Program-made: the position numbers and the translations under genes | Source of the DNA: an uncultured Verrucomicrobiota bacterium | Lineage (GTDB): Bacteria; Verrucomicrobiota; Verrucomicrobiia; Limisphaerales; CAIQOK01 | Direction: 5' to 3' | NCBI GenBank assembly: GCA_903873415.1 | Contig: CAIQOK010000062.1 | Span: 1 to 49,030 of the forward strand | DNA: 49,030 nt | Notes under the pieces: generated by a model | What the model was told of the DNA's origin: nothing | What the model saw: the letters and a program-made list of their open reading frames with translations, nothing else | The model's database searches: none | In this document: in pieces, positions 1 through 49,030 of the stretch | How the letters are laid out: every line of letters starts with the position of its first letter | Position numbering within the stretch: the stretch's first letter is position 1

Positions 1-654
1 AGTCGAGGTGCGGGTGGAGGAGCTGGTATGAGAGGATCGCACTAATTGGACCTCGGCGAGACGGATGGATTTGGAGTTCATCCCGCAAAGTCTGCCAGCC
101 CCTGCTCACTCCGCATAGATGGGTTTGCCGGGCGGATACGAACGAAACACTTGCGGATGCAGTGGCGGACGTGGGTAATGGTAACACTGAACTGGTTGGG
201 ATGGTGTTCAACGAATTTCAAAAATATCTCCACACTGTTTGAGCCGTTCTGTTCGGATCCGTTTGACTGGGCATATTAAAGCCAGCCACTTGTGGCCTTA
301 AAAACCGACCAACCTGAGGCGGGAACCCTCTTGAACTTTCCTGGGGACTTCGGCGCGGTCATGGGTGGCATCGACACCCCCGTGTGGCATGGTGGGGACG
401 GGTCTGGGGACTAGGAGATTCCTTGAGGACTTGGAAATCAACGGGCTCAATCGGACCAGCAGGTTCGCTGGTCCGGCATCTTCTGGGGCAATACGCCTGT
501 GCTCCGGGGATCACCGAGGAAGATCAGTCTTGGAGGATGGCTGGAATGCGGTAGGCACTCTCACGGGCGGTTTAAGAGCTATGAAAAGGGGACGGAAAGG
601 GGACAGTGGTTTTTGTGTGGCTGTTTGTATTCTTTGCAAACCTTTGATATTCAA
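1..654. other. Stretch with no supported gene
   Basis: No reading frame here looks like a known protein; those present are short and overlap in several frames. The first 31 bases could be the last nine codons of a gene entering from the left on the plus strand (ending ...EELV, stop at 29-31), but that is too short to identify. An 11-base unit, GAAAAGGGGAC then GGAAAGGGGAC, is repeated in tandem at 583-604. A small GCCAC/GTGGC inverted repeat lies near 283-296. The downstream edge is the 3' end of a tRNA gene on the other strand. Confidence 0.6.
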
Positions 655-731
655 TGGTGCATCCGGCAGGACTTGAACCTGCAACCTTCTGATCCGAAGT
701 CAGAAGCTCTATCCAATTGAGCTACGGATGC
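655..731 (-). tRNA. tRNA-Arg (anticodon TCG)
   Basis: Read on the minus strand this folds as a complete cloverleaf: acceptor stem GCATCCG/CGGATGC, D arm GCTC...GAGC, anticodon stem TCTGA/TCAGA with loop CTTCGGA, and T arm GCAGG-TTCAAGT-CCTGC. The loop places TCG at 34-36, so it reads the arginine codon CGA. The 3' CCA is encoded in the DNA (TGG at 655-657 on the plus strand), after discriminator A. The 230 bases between it and the next gene hold no gene I can support. Confidence 0.97.
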
Positions 732-961
732 GACCTGTTTTTTGGCCGGGTTCCGGAAGGTCCCAGCGCATATAGTGAGGACTCTGCGCAAATTTGCCGG
801 GATGGCAAGCTCATTTACTGAGCCGGTTTTGCCCGCATCACGGCGGCCCGTTCAGTCCGGCTGAGGAAGTGCGGGGATCCAGCCGCACAATCTGCGCGGC
901 GCGAAGGTTTTCATCCCTTTTTTCTGTTCGATTGCTCCGGCGCTTTCTCTAAACTGGCCCT

Positions 962-2017
962 GTGACAAATTCGTCCAACGACTCGCTTACCGGGCTGCTG
1001 AAGGCGACATCGCGCTCGTTTTACCTGACCTTGCGGGTGCTGCCCGCAGTGGTGCGTTCGCAAATCGGTCTGGCTTATCTTCTGGCGCGCACCACCGATA
1101 CGATTGCCGACACGGATATTATTCCGCGCAAGGAACGGCTTGAGGCGTTGAGGCGGTTTCGCGCCCGGATTCTCGGGGACAGCGGGTTGCCGCTGGATTT
1201 TGGCAAGCTTGCGGCGGAGCAGGGCGCGGCTGCCGAGCGCCTGCTGTTGGTAAAGGTGGAGGCGGCGCTGGCGGCGCTGGGCACGCTTTCCAGATCCGAT
1301 CAGGACAGGTTGCGCGAGGTGCTAACGGTGATTATCAGCGGACAGGAACTCGACTTGGAACGATTCGCTGCCGCGTCGGTTGGAGCGGTCGTTGTCATTC
1401 AGGCGTTGGAGAACGCCGCCGAACTGGAGGATTACACATATCGGGTGGCCGGCTGTGTGGGCGAGTTTTGGACGAAGATGTGCCGGGCACATGTGTTTCC
1501 GAAAGCCTCTTTAGACGAGGTGCAACTGCTTGCCGACGGGGTGCGTTTCGGTCAAGGCCTGCAATTGGTCAATATTCTCCGGGATCTACCGGCCGATTTA
1601 AAGAATGGCCGTTGCTATCTGCCGCGTGTGGAGTTGAAGGCCATCGGACTGGAGCCGGTCGATCTGCTCAATCCAGACAACGAAGCGCGGCTGCGTCCGC
1701 TTTACAATCAGTGGCTGGATTGTGCCGAGGGTCATTTGCGGGCGGGCTGGGATTATACGAACATGCTGCCGCGGGGCGGCCTCAGACTGCGTCTGGCCTG
1801 CGCCTGGCCGGTGCTGATCGGGTTGGAGACGGTCAAACGGCTGCGGGCAGGCAACATTCTGGATCCCGGGTGCCGGGTGAAAATCAGCCGCCGGGCCGTG
1901 CATCGGATTATTCTGCGCTCGATTTTCGGGCTTCTGTTTCCTGGCGTATGGCGCGGGTTGGCGGGGGGCCGGGGCCGCACGGGGAAAGCAGTTGCATTGC
2001 CAGCGGTTTTGGCGTAA
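962..2017 (+). CDS. Squalene/phytoene synthase family protein
   Basis: Head-to-head prenyl synthase of 351 aa, expected to join two farnesyl or geranylgeranyl diphosphates at the inner membrane face in squalene/hopanoid or carotenoid synthesis. Both aspartate-rich Mg-diphosphate motifs are visible: DTIAD at residues 46-50 and NILRDLPAD with Asp208 and Asp212, followed by a GRCYLP segment typical of the bacterial family. The start is GTG; no in-frame ATG precedes the conserved N-terminal part (SFYLTLRVLP). The C-terminal 60 residues are basic and hydrophobic and could touch the membrane. No other hopanoid or carotenoid gene is adjacent, so the product (squalene or phytoene) cannot be decided from context. 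It is followed after 11 bases by an unrelated secreted protein gene. Confidence 0.9.
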   Translation: MTNSSNDSLTGLLKATSRSFYLTLRVLPAVVRSQIGLAYLLARTTDTIADTDIIPRKERLEALRRFRARILGDSGLPLDFGKLAAEQGAAAERLLLVKVEAALAALGTLSRSDQDRLREVLTVIISGQELDLERFAAASVGAVVVIQALENAAELEDYTYRVAGCVGEFWTKMCRAHVFPKASLDEVQLLADGVRFGQGLQLVNILRDLPADLKNGRCYLPRVELKAIGLEPVDLLNPDNEARLRPLYNQWLDCAEGHLRAGWDYTNMLPRGGLRLRLACAWPVLIGLETVKRLRAGNILDPGCRVKISRRAVHRIILRSIFGLLFPGVWRGLAGGRGRTGKAVALPAVLA

Positions 2018-2028
2018 TAAACAGCGCC

Positions 2029-2820
2029 ATGCAGATTTTCAAATTTTCCTTGGTGGCGTGTGTCGCCGTTTCATTAGCCGGCCCGCTGCGGCTTACGGCT
2101 GCGGATAACGAAGCCCAGGCCGCGGCTCGCGCTGCATTGGCGGAGGCGATGGGTCATTCTGGCGCCGGTTCCCCCTCCGCTGTCTCAGCGCCGGCAGCCG
2201 TTGCATCGGCCAGTTCGGATGACATAGCCATGGCGCGAGCGGCGTTGCACGAAAAGATTCGCCAAACGGAGGGCGTGCTCGCCCCCGTATCCGGTGGCGG
2301 TTACTCGGCCGCAGCGCCTGTTGAGTCAACCCCCGCCGATGCGGCTGAGATAGCCCGTGCGCGCGAAGCACTGCGTCAGGCGATCTACGACAGCGCTGCT
2401 GCCGAGCGGGCTGCCGTCCAAGCGAAATTGGATCGGGCTGCGGAAGCCGAGGCCAAAAAGAAGGCTGTCGCCCAAGCCAAAGCCAATCAGGCCGCGCAGG
2501 CTGCGGCAAAAGCGAAGGCTGCGGCGGAATTGAAGCGCCGTCAGGAATTGGAAGCCAAAGCCGCGGCGCAGCAGAAGGCCGCACACGTCCTGGAGGAACA
2601 AGCCAGGCTGCGCGCCGAGGCCGCGTCGAAAAAGAAGGCTGCAGCCGCGATCAAATCCGCCCCTGCCGCCCCCGCGTTTGTGCAGATGGCTGCTCCGCCC
2701 AGCGGGCTTCCCGCTTCCAAGGAAAGCCGGTTGCAGAAGCTCAATGACGATTACAAGGTGGACCGGATCACCGCCGGTGAATATCATGAGCAGCGGGCCA
2801 AGATTCTGTTGGAACCCTGA
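2029..2820 (+). CDS. Secreted Ala-rich coiled-coil protein with SHOCT-like C-terminus
   Basis: A 263-aa protein with an N-terminal signal peptide (about residues 1-25, ending near LTAADNE). A low-complexity region rich in Ala, Lys, Glu and Gln follows (about 120-215) that should form a long charged helix or coiled coil. The last 32 residues (SRLQKLNDDYKVDRITAGEYHEQRAKIL) match the pattern of the SHOCT/short C-terminal domain, in which an L..L...YK.G.IT..EY...R..IL helix pair is common. Repeats of the type ARAAL(A/H)E and AREALRQAI occur earlier. I chose ATG 2029 because the signal peptide starts there, although the frame stays open far upstream. Function is not known. It lies 11 bases after the synthase gene and is closed by a strong terminator. 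Confidence 0.75.
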   Translation: MQIFKFSLVACVAVSLAGPLRLTAADNEAQAAARAALAEAMGHSGAGSPSAVSAPAAVASASSDDIAMARAALHEKIRQTEGVLAPVSGGGYSAAAPVESTPADAAEIARAREALRQAIYDSAAAERAAVQAKLDRAAEAEAKKKAVAQAKANQAAQAAAKAKAAAELKRRQELEAKAAAQQKAAHVLEEQARLRAEAASKKKAAAAIKSAPAAPAFVQMAAPPSGLPASKESRLQKLNDDYKVDRITAGEYHEQRAKILLEP

Positions 2821-2839
2821 GAAAGACTCTTTCAAACGT

Positions 2840-2869
2840 CCGCCGGGTGAATTCATCCGGCGGTTTTTT
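2840..2869 (+). terminator. Rho-independent terminator
   Basis: Arms CCGCCGG and CCGGCGG flank a near-palindromic GTGAATTCAT centre, so the whole 24 bases form one almost perfect hairpin, followed directly by six T. It lies 20 bases after the stop of the SHOCT-like gene and before lysA, which should make lysA a separate transcription unit. Confidence 0.9.
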
Positions 2870-2897
2870 CATTGCGCCCTCCCACTATTCCCTGACT

Positions 2898-4196
2898 ATG
2901 CACAGCTTCCGTTACTCCGGTAAGAAATTTTTTTGTGAAGGAGTCGATGTTCAAGCGTTGGCCGAGAAATTCGGCACTCCGCTTTACGTCTATTCGCAAG
3001 CCACTTTGGAGGGGCATTTCCAGAAGCTCGACCAGGCCATGTCTGGTGTGGAACATCTGATCTGTTTTGCCGTCAAGTCCAACTCCAACCTCTCCGTGCT
3101 GCGGACGCTGGCCAATCAAGGCGGCGGGTTCGACATTGTCAGCAGCGGCGAACTGCAGCGGGTCATTGCGGCCGGGGGGGATCCCCGGCGTTGTGTTTTT
3201 GCCGGGGTGGGGAAGAGCGAAGAGGAGATTGAATTCGCCCTGCGCCGGGGCGTGTATTCGTTCAACGTGGAGAGCGAGGCGGAGTTGCAGCGGATCAACC
3301 GGGTGGCGGCAGGGCTCAAGAAAGTGGCTCCGGTGGCCATCCGGGTGAACCCGAATGTGGATGCCGGCACGCACGCCAAGATCACCACCGGCACCTACGA
3401 GAACAAGTTCGGCATCGCCTTTGAGGAGATCGAAGGGGTGTATGCCCGGGCGTCCAAGTTGAAGCATTTGCAGCTGAGGGGCTTGCAGATGCACATAGGG
3501 TCGCAGCTCACGGATGTGAAGCCGTTTGAGCTGGCGGTGCGCAAGATTCTGCCGCTGGTGGAGCGGCTCAAGGCGAAATACGCGCTTGAGTTCCTGAGCA
3601 TCGGCGGCGGGTTGGGGATTGTGTATGATCCGGCGCTGGCGAGCGGGGAGGAGGTCTGGTGGGAGACGCCGGCGGCCAAGAAGATTTTGACGCCCAAGAC
3701 TTATGCGGAGCGCCTGATTCCGCTGCTCCAGCCTTTGGGGTTGAGGATTTTGATGGAGCCTGGCCGGTTCATTTCCGGCAATGCCGGGATTTTGGTGACG
3801 AAAGTGGAATATGTGAAGCGCACCGGGAAAAAGAACTTTCTGATTGTGGATGCGGCGATGAACGATCTGATCCGCCCGGCCTTCTACGATGCCTATCACG
3901 AAATTGTGCCGTTGCGGCAGAAGGCGGGCGTGAAGGTTGCCTCCGACGTGGTGGGACCGATCTGCGAGTCGGGGGATTATTTCTGCAAAGACCGGCCGCT
4001 GCCCAAGCTGGGAGAGGGCGACCTGTTGGCGCTGCTGAGCGCCGGAGCCTACGGGTCTGTCATGGGTTCCAATTACAATGCCCGCCCGCTGGCCGCCGAG
4101 GTTCTGGTCAACGGCAAGCAGTTCGCCCCGGTGCGCGAGCGGCAGCCGGTGAAGGAAATCTGGGCGGGTGAAAAAGTGGCGGCGTGGCTGAAGTAG
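2898..4196 (+). CDS. lysA: Diaminopimelate decarboxylase
   Basis: PLP enzyme that decarboxylates meso-diaminopimelate to L-lysine, the last step of lysine synthesis; cytoplasmic. The 432-aa length is normal for LysA. Visible motifs are the PLP lysine in FAVKSN (Lys60), HIGSQ, the glycine loop GGGLG, the phosphate-binding EPGR, the substrate-binding CESGD and the C-terminal AYG...YN.R. I start at ATG 2898 because the in-frame GTG at 2847 lies inside the preceding terminator hairpin. The FIST gene follows after 15 bases and may be co-transcribed. Confidence 0.96.
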   Translation: MHSFRYSGKKFFCEGVDVQALAEKFGTPLYVYSQATLEGHFQKLDQAMSGVEHLICFAVKSNSNLSVLRTLANQGGGFDIVSSGELQRVIAAGGDPRRCVFAGVGKSEEEIEFALRRGVYSFNVESEAELQRINRVAAGLKKVAPVAIRVNPNVDAGTHAKITTGTYENKFGIAFEEIEGVYARASKLKHLQLRGLQMHIGSQLTDVKPFELAVRKILPLVERLKAKYALEFLSIGGGLGIVYDPALASGEEVWWETPAAKKILTPKTYAERLIPLLQPLGLRILMEPGRFISGNAGILVTKVEYVKRTGKKNFLIVDAAMNDLIRPAFYDAYHEIVPLRQKAGVKVASDVVGPICESGDYFCKDRPLPKLGEGDLLALLSAGAYGSVMGSNYNARPLAAEVLVNGKQFAPVRERQPVKEIWAGEKVAAWLK

Positions 4197-4211
4197 AAGC
4201 CGCGAGCATCT

Positions 4212-5399
4212 GTGACCAACGATCATTCAGTTGCGGCGCACTGGGCCGGGGGGTTTGAAGAGGCCGGCCTGCAGGCATGGGCGGAAGAGTTGCGCCGGCA
4301 ATTGACCGCTCCTCGGGTTTCACTCGGCCTGGTGTTTATGGCACCGCGCTTTTTTGAGCATGCAAGCCAGGTTCTGGAGATACTCCGGGTCCATGCCCGG
4401 ATTCCGCTTTTGGTGGGGTGCTCCAGTCAGGGATTGATTGCCGGCGGCAACGAGATCGAGGAACAGGCTGGGTTGGCCTTGGCCCTCTACGCACTGCCGG
4501 GGGCGGAACTCAAGGCCTGTTATTTCACCCACGACCAGATCGGGCAGGCCTCCGCCCCGGACTATTGGCCCGCCCGGACCGGAGTGGCCGCGCACCAGAC
4601 CAACGGTTGGCTGGCGTTCATCGACCCCTTTCATGTGGATAGCGAGGCATGGCTCCAGTCTTGGAACGAGGCTTATGTCTCCCAGCCTGTGTTTGGGGGA
4701 TTGGCCAGCGGGGATTCTGGAGAGCAGCGGACTCAAGTCTATTTGAACGGGGATGTTTTCGAAGAGGGCGGGGTGGCGCTATCCGTGGGCGGGGAAGTGA
4801 AGCTTGCGGGTGTCATCTCTCAAGGTTGCACCCCCATCGGCGAGACATGGACGCTGACCAAGGTGGATCAAAACGTCATTCACGAAATCGGCAACCGGCC
4901 CGCCTATGAAGTTCTGGCGGAGACTTTTGGCACGCTGTCTCCGCAACAGCAGAGTCGCGCCCGGGGAAATCTTTTCCTGGGATTGGTGGTCAACGAATAT
5001 CTCGAGGAGTTTCACCGGGGGGATTTCCTTATCCGTAATCTGCTCGGAGCCGATCCTCGCACGGGCAGCATTGCGGTGGGGGCCCTGCCGCGTCTGGGGC
5101 AGACTGTGCAGTTTCAGCGACGTGATGTGGTGGCAGCGACGGAGGATATGGAGGAGTTGCTGGACATTTCGCGGCGCGAGTTGGGAGGGAATATTGTTTA
5201 TGGCGGGTGTTTGTGCTGCTGCAATGGCCGGGGTCGGAATTTCTTTGGCGGGCCGGATCATGATGCGCAACGGGTGCAGCAGCGCTTCGGGCCGACGGGG
5301 GTGGCGGGCTTTTTTTGCAATGGAGAAATCGGGCCGATCGGCTCCAAAAATTTCCTCCATGGTTACACGGCTTCTCTGGCCTTGTTTGTGCAGAAGTGA
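4212..5399 (+). CDS. FIST N/C domain sensor protein
   Basis: A 395-aa protein with the two-part FIST architecture (F-box and intracellular signal transduction proteins). The N-terminal half carries LLVGCSSQGLIAGGNEIE, as in FIST_N. The C-terminal half carries GCLCCCNGRGRNFF and GFFCNGEIGPIG, the hallmark of FIST_C. The family is thought to bind small ligands such as amino acids and to feed signalling proteins; no kinase, GGDEF or chemoreceptor domain is fused here and none is next door. The start is GTG, 15 bases after lysA. Coupling to lysine metabolism is only a guess from adjacency. Confidence 0.85.
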   Translation: MTNDHSVAAHWAGGFEEAGLQAWAEELRRQLTAPRVSLGLVFMAPRFFEHASQVLEILRVHARIPLLVGCSSQGLIAGGNEIEEQAGLALALYALPGAELKACYFTHDQIGQASAPDYWPARTGVAAHQTNGWLAFIDPFHVDSEAWLQSWNEAYVSQPVFGGLASGDSGEQRTQVYLNGDVFEEGGVALSVGGEVKLAGVISQGCTPIGETWTLTKVDQNVIHEIGNRPAYEVLAETFGTLSPQQQSRARGNLFLGLVVNEYLEEFHRGDFLIRNLLGADPRTGSIAVGALPRLGQTVQFQRRDVVAATEDMEELLDISRRELGGNIVYGGCLCCCNGRGRNFFGGPDHDAQRVQQRFGPTGVAGFFCNGEIGPIGSKNFLHGYTASLALFVQK

Positions 5400-5766
5400 A
5401 TCGGCGGTGGCGGTTTTTGATTTCGGTCAAACCGTTCATGACCTTTGCCGGTGAAGGAGTCTGGAATCCGGAGTGCCGTCAGGCCTGTTTTTGAATTTCT
5501 CCAGCGCCGCGGCCTTCGTGTGCGGCTAAAAACTGATGTCTCTTGCTGTGTTGGGAAAGGGAGCCCAATCCACCAGCGCCGGGTGCGGAGCAATTCCACC
5601 GCGCGGCACCACACTGGCTTGATCACCCACGAGATGGAGAAGACTGTTGTGCAGTGCGGTATCGGTGTTGGAGACCTGAAGTGCCTTCTACATCATTCTA
5701 AAAACCGCATTTGGAACCCACCGCGGGTCTCTGACCATCCGAAAGCACCTTTGAAATGGAGCTGAA
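5400..5766. other. Intergenic stretch before the IS remnant
   Basis: Several overlapping short frames on both strands but none with a recognisable domain or convincing start. It may be decayed sequence flanking the insertion element that begins at 5767. Confidence 0.5.
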
Positions 5767-6270
5767 TGTCAGCGGGCGGTCAAAACCAGCCAGGGATGGG
5801 CGCATGAAAACCGGCCACTTTGAGAGTGGGATTGCGCAGTCGGCGGCGAGAGCCGCATTGATGCGCAATGAACCAACTCAACGTGAGCCTACAACATTCT
5901 ATCACTACGTTGGCCGCCAAAGGCTGGTCGGCACGCAAAATCGCCCGCGAACTGGGTGTGCATCGCGAAACCGTGGGCCGCTATTTGCAGTCGACGACCT
6001 CGAAGTCAAAACTGGCCAATCCGCCCATCGGCTCTGAGGCTGCTTCGGTTTCAAAACCGGCCAATGTGCCCCCCGGTCCAATGCGGGGCGAGCCAGCCAA
6101 TGTGCCCCGCTGTCCGCTGTGATCGAGCAGGGTTTGCTGGCGGGGCTTTCGGCTCAACGCATCTATCAGGACCTGGTCGCCGGGCACGCGTTTACCGGTG
6201 GGTATGATGCGGTCAAACGCTTCATGCGCCGACTGGCGCTCCGGACGTAGCCGCCCTTTCGCCGGCTGCA
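5767..6270 (+). mobile_element. IS21-family element, left end only (decayed)
   Basis: The element appears to begin at 5767 with TGTCAGCGGGCGGTCAAAA, the TG-type terminus common in IS21 relatives. Internal copies of the AAACC(A/G)GCCA motif follow (near 5783 and 5808, again near 6055), resembling the multiple transposase-binding repeats at IS21 ends. It contains the start of istA and then loses homology near 6270. There is no DDE domain, no istB and no right end, so it cannot move on its own. Confidence 0.7.
5868..6270 (+). pseudogene. istA: IS21 transposase IstA, truncated and frameshifted
   Basis: The first frame (from ATG 5868) encodes an N-terminal helix-turn-helix, KIARELGVHRETVGRYL, as in IstA. 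It ends in a stop at 6120-6122. The conserved IstA text resumes in another frame from about 6110 (VIEQGLLAGLSAQRIYQDL, then AVKRFMRRL) and hits TAG at 6248-6250. A PPFRRL stretch beyond that stop still looks like IstA, after which homology vanishes. One frameshift, one nonsense codon and loss of the catalytic core make it dead. Confidence 0.8.
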
Positions 6271-6481
6271 ATTCCATCAGCGCGGTAGTGGTATCTTTCA
6301 CCAAAGCACGGATTTTCAAAAGAACCAGCGGTTTTGCTCCGTGGTTGTACGGATGATCTGCCGACCATTGTATTAAACGTGAAAAACCCGTGGCATAAAA
6401 GAAGGTGCGTGCGGCAAATTTACTGGCATTTTTGAGTTTGCGGTTGGTGTCGCTCACCTGGGAAAAGAGGCTCCCGATTTG
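6271..6481. other. Short unexplained stretch next to the IS break
   Basis: Lies between the broken end of the istA remnant and the stop codon of the minus-strand RCC1 gene. A minus-strand frame from GTG 6457 (VSDTNRKLKNASKFAART...) is open across it and runs into the IS remnant. I do not recognise this product. It may be a piece of a gene cut by the insertion, or chance. Confidence 0.3.
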
Positions 6482-9400
6482 CTACCATTCAACAGCCCGA
6501 TAAAAACGGGTTGGCTGGTTTGTCTGGTCGGAATCTTCAATCAGAATTGATCCTGTCGCTGGCGGATTGGTTAGAATAGGGGTCCAGTCCAAGAGATTGC
6601 TGGACGCCAGAATCACGATAGGCCCGTGACCGGACAAATTCGCCAACTGCCAGGCCGTGGTGGTCGGTGTCAGGTTCACAGCGTTGCTGAATCGGGGTGT
6701 TGAGCGCAGCACGCTTAGAACGGCAGACAGATTTGTGATGGCACCGAAGGTGTTGGTGACAACACAGGCGTAGTTGCCAGCGGCTGTAAGTGGAAGATTT
6801 ACGAGCCTGAGAAACGGATTAGTGGCACCCTGCAGATTCGTTCCGTTGAATTGCCATTGGTAAGTCATAGGCCACGCCCCGACCACCCCTGCAATGAGAG
6901 TCAAGGAAGAGGCGCTGGCCACGGATTGGTTCGGAAATCGTGCAGGTTCCCAAGGCTCCCCGTTGTTAAGCAAGGCAAGGCTATGGAATCCGCCGGCTGA
7001 TATCTGAGTTATGTTGGTCAATCCTGCCGGTAGGACCGTCTGTCCTGTTGAATTCAATCCCCACATGGCGAGCGCGCCGTCTGCCTGCAGCGCCAGGGTG
7101 TGCGCTGCTCCGGCCGAGATAGCGACCACGTTGCTCAATCCTGCTGGAACGGACGATTGGCCATAGGAGTTTGCGCCCCAGGCGACAACGGTTCCGTCCC
7201 CTTTCAATGCGAGGCTGTTCGAGCCGCCTGCGGCAATCGCCACCACACCGGTCAGCCCCAACGGCACATTGGTCTGGCCAGATGCGTTCCAGCCCCAGGC
7301 CACCACGGATCCGTTTGTCCTCAGGGCGAGGCTGTGATATCCCCCGGCGGCAATCCGGACCACTCCGGTCAAATTTGTCGGTGGCAGACTTTGTCCAAAG
7401 TGAGGAGGCAGGATAAACGGACTTGTGCCCGCTCCCCAGGCGATCACAGTGCCATCATTTTTCAATGCTAGGCTATGATACCATCCGGCGGCGATGGCGG
7501 AGACATTTGTTGCTGTGGAGGGAGCTGAAGTTTGGCCATATGTCGACTGTCCCCATGCGCTCAATGTGGTGTTACTACGCAGTGCGAGGCTATGATAAAG
7601 CCCGGCAGCTATTGAGGCAGTATTGGTGAGGGTTGGGGGAATGTTGGTTTGGCCGTAGGTGTTGTTTCCCCAGACCGTCACCCTGCCATTGGCGCGCAAG
7701 GCCAGGCTGTGGAAGCCGCCGCCAGCTGCAGCAACAGCGTTACTCAATCCTTGAGGCACCACACTTTGCCCTCCCCACGGAACGACTTGAGACACCACTA
7801 TCTGGGCGTTGGCGCTTGTTATGGCACCACCTGTGTTGGTTACCACCACGGTGTAGTTTCCGCTGTTCGAGAACTGCAGGTTGACCAGAGTCAGCGAGGG
7901 GTTTGTTGCGTTCAGGAGATTCGTTCCATTCAAACGCCACTGATAGGCCAACGGGGTGGGTGCTGCAGCATTTACTCGCAATGTGGCACTTGACCCCGGC
8001 CATGCCAGGGGCGCAAACGGCTGGGTCAACAGAGTCGGTGGTGGCGAGGTCACAGTCAGTGTGGCGAGAGCACTGTTGGTGAAGCCATAAGGATTGCTGA
8101 CCACCACCCTGTAAGTTCCGGCCTGGTTGGTTTGTAGGTTGGCAAGGGGCAGGGAGGAATTGGTGCCCTCGTTAAGCGGGGACTCATTGAAGAACCACCG
8201 GTAGTCCAGTGGAGGGGTTCCTGCAGCAGTCACGCTGAAAGTCACATTGCTGCTGATTGCTCCGGATTGGCTGATCGGGGAAGCTAGTAGTAATGGAGAC
8301 GTTGCACCGGGAAGAAAAGAAACCTGATCCAGCCATCCAATGTTCCACCCTGCAAATGGGTAGGTATTCGTGTATGTCCACTGGAGTGTCTGGGAGCCGG
8401 AGCCGAGATAGCACGTCTGCTCCACCCATGTGTAGCTCGAACTACCCAGCTGGGCCTGCATCTTGCCATTTGCGTAGAGTCCAAGGCTTACGGGATAGAG
8501 CGAATTCTCAATGGTGGTATACCACCAAAATTTGAGCGTTCCTGGTCCTGTGACCACTGTCTGGAGTGTCGACTTTTGTTGGCTGCCCACAACATCGCCA
8601 ACCTGAGCCGATGCTTCACGATCGCGTGAGGGGTTGGTGGTGATAAACCATGGCAGATCCCCGCTGGTGGTCCAACTCAATTCCGGTGCATTTAAAGCCT
8701 CCTTGAATCCGAGGACGTCGAGATGTCCTCCCGGACTTTCCACCACTCCGTAGGCATTGCTGACCACCGCGCGATAGTCTCCCTGCTGCTCTGTCTGGAG
8801 GTTGGTCAGTGTTAGAGAAGCATTCGTTGCTCCATCCAGATTGATGCCGTTGAATTGCCATTGATACGCCAGTGGGAGCGAGCCTGAAGCTGTCACATAG
8901 AAGATGGCCGACAGCCCAAGCCAGCTAGTTTGATTCGTGGGCGGGGTCAAAACCAATGGAGGCGACAGTAATGTCTTCAAATAAGCATTGGAACTGATCG
9001 CCGAGCCCGAGGCATCTGAGACTACCACCCCATAGAACCCCATGTCGGAAGGCTGGGCATTGATGATTTTCAAAATGGAATTCGTTTCACCGTTCAGAAC
9101 TTGAAGTCCTCGTTTCCATTGGTATCTCAACGGAGGGTTTCCTACAGCACCAATGCTGAAGATTGCGTCCTGACCGCTATGAACAATGCGGTTCAACGGC
9201 TGCTGCACGATCACCACCTTTCCATTCCCTACCAGCGCTAGGCTATGCTGCCCGCCTGCAGCGATTCCAATCACCTTGCTCAGGTTGGTCGGGACGTCTG
9301 ACATGCCAACATTGTTATCTCCCCAAGCGACTACGGTGCCATCGTCTTTTAAGGCGAGGCTATGATTCGAAAAGGCGGCAATCGCCGTTACATTGCTCAA

Positions 9401-10114
9401 CCCGGGGGGCGGCGTGGCTTGGTAGCTGGTGTTCCATCCGAACCCCACAACCATGCCATCGGCTGTCAGCGCCAGACCGTGCTCATAACCGGATGCAATC
9501 GCAACGACGTTGCTCAGGTTTTCTGTGACTGAATTGTTCATAGAGCCCCAGACCGTTAACGTTCCATTGTTTTTGAGGGCCATGCTGTAGTAGTTGCCGG
9601 CAGCCACAGCCAACACATTGCTAAGCCCAGAAGGTATGGCTGTCTGGCCGCTGCTTCCGAGTCCCCAGGCCACTACAGTGCCGTCCGCCTTGAGTGCCAG
9701 GCTATGCTGTGTCCCTGCGGCGATTGCCACCACGTTGGTTAGATCCGGCGGGACATTGGTTTGGCCATACGAGTTATCCCCCCAGGTGAGCACGGTGCCA
9801 TCGCTTTTCAGAGCCATGGCGAACTCCACTCCTGCCGCGATGGCTGTCACGTTACTTATAGCGCCAGAGCCAATGGGTAGATCGCCCCAGGCTGCAAGAG
9901 AGGCGTTCGTTCTCAAGGCCAGGCTGAATCGGTAACCTGCAGCCAGTGCTGAAATGCCACCGAGTCCTCCAGGAGCGGTGGCTTGTCCGTAGAGATTCCA
10001 TCCCCAGCCGGCAACGCCTATCCCCGACTGAGAAAAACCCGTCACGATCGAACACCACAGAAGTAATAGAAACAGAAAGAGCTTGTTGCCGGAGATTGGT
10101 AGCTTGTGGGGCAT
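6482..10114 (-). CDS. Secreted RCC1-repeat and Ig-like domain protein
   Basis: A 1210-aa secreted protein with a signal peptide (hydrophobic LFLFLLLLWC near residues 12-21). Order: seven RCC1 repeats of the form IAAG..HSLAL..DGTV.AWG (about 35-310); two Ig-like domains with YQW...G.Y...VSN (about 310-480); a jelly-roll-like part (about 485-625); two more Ig-like domains (to about 790); seven further RCC1 repeats (about 795-1070); one Ig-like domain; and a C-terminal tail ending W...FYRAVEW. Seven repeats per block is what one closed RCC1 propeller needs, so there are probably two propellers. No catalytic residues are evident; an extracellular binding or adhesion role is likely. The tail resembles those of two other secreted proteins in this window. 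The upstream leader is unusually AT-rich. Confidence 0.9.
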   Translation of the reverse strand: MPHKLPISGNKLFLFLLLLWCSIVTGFSQSGIGVAGWGWNLYGQATAPGGLGGISALAAGYRFSLALRTNASLAAWGDLPIGSGAISNVTAIAAGVEFAMALKSDGTVLTWGDNSYGQTNVPPDLTNVVAIAAGTQHSLALKADGTVVAWGLGSSGQTAIPSGLSNVLAVAAGNYYSMALKNNGTLTVWGSMNNSVTENLSNVVAIASGYEHGLALTADGMVVGFGWNTSYQATPPPGLSNVTAIAAFSNHSLALKDDGTVVAWGDNNVGMSDVPTNLSKVIGIAAGGQHSLALVGNGKVVIVQQPLNRIVHSGQDAIFSIGAVGNPPLRYQWKRGLQVLNGETNSILKIINAQPSDMGFYGVVVSDASGSAISSNAYLKTLLSPPLVLTPPTNQTSWLGLSAIFYVTASGSLPLAYQWQFNGINLDGATNASLTLTNLQTEQQGDYRAVVSNAYGVVESPGGHLDVLGFKEALNAPELSWTTSGDLPWFITTNPSRDREASAQVGDVVGSQQKSTLQTVVTGPGTLKFWWYTTIENSLYPVSLGLYANGKMQAQLGSSSYTWVEQTCYLGSGSQTLQWTYTNTYPFAGWNIGWLDQVSFLPGATSPLLLASPISQSGAISSNVTFSVTAAGTPPLDYRWFFNESPLNEGTNSSLPLANLQTNQAGTYRVVVSNPYGFTNSALATLTVTSPPPTLLTQPFAPLAWPGSSATLRVNAAAPTPLAYQWRLNGTNLLNATNPSLTLVNLQFSNSGNYTVVVTNTGGAITSANAQIVVSQVVPWGGQSVVPQGLSNAVAAAGGGFHSLALRANGRVTVWGNNTYGQTNIPPTLTNTASIAAGLYHSLALRSNTTLSAWGQSTYGQTSAPSTATNVSAIAAGWYHSLALKNDGTVIAWGAGTSPFILPPHFGQSLPPTNLTGVVRIAAGGYHSLALRTNGSVVAWGWNASGQTNVPLGLTGVVAIAAGGSNSLALKGDGTVVAWGANSYGQSSVPAGLSNVVAISAGAAHTLALQADGALAMWGLNSTGQTVLPAGLTNITQISAGGFHSLALLNNGEPWEPARFPNQSVASASSLTLIAGVVGAWPMTYQWQFNGTNLQGATNPFLRLVNLPLTAAGNYACVVTNTFGAITNLSAVLSVLRSTPRFSNAVNLTPTTTAWQLANLSGHGPIVILASSNLLDWTPILTNPPATGSILIEDSDQTNQPTRFYRAVEW

Positions 10115-10146
10115 GTTCTATTTTTAATTTTTTAGTTTTATGTCAA
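10115..10146 (-). promoter_or_regulatory. AT-rich leader with TTGACA before the RCC1 gene
   Basis: On the minus strand a perfect TTGACA (10141-10146) is followed by 26 almost pure A/T bases that reach the ATG. The distance leaves little or no room for a leader if TTGACA is a -35 box, so this would be a very short-leader or leaderless transcript. No Shine-Dalgarno sequence is visible. The composition contrasts sharply with the GC-rich surroundings. Confidence 0.4.
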
Positions 10147-10295
10147 GTAATAACCAGTTGCCCGGTTCGGATACATGATTCGGCTAAAGGCTGTGTTTTT
10201 AATCCGTGAATTGCCAGCGCGTCTCGAGTACAAGGCAACCTCCCTTGGACGGGGGCTTTAGATCGTTGGATACAGCTCCGGTTGCGGGCGCGATG

Positions 10296-10325
10296 GGCGC
10301 CCCAGCCCAAAGGCCTGGGGGCGCC
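10296..10325 (-). terminator. Hairpin after the heme dehydrogenase gene
   Basis: GGCGCCCC...GGGGGCGCC arms with a CAAA-type loop (one bulged base), 16 bases beyond the stop codon of the minus-strand gene at 10341. No T run follows, so termination strength is uncertain. Confidence 0.5.
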
Positions 10326-10340
10326 TGAAGGCGGGGTGGA

Positions 10341-13300
10341 TTATTGGGAGGAAGTCGATTCAAGATAGGCGATGAGCGAGGCCAGTTCGGCGGGGGTGAT
10401 GTTTGCCACCAGTCCCTCGGGCATGATGGATTTGTCCCGTTTCTGCCGCACGGCGATATCTGATTTCTCCAGCACAGTGGAAGGGCTGGCAATACTGCGA
10501 ACTTCCACGGAGTCGCCGCCTTCCTTGACGACGAAGCCTTCCAGTTCCTCGTTGTTTTTCATGCGGAAATATTGGGATTCAAAGCCTTGGGCGATCTTTG
10601 CGCTGGGTTTAAGGATTGATTCGCACAACTCCGCACGGGAGTAACGCTTGGCAATGCCGCCGAGCATCGGGCCTTTGGGCGGGTCTTTGGGGGAGACCGT
10701 ATGGCAAACGATGCAGCCCTGCTTGAGAAAGAGTTGGGCGCCGGCCGTCGCATCGCCCCGGGTAACGAGAACACTTTTGATGGTGTCCTCGTAGCTGAGG
10801 GCCCCGATCAATTTTCCTGCTGTTGCGCTGCCGCCCAGTTGGGCGAGAGCGATTTGGGCGGCGTGGGCCACCGCAGGATCGGGGTTGGTTGATTGTTGAT
10901 GCACTTGGGGTTCCAGTTGGGTTGCGCGACTGCGGCCAATCACTTCAAGCAGCGTGATGGCCTGCTGCGGGTTTTGCCACAACCCGTTGAGGACGGACTG
11001 GACGGAGTTTTTGGGCTTTTCCTCCTTGATGACCGTGCTGGTGAGGATGTTCACCAGCACGGTGGCGCCCAGCGTGCGGCGGTTGGGGTCGGGATCGCGG
11101 GCCAGTTTGGCGAAGTGACTGATCTGATGTGTATGGCGTGAGTCCCGGGTGAACTCCTCCCACACGCCGCGCAATGCTCCTTGCTGGTCCGCCGAGGCCA
11201 AAGGCACAAAGGCGTCGATGGCGATGGTGAAATGCTTTTCCGTAAGGGTGCTGAGCATTCGCAGCGCCCGGGCCCGCAGCTCGGGCTGCTCCGTCGGGGA
11301 GGTGGCGATGGTGCTCAGGGCCTTGAGGAGATCCTCCGGCATGGGGGCCTTGGGCGAAAGGAGGGGTTCGATGGCATCCAGACGGGAGCGGGTATCTTGG
11401 CCGGCCTTGGTTAACAACACCTGGGAGAGGCCGGGGAAGGAGATTTTGTTGCGCAGAAGGGCGGTGACACAGGCCTTGGCTTCAGCGCCCTGAGCCGACT
11501 CGAGTGTCAGTTTGAGGGCTGATTCGATCCTGTCGCTTTCGGTCCAGCGTTCCGGTTTATAGATCGGGCCGCTGGTGTCCGGGCGCGTGCCCCACCACAT
11601 ATTGGGATTGCTGTAGGGTGCCTCCTGTTGGTCGAGCCGGGCCAGGGTGCGATAGATGCCCTGGCGCAAATTGACGTCCGGCGTGGCCAGCCGTTTGAGC
11701 AACCCGTCGATCACGGCCGGGTCATAGAGGGATTGAAGCACCCGCAGCGCACCGGGCTGAAGCGCGGCATCAGGTCCGTCCAATGCCTTTAGGCACACAT
11801 CGGAAGCCTTGAGCCAGCGAAGCGATTGGACGGCGATATGGGCCACGGTGTAATCGGAATCCGCCGTGCACCGCAAGAGGGCTGGTGCAGCCTCGGTTTT
11901 GCCCAAATGCCCCAGTGCTGTCACGGCTTGCAGGCGGACTCGCGGGTTCGGGTCTTCGAGCGCCTTGAGCAGCGGCCGGGCGGGCACATGATCCGCCATT
12001 CGCGAATCGTTCCCGAGCGCCTTGAGGATGTATTCCCGGAGATCGTCGCGCTTGAGGAATTTGATCAGGGCAGGGTGCGATTTGGCGCCTTGCAACTGTT
12101 TAAGGGTATAAATGGCTGCGACTTGGGCTCCGAGATTGGTATGGGTGGCGATGATCTGTTGGATGCCGGCAACCACCCGGGTTTTGAGCGGGCGGACCAG
12201 CAGTTCCCGCTGCGCCGCCTGACGCCAGACCGCACTGCTGGAGCCGAGGGTTGTCACCAGCTGGGAGTCGGAAAGTCTTTTGAAGTCGGGAACTGCCACG
12301 GGCTTGCTGTCTTTGGGAGTGAGCTGGATGATGTAACCCACATTCGGTCCGGCGTAGGTGAAGGTGGCCCCGTCCCAACTGGCGGCGTAAAGGTGGCCGG
12401 CCCCATCGGTCTCCAGATCCGTTGCCCGGGTCATGGTCATGAACTGTTTCGTGTCGGCTTTGTAGGTTGCGCCGGTGGCCGTGAGCGGGTGCAGATCGAT
12501 CTCGCTGCGACCCCACTCGACGGAGTAGAAGCCGCGAGCCCATTGTTTGGGAAGCACAGGTTCGTCCAGATAGAGCGAACCGACCGGCGAACCGCCGCCG
12601 AAGTCAATCATGGTCGGAATGGTTTCATCCGCGAAGTTGCGAAACAGCGTCGGATAACCCATCTGGGCCCCGAACGGATTGAAACTAAGCCGGTCGTTCC
12701 AGTCGTCCCCGTCATTGGTGTTGTCGCGGGTGAAGAGTTCCATGGTCGGGCTGATGGCGACGGAAAGGAGGTTGCGGGTGCCGCGCACGGCCATCTCCAT
12801 GCCGGTGCCGTCGGGGCGCACCCGCAGGATGCCTCCTCCGCGCAGCTCGAAAGCACGTCCGTCTTTTCCCGTCGCCTTCACCGCGCCGTAGTCTCCGCAG
12901 GCCACGTATATCCAGCCATCAATCCCCAGCCGGATACCGTTGATGGTGTGGTCCGCGCCCCGGAAATCCAGTCCGAATCCAAGTCCTGTGATCAGGTCCT
13001 CATGCCGGTTTGCAACTCCGGTGTTGTTGTCATCGTGATAGGCCGTGAGGAACGGCGGGTGCATGACGTAGAGGGTGCGGGTGCTCTGATCCCAAGACAC
13101 CCCGCGCGGGCTGTCCATGGTGGCGAAGGTGGTGAACCGGTCGGCTTTGCCATCGGAGTTGGTGTCCTGACACATCACCACCCGGCCGCGGTTGGGTTCG
13201 CGGTCGAGCGATCCGTTGAGGTCGCAGCCCACGAAGAGCGTGCCGCCGGGGGATGCGCTAATGAAGATGGGATAGGAAATATCCGGCGGTGCGGCGAAGA

Positions 13301-13436
13301 CGGTGGCGTTGAACTCGGACGGGTAGGTGACGCGTTTGAGGATTTCCTCCGCGCTGAGGCGTGGGCTCTGTTCGGCGAAGAGCCGGGTGGAAAGTGTGAG
13401 GGCAGTCAGGAGGGCGGCTGGCGTTGTTTTTCTCAT
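10341..13436 (-). CDS. PVC-type membrane-bound dehydrogenase with HEAT repeats and heme c domain
   Basis: A 1031-aa secreted oxidoreductase-like protein. After a short signal peptide comes a propeller of the Pirellula/Verrucomicrobium dehydrogenase type (about residues 30-420; DLNGSLDR, DGKADRFTTFATMDSPRGVSWD), then HEAT-like helical repeats (about 430-850). The C-terminal heme domain of the Pirellula/Verrucomicrobium type has CIVCH at 908-912 and the late motif KSIMPEGL, whose Met may be the second heme ligand. ATG 13436 is preferred over the upstream in-frame ATG at 13583 because it gives the signal peptide MRKTTPAALLTALTLS. The substrate is unknown; homologues are expected to oxidise sugars or alcohols and pass electrons to cytochrome c. 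It is a paralogue of the gene at 34712. Confidence 0.9.
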   Translation of the reverse strand: MRKTTPAALLTALTLSTRLFAEQSPRLSAEEILKRVTYPSEFNATVFAAPPDISYPIFISASPGGTLFVGCDLNGSLDREPNRGRVVMCQDTNSDGKADRFTTFATMDSPRGVSWDQSTRTLYVMHPPFLTAYHDDNNTGVANRHEDLITGLGFGLDFRGADHTINGIRLGIDGWIYVACGDYGAVKATGKDGRAFELRGGGILRVRPDGTGMEMAVRGTRNLLSVAISPTMELFTRDNTNDGDDWNDRLSFNPFGAQMGYPTLFRNFADETIPTMIDFGGGSPVGSLYLDEPVLPKQWARGFYSVEWGRSEIDLHPLTATGATYKADTKQFMTMTRATDLETDGAGHLYAASWDGATFTYAGPNVGYIIQLTPKDSKPVAVPDFKRLSDSQLVTTLGSSSAVWRQAAQRELLVRPLKTRVVAGIQQIIATHTNLGAQVAAIYTLKQLQGAKSHPALIKFLKRDDLREYILKALGNDSRMADHVPARPLLKALEDPNPRVRLQAVTALGHLGKTEAAPALLRCTADSDYTVAHIAVQSLRWLKASDVCLKALDGPDAALQPGALRVLQSLYDPAVIDGLLKRLATPDVNLRQGIYRTLARLDQQEAPYSNPNMWWGTRPDTSGPIYKPERWTESDRIESALKLTLESAQGAEAKACVTALLRNKISFPGLSQVLLTKAGQDTRSRLDAIEPLLSPKAPMPEDLLKALSTIATSPTEQPELRARALRMLSTLTEKHFTIAIDAFVPLASADQQGALRGVWEEFTRDSRHTHQISHFAKLARDPDPNRRTLGATVLVNILTSTVIKEEKPKNSVQSVLNGLWQNPQQAITLLEVIGRSRATQLEPQVHQQSTNPDPAVAHAAQIALAQLGGSATAGKLIGALSYEDTIKSVLVTRGDATAGAQLFLKQGCIVCHTVSPKDPPKGPMLGGIAKRYSRAELCESILKPSAKIAQGFESQYFRMKNNEELEGFVVKEGGDSVEVRSIASPSTVLEKSDIAVRQKRDKSIMPEGLVANITPAELASLIAYLESTSSQ

Positions 13437-13977
13437 GCAGCAAAATATGATTCCGGATTGATACGTTGAATTGTAGGGGGGAAACCTTGGGTATGGCGAG
13501 TGGAGAATTGATTTCCAGGGGATGAATCCCGGGGGGTAATCGATGATCCTGCCACAGTTGGTTGAAGCGTGAAGGGCCGGCATGCGGCAGATGAAGGGGA
13601 TCCGCCGAGGCGGCCGTTTGGATTTTTATTTTTCGCATTTCCCCGGAGCGGATGTCGGAGCGTTGGGGCGCCGGACAAACCCTGAAAACGGGGTGTTCTC
13701 TTCCCTGGTTTTTTGCCTGGGCTGCTCCAAATCCGCTCCGGTTTTAGGGGTGGGTCAGTGCGGTTTTTTGGGCGACGGCAGGGGCGCCACTTTTAGGGTT
13801 GGATGAGGGGTGATCCGTAAAACCACGGGGATTTTTTTAAGTAATACTAGGAGCTATCGCCGGGCCTGGGGTTGGATAAGATAAAAGTCGTTGGAGTGAC
13901 GGGGTTGAAGGATTTCGTCCCCAAACAACAGTGCGGCTCGCGTGCGATTTAAAAAAGCAAATGGAAGACAAGAAAAT
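13437..13977. other. Long divergent intergenic region
   Basis: About 540 bases between the minus-strand heme dehydrogenase and the plus-strand FKBP gene. No gene is supported. It should hold both promoters; the recognisable piece is the repeated element at 13815-13856. A GGAAGA Shine-Dalgarno-like sequence sits at 13963-13968, nine bases before ATG 13978, and decides the FKBP start. Confidence 0.6.
13815..13856 (+). promoter_or_regulatory. Repeated intergenic element, copy 1 (before FKBP gene)
   Basis: CCGTAAAA at 13815-13822, 22 spacer bases, then TACTAGGAGCTA at 13845-13856. The same two blocks with a 21-base spacer occur at 17159-17199 before cusB. The last 17 bases (AGTAATACTAGGAGCTA) match the other copy at 16 of 17 positions. 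The two-block form suggests a promoter of an alternative sigma factor, or an operator. It ends 121 bases before the ATG. Confidence 0.5.
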
Positions 13978-14697
13978 ATGATGACAAACAAAGCAAAATC
14001 AGGGGTGGGACGGGGTTCGACGCTGGCAGTGGTGCTTGCGGTATTTGCCGGTCTGGCTCAGGCCGGTCAGCCCGACGGGCATCATGTTTCCAAGGAGCGG
14101 GCCAGCTATGCTCTGGGGGTGGATTTGGCGCGCAATTTCAAGCGGCAGCAAATGGAGGTGGATATGGAGGAGTTCGACAAAGGGTTTAAGGACGGGTTGT
14201 CGGGTGAGAAACTCAATGTCTCGGAGGTGGAGTTGCGCGATTGCATCAATACTTTTCAGGTGGAAGCCCGGCAAAAGCAGGCGCTCTTCCGCGGGAAACC
14301 CGCGCCCGACATCAACAAGAAAAAGACCGAGCTTTTTTTGGCCGCGAACAAGGAGAATCCAGGTGTGACCAGCTTGGCCAGCGGGTTGCAATACCGGGTG
14401 GTTGTCGCGGGAACGGGCGCCAAACCGGCGGCGGCGGATCTCGTGCAGTGCGCCTATCGCATTGCGCTGGTGGACGGCACCGAGATCCTTGCCACCGCGG
14501 CCGGGAAACCCGCGTCCTTCAAGGTTGGCGAGGCGGACCTGCGGGCTTGGCGCGAGATTTTGCCGCTGATGCAGGTGGGATCCAAGTGGCGGGTTTTTGT
14601 GCCGGCGCAGTTTGCCTACGGGTTGCCGGGTGTTCCCGGGAAGGTCGGGCCGAATGAGATGGTTGTCTCGGATCTGGAACTGGTCGCAATCAAGTGA
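13978..14697 (+). CDS. FKBP-type peptidyl-prolyl isomerase-like protein, degenerate
   Basis: A 239-aa exported protein built like Mip/FkpA: a signal peptide (to about residue 30, FAGLAQAG), an N-terminal dimerisation-type domain (SYALGVDLARNF...F.KGFKDGLSG), a helix, and a C-terminal FKBP fold (about 130-239) with GSKWRVFVPAQFAYG and a final DLELVAIK strand. The active-site loop is altered: where active FKBPs have YTG.L.DG..FDSS, this has YRIALVDGTEILATA, so the Phe-Asp pair is missing. The Trp of the hydrophobic pocket may survive in RAWREIL. It is probably a chaperone or binding protein and not a good isomerase. ATG 13978 has a Shine-Dalgarno-like GGAAGA. Confidence 0.85.
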   Translation: MMTNKAKSGVGRGSTLAVVLAVFAGLAQAGQPDGHHVSKERASYALGVDLARNFKRQQMEVDMEEFDKGFKDGLSGEKLNVSEVELRDCINTFQVEARQKQALFRGKPAPDINKKKTELFLAANKENPGVTSLASGLQYRVVVAGTGAKPAAADLVQCAYRIALVDGTEILATAAGKPASFKVGEADLRAWREILPLMQVGSKWRVFVPAQFAYGLPGVPGKVGPNEMVVSDLELVAIK

Positions 14698-14707
14698 TGT
14701 TAGGAAC

Positions 14708-14726
14708 GGAGCTTTTTTAAAGCTCC
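14708..14726 (+). terminator. Hairpin after the FKBP gene
   Basis: Perfect inverted repeat GGAGCTTT-TTT-AAAGCTCC, 10 bases after the stop codon. The stem is partly A/T and the trailing T content is low, so it may be a weak terminator. Confidence 0.55.
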
Positions 14727-14751
14727 TATCCATTTTCCGGTTCATCCTCCC

Positions 14752-16359
14752 ATGTCAAATCAACTCGCGGCGTATTTCTGGACGCAAACCCTGACCGGCA
14801 GGGTGCGGGCGTTCGCCTTGGCCGACGCCGGCCCGCTGCGGGTGTCGCGGCGGGGCGGGGGCTTTCGAGGGCGAGTGAGCCTTCTGGCTCTGGTCTGGCT
14901 TGCGTTGGTTTCAGGGTGGGGCTTGGGCAATCAGGTCCGGGCTGCGGTGTTTGACTTTGACACAGGCACGCCATTGCTCGCAGTAAACCAGGGGTTGCCG
15001 CTGGATCAGACAGCCAGTGGTGTGACTGCCCACTACAGTGCGTCCAGCGGCGGTTTTGCGGTGGAAACCTCCTATTCCATTCTTTATCCGGTTTCAAGTT
15101 TTACCAACCAGTTCCTTTATCCAGCCGGGTCTCTGGGTTCCGCGCTCGAAATCCGGTTTAGTGAGATGATGACGAATATCAGTTTTCCTTTTGCAACCCT
15201 TCAGATCATTGAGACGACCGATCTGGAAACCCCGATTCGATTGGATGCCTACACGAACTCGACGGCATCCCAGCCGGTCGGGGGCGTGAGTGCCACCGGG
15301 GTCTATGGCGGGGGGCCTAATCCGACGGATCCCTGGCCGCAAGGGATTCTTAATTTCACCTCGGCGGTTCCATTCAATCTGGTGAGGATCAGCGTGCCGA
15401 ATGTGGTGCCCCTGCCGACTACGGGGCAGGCCTATGATTTTCTGGTGGATAATATCACGGTGCAGCGGGCCGGCGGGGCTTCGTGCCTGATCACGGCGAC
15501 GTCGTCGCCGGCGGGTTATGGGAGTGTTGCCGGGACCGGGGGATATTCGGTGGGTTTGACGGCAAGTCTGATGGCCAGGCCCTTGCTCGGGTATGTGTTC
15601 ACCAACTTTACGGAGAACGGGACGGTGGTCAGTGCGTCTAATCCCTATGAGTTCATCGCCAAAACCAACCGCAATCTCAGCGCGAATTTTACCGCGGCTA
15701 ACTTCACAGTGAAGGCCGCAGCCGTCCCCTTTGCCGGTGGAAGCACCACTTTGACTAACACCGGGTCCTACGCGGCGGGAACTATTCTGACCGGGGTGGC
15801 CTCAGCCAAAGCCGGCTACGGGTTTGTCAATTGGTCGCGCGGCGTCAATTCGGCCACCGCGACGAATATTGTCTCCACCTCGTCCAGCTACACCTTCGTG
15901 GTCAATTCGAACTTCACCGTTCTGGCGAATTTTCAGCCTGGAAATACGGTGACCCTGAGTGCTTGGCCGGCCGATGGAGGAGCGGTGTCGGGCGGCGGCA
16001 TTTACCCGGCCAGTTCCAACCTTACGGTGTCTGCCACCGCAAGCCCGGGTTATGCCTTTATTAACTGGCAGCAGGGCGGTGCGGTGGTAAGCAGCTCCTC
16101 GAATTATACGCGTGCAGCCACTTCCAATCTGACTCTGGTGGCCAATTTTGATCCTGTCCTCCATATCGCCCGGGCACCCCCCGGGGCGGCTCGGATTTAT
16201 TGGCCCTATCCTGCAGCGGGATTTCAGCTTCTCCAAAATTCCAGCATCAGCGGCACCAATTGGGTCCAGATCACCAACGTGATCGCTGTAGGAGGCCTTA
16301 ATCAGGTGAATTGTATGACGACTGGAAGATGTGGTTTTTATCGACTTTTTCATCCCTGA
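14752..16359 (+). CDS. Secreted protein with InlB/Flg_new_2-like repeats
   Basis: A 535-aa protein. The hydrophobic signal segment (LLALVWLALVSGWGLG) begins only near residue 45, so the true start may be GTG 14842 (residue 31), which would give an ordinary signal peptide. The N-terminal part (about 65-240) looks like a jelly-roll ligand-binding domain. Three tandem repeats of about 75 residues follow (about 240-470), each with G-Y-x-F-x-N-W/F and ending L.ANF, as in divergent InlB B-repeats. The tail (LLQNSSISGTNWVQITN ... GFYRL) is the same type as in the RCC1 protein and the sedolisin. A cell-surface or secreted role is likely; there are no enzyme motifs. Confidence 0.8.
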   Translation: MSNQLAAYFWTQTLTGRVRAFALADAGPLRVSRRGGGFRGRVSLLALVWLALVSGWGLGNQVRAAVFDFDTGTPLLAVNQGLPLDQTASGVTAHYSASSGGFAVETSYSILYPVSSFTNQFLYPAGSLGSALEIRFSEMMTNISFPFATLQIIETTDLETPIRLDAYTNSTASQPVGGVSATGVYGGGPNPTDPWPQGILNFTSAVPFNLVRISVPNVVPLPTTGQAYDFLVDNITVQRAGGASCLITATSSPAGYGSVAGTGGYSVGLTASLMARPLLGYVFTNFTENGTVVSASNPYEFIAKTNRNLSANFTAANFTVKAAAVPFAGGSTTLTNTGSYAAGTILTGVASAKAGYGFVNWSRGVNSATATNIVSTSSSYTFVVNSNFTVLANFQPGNTVTLSAWPADGGAVSGGGIYPASSNLTVSATASPGYAFINWQQGGAVVSSSSNYTRAATSNLTLVANFDPVLHIARAPPGAARIYWPYPAAGFQLLQNSSISGTNWVQITNVIAVGGLNQVNCMTTGRCGFYRLFHP

Positions 16360-16389
16360 TTGCTTGTTTGTTTTATCTACAATCATTTT

Positions 16390-17022
16390 ATGAATGCCTC
16401 TTCCACCCAATCCGCACAATCCAGCCGCTTTAGCCCCGGGTTCGTTTTCTTCCTCATCGCCGCCTCGGCCGTAACGCTCATCCTGGTCTGGGTCGGGGTG
16501 ACCCGTTTGCAAAAGCACCCCAACGCCCCTGAGGCCGCCGCACCGGTCGAGCCGGCGGCGCAAACCCAGGCTGCGTCCGTGCCGGTGATGCCGGCTGCGG
16601 CACCGCAGATTGTGTATCCGCCCTCCGTGCTTTCGCAGCGGGGGGGGATTCAGGTTGAGCGTATTGCGCTGACGATGGCCGGTGCTGTGATAGATCTGCG
16701 TTATAAGATTGTGGATAAAGACAAGGTGGGTGAGTTGGTGCAGAGCACACCAGCGGCCTATCTGGTAGATCAGGCCAGCGGGACGCAGCTGACCGTGGGT
16801 GGGCCCCCGATGCAAGGCCTGAAAAACAATCGGAAATCCATGGCGATGAGCCTGAAGATGACCGGGCAGCTCGACGGCTTTCCCCCGGCCTCCGAAAAGA
16901 AGCGGGTTAACGGCCAATCCTACTCTGTCCTATCCCCCAACCAGCGGGGGATCCTCAAGCCGGGCAGCAAAGTCACTTTGGTTGTCGGGGATCTCATGGC
17001 TGGCGATCTGGTTGTGGAATAA
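16390..17022 (+). CDS. Membrane-anchored protein of unknown function
   Basis: A 210-aa protein with one N-terminal transmembrane segment (FVFFLIAASAVTLILVWVG, about residues 19-37), a Pro/Ala-rich linker (about 45-80) and a C-terminal soluble domain (about 85-210) predicted outside the membrane. The domain contains MAGAVIDLRYKIVDKDK, PAAYLVDQASG and a final KPGSKVTLVVGDL. This resembles a family of unnamed bacterial proteins seen near metal-efflux or respiratory genes, but I cannot give it a reliable name. ATG 16390 is chosen over an upstream in-frame TTG. It sits 30 bases after the InlB-repeat gene and ahead of the cus genes. Confidence 0.7.
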   Translation: MNASSTQSAQSSRFSPGFVFFLIAASAVTLILVWVGVTRLQKHPNAPEAAAPVEPAAQTQAASVPVMPAAAPQIVYPPSVLSQRGGIQVERIALTMAGAVIDLRYKIVDKDKVGELVQSTPAAYLVDQASGTQLTVGGPPMQGLKNNRKSMAMSLKMTGQLDGFPPASEKKRVNGQSYSVLSPNQRGILKPGSKVTLVVGDLMAGDLVVE

Positions 17023-17158
17023 GGTCGTTTTGATCCTGCGTAGGCGGGGTGAAAAGTGGTTTTCCCGAGCCCCTGTCTTTTCCTTGCTGGAGCGCGAATG
17101 CTTTCCAGAAAATTGGCGTGACTAGCGGAGTTGACCTGATAAGGTTTTGGTTTGGCCT

Positions 17159-17199
17159 CCGTAAAAATACTGAGAGCGGTTCAGTATTACTAGGAGCTA
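17159..17199 (+). promoter_or_regulatory. Repeated intergenic element, copy 2, with dyad (before cusB)
   Basis: CCGTAAAA at 17159-17166, a 21-base spacer, then TACTAGGAGCTA at 17188-17199, as at 13815-13856. In this copy the spacer contains a perfect 8-base dyad, AATACTGA (17166-17173) and TCAGTATT (17181-17188), separated by seven bases. Such a dyad could be an operator for a metal-responsive repressor or activator. It ends 139 bases before the cusB ATG. The rest of the 316-base gap (17023-17338) holds no gene I can support. Confidence 0.5.
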
Positions 17200-17338
17200 C
17201 CACAAATGGTTATTCAAGATAACTTTCTCCGTGTCTGGATCCGGCTGCGCGCTGGTTTTCATCCTTCGGCGGCAAGTACGAAGGCTAAAGCCATCGGCTC
17301 AGGATACCGGATTAAATTGCTAAAAATTTAAACGCCTC

Positions 17339-19993
17339 ATGCCTACCCATAAAAGTTCAAGCTCAATCCGGATCGCCCTTTGCCTGCTGGCTCTTTCGGG
17401 GGCCTGGCTGGATTCGGCCCGTTGCCATGGAGCGGGCACCCCTGAACGCAAGGTCGCCTTCTATCAGGACTCCATGCATCCGTGGGTCAAATCGGATCAG
17501 CCCTCCAAATGCTCCATTTGCGCGATGGACCTGACCCCGGTTTATGCGGGCGATCAAGTCGCGGTTGCGGGGGAGGGCCTCGTGGTCTTGAAACCCGACA
17601 GTGTCACGGTCTTGAACGTGCAAACGGCCGATGTGAAGCGGCGGGTATTGAAACGCACCCTGAGGGTGGCCGGAACCCTTGAGGCCAACGAGGAGCAAAA
17701 AACAATTGTTTCCTCCCCGATTGCCGGGCGGGTGCAGAATCTGTCCGTCAATTCGGTCGGAATGAAGGTGGACAAGGGACAAATGCTGGTGACTTTGTTT
17801 AGTCCGCAACTGGTCCAGCGCCGGGCATTTCTCCGCTCCGTCGGGGGCGAACAGTCGACCTTGTCCAAGGACCTGGTCCCGACGTCGGCGGGCAGCGACC
17901 CGTATCTGGGAGAGCTTCTGGCCCCGCAGGGCGGGGTCGTGCTGGAACGGTTTGCTTACAAGGGGCAATACGTTATGGAAGGGGAAAAGCTTTTCACCAT
18001 TGCGGAGCCTTCGGCAATGTGGTTCCGGTTTGATGTTTATGAGACACAGGTGCCTTGGTTGGAGCAGGGGCAGAAACTCTCCGTCCGCACGGCGTCGGTT
18101 CCCGGCAAGACTTTTCCCGCGGTGATCTCGTTCATTGAGCCGGCTCTCAACGAATCCACCCGGACCATCAAAGTGCGGGCTGACATTGAGAATCCGATGG
18201 TGGAGGTCAACGGGCATTCCCGGCGGTTGCTGCGTTTTGGGGAATACGCCGAGGCCACGCTGCGCAGCGAGATTCCCGGCCTGCTGGTTGTGCCGCGCGC
18301 TGCGGTTTTGTTTCCCGACGATCAAGCCTATGTCTATGTGGATAAGGGGGCCGGCGCTTACCAGAGGGTTCGCGTCGAGTTGGGCCGTCAGGGGGATGAT
18401 TCCTGGGAGGTTCTGGGCGGGGTGTCGGAGGGAGAGCGGGTGGTAATCTCAGGCAATGTGCTTCTGGACGCCCAGTCTCAGTTTGCCTCAGGACATGCTC
18501 GGGGCCGGTTGGAGGGCGGGGCTGGCGGCTCTGAAGACGGGGAAAAAGAAGGTATGTCGGAGCGCGAGAGAATGCCCTCAGGTCCGGCGCTGGAAAATCC
18601 CATCCAAACCGTTCCCATCGTGCGATTGGACACTGCCGCGAAGAGGGCCTTGACGGATTTTTTGGCCCTTGCAGATGGCCTTAGCCAAGTGTTGGCGGAC
18701 GACAGTCTTGAACAGTTTGTTCAGCGCGGACGGGCCTTGCCGGGAGTGGTTTCCAATCTCAATCAGCGTTTGGGACCGGCTCATCCATGGCACCCGCTGC
18801 TGATGCGGCTTGAAGGGGTGTCGCATTGGGCGGTTCCGGCGGATCTGGCTGCGGCCCGGAAATCCTTTCTGCCGTTCAGCAGCGAGGTGGTCGCTTTGGT
18901 TAAAGTTGTCCACCGCCAGGAAAAGTCTCTGGCGGGTCTCAAGATTTTCCATTGCCCTATGGCACCCCAGCCGGGGCTGTGGTTTCAGGCCAAGGGCCCG
19001 CTGCGCAATCCCTTTTTCGGTGAAAAAATGCTGGCCTGCGGGGAGGATGTGGCATTTGAAGAATCCATCCCGAATGAGGTTGCACCCAAGGAAATGGCTG
19101 AGAATGTCATGCCACCTGTAAACGGAGGGATGTCTGCCCCAGCGGTTTCCCCACCAGCCGGCCAAGGTCGGACACATCATCGCACCCCTGCCGTTGCGCG
19201 GACTCAGGTGCCACCGCCCGAGATGCAGGGTGGGGGAGCGGGTATGGGGGGGATGGCAGAGGTTGCGCCAGAAGCGGTGGCGGGGTCTGAAAAAATGCCG
19301 GCTCTGCCGCTCAAAGCCATTGAGACTTCCAATCGTCCGCCTGTTGCCGCAACCAAGCGGGTTTTCAGAGATGGCAGAACCTCCATCATGGGCGCCATCA
19401 TGTCACCCGGCTCGGAACTTCAGTCCATGCGTCGGGCCTCCATCCTCGCCGGTTTGGCGCAGGATGCCAAGGCGGGCGCTACCAATCAGGCGGCGGCTCC
19501 AATGACGGCGGTGAAACGGTTGAAGAGCGGGGTTTCACTCACCCGGCTCCAGGAGCAGAGCCTCAAGGGTTTGGTGGAGGTGACTGAGGGGCTGACCCGG
19601 GTGTTGGCGGAGGACAACATGGGCGGTTTCTTCAAACTCGCCAGCGTGCTGCCCACCCAGTTCACTCTGATCCGCGATGGTTTTGAAACCAATCATCCTT
19701 GGAGTGGTATGATCCAGGAGATTCTGCGCACCGGGGTGCCGGTGGCCCGCATGGGCGACTGGCCGTCGACCCGGACACTGGAAGGGGCGCGGGGGTTGTT
19801 TCAGGAGTTTAGCGGTTCGATGTCCAATCTGGCCAAAGAGTTGAGGAAAAACGACCCGGACTTTGCCGGGTTAAAAATCTATCAATACTCATTGGATTCC
19901 AGCACGAACCGGTGGATACAGGCGGCCGGTCCGCTGCGAAATCCCTTCACCGGCGTCAGGCTGGCGGCCAGCGGGGCGGAGGTTTTGGACTGA
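17339..19993 (+). CDS. cusB: CusB-like RND efflux adaptor with two DUF3347 domains
   Basis: Periplasmic adaptor (membrane fusion protein) of a Cu(I)/Ag(I) efflux pump, 884 aa, about twice the usual length. Order: signal peptide (to about 32); heavy-metal-binding domain (about 40-70, SMHPWVKSDQPSKCSICAMDL); adaptor core with barrel-sandwich and beta-barrel domains (about 80-385); DUF3347 copy 1 (about 430-575) with the metal-site-like HCPMAP; a Met/Pro-rich linker (about 580-720); DUF3347 copy 2 (about 735-884), where HCPMAP is replaced by YQYSLD. The first Cys of the usual CPMHP motif is also Ser here. The cusA gene follows after 52 bases; no TolC/CusC-type outer membrane gene is present. Confidence 0.9.
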   Translation: MPTHKSSSSIRIALCLLALSGAWLDSARCHGAGTPERKVAFYQDSMHPWVKSDQPSKCSICAMDLTPVYAGDQVAVAGEGLVVLKPDSVTVLNVQTADVKRRVLKRTLRVAGTLEANEEQKTIVSSPIAGRVQNLSVNSVGMKVDKGQMLVTLFSPQLVQRRAFLRSVGGEQSTLSKDLVPTSAGSDPYLGELLAPQGGVVLERFAYKGQYVMEGEKLFTIAEPSAMWFRFDVYETQVPWLEQGQKLSVRTASVPGKTFPAVISFIEPALNESTRTIKVRADIENPMVEVNGHSRRLLRFGEYAEATLRSEIPGLLVVPRAAVLFPDDQAYVYVDKGAGAYQRVRVELGRQGDDSWEVLGGVSEGERVVISGNVLLDAQSQFASGHARGRLEGGAGGSEDGEKEGMSERERMPSGPALENPIQTVPIVRLDTAAKRALTDFLALADGLSQVLADDSLEQFVQRGRALPGVVSNLNQRLGPAHPWHPLLMRLEGVSHWAVPADLAAARKSFLPFSSEVVALVKVVHRQEKSLAGLKIFHCPMAPQPGLWFQAKGPLRNPFFGEKMLACGEDVAFEESIPNEVAPKEMAENVMPPVNGGMSAPAVSPPAGQGRTHHRTPAVARTQVPPPEMQGGGAGMGGMAEVAPEAVAGSEKMPALPLKAIETSNRPPVAATKRVFRDGRTSIMGAIMSPGSELQSMRRASILAGLAQDAKAGATNQAAAPMTAVKRLKSGVSLTRLQEQSLKGLVEVTEGLTRVLAEDNMGGFFKLASVLPTQFTLIRDGFETNHPWSGMIQEILRTGVPVARMGDWPSTRTLEGARGLFQEFSGSMSNLAKELRKNDPDFAGLKIYQYSLDSSTNRWIQAAGPLRNPFTGVRLAASGAEVLD

Positions 19994-20045
19994 GCGGGCA
20001 GTCTTCACCCACCCCTTCCGAAACCCTGATTCAATCCAGCACGAC

Positions 20046-23000
20046 ATGATCAACCGCCTTATCGAATGGTCGTTGCGGAACCGCTTTTTGGTGGTTTGCG
20101 CGACCCTCTTTCTCATCGCTTGGGGAGTTCATTCCCTGGCCCATACCCCTGTGGATGCCATTCCCGATCTGAGCGAAAATCAGGTCGTCGTTTTTGCCGA
20201 CTGGCCGGGCCGCAGCCCTCAGGAAGTGGAAGATCAGTTGACCTACCCGCTCTCGGTCAATCTGCAGGGCTTGGCCGGAGTTAAAGATGTCCGCGCCCAA
20301 TCCATGTTTGGCTTCTCCTTCATCACCGTTGTTTTTGAGGAGAAGGTGGATAATTATTTCGCCCGGACCCGGATTTTGGAGCGGCTGAATTATTTGGGGG
20401 ACCTATTGCCGGCGGGGGTGATTCCCAAGCTGGGGCCCGATGCCACCGGTCTGGGGTGGGTCTATCAATATTATTTGGCGGTCGATCCGCAAAAGGCCCC
20501 GCAGGGCGGTTATGACCTATCGCAGTTGCGTTCGCTGCAGGATTGGTTCATCCGTTACCAGCTTAATTCCGTGGCGGGAGTGGCCGAGGTGGCCAGCATT
20601 GGCGGCTTTGTCCGGCAGTATCAAATCGAGCTGTCAACGGCCCGGATGCGCAACCTGCAGATCTCGCTGCAGGACGTGCTGGAGGCCGTGCAACAAAGCA
20701 ATCTCAATGTGGGTGGCAAGGCGGTGGAGGAAAACGGCATGGAATTCGTCCTGCGCGGACTGGGGTTGATCCATTCCCTCAAAGATCTGGAGAACATCGT
20801 TCTCAAGGAACGCGGGGGTACGCCGGTTTATCTGCGCGACGTGGCCGGGGTGCAAATGGGCGGTGATTTTCGGCGCGGCGCCCTGGACGTCAACGGTCAG
20901 GAGGTCGTGGGCGGGAATGTGGTGATGCGCAACGGCCAGAACAGTCTCGAAGTCATCCGGCTGGTGAAGGAAAAAATCGCCCGCATCTCTGCCAGCCTCC
21001 CGCCGGGGGTGACCATCAAGCCCTTCTATGACCGGAGCACGCTCATCGACCGCTGTCTTGCGACTCTGAAAAAGTCCCTGGTCGAGGAGATCCTTCTTGT
21101 CTTGCTGGCCCACATTGTCTTTTTGTGGCATTTTCGCAGCATCCTCATTGTCACTCTGCCCCTTCCCGCCTCGATTCTGATCTCCTTCATTCTAATGGAA
21201 AAGTGGGGGATCACCTCGAATATCATGTCCCTGAGCGGCATTGCCATTGCGATTGGTGTGCTGGTCGATGCCGGCATCGTGATGACCGAGAACGTGATTC
21301 GGCATTGCGAACGGTTGGAGAGTCGCAAGGGGGGGCAAACGCGCTTGACGCCGGACGAGCGATGGCAAGTGACGCTTGTGGCGGCGCAGCAGGTGGGCCG
21401 GCCGATTTTCTTTGCCATGCTGATCATCATCCTGGCTTTCGTCCCGGTGTTCACCCTGTCGGGGCAGGAGGGGAAACTCTTTCATCCGCTTGCCTTTGCC
21501 AAAACCTTCGCCATGGTCGGCGCCACTCTGCTGGCCGTCACCATCGTCCCGGTGCTCTGCACTTTTCTGGTGCGCGGCCCCTTTCAAAGAGAAGAGGACA
21601 ACTGGATCATGAGCCGGCTGCTGCGGGTTTATGATCCGGCGTTGAACTGGGCCTTGACTCATCGGGGCCGGGTTCTGAGTGCTGCGCTGGCGTTGATCGT
21701 GGCGGCCTGCGTGTTGGCTCTTGGCTTGCCGCGTCCGCTCCTCCATGCCCTGGAAAAATGTCGGCTTCCGGGTCTGGCCAAGGCCGCCGCCGGCATGGGG
21801 AGCGAGTTCATGCCCACCCTCAACGAGGGTAGCCTGCTATTCATGCCCGTGCTGCTGCCCAGCACCTCGCTCACCGAAATCAAACGGCTCATCGCCTGGC
21901 AGGATAAAGTCATGAAACAGGTGCCCGAAGTGATCTCCGCCGCCGGCAAGTTGGGTCGCGCCGAAACAGCCACCGATCCGGCTCCGGTGGAGATGATTGA
22001 GACCACCCTTGAACTCAAACCCCAGTCCGAGTGGCGCCCGGGCCTGACTCAGGACAAACTCATCGCCGAGCTGATTGAAAAACTCAGCCAGATGCCTGGT
22101 TATGTCCCCGGTTTCCTGCATCCTATCGAGGGGCGCATTCTAATGCTCAGCACCGGGATACGCGCCCAGGTGGGGGCCGTGCTGCTTGGGGACAATCTTG
22201 ATGCTTTGCAGGCCAAAGCCTTTGAAGTGGAGAAGATCCTGCGGGACGTTCCCGGAGCGGCCGGGGTGGCAACATCTTTGCCGCAGGGTAAACCCTATCT
22301 CAATATCGAAGTGGACCGAGTGGCCATGGCCCGCTACGGGCTGAGGGCCAGGGATGTTCTGGACGTGGTTGAAACGGGGCTAGGCGGCCGCAACTTGGGC
22401 ACCACCATTGAGGGACGCGAACGATTTCCCATTCAGGTTCGTTTTCAGCAGGCTGAGCGGGACAATCTGGAGGCGTTGGGCGATGCCCTGGTTTTCTCTC
22501 CCTCGGGGAAAGTGATCCCGCTCGGCCAGGTGGCCAAGCTCAAACGCACGGTCGGTCCGAGCGAAATTGACAGTCAAAACGGCCGGTTGCGCGTCTTTGT
22601 TCAATCCAATGTTCAGGGGCGGGATCTGGGTGGTTTTGCGGCGGAAGCCCGCGCCCGCATGGACAGGGAACTTCATCTGCCTGCGGGAATGACTTTGGAA
22701 TGGAGCGGTCAGTATGAGAACCAGCTGCATGCCCAACGCACCCTGCGGCTCATCGTTCCCGCCGTGTTCCTTATTATCTTCCTGCTGCTCTATGTGGTGT
22801 ATCATTCGGCCAAGGAGGCGGCGCATGTCATTCTGGCGGTCCCCTTCGCCTTGAGCGGGGGAGTGTTTCTCCAGTTCCTTCTGGGTTATCCCTTCAGCGT
22901 TGCGGTCTGGGTCGGCTACATCGCCCTCTTTGGCACCGCAATCACCACAGCCATCGTCATGGTGGTCTACTTGGAGGAATCCGTCACACGCAAACGACTG

Positions 23001-23291
23001 GAGCGTGGCGACGCCTTCGACCGGGCGGACCTGATTCAGGCGGTGAAAGATGGCGCGCGGCTCCGGTTGCGGCCCAAGGTGATGACAGTCACCACCACCG
23101 TGGCGGCCCTCTTTCCAATCATGTGGAGCACAAGCACCGGTTCGGAAGTCATGCGCCCGCTGGCCGCACCTGTGATCGGGGGAATGGTGAGCAGTTTCCT
23201 CCATATCCTCATCGTGACGCCCGTGGTCTTCATCTGGTTGCGGGAACGTGAGCTTCCCAAGTCTGCCGGGTCGGCAAAATCCCAGTCCTGA
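20046..23291 (+). CDS. cusA: CusA-type copper/silver RND efflux pump
   Basis: Inner-membrane proton-driven RND transporter of 1081 aa, expected to expel Cu(I)/Ag(I) through the adaptor encoded just upstream. The three methionines that bind Cu(I) in E. coli CusA (573, 623, 672) are matched by Met600 (LFMPVLLP), Met650 (VEMIETT) and Met700 (LMLSTGI) with the same spacing, which separates it from Co/Zn/Cd pumps. The proton-relay aspartate lies in the transmembrane segment GVLVDAGIVMTEN. Two large periplasmic loops and the paired six-helix bundles are evident from the hydrophobic pattern. ATG 20046 gives the typical amphipathic start MINRLIEWSLRNR. Confidence 0.95.
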   Translation: MINRLIEWSLRNRFLVVCATLFLIAWGVHSLAHTPVDAIPDLSENQVVVFADWPGRSPQEVEDQLTYPLSVNLQGLAGVKDVRAQSMFGFSFITVVFEEKVDNYFARTRILERLNYLGDLLPAGVIPKLGPDATGLGWVYQYYLAVDPQKAPQGGYDLSQLRSLQDWFIRYQLNSVAGVAEVASIGGFVRQYQIELSTARMRNLQISLQDVLEAVQQSNLNVGGKAVEENGMEFVLRGLGLIHSLKDLENIVLKERGGTPVYLRDVAGVQMGGDFRRGALDVNGQEVVGGNVVMRNGQNSLEVIRLVKEKIARISASLPPGVTIKPFYDRSTLIDRCLATLKKSLVEEILLVLLAHIVFLWHFRSILIVTLPLPASILISFILMEKWGITSNIMSLSGIAIAIGVLVDAGIVMTENVIRHCERLESRKGGQTRLTPDERWQVTLVAAQQVGRPIFFAMLIIILAFVPVFTLSGQEGKLFHPLAFAKTFAMVGATLLAVTIVPVLCTFLVRGPFQREEDNWIMSRLLRVYDPALNWALTHRGRVLSAALALIVAACVLALGLPRPLLHALEKCRLPGLAKAAAGMGSEFMPTLNEGSLLFMPVLLPSTSLTEIKRLIAWQDKVMKQVPEVISAAGKLGRAETATDPAPVEMIETTLELKPQSEWRPGLTQDKLIAELIEKLSQMPGYVPGFLHPIEGRILMLSTGIRAQVGAVLLGDNLDALQAKAFEVEKILRDVPGAAGVATSLPQGKPYLNIEVDRVAMARYGLRARDVLDVVETGLGGRNLGTTIEGRERFPIQVRFQQAERDNLEALGDALVFSPSGKVIPLGQVAKLKRTVGPSEIDSQNGRLRVFVQSNVQGRDLGGFAAEARARMDRELHLPAGMTLEWSGQYENQLHAQRTLRLIVPAVFLIIFLLLYVVYHSAKEAAHVILAVPFALSGGVFLQFLLGYPFSVAVWVGYIALFGTAITTAIVMVVYLEESVTRKRLERGDAFDRADLIQAVKDGARLRLRPKVMTVTTTVAALFPIMWSTSTGSEVMRPLAAPVIGGMVSSFLHILIVTPVVFIWLRERELPKSAGSAKSQS

Positions 23292-23484
23292 GGTTTTCCG
23301 CCCTGGCGAGGACTGCAAGCCTGCCCGTTGGATCTTGCGAAGATAATGCGCGGAGGGCGGGCTGACCGAAATAAGTTTGAGCAGGGTAAATCCGGCTGGG
23401 ATGTGGGACGGTGCCGTTGCGCAAACGCCCTAGAATTATTGCTTGGGCTTGAATTTCTGTCGGTCGGTGTTTTAATGCTTGGCA

Positions 23485-26400
23485 ATGGTTCTCACTTTGA
23501 AGCATTGCAGGAGTCTTCTTTTTTTCCTCCTCGTGTGTGTTTTGTTTCCTGCCGTCTCGCTGCAAGCCCAGAGCAGCCGTTTTATCATCAAGGGCCATGT
23601 GCCCCAAGCTGCGGCGCAGGCCGGGCCGGGGCAACGGTTGCCCGACACCAACATCCTTCATCTGGCTCTGGGTTTGCCTCTGCGCAACAAAAGCGCTTTG
23701 GCGGAACTGCTGCAGCAACTCTACGATCCCTCCAGTCCAAACTTTCACCGCTACCTGACTCCCGTTGAATTCACCGAGCGGTTCGGACCGACCGAGGCGG
23801 ACTACATGGCGGTGCAGGAGTTTGCACGAACCAATGGCCTGCGGATCACCACCACCCACCCCAATCGTGTGGTGCTCGATGTGGAGGGGGCCAGTCCGGT
23901 GGTTGAACGGGCCTTTCAAATCGAGCTCCATCATTATGCGCATCCCACCGAAGGCCGGCGATTTTATGCGCCCGACCGCGAACCGTCGGTGACGGCGGGA
24001 CTGCCGGTGTTGCATGTGAGCGGGCTGGATAATTTTTCTCTGCCCCATCCCAGGCTCAGAAGTGCCTCAGCCACAGGCAACAACCAAGCCCAACCCGCCG
24101 CCGGTTCCGCTCCCGGCGGGAAGTATTGGGGCAAGGATTTCCGCGCCGCTTATGCGCCCGGCTCGCCCCTGACCGGCGCGGGGCAATACGTGGGACTCCT
24201 GCAGTTCGACGGGTTCAAAGCCAGTGATATCCTCACCTACCAGACCAATGCCGGCTTGCCAGGAGTCGCATTGACGGTCGTTAAGGTCGATGGCGGAGTG
24301 GCCACACCGGGCAGCGGAGCCATCGAGGTCTGTCTTGATATTGAGATGGTGATCTCGATGGCGCCCGGTCTTTCAGGGGTTTTTGTTTATGAAGCTCCCA
24401 ATCCCAGTCCGTGGGTGGACTTGCTCAACGCGATGGTGGTCAACACCGCGGTGAAACAATTCAGCTGTTCCTGGGGTGGCGGGTCGCCGGACCCTACGGC
24501 CGAAGGCATTTTTCAACAGATGGCGGCGCAAGGACAATCCTTTTTCAACGCCAGCGGTGATTCTGATGCGTTCACCAACTCCATTCCTTTCCCCGGCGAC
24601 AGCCCCAACATTACGCAAGTGGGTGGAACCACGCTGTCCACGGGTTCCGGAAGTGGTTATGTGTCCGAGACGGTTTGGAACTGGGGCGGTGGGGTTGGCA
24701 GTTCCGGGGGCATCAGCCCCTATTACGGATTGCCTACTTACCAGCAGGGGCTGGCCACTGGCGCCAATCAGGGTTCCTCCACGCGGCGAAATGTTCCAGA
24801 TGTGGCCTTGGTCGCTGACGGCATTTATGTCTTCAGCGGGGGAGCGGGATCGACGGTTGGCGGGACTAGTGCAGCCGCCCCGCTTTGGGCCGGGTTTATG
24901 GCGCTGGTCAACCAGCAGGCCACACTTTCCGGCGTGCCGGTAATCGGCTTTGCCAATCCGGTGCTTTATTCCTTGGCCCGGAGTGCCTCATACGCTACGG
25001 TTTTTCACGACATCACCAACGGTAATAATTTCAGCGGGACCAGTCCGACTCATTTCTCCGCCACTCCGGGTTACGATCTTGCCACCGGCTTGGGCACACC
25101 CAATGGCACGAACTTGATCAACGCACTGGCCCAGCCGGTTTATTTTGTGAGCCTTACCAACGGCAACTGGAATTTGTTGTTGGAAAGTGCCACCCCGGCC
25201 AACGGCAGCATCGACCCCGGTGAGACCGTCACTCTCAGTCTATCGGTGCAAAACCAGGGCACTCAGCCCACAGCCAATCTTGTGGCGACGCTCCTCTCCA
25301 GCTCCGGCGTGCTCGCGCCCAGCGGTTCGCAGACCTACGGGGTGCTCGCGGGATATGGGGGGGTGACGAACAAGCCGTTCACACTGACCACGGCGGGTGG
25401 CTGCGGTTCAAATATTACCGCTGTGCTCCAGCTTCAGGACGGCACCAATTACCTTGGCACGGTCAGTTACGTGTTGCCGTTGGGCGGGGTGTCCACGAAT
25501 CGGATACAGTCTTTCGCTCAAAACTTTGATGGTGTGATTGCGCCGACGTTGCCTGAAGGCTGGTCATCCCTGAATGTTCTCGGCACGGCGACCAACTGGC
25601 AGACCCGCAGCGGGGTTTTCCACACGGGCCCCAACTCGGCTTTTGTGGCCGACTCCGACGTTGCGGGTGAAAATGCTTTGGTATCCCCGGTGATTTCCGT
25701 TCTGGGCACGAACGCTCAACTGGCGTTCCGGCACAATTACAGTTTCGAATACAACACCACCATCATTGGCTTTTCCCGTCCCAGAACTTATTACACCAAT
25801 TACGATGGCGGCGTTTTGGAGATTCAGATCGGCTCCGGTGGTTTTAGCGACATTCTTTCGGCCGGGGGCAGTTTTCGCAGCGGCGGATATAACGGCGCCA
25901 TCACTGTTACCTCCGACAACCCGCTTGGTGGACAGGGCGGGTGGGTCACCAATTCGAGCGGATGGCAAAGCGTGCTGGTCAATCTGCCGGCCTCCGCGGC
26001 CAGGCAGAATGTTCAGCTGCGCTGGAATTGCGCCACCGACAACGGGAACGCCGGCCTTGGTGGGGTCGGTTGGTACGTGGACTCGGTATCCATCACGGAC
26101 GCGGTTTTAAGTTGCCTGACCGTTTTGACAGATGTGGCTGCGGGGCAGTCGCTTTCCACCAATTCGCTGGAGGCGGGACGAAACCTTGTCTACACGCTCT
26201 CGGTGACCAATCTGGGACCGCAGCCCGCAGCGAATGTGATCCTGACGGATACCCTGCCCAGCGGGTCCGGTTTTATTGCGGCAAGTTCCGGGGGGGCTTA
26301 TGCGGACGGGGTGGTCGCTTTTCCATTGGGCATGCTGGGTGTCGGGGCCTCTACCAACCTGACGCTTACGCTCTCCTCTCCGGGCGGTGGGGCTTTCACA

Positions 26401-28275
26401 AATCTTGTTAGTGTGGGGACGGTGACGCCCGAGAGCGGTGCCGAGAATAACACCGTTCAGCTGGTTTCGACCCAAGCCTCGGGGATCCCGCCGGATCTCG
26501 GTGCGGGGTTGGGGTCCCGTCTGGTTGAGTGCGGGTCGAACGCTCTTTTCTCCATTACTCCCGTCGGCACTCCGCCACTTGCGCTGCAGTGGAGTTTGGA
26601 CGGGCAGGTGATAGCAGGAGCGACGAACACCAGTATTTCCCTCACGAACCTGCATTTGCCCAACCACACTGTCGCCATCGTGGTCACCAACTTATATGGC
26701 AGCACAACGGGGAGCGTGCTGGTCACTATGGCTGATACCGTGGCTCCGGTAATCACCCTCAACGGAGTCGGAACGGTTGTTCTGGAGTTGGGCGGTGTTT
26801 GGATCGATCCCGGTGCCACAGCCAGCGATCTCTGCGCCGGTCCGGTGGCGGTGGTTGCCGGCGGCACGGTCAATACCGCGGTCCCAGGGACGAATGTGTT
26901 GACCTACAGTGCGAGCGACGGCAACGGAAATGCCGGCAGCATCACGCGCACGGTGGTGGTTCGTGACACGGTCCCCCCGCAAATTCTCCGGTGTTTCACT
27001 AATCTCGTGTTGGCTGCCGACTCCAGTTGCAGAGCGGTGATGCCGGAGATAACCGGGACAAATTTTATTGAGGCTTGGGATTTATCAGGGGCGGTGACGG
27101 TGCGGCAAAGCCCGACGAATCTCTCGGTGCTGCCGCTTGGAACCACGGTGGCGGTGTTGACCGTCACGGACGGTTCCGGCAATGCGGCTTATGCCACGAA
27201 CACGATTCTCGTTCAGGACCAAACGCCACCCTTGATCTGGGGGCAGCCGATCGGCCAGACGAACATTGCCGCTACGGTCGCTGTTTTAACCTTGGGCGCA
27301 ACGGCTTGCACGCCGATCCATTACCAGTGGTATTTCCACCAGACCGCTCTCTCAGACGCGACCAACTCGAGCCTTACCATCTCGAATATCACAGCGCTCC
27401 AGGCGGGTGATTATTCCGCCGTGGCCAGCGCGGCCGGCGGTTCAAGCACGAGCGCGGTCGCGTCTCTGGAGGTGCAACGGCTTCCGATTGTTCTCACGCT
27501 CACCGCATCGTCAAATCCGGTTGGATTCCGGGACAGTGTCAGTTTTGGGATTGGGCTGGCGCCTGCCAATGCGTCCGGCAGCGTGCAGCTATTCACCAAC
27601 GGTGCGGCGCTGGCGCCCGCATCGCCCCTTCCGGCAGGCGGGATTGAGATTGCGACTGCGGCACTGCCGCGCGGGAGCCAGAATGTCACGGCGGTTTATT
27701 CCGGGGATGAGCTGTATTTGCCGGCCACCAATTCGCTGGTTGAGGTGGTCACGAACCATCCGCCGGCGGCGGTTCCAGTCACTTATGTTTTCAATCCGGG
27801 GGTTGCCCTGAACATTCCGCTGCCGGCTCTCTCCGCCGGTTGGAGCGATCCGGACGGGGATGCGTTGACCCTGCGGGATCTGGGGGTGAGCACCAATGGG
27901 ATTACGCTGACGAACACAGGATTTTTTCTGGTTTACCTGAGCACCAACAGCGCGCCGGATTATTTCCAGTGCCTTGTGGGGGATGAATTTGGAGGGAGCG
28001 CGCAGCAGGCGGTTTTCCTGGTCAAGGCAGATCCAGTCGACCCCACCCCAGTGATACGGAGTGGGACCCTCGATGGCAGCGGAAATTTCAATCTGATTCT
28101 GGCCGGTGCTCCTGGTCGCACCTATGTGCTGGAAGGGACGAGTGGGTTGGAGGCTGAGGGAAGCTGGATGCCTTTTACCACGAATGTTGTCGATGCCAGC
28201 GGCATCTGGGTTTTTCAGGATGCTCCGGTTCAGGGGGGGTTACAGCGCTTCTATCGGCTTAAATTGATTCCTTGA
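23485..28275 (+). CDS. Secreted sedolisin (peptidase S53) with Ig, DUF11 and other modules
   Basis: A 1596-aa exported acid serine-carboxyl protease. Signal peptide (to about 29); pro-kumamolisin activation domain (about 35-170; SPNFHRYLTPVEFTERFGPT); S53 catalytic domain (about 190-560) with the Glu281/Asp285 pair in AIEVCLDIE, the oxyanion-hole Asp359 in NASGDSDA, and Ser462 in GGTSAAAP. The Ca-site region PGYDLATGLGTPNG closes the domain. Then follow a CARDB-like domain, a jelly-roll part, a DUF11-like domain (NLGPQPAANVILTDTLPSG), Ig-like domains, a DUF5011/HYR-like domain (about 1090-1160), a Big_3-like repeat, a cadherin-like repeat and the W...FYRL tail. ATG 23485 is chosen over TTG 23479. 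It probably digests protein outside the cell. Confidence 0.92.
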   Translation: MVLTLKHCRSLLFFLLVCVLFPAVSLQAQSSRFIIKGHVPQAAAQAGPGQRLPDTNILHLALGLPLRNKSALAELLQQLYDPSSPNFHRYLTPVEFTERFGPTEADYMAVQEFARTNGLRITTTHPNRVVLDVEGASPVVERAFQIELHHYAHPTEGRRFYAPDREPSVTAGLPVLHVSGLDNFSLPHPRLRSASATGNNQAQPAAGSAPGGKYWGKDFRAAYAPGSPLTGAGQYVGLLQFDGFKASDILTYQTNAGLPGVALTVVKVDGGVATPGSGAIEVCLDIEMVISMAPGLSGVFVYEAPNPSPWVDLLNAMVVNTAVKQFSCSWGGGSPDPTAEGIFQQMAAQGQSFFNASGDSDAFTNSIPFPGDSPNITQVGGTTLSTGSGSGYVSETVWNWGGGVGSSGGISPYYGLPTYQQGLATGANQGSSTRRNVPDVALVADGIYVFSGGAGSTVGGTSAAAPLWAGFMALVNQQATLSGVPVIGFANPVLYSLARSASYATVFHDITNGNNFSGTSPTHFSATPGYDLATGLGTPNGTNLINALAQPVYFVSLTNGNWNLLLESATPANGSIDPGETVTLSLSVQNQGTQPTANLVATLLSSSGVLAPSGSQTYGVLAGYGGVTNKPFTLTTAGGCGSNITAVLQLQDGTNYLGTVSYVLPLGGVSTNRIQSFAQNFDGVIAPTLPEGWSSLNVLGTATNWQTRSGVFHTGPNSAFVADSDVAGENALVSPVISVLGTNAQLAFRHNYSFEYNTTIIGFSRPRTYYTNYDGGVLEIQIGSGGFSDILSAGGSFRSGGYNGAITVTSDNPLGGQGGWVTNSSGWQSVLVNLPASAARQNVQLRWNCATDNGNAGLGGVGWYVDSVSITDAVLSCLTVLTDVAAGQSLSTNSLEAGRNLVYTLSVTNLGPQPAANVILTDTLPSGSGFIAASSGGAYADGVVAFPLGMLGVGASTNLTLTLSSPGGGAFTNLVSVGTVTPESGAENNTVQLVSTQASGIPPDLGAGLGSRLVECGSNALFSITPVGTPPLALQWSLDGQVIAGATNTSISLTNLHLPNHTVAIVVTNLYGSTTGSVLVTMADTVAPVITLNGVGTVVLELGGVWIDPGATASDLCAGPVAVVAGGTVNTAVPGTNVLTYSASDGNGNAGSITRTVVVRDTVPPQILRCFTNLVLAADSSCRAVMPEITGTNFIEAWDLSGAVTVRQSPTNLSVLPLGTTVAVLTVTDGSGNAAYATNTILVQDQTPPLIWGQPIGQTNIAATVAVLTLGATACTPIHYQWYFHQTALSDATNSSLTISNITALQAGDYSAVASAAGGSSTSAVASLEVQRLPIVLTLTASSNPVGFRDSVSFGIGLAPANASGSVQLFTNGAALAPASPLPAGGIEIATAALPRGSQNVTAVYSGDELYLPATNSLVEVVTNHPPAAVPVTYVFNPGVALNIPLPALSAGWSDPDGDALTLRDLGVSTNGITLTNTGFFLVYLSTNSAPDYFQCLVGDEFGGSAQQAVFLVKADPVDPTPVIRSGTLDGSGNFNLILAGAPGRTYVLEGTSGLEAEGSWMPFTTNVVDASGIWVFQDAPVQGGLQRFYRLKLIP

Positions 28276-29065
28276 GCCGCCGTCCTGAAGCCAGAGGTCG
28301 AAGCTCTGAAACGCAATCGATCAACTCGATTTTACCGGCGTGAATTCTGTTGTCAGCGTGATTTGCCTTGAACATCCGACACTCCTGATGTCCTGCGCCA
28401 CAGGATGTGCTCCTTTACTTTGTGTGATCCCTCCCGAGCCGTAGCTTTTGAAATGCTCCTTCTTACATCGCTGGCGCAGAGCCAAGCGCGATGGGATACC
28501 CTAAGCGGTCTGGTCTGGGCTGCGGCTGAGCTTGAGGGTTGATTGAACCTAAAACCTGCGGTTGGAGTTCAGCCGGTCGGAGCGGGTTCGGAGGGCGAGC
28601 CATTCGGGAGGAGTATCAGTGGTTTTGCGGGAGATCTGGCGCAGAAAGTCGCCGGGGACGAGGTTTGCTGCGCCCCGGACGGGCGCACTCCGCAAACCAA
28701 AACCGGCCCCTTGGGATTCCAACTGCGGCGCAGTTGTCGCCACGCCCCAATCCAGGTCCGCACATGCACCGCGATTTTATCCCCGGGCGTTTCCTGAACT
28801 GATCCTGCAGGTGATCCCGAGGTGCTTGAGAAAGCCGCTCCCCACGGCCAGGCCGCCGCAAGGCGTGAGCACCTCTTTTGTTGGTGTGACCGTGAATTTC
28901 CCCGCAAAGCGTTCAAGGAACCCTCATCCTTTCCTTTACCCGCCAGGTGAACCCAAACCAGCGATGCAAAAGTGCTCGTCGCCCACGGTTTTATTCACGC
29001 ATTCATTCCTTAACCGCTATTCCAATTGCGGAGATTAGGTTGATTGGGATCCGTTGAGGCTCAGA
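28276..29065. other. Long stretch with no supported gene
   Basis: About 790 bases between the convergent ends of the sedolisin gene and the minus-strand sulfatase gene. Overlapping short frames exist in nearly all phases around 28540-28920, rich in Arg, Pro and Ser, with no domain I recognise. The pattern fits decayed or non-coding DNA. I see no clear terminator with a T run after either gene. Confidence 0.5.
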
Positions 29066-30562
29066 TCAATGCGCTGTTTTTGATGGTTGGTTGGATGGGG
29101 GGTGTCCAGCCAGCCAAAGGCCGACGGGGTTCTCGATCCGGCCGGCCGGGCGCACTCCCGGGCCCTGGTCCTTGACGCCCAGATCGGCATCCATTCCGGC
29201 AATCAGCCCTTGGAGACGGGTCACGATTTCCGGGTGCCGTGCGGCAAGGTCGACCTGTTCGCCAATGTCATTGTCCAGATTGAAGAGTTGGGGTGCGGGA
29301 TCCGGTTCCTGTGGGCCGGGCTTGGGTGGTTTGCCGTTTCCAAGTCCGGCAAACTTAAGTTTCCAAGGGCCGGAGCGGACGGCTTGAAGCTGGTTCCCGC
29401 TGAAATAAAAGTGCTCGGCATGGGGCGAATCCTTGGTCTGTCCGAGGAGCACCGGAGAAAGATTCTTGCCGTCAATTTTCCGGTCTGCCGGCACCACTCC
29501 GCCTGCCAGCTCGACGAAGGTGGGGAGGAAATCGAAGTTGGCGGCCACGGCGTCGCTTGAGCTGCCGGGGGAGATTTTGCCCGGCCACCAGGCCAGAGTC
29601 GGTTCCCTCATGCCGCCTTCCCAGGTGCTGCCTTTGCCCCCGCGCAGTGGGAACGCTGTTCCGGCATTGGTGCCCTTGGGCAGCCAAGGCCCATTGTCAC
29701 TGGTAAAGCAGACCAGTGTGTTGGTCGCCAATCCCAAAGCCTGCAAGGTGTCCAGCACCTTGCCCACACTCCAGTCCAGTTCCTCCACCCAATCGCTGAA
29801 GGGACTGGCGGAGCGGCCTCGGAAATGATGCCCCGGATGGATGGGCGTATGCACCGCTGTGTGCGGCAGGTAGAGGAAGAAAGGGTGGTTTTTCTGAGCC
29901 CGGATAAACTTGACGGCCTCGTCTGTGTAGCGCTCGGTCAGATTGTCCTGATCCTTGGGTTTGACCTCCTCGATGACTTTTTCATCGCGCACCAGCGGTA
30001 GCGGGGGACGGAAGCTCGTCCCAAGCTGGCCATCCTCGGGCCCCATATCATTGGAGTAGGGCAGCCCAAAGTAATGATCAAACCCGTGGCGGGTGGGCAG
30101 GAAGCTGACATCGTCCCCCACATGCCATTTGCCGATGACCAGGGTGGCGTAACCCTGCTGCTGAAGGAGTTCGCCGATGGTGTGTTCGGCCGCGCTCAGG
30201 CCGGTTTTGCTGCATGGGCCGAGCACGCCTGGCAAGGAGACGCGTTTGGCGTAGCTGCCGGTGAGGATTTGGGCCCGCGACGGCGTGCAGACCGGGGCGG
30301 CATAAAAGCTGGTCAGCTTCATCCCCTCCCGCGCCATGCGGTCCAGATGCGGCGTGCGATTGCGTTTGGACCCAAACGGCCCGATGTCGCCGTAGCCGAG
30401 GTCGTCGGCCAGGATGAGTACGAAGTTGGGCTTGGCGGTCCGGGCGTGCGTTTGGGCGTGCAGCGGGGTAGTCAAAAGTGCGACCCCGAAAAAGGCGGCG
30501 CAAAAAGCCCCCAGCAGTCCGGCGGCTTGGCGGGTTGGAATCCGAATGTTCATGGAGGCCAT
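29066..30562 (-). CDS. Secreted sulfatase (arylsulfatase family, formylglycine type)
   Basis: A 498-aa type I sulfatase that should remove sulfate esters from sulfated sugars outside the cytoplasm. A signal peptide is present (hydrophobic run about 13-36, ending LHAQ). The catalytic motif is CTPSR with Cys92 as the residue oxidised to formylglycine; metal ligands Asp53 and Asp54 are in LADDLGYGD. Further family motifs are GKWHVG, the FTSDNG pair of Ca ligands, and RSGPWKLKF near the C-terminus. An in-frame ATG three codons later (MNIRIPT) is an alternative start. No anaerobic or copper-dependent maturase is in the window. It is divergent to the prepilin gene and upstream of the heme/sugar-binding cluster, suggesting use of sulfated polysaccharides. 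Confidence 0.93.
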
Positions 30563-30695
30563 TAAAACTCAAGTGCGGGCGTTGTCAACGGCCGCTTCGC
30601 TGCCAGTACATTTGAGTCTTGGCATGGTTGTTAAAGGTTCATATTGTGGCAAACACATCAACGCACCACGCACAATGCCGGTCATTTCACATCTT

Positions 30696-31499
30696 ATGTT
30701 AAGAAAAAACGCAAAGCCCGGCTTCACCCTTATTGAGCTGTTGGTCGTTATTGCCATCATCGCCATTCTGGCGGCGATGCTGCTGCCCGCGCTTTCAAAA
30801 TCCAAGGACAAGGCTTTTGGGATCAGTTGTTTGAGCAACCTGCGCCAGCTCACTCTGGCCGCCCATACCTACGCTTCGGATAACAATGATGTGATTGTTC
30901 CCAATCTTTTGAACGATGTGAACGCATGGGTGGGCGGGGTGGTGTTTCAGTTGCCGGGGGCCACGAATGTGGCCGATATCCGCCTCTCCAAGCTCTATCC
31001 CTACTCTCAGTCTCCGGGCATTTACCGCTGCCCGGCCGACAAGTTCTCGGTGGCCGGGTCCCTCGTGCCCCGGGTCCGGAGTTTCTCGCTGTGTTGCATG
31101 ATGGGGCTCAACGACGCCGGGGCGAGGGATACGGTGCATCCGGGGATTCCTGAGAATCTCAAATTCTCAGGAATCCACAACCCGGGTCCGTCCCAAGCGT
31201 TTTTTTTTATCGACGAGCAAAGCGCCGTTAGGGACTCCAACACGGAGGGGAACAGCATCGACGACGGCTACTTCGCTCTTGCCACCCGGAGCGGGTTGAC
31301 CCAGTGGCAGAACACGGCATCGAGCCGGCATGGAAAGGGCGGGCAGTTTTCGTTTGCGGATGGCCATGCCGAATACTGGCGTTGGCTGGAAGCCAAAACC
31401 AGTTCTCTGGTCGGTGTCAACGCCGCCGGCACGTCTCCTCAGGACCGGGATTTGATCCGGATGCTGCAAGCCATCTACCCGATCGGGAGTTTTAATTAA
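30696..31499 (+). CDS. Prepilin-like protein with H-x9-DG signature
   Basis: A 267-aa protein with a type IV pilin/type II secretion pseudopilin start: short basic leader MLRKNAKPG, cleavage before FTLIELLVV, then a long hydrophobic helix. Near the C-terminus [14 protein letters not shown] fits the H-x9-DG motif of a family abundant in Planctomycetes and Verrucomicrobia. The role of these proteins is unsettled; they may be surface pseudopilins. ATG 30696 gives the typical nine-residue leader; in-frame ATG codons at 30675 and 30624 are alternatives, none with a good ribosome site. An unusual inverted repeat lies inside this gene. Confidence 0.88.
31144..31176. repeat. Perfect 14-base inverted repeat inside the prepilin-like gene
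   Basis: GGATTCCTGAGAAT (31144-31157) and its exact reverse complement ATTCTCAGGAATCC (31163-31176) around a five-base loop CTCAA. It encodes part of [18 protein letters not shown] stem this long and perfect is unexpected in coding DNA. Confidence 0.85.
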
Positions 31500-31613
31500 A
31501 GGGCTTCGTGCAGCTGCGCCGTCCTTCTATCCGCTGGTCCGTTGCGGGTTCGAGTTGCCCCGGCGGATCACGGCCACAAACAAGACAATGCTTGCCCCCC
31601 GGTGATTTTCACT

Positions 31614-31630
31614 CATTTGGCCTACATGAC
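31614..31630 (+). promoter_or_regulatory. Repeated 17-base element, copy 1
   Basis: CATTTGGCCTACATGAC, identical to 34542-34558. It starts 187 bases before the ATG of the GSDH-cytochrome gene, in a 301-base gap (31500-31800) that otherwise shows nothing I can name. Being upstream of two related genes at similar distance suggests a shared binding site or promoter part. Confidence 0.5.
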
Positions 31631-31800
31631 TGGCTTTGCGCCTACTCCAATGCTAGCCCGGCGCCTGAGGTGTTTGAAGGCATACTCCGGTTGAGTCGCC
31701 GGGTTTGTTCTGAAGCAGGGCATTGAATAGTTCCGGCCCTTATCCAGTATTTATCGCGGTGTTGAGCGGAATAGTTGACGGATCTTTTTTACTTTACTGA

Positions 31801-34503
31801 ATGAAAAACAAATTGTTGTTGAAGTTGAACGGCTGTTTCTTGGCGTTGCTCGTTTCGTTGTCTGCTGCCGGCATCCTGGCCGGAGCCGCGGCGCCGGTGG
31901 AGGATTATCGGTTCAAAATCGAGGTGCTGGCCGTTGGCATGCCGCAACCGCTGCAACTCAAGCTGGCGCCCGATGGCCGCATCTTCTACAACGAACTCAA
32001 GGGGTCGCTTAAGATTTGGAAGCCCGACACGCGCACCGTGGTGGAGGCGGGGGTGGTGCCTACCTTTGCCGAGCAGGAAAACGGTTTTTTGGGCTTCGCT
32101 CTGGATCCGAAGTTTGCCCGCAACCATTGGATTTACCTCCTCTACTCTCCAACCAATTATGTCGGTCAGCGCTTGAGCCGTTTCGTGATGCGAGGCGACC
32201 TCTTGGACATGACCAGCGAAAAGGTCGTGCTTGAGTTCGGCGAGCAGCGGCGCGAATGCTGCCATCACGCCGGTTCGGTCCACTTCGGACCTGATGGCAA
32301 TATTTACATCTCCAGCGGCGACAACACCCATCCGTTCGGGGATTCCGAGTCCTACGGTCCGATGGATGAACGGCCCGGGCGCGAGCCTTGGGATTCACAG
32401 AAGGGGGCCTCCAACACCCAGGATTTGCGCGGGAAAATCCTGCGCATCCGGCCCACACCCGAAGGCGGCTACACTATTCCCCGGGGCAACCTTTTTCCGC
32501 GCGACGGGTCCAAGGGGCGCCCGGAAATCTTCGTCATGGGCTGCCGCAATCCCTGGCGCATGAACATCGATCAGCAAACCGGCATCGTTTATTGGGGTGA
32601 GGTCGGGCCGGATGCCAATCATGACGGGCCGCGCGGGTCGCGCGGGTATGACGAGATCAATCAGGCGCGGGTGGCCGGCAACTACGGCTGGCCTTATTTT
32701 GTTGGCAACAATTTTCCTTATGCGAAATATGATTTTTCCACCAAGAAGATAGGGCCAATGTTTGATCCGCAGCATCCGGTCAACGAGAGCCCTAATAATA
32801 CCGGGGCCCGCCTTTTGCCGCCCGCGCGGCCGGCGATGATTTATTGGCCCTACGGCAAGTCGGAACAATTCCCCGAACTGGGGGAAGGTGGGCGCACGGC
32901 GTGTGCGGGGCCGGTTTTTCATTACCGCCCGGAGTTTGCCCGGACGGGCGGTTTCCCCCAAGCCTACGACAACTGCCTCTTGTTTTATGACTGGCAGCGC
33001 CCCTTCATGAAGTGGGCCAGGCTTGATCGGCAGTCCAAATTTGTTCGGATCGAGCCGTTTACCGGAGCGGTGGCGGTGGTGAACAACAGGCCCGGAATTG
33101 GCGAGGCTCTGGCGCGCGGCGCCTTTGTCATCCGCCGGCCCGAGGACAGCCAGTTCGGGCCGGACGGCTGCCTTTACATGATTGATTACGGTGAGACCTG
33201 GGGAGCCAATCCCGATTCCAAGCTCATCAAAATCTCCTATCAACGGGGCAATCTGGCGCCCATTGCCAAAGCGGCCGCCATCCCCTCTGCCGGTCGCGAG
33301 CCGCTCACCTTGTCCTTGTCCAGTGCCGGGTCGAAGGATTTTGAAAACGACACTTTAAGTTACGAGTGGCGCTTGTATCCTGGCGACAAGCTCGTTTCGA
33401 CTCAGGCAAATCCCTCCCTGACCCTGACCCAGGCGGGGAACTATGTGGTGGAGCTTGCGGTGAGCGACGGTCATGGTGGGATGACCAAAAGTTCGGTGCC
33501 TGTGCTCGTGGGCAACGCCCCCCCCCAGATCCGTTTTCTCACCCCTCAGGACGGGGATTTCTTTAATCCAGGCCAGCCGGTCCCCTACAGGCTGCTGGTG
33601 GAGGATCAGGAGGATGGCAGCTCCAAGGATTATGAGGAACTGATGGATCCGCGCACGTTTGTCAGCGCCCGCTGGCGTCAGGGCGACGAACACGAGGAGG
33701 CCGTTGATCCGGCTCTGGCCATGATGCGTCAGAGCGATTGCTTCAACTGCCATTCGATCAGTCAGAAGATAGTCGGCCCGGCACTCTTGGACGTGGCTCA
33801 AAAATACCGGGGCCAGCCCGGCGCCTTGGATGCCAGCGTCCAGCGTGTCTTGAAAGGTTCCAGCGGGGTTTGGGGGCCTGCCCAGATGCTGGCCCACCCG
33901 TTGATCACCTCCGATCAGATCCAGATTATGGTCCGCTGGATTTACAGTCTTGAGCCCGGAAAGACCGGAGTGGATACGACGCGGGGCATAGCCGGCAAGG
34001 TGGCAGTGCCCGAATCCAAGGCCAATCGGTTCGGGCTGCTTGAGGCTACCTATGCCGATGGCGGGCGGCTGCCGGTGGGCTCGCTGCTTGGTAAAACCAC
34101 GCTCACCTTGCGCAGCCGCCGGGTCGAAGCCGAGGAGGGCAAAGATCTTGGCGGGACGGAGGTTCAGAATGTGGGCAACGCCAGCGGCAAGAAATGTGTG
34201 CGTGCCGTCGCGGCACAAGCCTCGGTGCGCTATTCATCATTCAATCTGAGCGATAGCGGCACGGTGACCTTTCGTGTGGCGGCGGCAACTTCGGGCGGGG
34301 CCGTGGAGCTTCACCGCGATTCGCCCGCAGGGGAGTTGATGGCCCGCAGCGAAATTCCTGACACCGGCGGCCGCAACAAATGGACCGAGATCAACGCTCC
34401 GCTTAAATCCCCCGCAGCGCGATGCGATGTCATCGCGGTGCTGATTGGAGGTGGCGGCACCAACGCGGTCAGCTTGGATTGGATTGAATTCAACGCGCGC
34501 TGA
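31801..34503 (+). CDS. Secreted GSDH-type sugar dehydrogenase with PKD, cytochrome c and CBM6-like domains
   Basis: A 900-aa exported protein. Signal peptide (to about 30); glucose/sorbosone dehydrogenase (GSDH, PQQ-type) propeller at about 30-480, with HHAGSVHFGPDGNIYISSGD and GCRNPWRMNID; PKD-like domain (about 485-560); mono-heme cytochrome c with CFNCH at 647-651 and a likely Met ligand in WGPAQMLAHP; C-terminal CBM6-like sandwich (about 770-900; VEAEEG ... NKWTEINAPL ... VSLDWIEF). The layout implies oxidation of a bound carbohydrate and transfer of electrons through its own heme to a partner cytochrome. Sugar specificity cannot be read from sequence. It is the first gene of the 31.8-43.1 kb cluster. 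Confidence 0.92.
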   Translation: MKNKLLLKLNGCFLALLVSLSAAGILAGAAAPVEDYRFKIEVLAVGMPQPLQLKLAPDGRIFYNELKGSLKIWKPDTRTVVEAGVVPTFAEQENGFLGFALDPKFARNHWIYLLYSPTNYVGQRLSRFVMRGDLLDMTSEKVVLEFGEQRRECCHHAGSVHFGPDGNIYISSGDNTHPFGDSESYGPMDERPGREPWDSQKGASNTQDLRGKILRIRPTPEGGYTIPRGNLFPRDGSKGRPEIFVMGCRNPWRMNIDQQTGIVYWGEVGPDANHDGPRGSRGYDEINQARVAGNYGWPYFVGNNFPYAKYDFSTKKIGPMFDPQHPVNESPNNTGARLLPPARPAMIYWPYGKSEQFPELGEGGRTACAGPVFHYRPEFARTGGFPQAYDNCLLFYDWQRPFMKWARLDRQSKFVRIEPFTGAVAVVNNRPGIGEALARGAFVIRRPEDSQFGPDGCLYMIDYGETWGANPDSKLIKISYQRGNLAPIAKAAAIPSAGREPLTLSLSSAGSKDFENDTLSYEWRLYPGDKLVSTQANPSLTLTQAGNYVVELAVSDGHGGMTKSSVPVLVGNAPPQIRFLTPQDGDFFNPGQPVPYRLLVEDQEDGSSKDYEELMDPRTFVSARWRQGDEHEEAVDPALAMMRQSDCFNCHSISQKIVGPALLDVAQKYRGQPGALDASVQRVLKGSSGVWGPAQMLAHPLITSDQIQIMVRWIYSLEPGKTGVDTTRGIAGKVAVPESKANRFGLLEATYADGGRLPVGSLLGKTTLTLRSRRVEAEEGKDLGGTEVQNVGNASGKKCVRAVAAQASVRYSSFNLSDSGTVTFRVAAATSGGAVELHRDSPAGELMARSEIPDTGGRNKWTEINAPLKSPAARCDVIAVLIGGGGTNAVSLDWIEFNAR

Positions 34504-34541
34504 AAATGCGCGAGGACCGGAGTGGGGGAGTGTGTGCGACA

Positions 34542-34558
34542 CATTTGGCCTACATGAC
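34542..34558 (+). promoter_or_regulatory. Repeated 17-base element, copy 2
   Basis: CATTTGGCCTACATGAC, identical to the copy at 31614-31630, starting 170 bases before the ATG of the next heme dehydrogenase gene. Its presence in the 208-base gap suggests that the second gene has its own promoter or operator and is controlled together with the first. Confidence 0.5.
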
Positions 34559-34711
34559 AGACTTGTCTGGATTGGCAGTCTCTGTGGACGCTTTTCAAAT
34601 AGTACTGTTGGCTGGGGTGACTAAGAGGTTGAATGAATTATTTCGCCTTGGTTTTAACGGTTTGAGTAGTCCGGCCGGGTGTGTGCGGTCCCAAAAGTCT
34701 CGAGTTTTGCG

Positions 34712-37354
34712 ATGAAGATAAATACTTTGCCGGCTTTAGCGGCGGCGTTTGCCGCTGCGGTCCTGATTCAACCGGTGGCGGCCAGCGCCACCCCTACCGG
34801 GCCGGGGCAACCCCACCGTGCTCCGTATCTCTCGGCAAGCGAGGAGGCCAAAACCTTTGTTCTCCAGCCTGGTTATCACCTCGAGTTGGTCGTCGGCGAT
34901 CCCATCATCAAAGAACCCGTGCTGGGGATGTTCGACGGCAACGGTCGCATGTTTGTTGTCGAGATGCGCAGTTACATGCAGAACATCGACGGCAAAGGCG
35001 AACATGAACCCGTCGGCCGCGTCTCTCTGCATTGGTCCAGCAAGGGCAACGGCGTCTATGACAAGCACACGGTCTTTGCCGATCACCTCATGCTGCCCCG
35101 CATGATCCTGCCTCTGGCCGAAGGGTTGATCATCAATGAAACGGACTCCAACGATCTGTGGCTCTACCGGGACACGGACGGGGACGGGGTTTCGGACAAG
35201 AAGGAGTTGCTCTATGCCGGGGGACCGCGTGGAGGGAATCTTGAGCACCAGCAGAGCGGTTTGGTGTGGGGCCGTGACAACTGGCTCTACATGGCGGTCA
35301 ATGCCTACCGATTGCGCATTCACGGAACCAATGTCGTTCAAGAGCCCGCCGGCCCTAACGGTGGTCAGTGGGGCATCAATCAGGACGATTACGGCAAGAT
35401 GTGGTTCGTCAATGCCGGCGGAGAGATCGGGCCGCTCAACTTTCAACAACCCATCCTCTATGGCGCCTTCCGGGGGCGCGATCAGACCCCCGCTGATTTC
35501 GCGGAGGTTTGGCCTGTGGCGGGAGTGGCCGATTACCAGGGTGGATTGGGCAGGGAGCGCAAGGCGGACCATACCTTGAACCATTTCACCGCCACCTGCG
35601 GAGACGAGATTTATCGCGGCGACCGGCTTCCGGCCGATTTGCGGGGCGATCTGCTCTTCGCCGAGCCGGTGGGCCGGCTTATTCGCCGTGCCAAAGTGGA
35701 GGTCAAGGAGGGCGTCACCCGCCTGAGCAACGCCTACGACAAATCCGAATTCATCCGGTCCACCGACCTGAATTTCCGGCCGGTCAACCTGATGAACGCC
35801 CCCGATGGCACCCTTTACATTGTCGACATGTATCGTGGCATCATTCAGGAAAGCGCGTGGGTGGGAACCGATTCGTATCTGCGTCCGGTGGTTCAGGACT
35901 ACCACATGGAGGAGAATTTCGGCCGCGGCCGCATCTGGCGTCTGGTTCATGATGGCATCAAGCCGGGGCCCGCACCCCGCATGCAGCGCGAAACCTCCGC
36001 CCAGTTGGTCAAGCACCTGCAGCATCCCAATGGCTGGTGGCGTGATACCGCCCAGAAGCTTCTGGTTTTGCGCGCCGACAAATCCGCGGTGCCTGCTCTG
36101 CTGGCGATGGCTCGCACCAACCCGGATCACCTGGCCCGCATTCATGCCCTTTGGACTCTGGAAGGACTCGGGGTTTTGGATGCTGCTTTGCTTCGCGAAC
36201 GATTCAAGGATGCGCATCCTTCGGTGCGTGTGGCCGCCATTCGCGTCAGCGAGACTCTTTTCAAGCAGGGGGATCTGGCCCTTCAGCCCGACGTTCAGGC
36301 CCTGGCTTTGGATCCCTCGCCGGACGTTGCCATTCAAGTCATGTTGACGGCCAATCTGTTGAAATGGCCCGGCGCACCCGCTCTGATTCAGTCTGTCATG
36401 GCTCAAAACCATGCTGCCGGCGTGATTGAAATCGGTGGCCACCTTCTGCGGCCTGACGCTCAATCCAATGGTTACACCGCCGCTGAAAACAAACTCCTGC
36501 AGCGCGGCAAGGCCATCTATTCCGAACTCTGTTTCGCCTGCCACGGTGCCGATGGCAAGGGGATGCCCTTGCAGGGCGGCCTTGCGGGTGAGACTATCGC
36601 CCCGCCGCTACAGGGATCGCGCACCGTCCGCGGCGACCGCGATGGATTGCTTTGCGTGGTGCTGAAGGGATTGACCGGTCCGGTCAACGGCCATACTTAC
36701 TCCGCCTTGATGGTCCCCATGGAAAGCAACAACGACGAATGGGTGGCCTCGGTCACCTCCTATGTCCGGGAAAACTTCGGACGCCGCGCCGGGTTGGTCT
36801 CCCCTAGGGACGTCGCCGCGATCCGGGCTGAAATTCAGCCGCGCACCCAGCCTTGGACCCAGCCGGAACTTCAGGCTGTGCTGCCTCAGTCCATCACCAA
36901 CCGCGCGGGATGGAAGCTGACCTCAAGCCATCGGGCCGACACGGCGGGACTGGCCGTGGATGGCAAAATGGACACCCGCTTCGACACGGGGGCCACGCAG
37001 ATCCCGGGCATGTGGTTTCAATTGGAGTTGCCCCAACCTACCCGCATCTCCTGCGTCCATCTGGATTCGGGGAATGACACCCAGGATTATCCCCGCGGCT
37101 ATCAGGTAGAACTTTCTGACAATGGCAAGGACTGGGGGCAACCCGTGGCCAAGGGGCGCGGGAACGGGCACCTTACGGAAATTCGCTTCGCCCCGGCCAC
37201 CGCCCGGTTTGTGCGCATTGTTCAGACCGGTTCTTCCGCGGCGAATTTCTGGTCCATCCACGAGTTGCGTCTCTTTGAAGCGCCCAAGGTTCAGATGGCT
37301 GCCGCACTGGGAACCAAAACCGCATCGGCTCAAAAAACCTCCGCTTTCGAGTGA
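34712..37354 (+). CDS. PVC-type dehydrogenase with HEAT repeats, cytochrome c and F5/8C domains
   Basis: An 880-aa exported protein. Signal peptide (to about 25, PVAASA); membrane-bound-dehydrogenase propeller of the Pirellula/Verrucomicrobium type (about 45-420; FDGNGRMFVVEMRSYMQ, DTDGDGVSDKKELLY, GTLYIVDMYRGIIQ); HEAT-like repeats (about 430-590); cytochrome c with CFACH at 607-611; C-terminal F5/8 type C (discoidin-like) domain (about 725-865; AVDGKMDTRFDTG, PTRISCVHLDSG). ATG 34712 is chosen over an upstream in-frame GTG because it starts the signal peptide. Likely role: oxidise a sugar or alcohol group on a bound polymer and pass electrons on. Paralogue of the gene at 10341-13436. Confidence 0.92.
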   Translation: MKINTLPALAAAFAAAVLIQPVAASATPTGPGQPHRAPYLSASEEAKTFVLQPGYHLELVVGDPIIKEPVLGMFDGNGRMFVVEMRSYMQNIDGKGEHEPVGRVSLHWSSKGNGVYDKHTVFADHLMLPRMILPLAEGLIINETDSNDLWLYRDTDGDGVSDKKELLYAGGPRGGNLEHQQSGLVWGRDNWLYMAVNAYRLRIHGTNVVQEPAGPNGGQWGINQDDYGKMWFVNAGGEIGPLNFQQPILYGAFRGRDQTPADFAEVWPVAGVADYQGGLGRERKADHTLNHFTATCGDEIYRGDRLPADLRGDLLFAEPVGRLIRRAKVEVKEGVTRLSNAYDKSEFIRSTDLNFRPVNLMNAPDGTLYIVDMYRGIIQESAWVGTDSYLRPVVQDYHMEENFGRGRIWRLVHDGIKPGPAPRMQRETSAQLVKHLQHPNGWWRDTAQKLLVLRADKSAVPALLAMARTNPDHLARIHALWTLEGLGVLDAALLRERFKDAHPSVRVAAIRVSETLFKQGDLALQPDVQALALDPSPDVAIQVMLTANLLKWPGAPALIQSVMAQNHAAGVIEIGGHLLRPDAQSNGYTAAENKLLQRGKAIYSELCFACHGADGKGMPLQGGLAGETIAPPLQGSRTVRGDRDGLLCVVLKGLTGPVNGHTYSALMVPMESNNDEWVASVTSYVRENFGRRAGLVSPRDVAAIRAEIQPRTQPWTQPELQAVLPQSITNRAGWKLTSSHRADTAGLAVDGKMDTRFDTGATQIPGMWFQLELPQPTRISCVHLDSGNDTQDYPRGYQVELSDNGKDWGQPVAKGRGNGHLTEIRFAPATARFVRIVQTGSSAANFWSIHELRLFEAPKVQMAAALGTKTASAQKTSAFE

Positions 37355-37473
37355 GCCCTCATGCAGCCGGCATCCATTGCATTTAATCTTTCGGTTCGTC
37401 GGGAATTCTCTCGACTGCCAATGTGCCGGGCACTTTAATGCCCTCCAGCTAAATGCCAATTTCCTCAGCCATC

Positions 37474-38694
37474 ATGAAAATCGTCCGATGCTCGATGGGC
37501 CTCACTTCCTCTTTGGTTGGGTTGGATCACAGTCTGGCTGAGGCGGGTGAGTCGTTTGGAAAGGATCTGGGGTTTCTCAGGCGCCATACCGAGGTGGTGG
37601 TTCTCAGCGGCGAATCCGGCCAGGCTCAGGTCGCCGTCGCCCCGCAGTGGCAGGGGCGGGTGATGACCAGCACCGCAGGCGGTTTGGACGGAACAAGTTT
37701 CGGCTGGGTCAACCGCCAACTCATTGAATCCCGCCAGGTCCAGCCCCATATCAATGTGTTTGGCGGTGAGGACCGCTTCTGGCTGGGACCTGAGGGGGGG
37801 CAATTCTCGCTTTTTTTCTCGAAGGGCGCTTCTTTCGATCTTGATCATTGGTTTACTCCCGCGTCTCTGGACACCGAGCCATTTCAGGTTCTTTCCCAAA
37901 CAGCGCAAAGCGTCGTGTGCGGGCGCAGCATCCAATTGGCCAACCATTCCGGCACCCGCTTCACCCTGGATGTCAACCGCGAGGTCAGGCTCTTGCAGAG
38001 CGTTCGGGCCTTGGGCTCTCTCGGAGTGAGCGTCCCTTCCGGTCTGAAAGCCGTCGCCTTTGAATCGGTCAATACTGTTAAAAACACCGGGCCTGTTCCC
38101 TGGCAAAAAGATTCCGGCCTGGTATCCCTTTGGATTCTCGGCATGTTCAACGCCTCTCCGGACACCACCATCGTTCTTCCCTTTGAGAAAGGTGATGAGG
38201 CTGTGCGCGGGCCTGTTGTCAACGACGCCTATTTCGGGAAAGTCCCCGCCGACCGATTGATTGTTGGTGACGGGGTGGTTTTTTTCCGGGGCGACGCCGC
38301 TTTTCGCAGCAAGATCGGACTGCCGCCGCGCCGGGCCAAATCCTTGATGGGCAGTTATGACGCTAATTCCCGCACCTTGACTTTGGTGCATTTCACCCTG
38401 CCGGCCGGGGCTGTGGATTACGTGAATTCCATGTGGGAAATTCAGAAGAACCCCTTTGGCGGTGATGTTTCCAATAGTTACAACGATGGTGCTCCCAAGC
38501 CCGGTGCCAAGGGGTTGGGGCGGTTCTTTGAACTTGAAAGCTCCTCTCCGGCTCTGGCTCTCCAACCCGGTGCCTCCGCAACCCACGTCCACCAGACCTT
38601 CCATCTCCAAGGCAGCGAGGCACAGCTCGATGCCATCGCCCGCGTCGCACTGGGGACGGGGCTGGAACAAATCAAACACGCGTTCAAGAAATAG
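37474..38694 (+). CDS. DUF6786-type protein
   Basis: A 406-aa protein of a family known mainly from Planctomycetes, Verrucomicrobia and Bacteroidetes, without assigned function. Characteristic stretches are FLRRHTEVVVLSG, QVAVAPQWQGRVMTSTAGG, INVFGGEDRFWLGPEGGQ and DTEPFQVLSQ; the fold is probably a galactose-mutarotase-like beta sandwich, so a sugar-related role is plausible (inference). No convincing signal peptide is present from ATG 37474 or from the upstream in-frame ATG 37453, which is odd among secreted neighbours. The stop is one base from the start of the pentaheme gene, so the two are surely co-transcribed. Confidence 0.8.
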   Translation: MKIVRCSMGLTSSLVGLDHSLAEAGESFGKDLGFLRRHTEVVVLSGESGQAQVAVAPQWQGRVMTSTAGGLDGTSFGWVNRQLIESRQVQPHINVFGGEDRFWLGPEGGQFSLFFSKGASFDLDHWFTPASLDTEPFQVLSQTAQSVVCGRSIQLANHSGTRFTLDVNREVRLLQSVRALGSLGVSVPSGLKAVAFESVNTVKNTGPVPWQKDSGLVSLWILGMFNASPDTTIVLPFEKGDEAVRGPVVNDAYFGKVPADRLIVGDGVVFFRGDAAFRSKIGLPPRRAKSLMGSYDANSRTLTLVHFTLPAGAVDYVNSMWEIQKNPFGGDVSNSYNDGAPKPGAKGLGRFFELESSSPALALQPGASATHVHQTFHLQGSEAQLDAIARVALGTGLEQIKHAFKK

Positions 38695-38695
38695 A

Positions 38696-41557
38696 ATGAT
38701 CAATCCCCAATCACCACATCCCGCCTCACCGGTCATCCTTTCCCGGCTCGACCCCGCCCGCCGCAAAGCAGTGCCGCCCCAGCCTTTGTTTGCATCGCTG
38801 CTGTGCGGACTCTCCCTGCTGTTTGCGGGCTCTTCACCCCAGGCCCAAGCCGGGATCCAGCCCGGCGAAATCACCTTTGCGGAGATGAACTGCGCGGCCT
38901 GCCATCAGGCGTCGCCGGGCGTTGCCGACCGTCTTGCCTCCCGCAAGGCCCCCGTGCTCGGTCACGAGGGACTGAGGATATCCCCGGTCTGGCTGCGCGA
39001 TTTCCTCCTTCATCCGCAGACGGAAAAACCCGGCACGCCGATGCCGGACATGCTCAACGGTTTGGCCGGCGCGGAAAAGGCCGCCGCCGCCGAGGCTCTG
39101 ACCCACTATTTGATTTCACTTCAATCCGAATTGCCTGCCGCAGCCACACGGTTGGACACTGTTCTGGTCGCCGAGGGTAAGGAACTCTTTCATCAGGTCG
39201 GTTGCGTGGCTTGTCACGCGCCGCAGGAACTCCCGGCCGAGGCCGCCGCCGAGCCGGGTGCCGCCGCTGAATTCAAAACCCTGGCCGCCACCTCGGTAGC
39301 CCTCGGTAACCTGGACAAGAAATTCAGCGTGGATGATCTGGCCGCATTCTTGCGCGATCCACTCAAGGTACGGCCCTCCGGCCGGATGCCAGCCCAGCGG
39401 TTGACCGGCCGCGAAGCCCGCTCCATCGCGATGTATCTTCTGCGCAATCAGCCTGCGCCTGTTCCGACCGGCAAGATTCAAGGCCTGAATTTTGAATCCT
39501 TCGTCGCCGCAGGCGACAGCCTGCCCGACTTCAACAACCTGACTCCGCTCTCCACCGGCGTGGTGACGAATCTTTCTTTGATGCAATTGCCGCACGCCAA
39601 CGGCACCGGCCTGCGTCTGCGAGGTATCCTGAGCGTGCCCGCTTCCGGCCAATACACCTTCTGGACCGGCTCCCGCGACGGCTCCCGGCTTTTTATCGAT
39701 GACCAGATGATCGTGGATAATAACGGGATTCATCGTTTCGAGGAGAAGGATGGCAAAATGACCCTCACTGCGGGCGATCATCGGATTGTCGTCACTTATT
39801 TCCATCATCGCGGTTCGCCGGATCTCAGTGTCTCATGGTCCGGTCCCGGGGTCGGGAAACAGAAGGTTCCAAACTCGGCATTGTTTCTGATGGACAACGG
39901 CCGGTTTATGCATCCTGTTGCAGAGGAACCGTTTGTTTTGGACCCGGTCAAGGCTGCCAAGGGCCGGCAGTTGTTCGCCAGTCAGAATTGCTCCGCCTGT
40001 CATCAGATCGATCAGCCCGGCACCGCTGCCACTCCGCTTGCCAAACTCACCCTTAACCAGCAGGGGTGCTTGGCCGCTACTCCTTCCCCGGGAGTGCCGC
40101 TCTTTGAGCTCACCGCGCAACAGCGCAACGACCTGACGCTGCTGTTGGCCAATATCTCCGCTCTGGAAACATCTCTCGCGCCCTCCGATCAAGTGCATCG
40201 GACCATGACTGCGCTTAATTGTTACGCCTGCCACAGCCGCGATGGACTGGGGTCTCCCTCCGGTTTGCGCCGCTCCTACTTCAAATCACTGGGCACTGTG
40301 GATCTCGGCGAGGAGGGGGCTGTCCCCCCCCACTTGAACGGGGTGGGAGCCAAGCTTAAATCCGAGTGGCTTCAAAAAGTCCTCTACACCGGGGCCAGTG
40401 TGCGGCCGTATATGGCCACCCGCATGCCGCAGTTCGGCCAAGCTAACGTGACGGTCCTATTGGCCGCATTTCATCAGGCCGATGCCGGCTTGAACACGGG
40501 GCATGAGTTGGCTGTGGATCCCCACTTGGCCAACGGCCTGAGACTCGTCGGAAACGAGGGGCTGAGCTGTATTTCCTGTCATATGTTTGCAGGGCACCCG
40601 TCCTTGGGCGTGCCCGCCCTCGATCTGACCACCGCCCCGGAGCGTCTCACCCCGGATTGGTTTCGCCGCTATCTGCTTAATCCGGCTCAACTCCGCCCCG
40701 GCACTCGAATGCCCTCTTTCTGGCCCAACGCTGTCTCAGTTAACAAGACCATCCTTGAGGGCGACACTGAGAAGCAAATTGCCGCCATCTGGTCCTATCT
40801 CTCCAGCGGTCAGGCCGCCAAGAACCTTCCTCCCGGACTCATCGCTCCGAAAATGGAGATTGTGGCCAAGACTGAAGCGGTTGTTTACCGCAATTTTATC
40901 GAAGGTGCCGGACCCCGCGCCATCGGCGTAGGCTATCCCGAAAAAGCCAATCTCGCCTGGGACGCCAATCAAATGTGCGTCGACCTCCTCTGGCATGGAC
41001 AGTTCATGGATGCCTCCCGGCATTGGACCGGTCGGGGTGAGGGCTTTCAACCGCCCTTGGGTTATAGCGTCGTCAAACTTCCCCAAGGCCAGCCGCTGGC
41101 GGTGTTGACCAGTGCTGACATGCCCTGGCCTAAAACCACCGAGCGCGCCGCCGGTTATCAGTTCCAAGGCTATGCCTACGACGACCAGCATCGTCCGCAG
41201 TTCCATTACCAGTTTCATCAGGTGGAGGCCGCCGATTGCTTCGTGCCGGTCAAATTCTCACCCAACGCTGATACGGGTTTTCGTCGTCGGCTTCTTCTCA
41301 AGTCGAAGAAGCCGCCTGCCAACCTCTGGTTTCGCTCCGCCCTTGGCGATAAGATTCAGGATCTGGGCAATCAGACCTATTTGGTTGATGGCATTGTGCG
41401 CCTTGGGTTTCCGCCTGTTCTTTTAAAAGGCCGCAACACTGATGCGCCGGCCTCACCGCAAATCATGGTCCGCCAGAGCGGAGGCAAATCGGAATTGCTC
41501 GTCCCGGTCATCTTTGAGTCCGGCAAGGCGGAATTGGTGGAGGAAATCTCATGGTAA
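38696..41557 (+). CDS. Pentaheme cytochrome c protein with PA14-like domain
   Basis: A 953-aa exported protein with five c-type heme sites: CAACH (66-70), CVACH (170-174), CSACH (432-436), CYACH (509-513) and CISCH (625-629). A PA14-like domain (about 260-415; GLRLRGILSVPASGQYTFWTGSRDGSRL) is inserted between hemes two and three and could bind sugars. The last 220 residues form a cofactor-free beta-rich domain with MCVDLLWHGQFMDASRHW and PLGYSVVKLP, of a type fused to PVC cytochromes. The signal segment LFASLLCGLSLLFAG starts near residue 31, so the real start may be later. It overlaps the next gene by seven bases. Likely electron collector for the neighbouring dehydrogenases. Confidence 0.88.
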   Translation: MINPQSPHPASPVILSRLDPARRKAVPPQPLFASLLCGLSLLFAGSSPQAQAGIQPGEITFAEMNCAACHQASPGVADRLASRKAPVLGHEGLRISPVWLRDFLLHPQTEKPGTPMPDMLNGLAGAEKAAAAEALTHYLISLQSELPAAATRLDTVLVAEGKELFHQVGCVACHAPQELPAEAAAEPGAAAEFKTLAATSVALGNLDKKFSVDDLAAFLRDPLKVRPSGRMPAQRLTGREARSIAMYLLRNQPAPVPTGKIQGLNFESFVAAGDSLPDFNNLTPLSTGVVTNLSLMQLPHANGTGLRLRGILSVPASGQYTFWTGSRDGSRLFIDDQMIVDNNGIHRFEEKDGKMTLTAGDHRIVVTYFHHRGSPDLSVSWSGPGVGKQKVPNSALFLMDNGRFMHPVAEEPFVLDPVKAAKGRQLFASQNCSACHQIDQPGTAATPLAKLTLNQQGCLAATPSPGVPLFELTAQQRNDLTLLLANISALETSLAPSDQVHRTMTALNCYACHSRDGLGSPSGLRRSYFKSLGTVDLGEEGAVPPHLNGVGAKLKSEWLQKVLYTGASVRPYMATRMPQFGQANVTVLLAAFHQADAGLNTGHELAVDPHLANGLRLVGNEGLSCISCHMFAGHPSLGVPALDLTTAPERLTPDWFRRYLLNPAQLRPGTRMPSFWPNAVSVNKTILEGDTEKQIAAIWSYLSSGQAAKNLPPGLIAPKMEIVAKTEAVVYRNFIEGAGPRAIGVGYPEKANLAWDANQMCVDLLWHGQFMDASRHWTGRGEGFQPPLGYSVVKLPQGQPLAVLTSADMPWPKTTERAAGYQFQGYAYDDQHRPQFHYQFHQVEAADCFVPVKFSPNADTGFRRRLLLKSKKPPANLWFRSALGDKIQDLGNQTYLVDGIVRLGFPPVLLKGRNTDAPASPQIMVRQSGGKSELLVPVIFESGKAELVEEISW

Positions 41558-43068
41558 AAAATATTGTTTCAATCTCACGTGTTCTGACCCTTTGCACGCT
41601 GCTCCCGGTTGCCGTGCTCGCGGCGGATCCTTCCAAGGTCCGCTCCAATGCGGAACAGGAAGGTGATTATTACCGCATGGTCACCCTGTCCACCCCGCCC
41701 GGAGTGCAGTTTGAATCCGGTGCCCTGCAGTTCATCGGGCCGGACACTCTGGCCTGTTCCACCCGGACTGGGGACATCTGGATTGGCAAAGGGGTTAAGG
41801 GCAACTCGCCCCAGCCCAAATGGACCCTGTTCGAGAGCGGATTGCATGAGGTCCTCGGCCTAGCTTGGCGAGACGGATGGCTTTATGCAGTTCAGCGCGG
41901 CGAAGTCACCCGGCTCAAGGATATCAACGGCGACGGCCGCGCGGATGTGGTGGAGACTTTTTGCGACGGTTGGTCCATCAATGGCGATTACCACGAATAC
42001 GTCTTTGGATCCAAATTCGACCGCGAAGGAAATATGTGGCTGGCCTTGACTCTGACGGGGTCCTTCTCCAGCCAGGACCCCTACCGCGGTTGGGCTGTGC
42101 GGGTATCACCCAAGGGCAAACTCATCCCCACCGCGTCCGGGGTGCGTTCGGCCGGGGGTATTGGGTTCAACGCGGCCGGCGACTGCTTCTATACGGACAA
42201 TCAGGGGCCTTGGAACGGTGCATGCAAGCTCCAGTGGCTCAAGCCCGGATCCTTCGCCGGACATCCTGACGGCATGCGGTGGTTTGATGAACCTGAAACC
42301 ACCAACGCCATCGCCTCCGCCGGGCTTAAAAAACCCGCCCAGCCCAAGAGCGGCAGCCGGATGTATGAGGAGGCCAAGCGCATTCCCGAGCTCATGCTGC
42401 CAGCCGTGTATTTCCCCTACGGCAAGATGGGCCAGTCGGCCAGCGGCGTGGCTTGCGACCTCAATCAGGGCCGCTTCGGACCTTTCAAAGAGCAGATCTT
42501 TGTGGGCGAGCAAACCCATTCCACGGTGATGCGCGTGTTTCTCGAAAAAGTGGATGGCAAGTATCAGGGTGCTTGTTTCCCGTTCCGTCAGGGCTTTGAC
42601 TCCGGCGTGCTGGCCTTGGAATTTGCCAAGGACGGCTCCCTGTTTGCCTTCGGTACCGACCGTGGATGGGGTTCGCGTGGGGGTAAACCCTTCTCGCTGC
42701 AGCGGCTGGACTGGACCGGAAAAATCCCCTTTGAAATTCATGAAATGAAAGCCAGGCCTGATGGGTTTGAACTCTCTTTCACCAAACCTCTGGACGATGT
42801 CAGTGCCGCAAAGCTGGAGTCCTATGCGATGGAGAGTTACATCTATATTTATCAAAGCAGCTATGGCAGCCCCGAAGTGGACCAGAGCACTCCCCATGTC
42901 AAGGAAGCCCGGGTATCGAAAGACCACACCAAGGTGCGTTTGGTTGTCGAGGGATTGGTGGAAGGTCATATTCACGAATTGCATCTCGCCGGGGTTCGCT
43001 CCGTGTCGGGCGAGCCGCTGCTTCACGACGCGGCTTACTATACTCTCAACAAGATCCCGGCCAAGTGA
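41551..43068 (+). CDS. Secreted beta-propeller protein, PQQ-dehydrogenase-like
   Basis: A 505-aa exported protein with a signal peptide (to about 25, LLPVAVLAAD). The body is a propeller of the same superfamily as GSDH and the PVC dehydrogenases: LKDINGDGRADVVETFCDGW, HEYVFGSKFDREGNMWLALTLTG, AGGIGFNAAGDCFYTDNQGPWNG, LAFEFA-type blade ends and a C-terminal beta domain. It has no CxxCH of its own, so it would depend on the pentaheme protein whose gene it overlaps (ATG 41551 inside the previous stop region, a sign of translational coupling). Substrate is unknown. It is the last gene of the cluster, followed by a strong hairpin. Confidence 0.85.
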   Translation: MVKNIVSISRVLTLCTLLPVAVLAADPSKVRSNAEQEGDYYRMVTLSTPPGVQFESGALQFIGPDTLACSTRTGDIWIGKGVKGNSPQPKWTLFESGLHEVLGLAWRDGWLYAVQRGEVTRLKDINGDGRADVVETFCDGWSINGDYHEYVFGSKFDREGNMWLALTLTGSFSSQDPYRGWAVRVSPKGKLIPTASGVRSAGGIGFNAAGDCFYTDNQGPWNGACKLQWLKPGSFAGHPDGMRWFDEPETTNAIASAGLKKPAQPKSGSRMYEEAKRIPELMLPAVYFPYGKMGQSASGVACDLNQGRFGPFKEQIFVGEQTHSTVMRVFLEKVDGKYQGACFPFRQGFDSGVLALEFAKDGSLFAFGTDRGWGSRGGKPFSLQRLDWTGKIPFEIHEMKARPDGFELSFTKPLDDVSAAKLESYAMESYIYIYQSSYGSPEVDQSTPHVKEARVSKDHTKVRLVVEGLVEGHIHELHLAGVRSVSGEPLLHDAAYYTLNKIPAK

Positions 43069-43076
43069 TCCCAAGG

Positions 43077-43108
43077 CCCCAAGTGCGGCCTTCAAGCCGC
43101 ACTTGGGG
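43077..43108 (+). terminator. Strong hairpin ending the heme cluster
   Basis: Perfect 13-base stem CCCCAAGTGCGGC/GCCGCACTTGGGG with loop CTTCAA, eight bases after the stop codon. There is no T run, but the stem is very stable and in the right place. Confidence 0.75.
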
Positions 43109-43199
43109 TTGGGTGGGGTGCCCAGTCCCACATGCTTCTTGGCAGGGTGCCAGCATGCCGCGCGAATGATCGCAAATATGCCGATCCCGTTAAATCGCG

Positions 43200-43667
43200 T
43201 TACGTTATTTTCATGTAACCTGCGGGCTGTTTGGGCGCCGCCAAGCCCGATAGCGTCCGGAGAGCCGTTACCGGCGGCTTACGGCGGTTGAGGCGAACCA
43301 CAAATTCGTCAAGCTGGATTTGGGGATCCCTCGGGTCAACACCGCGGTGGGTCCCTTTGAGCCACGCTTTTACATTGCCGAAGGCGCGGCGGATATGAAT
43401 CACATGCGTCTCCAGAGGGTGAAGCGCGTGGCTCCAGTGGCCCAAAGCCGCCTTGGAATAGCCTTTCCAGCCATCCGTGCAAATCTCACTGCCAGACTGC
43501 AGACGGGCCGCAAGAAAACGGCGCGAATTGAAAGGGCGGCGGTCCATTCTTCCACCGCCAACCAAAGCCGTCCGGCTTCCTCTATGCAGGTCCCGTGCTG
43601 GTCGGTATGGATGGCTCCCCCGTTCAGGCGCACTCTGAAGTGCCGGAGGATGCAAGGGCCCGCCCAT
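43200..43667 (-). pseudogene. ISXO2/IS1595-type transposase remnant
   Basis: Read on the minus strand, the part 43200-43480 encodes the C-terminal half of an ISXO2-like DDE transposase: CTDGWKGYSKAAL, then HIRRAFGNVKAWLKGTHRGV and LDEFVVRLNRR. Upstream of about 43480 the frame stays open to 43667 but no longer resembles the family, and the N-terminal zinc-ribbon half and first catalytic residues are missing. I cannot locate terminal repeats. It is a dead fragment just beyond the hairpin that closes the heme cluster. Confidence 0.75.
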
Positions 43668-43785
43668 TTCAAAGCCGAACAGGTTTATGCGCTTTGGTCA
43701 GATGCCCGAAACGTGGGCGGATTGAAAATTGACAGGCTTGGAATTTATTATCGATTTGCCCTGTCTTGGGTTGTATTCTTTTTTC

Positions 43786-44250
43786 ATGCCTACTCCCAAC
43801 AAACCCAAACCCAAGAAAACCACCGTCGCCTCAGCCCCAAAGCCTCGCGCCAAAAAGAGTCCCCGCCGCGAGAAAAAAAAACGCGTGGTCGTGCTGGACG
43901 ACAACGTTACGGTGGTCACCCTGTGGCGGGAGTTGGTCGGAAAAGCCTGCAAGAAAGCCGAGGTCTTATGCTTCACCGACTCGATGCTTGCCTGGGAGGA
44001 ATTGCAATCGGCACCGCCGGCCTTGTTGATTACCGATCTGGTTCATCCCGGGATTAAGGGCTTGGAAATGATCAAGAGACTGGCCATCGAGCAGGTCACG
44101 TATCCTATCTTGGTGGATACGGCCTCGTTTCAACGGCTGCAGAAAAAAGTGGCCAAAGCTGCCGGGCCGGACCTGAACATCACGGTCTTTGCCAAGCCGT
44201 TTTTCGCCGATGAAATGATAGCGATTTTGAAGCAGATCCTGATCGCCTGA
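43786..44250 (+). CDS. Receiver-domain response regulator with basic N-terminal tail
   Basis: A 154-aa cytoplasmic protein. After a Lys/Pro-rich tail (residues 1-32, PKPKKTTVASAPKPRAKKS) comes a CheY-like receiver domain: acidic pair in VVVLDDN, phosphoacceptor Asp in LLITDLVHPG, and the conserved Lys in VFAKPFF. No output domain follows, so it acts by binding a partner, or the basic tail itself contacts nucleic acid or membrane (inference). The frame is open upstream, but ATG 43786 starts the tail cleanly. No histidine kinase is in the window. Confidence 0.85.
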   Translation: MPTPNKPKPKKTTVASAPKPRAKKSPRREKKKRVVVLDDNVTVVTLWRELVGKACKKAEVLCFTDSMLAWEELQSAPPALLITDLVHPGIKGLEMIKRLAIEQVTYPILVDTASFQRLQKKVAKAAGPDLNITVFAKPFFADEMIAILKQILIA

Positions 44251-44355
44251 GAGGATCGGGTTTGACCAAAGGCCAGACTCCGGTCATTGGGTTCAACCCC
44301 GAAATCTGCAAGTAAAGGGTTGCTGGGATTCCATATAGAGGCCATGAAGAGCAGG

Positions 44356-44396
44356 ACCTCCCGTCCTAACCGGAGCAGGGAGGTTTCTTCGTTTTT
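44356..44396 (+). terminator. Terminator after the receiver gene (perhaps bidirectional)
   Basis: ACCTCCC (44356-44362) and GGGAGGT (44378-44384), with an inner TCC/GGA pairing, followed by a T-rich tail TTCTTCGTTTTT. It lies between the convergent ends of the receiver gene and gcvP and may serve both. Confidence 0.6.
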
Positions 44397-44415
44397 GTGG
44401 TTTCCCCGCTTTGGG

Positions 44416-47296
44416 TCAGCCCGAATAATTCTCCATCCCCGCACAAGAGCAGACCGGGTTGCGGTCGCCGAAGACGTTGTCGATGCGTCCGACATGAGGC
44501 CAGAATTTGTAGTCGTGCAGGCCCGGAACGGGAAAGGCCGCCTGCTCGCGGGTGTACGGCCGGTTCCAGCTGTCGTTGGCGATCTGGTCGGCCGTATGCG
44601 GCGCGTTCTTGAGCAGGTTGTTCTTCGCATCCACCGCCCCCGATTCCACCGCCGTCATTTCGGCATGGATGGCAATCATGGCGTCGCAGAATCGGTCCAA
44701 CTCCGTTTTGGATTCGCTTTCGGTCGGTTCCACCATGAGGGTGCCGGCCACCGGCCAGGAGAGGGTCGGCGCATGAAAACCGTAATCCATCAAGCGCTTG
44801 GCCACGTCCTCGGCCGTCACGTTTTTGAAGGCGCGCAGGTCGAGGATGCACTCGTGGGCAACGAGGCCGCGGCTGCGATAGAGGGTGGGGAAATGTTTTT
44901 CCAGCCGCTTGGACACATAGTTGGCCGTGAGGATGGCGTAGCGGGTCGCCTCGGTCAGCCCTTCCCCACCCATGAGGGCGATGTACATCCAGGAAATGGT
45001 CAGGATGCTGGCGCTGCCCCACGGGGCCGCAGACACGGCTCCTATGGGATTCTCACCGCCCAGGTTGATCACGTTGTGTCCGGGCAGAAACTCGACGAGG
45101 TGTCCGGCCACTCCGATCGGGCCCACCCCCGGTCCGCCTCCGCCGTGCGGAATGCAGAATGTCTTGTGGAGATTCAAATGGCAGACGTCCGCCCCGATAT
45201 GACCCGGGCTGGTCAGACCCACTTGCGCGTTCATGTTCGCCCCGTCCATGTAAACCTGCCCCCCATGAGAATGGATGATGTCGCAGATCTCGCGGATGGT
45301 CTCCTCAAACACCCCGTGGGTGCTGGGGTAGGTGATCATCAGGCAGGAAAGACTCGACTCATACATCAGGGCCTTACTGCGCAGGTCGCTCAGGTCGATG
45401 TTCCCGTTCGTGTCGCAGCCCACCGCCACCACGGTCATGCCCGCCATGACAGCGCTGGCCGGGTTGGTGCCGTGCGCGGAGGTGGGGATGAGGCAGATAT
45501 GGCGTTGCGCCTGGCCGAGGGACTGGTGATAGGCGCGGATGACGAGCAAGCCTGCGTATTCACCCTGGGAACCGGCGTTGGGTTGAAGGGAAATGCCCGC
45601 AAAGCCGGTGATCTCGCACAGCCATTGTTCCAACTGTTCGAAGAGGTGCTGGTAGCCGCGTGTCTGGCGCAGCGGCGCAAAGGGATGGATTCTGCCAAAC
45701 TCCGGCCAGGAAACCGGGAACATTTCGGCCGCCGCATTGAGCTTCATCGTGCACGACCCCAGCGGGATCATCGAGGCGGTGAGCGAGAGATCACGCGATT
45801 CCAGACGCTTGATATAGCGCAGCATATCCGTCTCCGAATGGTTCTGCTGAAAGACGGCATGTTGCAGATAGGTCGAGGTGCGGTCCCCGTCTTGAGCGGC
45901 CGGCACGCCTGCCTCGCCGGCCAGATCCGAAACCGCGAAGTCCGGTATCTTGTCTGCGTTGAAGATCCGGAACAGGGTGTTCACTTCCGCCGGGTTGGTG
46001 GTCTCGTCCAGCGAGATGCCCAAAGTATGCGCGTCGATGACGCGCAGGTTGAATTGGTGGGCCTCGGCGATTTTGAGAATCCTCTGCGCGCCATCCTCTC
46101 CCAGCCCGATTTTGAGCGTGTCGAAGCGCGGGGCGGGGGATACTTCGAGCCCCAGCCGTTGGAGTCCGGCGGCGAGGATGCCTGTGAGGCTGCGAATGCG
46201 CAGGGCGATTTGTTTCAGGCCGGCGGGGCCGTGATAGCAGGCGTAGAGCGAGGCCATGTTGGCCAACAGGGCTTGGGCGGTGCAGATGTTGCTGGTGGCC
46301 TTTTCGCGCCGGATGTGTTGTTCGCGGGTGCCGAGAGCCAGACGCAGGGCCGGCCGGCCCCGGGAATCTTTTGAAACTCCGACAATGCGGCCGGGCATCT
46401 GGCGCTTGAATTCGTGGCGCGTGGCGAAGAAGGCGGCATGGGGGGCCGCCATAGCCCAGCGGCACACCGAACCGTTGGGCGCTGCCTACGGCAATGTCCG
46501 CCCCGAATTCCCCGGGAGGCTTGATGAGCGTCAGAGCGAGCAGATCTGTTGCGACTGTGACCATGGCTCCGGCGGCATGGGCTTTTGCCGTGAACCGGGA
46601 ATAATCGTGGATCGCCCCGAAGGTGTCCGGGTATTGGACCAAGGCGCCGAAGACCTGCTCGTCGAATTGGAAATCTTCCCAGACGCCCAGAATCACCTCG
46701 ATTTTTAAGGCTTCGGCGCGGCTGCGCACCACATCAATCGTTTGGGGATGGCAGGTGGACGAGATGAAAAAACGGTTCCTCCCCTCCTTGAGCCGGTGCG
46801 ACATGGTCATGGCCTCCGCCGCCGCCGTGGCCTCGTCCAGCATGGAGGCGTTGGCTATGTCCAGAGCGGTTAGTTCCGAGGCCAGAGTCTGGAAGTTGAG
46901 CAGCGCCTCGAGTCGGCCTTGGGAAATCTCCGCCTGATACGGCGTGTATTGCGTATACCATCCGGGATTTTCCAGCACACACCGCTGGATCACCGGCGGT
47001 ATGTGGCAGTCGTGATAGCCCATGCCCAGAAACGAACGGAAGACTTTGTTCTCGCCGGCGATCTTTTTGATTCCGGCCAGAGCCTCCGACTCGCTCAAGG
47101 CCCCTGGCAGCGCCAGAGGGCGCTCCAAACGGATTTGGGCGGGTACAGCGGCGTCTATAAGCGCATCCAAAGATTCCAGCCCGAGCAGCGCCAGCATTTC
47201 CCGGGTTTCGTCGGCACTCGGGCCGATGTGCCGGCGCACGAATTTGTCCGGATGAGTCAGGCTGTCGGTGACGTTCGATTTCTCTGAAAAAGACAT
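44416..47296 (-). pseudogene. gcvP: Glycine dehydrogenase (P protein), interrupted by one frameshift
   Basis: PLP-dependent P protein of the glycine cleavage system, which decarboxylates glycine and loads the aminomethyl group on H protein. The N-terminal part reads from ATG 47296 to about 46446, and the rest continues in another frame to the stop at 44416. The switch falls exactly in [11 protein letters not shown], where a run of six G (46440-46445, plus strand) should be five. The total length, 2881 bases, is 960 codons plus one base, the normal GcvP size (959 aa) once repaired. The PLP lysine site [16 protein letters not shown] is intact. No gcvT or gcvH is adjacent. A single homopolymer error or a recent mutation are the likely explanations. 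Confidence 0.93.
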
Positions 47297-47449
47297 CGGG
47301 CGAAATTAAGGTGCGGAGCGGCAGATGCAAGAAGGGATTTTGATTTTCCAGTTCGGTGGGGTTTTGACGGCTGCACAACCGGTCCGGCGGCCGTTTTTGC
47401 GGGGGCACAACTAATGGTGTTTTCAGCCCCCTGATCTTGAAAATAACCG

Positions 47450-47478
47450 TTGTGCCAAAGGGGTGGTTTTTCTACTAT
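47450..47478 (+). promoter_or_regulatory. Candidate sigma-70 promoter of gyrB
   Basis: TTGTGC (47450-47455), 17 bases, then TACTAT (47473-47478). This is a good fit to the -35/-10 consensus and spacing, about 50 bases before the gyrB ATG. The gap to the divergent gcvP (47297-47528) shows no glycine-riboswitch-like pattern. Confidence 0.55.
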
Positions 47479-47486
47479 GTATCTGA

Positions 47487-49030
<1,544 letters not shown>

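Follow-up and report, generated by a model that had tools for sequence, protein, structure and literature searches.

A repeated two-block element upstream of copper and envelope genes of a Limisphaerales bacterium belongs to a five-site family and probably marks a small promoter-associated regulon

Results

Genes and element copies in the window

The stretch of DNA that was analysed (the window, 49,030 nucleotides) carries two copies of a two-block element, c1 and c2, in the intergenic regions before an FKBP gene and a cusB-like gene. The features of this part of the window are as follows.

13814 to 13824, forward strand: upstream repeat of c1, TCCGTAAAACC, which contains CCGTAAAA
13838 to 13848, forward strand: second repeat of c1, TAAGTAATACT, offset 24 nt
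13845 to 13856, forward strand: block TACTAGGAGCTA of c1, the 3' half of the conserved core
13877 to 13882, forward strand: -10-like hexamer TAAGAT of c1, 36 nt past the second GTA core
13978 to 14697, forward strand: exported FKBP-type peptidyl-prolyl isomerase (FKBP_N and FKBP_C), target of c1
14752 to 16359, forward strand: 535-aa ORF with divergent InlB B-repeats
16390 to 17022, forward strand: 210-aa ORF, no Pfam family
17158 to 17168, forward strand: upstream repeat of c2, TCCGTAAAAAT
17181 to 17191, forward strand: second repeat of c2, TCAGTATTACT, offset 23 nt
17188 to 17199, forward strand: block TACTAGGAGCTA of c2
17220 to 17225, forward strand: -10-like hexamer TAACTT of c2, 36 nt past the second GTA core
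17339 to 19993, forward strand: CusB-like periplasmic adaptor (heavy-metal-binding HMBD and HlyD_D23), target of c2
20046 to 23291, forward strand: CusA/CzcA-family heavy-metal RND pump (TIGR00914, above cutoff)

The 535-aa ORF is possibly the second gene of the FKBP unit. In other families (L008, L009, L011, L017), the sequence immediately before the cusB homologue resembles the C-terminus of the 210-aa protein (VGD...), which suggests that this protein is a conserved partner of the CusB/CusA efflux system. With 884 aa, the CusB-like adaptor is longer than usual, and its C-terminal half seemingly holds two copies of a domain that ends in motifs such as LKIFHCPMAP...WFQAKGPLRNPFFG and LKIYQYSLDS...WIQAAGPLRNPFTG; the repeated domain matched no Pfam family at E 0.001. 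None of the window ORFs scanned encodes a regulator.

The original prediction had placed the two blocks as CCGTAAAA-N22-TACTAGGAGCTA at 13815-13856 and as CCGTAAAA-N21-TACTAGGAGCTA at 17159-17199, and both copies were found there on the forward strand. The extension of the second block to 17 bp, AGTA(A/T)TACTAGGAGCTA, with one mismatch between the copies, was also confirmed, as were the gaps of 121 nt to the ATG at 13978 and of 139 nt to the ATG at 17339. The window contains 178 maximal exact repeats of at least 12 bp, and three of them have a second 8-mer upstream at a matching offset. By itself the block pair is suggestive and moderately surprising in 49 kb; the shuffle expectation of 0.00 for the pair is conditional on a motif picked beforehand.

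Five related sites in the genome

The two copies are part of a larger control element of about 70 bases with five members in the 3.8-Mb genome. With up to one mismatch, TACTAGGAGCTA occurs at two places in the 3.8 Mb, both in the window, as against 21 for the reversed control. The third site, c3, was first found in an order-wide search with the 17-mer at two mismatches; it belongs to the same genome and lies just upstream of a large ORF (contig C143, 12142-12158, reverse strand). Nearly all the extra matches of that search fell inside open reading frames and were set aside. When the variable positions were freed, AGTANTACTNGNAGCTA gave exactly three matches in the genome at up to two mismatches, all of them perfect (reversed control, 26). 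The flanks of c3, which played no part in its discovery, resemble those of c1 and c2 both downstream (p ~0.001 over 45 nt) and upstream (p ~0.004 over 20 nt).

A profile built from c1 to c3 (R1) retrieved two further sites from the same genome at E ~0.1 each, c4 on contig C10 (CCTCCATAAAACTACCGAGGCGGATTACGTAGAAGTGGCATCTATC) and c5 on contig C77 (CCTCCGTAACACTACGGATAGCGGTTTCCGTATTAATACTGG), which on inspection carry the same blocks. Profiles rebuilt from all five (R2, R3) returned these five sites and nothing more of note in this genome; a weak match on contig C3 was judged to be chance. In leave-one-out scoring each of the five sites outscores the whole of a 16-Mb third-order Markov background. 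The element is almost certainly real, it is very probably a promoter-associated regulatory site, and the promoter-associated regulon is well supported.

Genes downstream of the sites

For the five sites, four downstream genes were identified: those for the FKBP, CusB, a multicopper oxidase and a LytTR-domain protein. The target of c3 (C143, 6385-12063) encodes a 1893-aa exported-looking multicopper oxidase, with matches to Cu-oxidase_2 (Pfam) and to CotA laccase (PDB, 5e-28). CotA-like parts occur in this protein together with fibronectin type III repeats, and a peroxiredoxin gene is located upstream of the oxidase gene on the same strand. The target of c4 encodes a 265-aa protein with a C-terminal LytTR domain (PF04397, 2.9e-14), so that a LytTR regulator is present both in the genome and within the regulon; besides this one, at least two other LytTR-like matches were found in the genome. 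On contig C10 (4852-8228) the c4 LytTR gene is transcribed away from a stand-alone REC gene and a HisKA-REC-SpoIIE gene, with which it possibly forms a split signalling system. The ORF downstream of it is a DUF1501 gene on the opposite strand. No gene was seen at c5, which lies 333 nt from the end of contig C77.

Anatomy of the element

From 5' to 3' the element consists of TCCGTAAAACTACGGAG, a variable stretch and TT(C)(C/A)GTAnTACTnGnAGCTAT. Its two halves are an imperfect 11-bp direct repeat, TCMGTAAWACT, at an offset of 24 nt in c1 and c5 and of 23 nt in c2 and c4, with 12-13 bp between the copies; in c3 the upstream copy is weak. The sequence GGmAGCTAT is conserved after the second repeat. 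A terminator-like hairpin, with a run of seven T behind it, overlaps the upstream repeat of c1 (13814-13838); the T-run is absent at the other sites.

A hexamer TAnnnT is found at exactly +36 from the second GTA in c1 (TAAGAT), c2 (TAACTT), c3 (TAGAGT) and c4 (TAAGGT). No other TAnnnT occurs in the 75 nt after the core of c1 to c3, and c5 has none. The model behind the discovery of c4 already covered the -10 region, so only c1 to c3 are independent for this hexamer. The expectation of a TAnnnT at one common offset in three out of three sites is ~2e-6 from the local base frequency, or ~2e-4 by an estimated adjustment in which promoter DNA is taken as AT-rich. Neither of the two intergenic regions of the window contains a conventional sigma-70 promoter with a recognisable -35. 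If the hexamer at +36 is the -10, the second repeat ends 4-5 bp before the -35 position (18/17-bp spacer). The TAnnnT at a fixed distance and the lack of a recognisable -35 therefore give the element the layout of an activator site that stops 4-5 bp short of the -35.

From the second GTA to the start codon the distance is 140 nt (c1, counted to the ATG at 13981, the second of two adjacent ATGs), 155 nt (c2), 97 nt (c3) and 168 nt (c4), and all four assignable sites are in the sense orientation to the next gene. Copies lying mainly in non-promoter positions, which by the original prediction would speak against a promoter, are not seen: four of the four assignable copies lie 97-168 nt before a start codon.

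Relatives and wider searches

In profile searches of the genus mate (the only other genome of the genus searched) and of another 56 genomes from the order, no site was convincing, under stricter filters with which weak matches can drop out. The weak matches in relatives were taken as chance, those checked for context being in coding or unrelated sequence. Upstream of cusB homologues in other families, the motif is absent in 600 nt. The exact pattern had a single match in 84,980 species genomes, inside a Bizionia coding sequence, and the only one-mismatch match of the 42-nt pattern elsewhere lies in a hicB-like gene (hicB read by eye); both are considered chance matches in coding sequence.

The genus mate has no homologue of the c4 LytTR protein either. 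The joint lack of sites and homologue is weakly consistent with the regulator and its sites travelling together. In a distant genus the homologues of the c4 protein are REC-LytTR response regulators, which align with it over the last two thirds at 33% identity; for this reason the c4 protein looks like a REC-LytTR version minus the receiver. No equivalent repeat was found in the regions upstream of these distant homologues. Judging by gene content alone (DUF1501, PSD1/PSCyt2, DUF7133), the host itself is probably verrucomicrobial or from a related PVC group.

Other explanations considered for the window copies

A shared RNA structure was rejected: c1 is not stable, and the hairpin of c2 (z -1.6) is missing in c1. 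An Rfam scan of the window gave a tRNA only. The idea of a cassette between direct repeats, with excision of 13857-17199, was also rejected, because a sequence like the 210-aa protein stays next to cusB in some related genomes.

Discussion

The element is a new instance of an ordinary kind, the operator/promoter of a small regulon, and is more than a two-copy coincidence. An accidental likeness of two intergenic regions is extremely improbable. The pairing of a 12-mer with an 8-mer is not rare in a 49-kb window (three such cases among the 178 exact repeats), and a near-match exists even inside the hicB-like gene of another family, but the leave-one-out scores refute this explanation and the genome-wide profile results also go against it. 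It is very unlikely that the sites derive from a decaying REP- or MITE-like dispersed repeat and are intergenic by happenstance. In favour of such a repeat, the five sequences are related over 45-70 bp, c2 and c5 could form hairpins, c1 overlaps a terminator-like hairpin and T-run, and c5 has no identified gene. Against it, all four assignable copies are sense to a gene whose start codon follows within 97-168 nt; conservation is patchy, with blocks at fixed offsets, rather than uniform; the copies number only five and lie near functionally related genes; and the two window copies show nothing remarkable in their RNA folding.

A site for a different transcription factor, for example a metal sensor, or a dimer that binds the palindromic parts GTA-N4-TAC and AGTA-N-TACT, with the LytTR gene just a target, is an unlikely though not negligible reading. 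A partial inverted repeat can be seen in each block (CCGTAAAAC(T)ACGG and AGTA-N-TACT), the two centres being about two helical turns apart, and the copper-linked targets would suit a metal sensor; however, the palindromes differ in inner spacing (4 against 1), they are not kept in c3 and c4, and the scanned window ORFs offer no regulator. The regulons of CueR, CusR/CopR, CsoR and CopY also control CusBA-type pumps and multicopper oxidases. To our knowledge the element matches no classical copper box of these four kinds, nor do the RcnR-, CueR- or BlaI-type operators known to us fit it, and no CueR, CusR/CopR, CsoR or CopY-type regulator was seen among the window ORFs scanned.

An ECF promoter had been the original prediction, and much of what it implied stands: the element exists, occupies a promoter position, has the same orientation as the next gene and is common to copper and envelope genes. 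Applied to the present sites, it would mean that a CorE-like sigma factor for copper or envelope stress recognises a -35 TAAAAC and, after a spacer of 15-16 nt, a -10 (C/A)GTA. ECF promoters combine an AAC-type -35 with a CGT-type -10 at a distance of 15-17 nt. The pattern (T/G)(A/G)A(A/C/G)A(C/A)-N15/16-(C/A)GTA accommodates all five sites. ECF -35 boxes typically have an AAC core (PMC3107203); this core is absent in c2 and c3. In Myxococcus xanthus the copper-dependent ECF factor CorE controls a multicopper oxidase and efflux pumps, and its regulon resembles the present one in comprising few copper genes with similar upstream sequence (PMC3107203). The sigma-factor part of the prediction did not fare as well. 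In contrast to an ECF promoter, the conservation is not confined to two boxes and runs past the would-be -10, through GGmAGCTAT and the fixed-distance TAnnnT, to a sigma-70-like -10. ECF factors are often autoregulated, yet none of the four identified targets encodes a sigma factor, and unlike in the CorE regulon no ECF gene is linked to the identified sites. One of the targets is a LytTR DNA-binding regulator, which points instead to a site where an activator binds ahead of a sigma-70-type -10. We consider an activator with a sigma-70-type -10 the likely arrangement, rather than ECF control, to which we give a low probability.

Paired direct repeats immediately before the -35 are the binding sites of LytTR regulators, which mostly act as activators (PMC11347149). 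In LytTR regulatory systems, which can be autoregulatory, the repeats lie 4-11 bp ahead of the -35 (PMC6193735), and AgrA acts at promoters with suboptimal spacing (PMC4227749). The present element resembles autoregulated LytTR promoters (AgrA P2/P3, HdrR/BrsR, RcoM/CoxC) in its paired direct repeats, which would end a few bp upstream of the -35, in a -35 that is weak or absent, and in that the LytTR gene carries the site itself (PMC6193735, PMC11347149, PMC4227749). Its consensus TCMGTAA resembles known LytTR half-sites and is not identical to them. The geometry also differs in part: published LytTR repeats are about 9-11 bp long and separated by 10-13 bp, whereas the imperfect 11-bp copies here, 12-13 bp apart, have an offset of 23-24 nt, larger than the reported ~19-22 nt, and the upstream copy of c3 is poor. 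Unlike those of the LytTR promoters just named, the targets here are copper and envelope genes; the c4 protein is without a receiver domain; and its gene has no recognisable neighbour for a membrane inhibitor, in contrast to LytTR regulatory systems. In the literature searched, no relevant system of LytTR control of copper efflux and a multicopper oxidase was found.

The sites themselves are shown, with their uniqueness, spacing, position and neighbouring genes; that they have promoter activity, work through an activator, are read by the LytTR protein and respond to copper is what we infer. In the proposed mechanism the two blocks would be the upstream half and the core of an activator-dependent promoter. 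A dimeric regulator would bind the TCMGTAAWACT direct repeat at its offset of 23-24 nt, and its contact with RNA polymerase would replace the missing -35, allowing transcription from a sigma-70-type -10, TA(A/G)nnT, at a fixed distance. The regulon would include the exported FKBP, the CusBA efflux pump, the CotA-type multicopper oxidase and the LytTR-domain protein; the latter would control its own gene, a feedback that may amplify a copper or envelope signal. The c4 LytTR protein is the best regulator candidate because its own gene carries the element, and the chances that it is the factor that reads the element are about even. Copper may equally well be the signal or not. The whole model, a LytTR-type activator on a direct repeat driving a sigma-70-type -10 in a tiny regulon, is likewise evenly balanced. 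More tentative, and somewhat on the doubtful side, is the proposal that a receiver-less LytTR regulator, apparently derived from a REC-LytTR protein, uses a direct repeat with a 23-24-nt offset to control a copper/envelope regulon together with its own gene.

The element most likely marks a small circuit that regulates itself and deals with copper or envelope stress. Regulation in this bacterial group appears little explored, and a five-site regulon with a candidate regulator provides a concrete handle on the control of copper efflux in it. If the model is true, LytTR control would extend to metal homeostasis.
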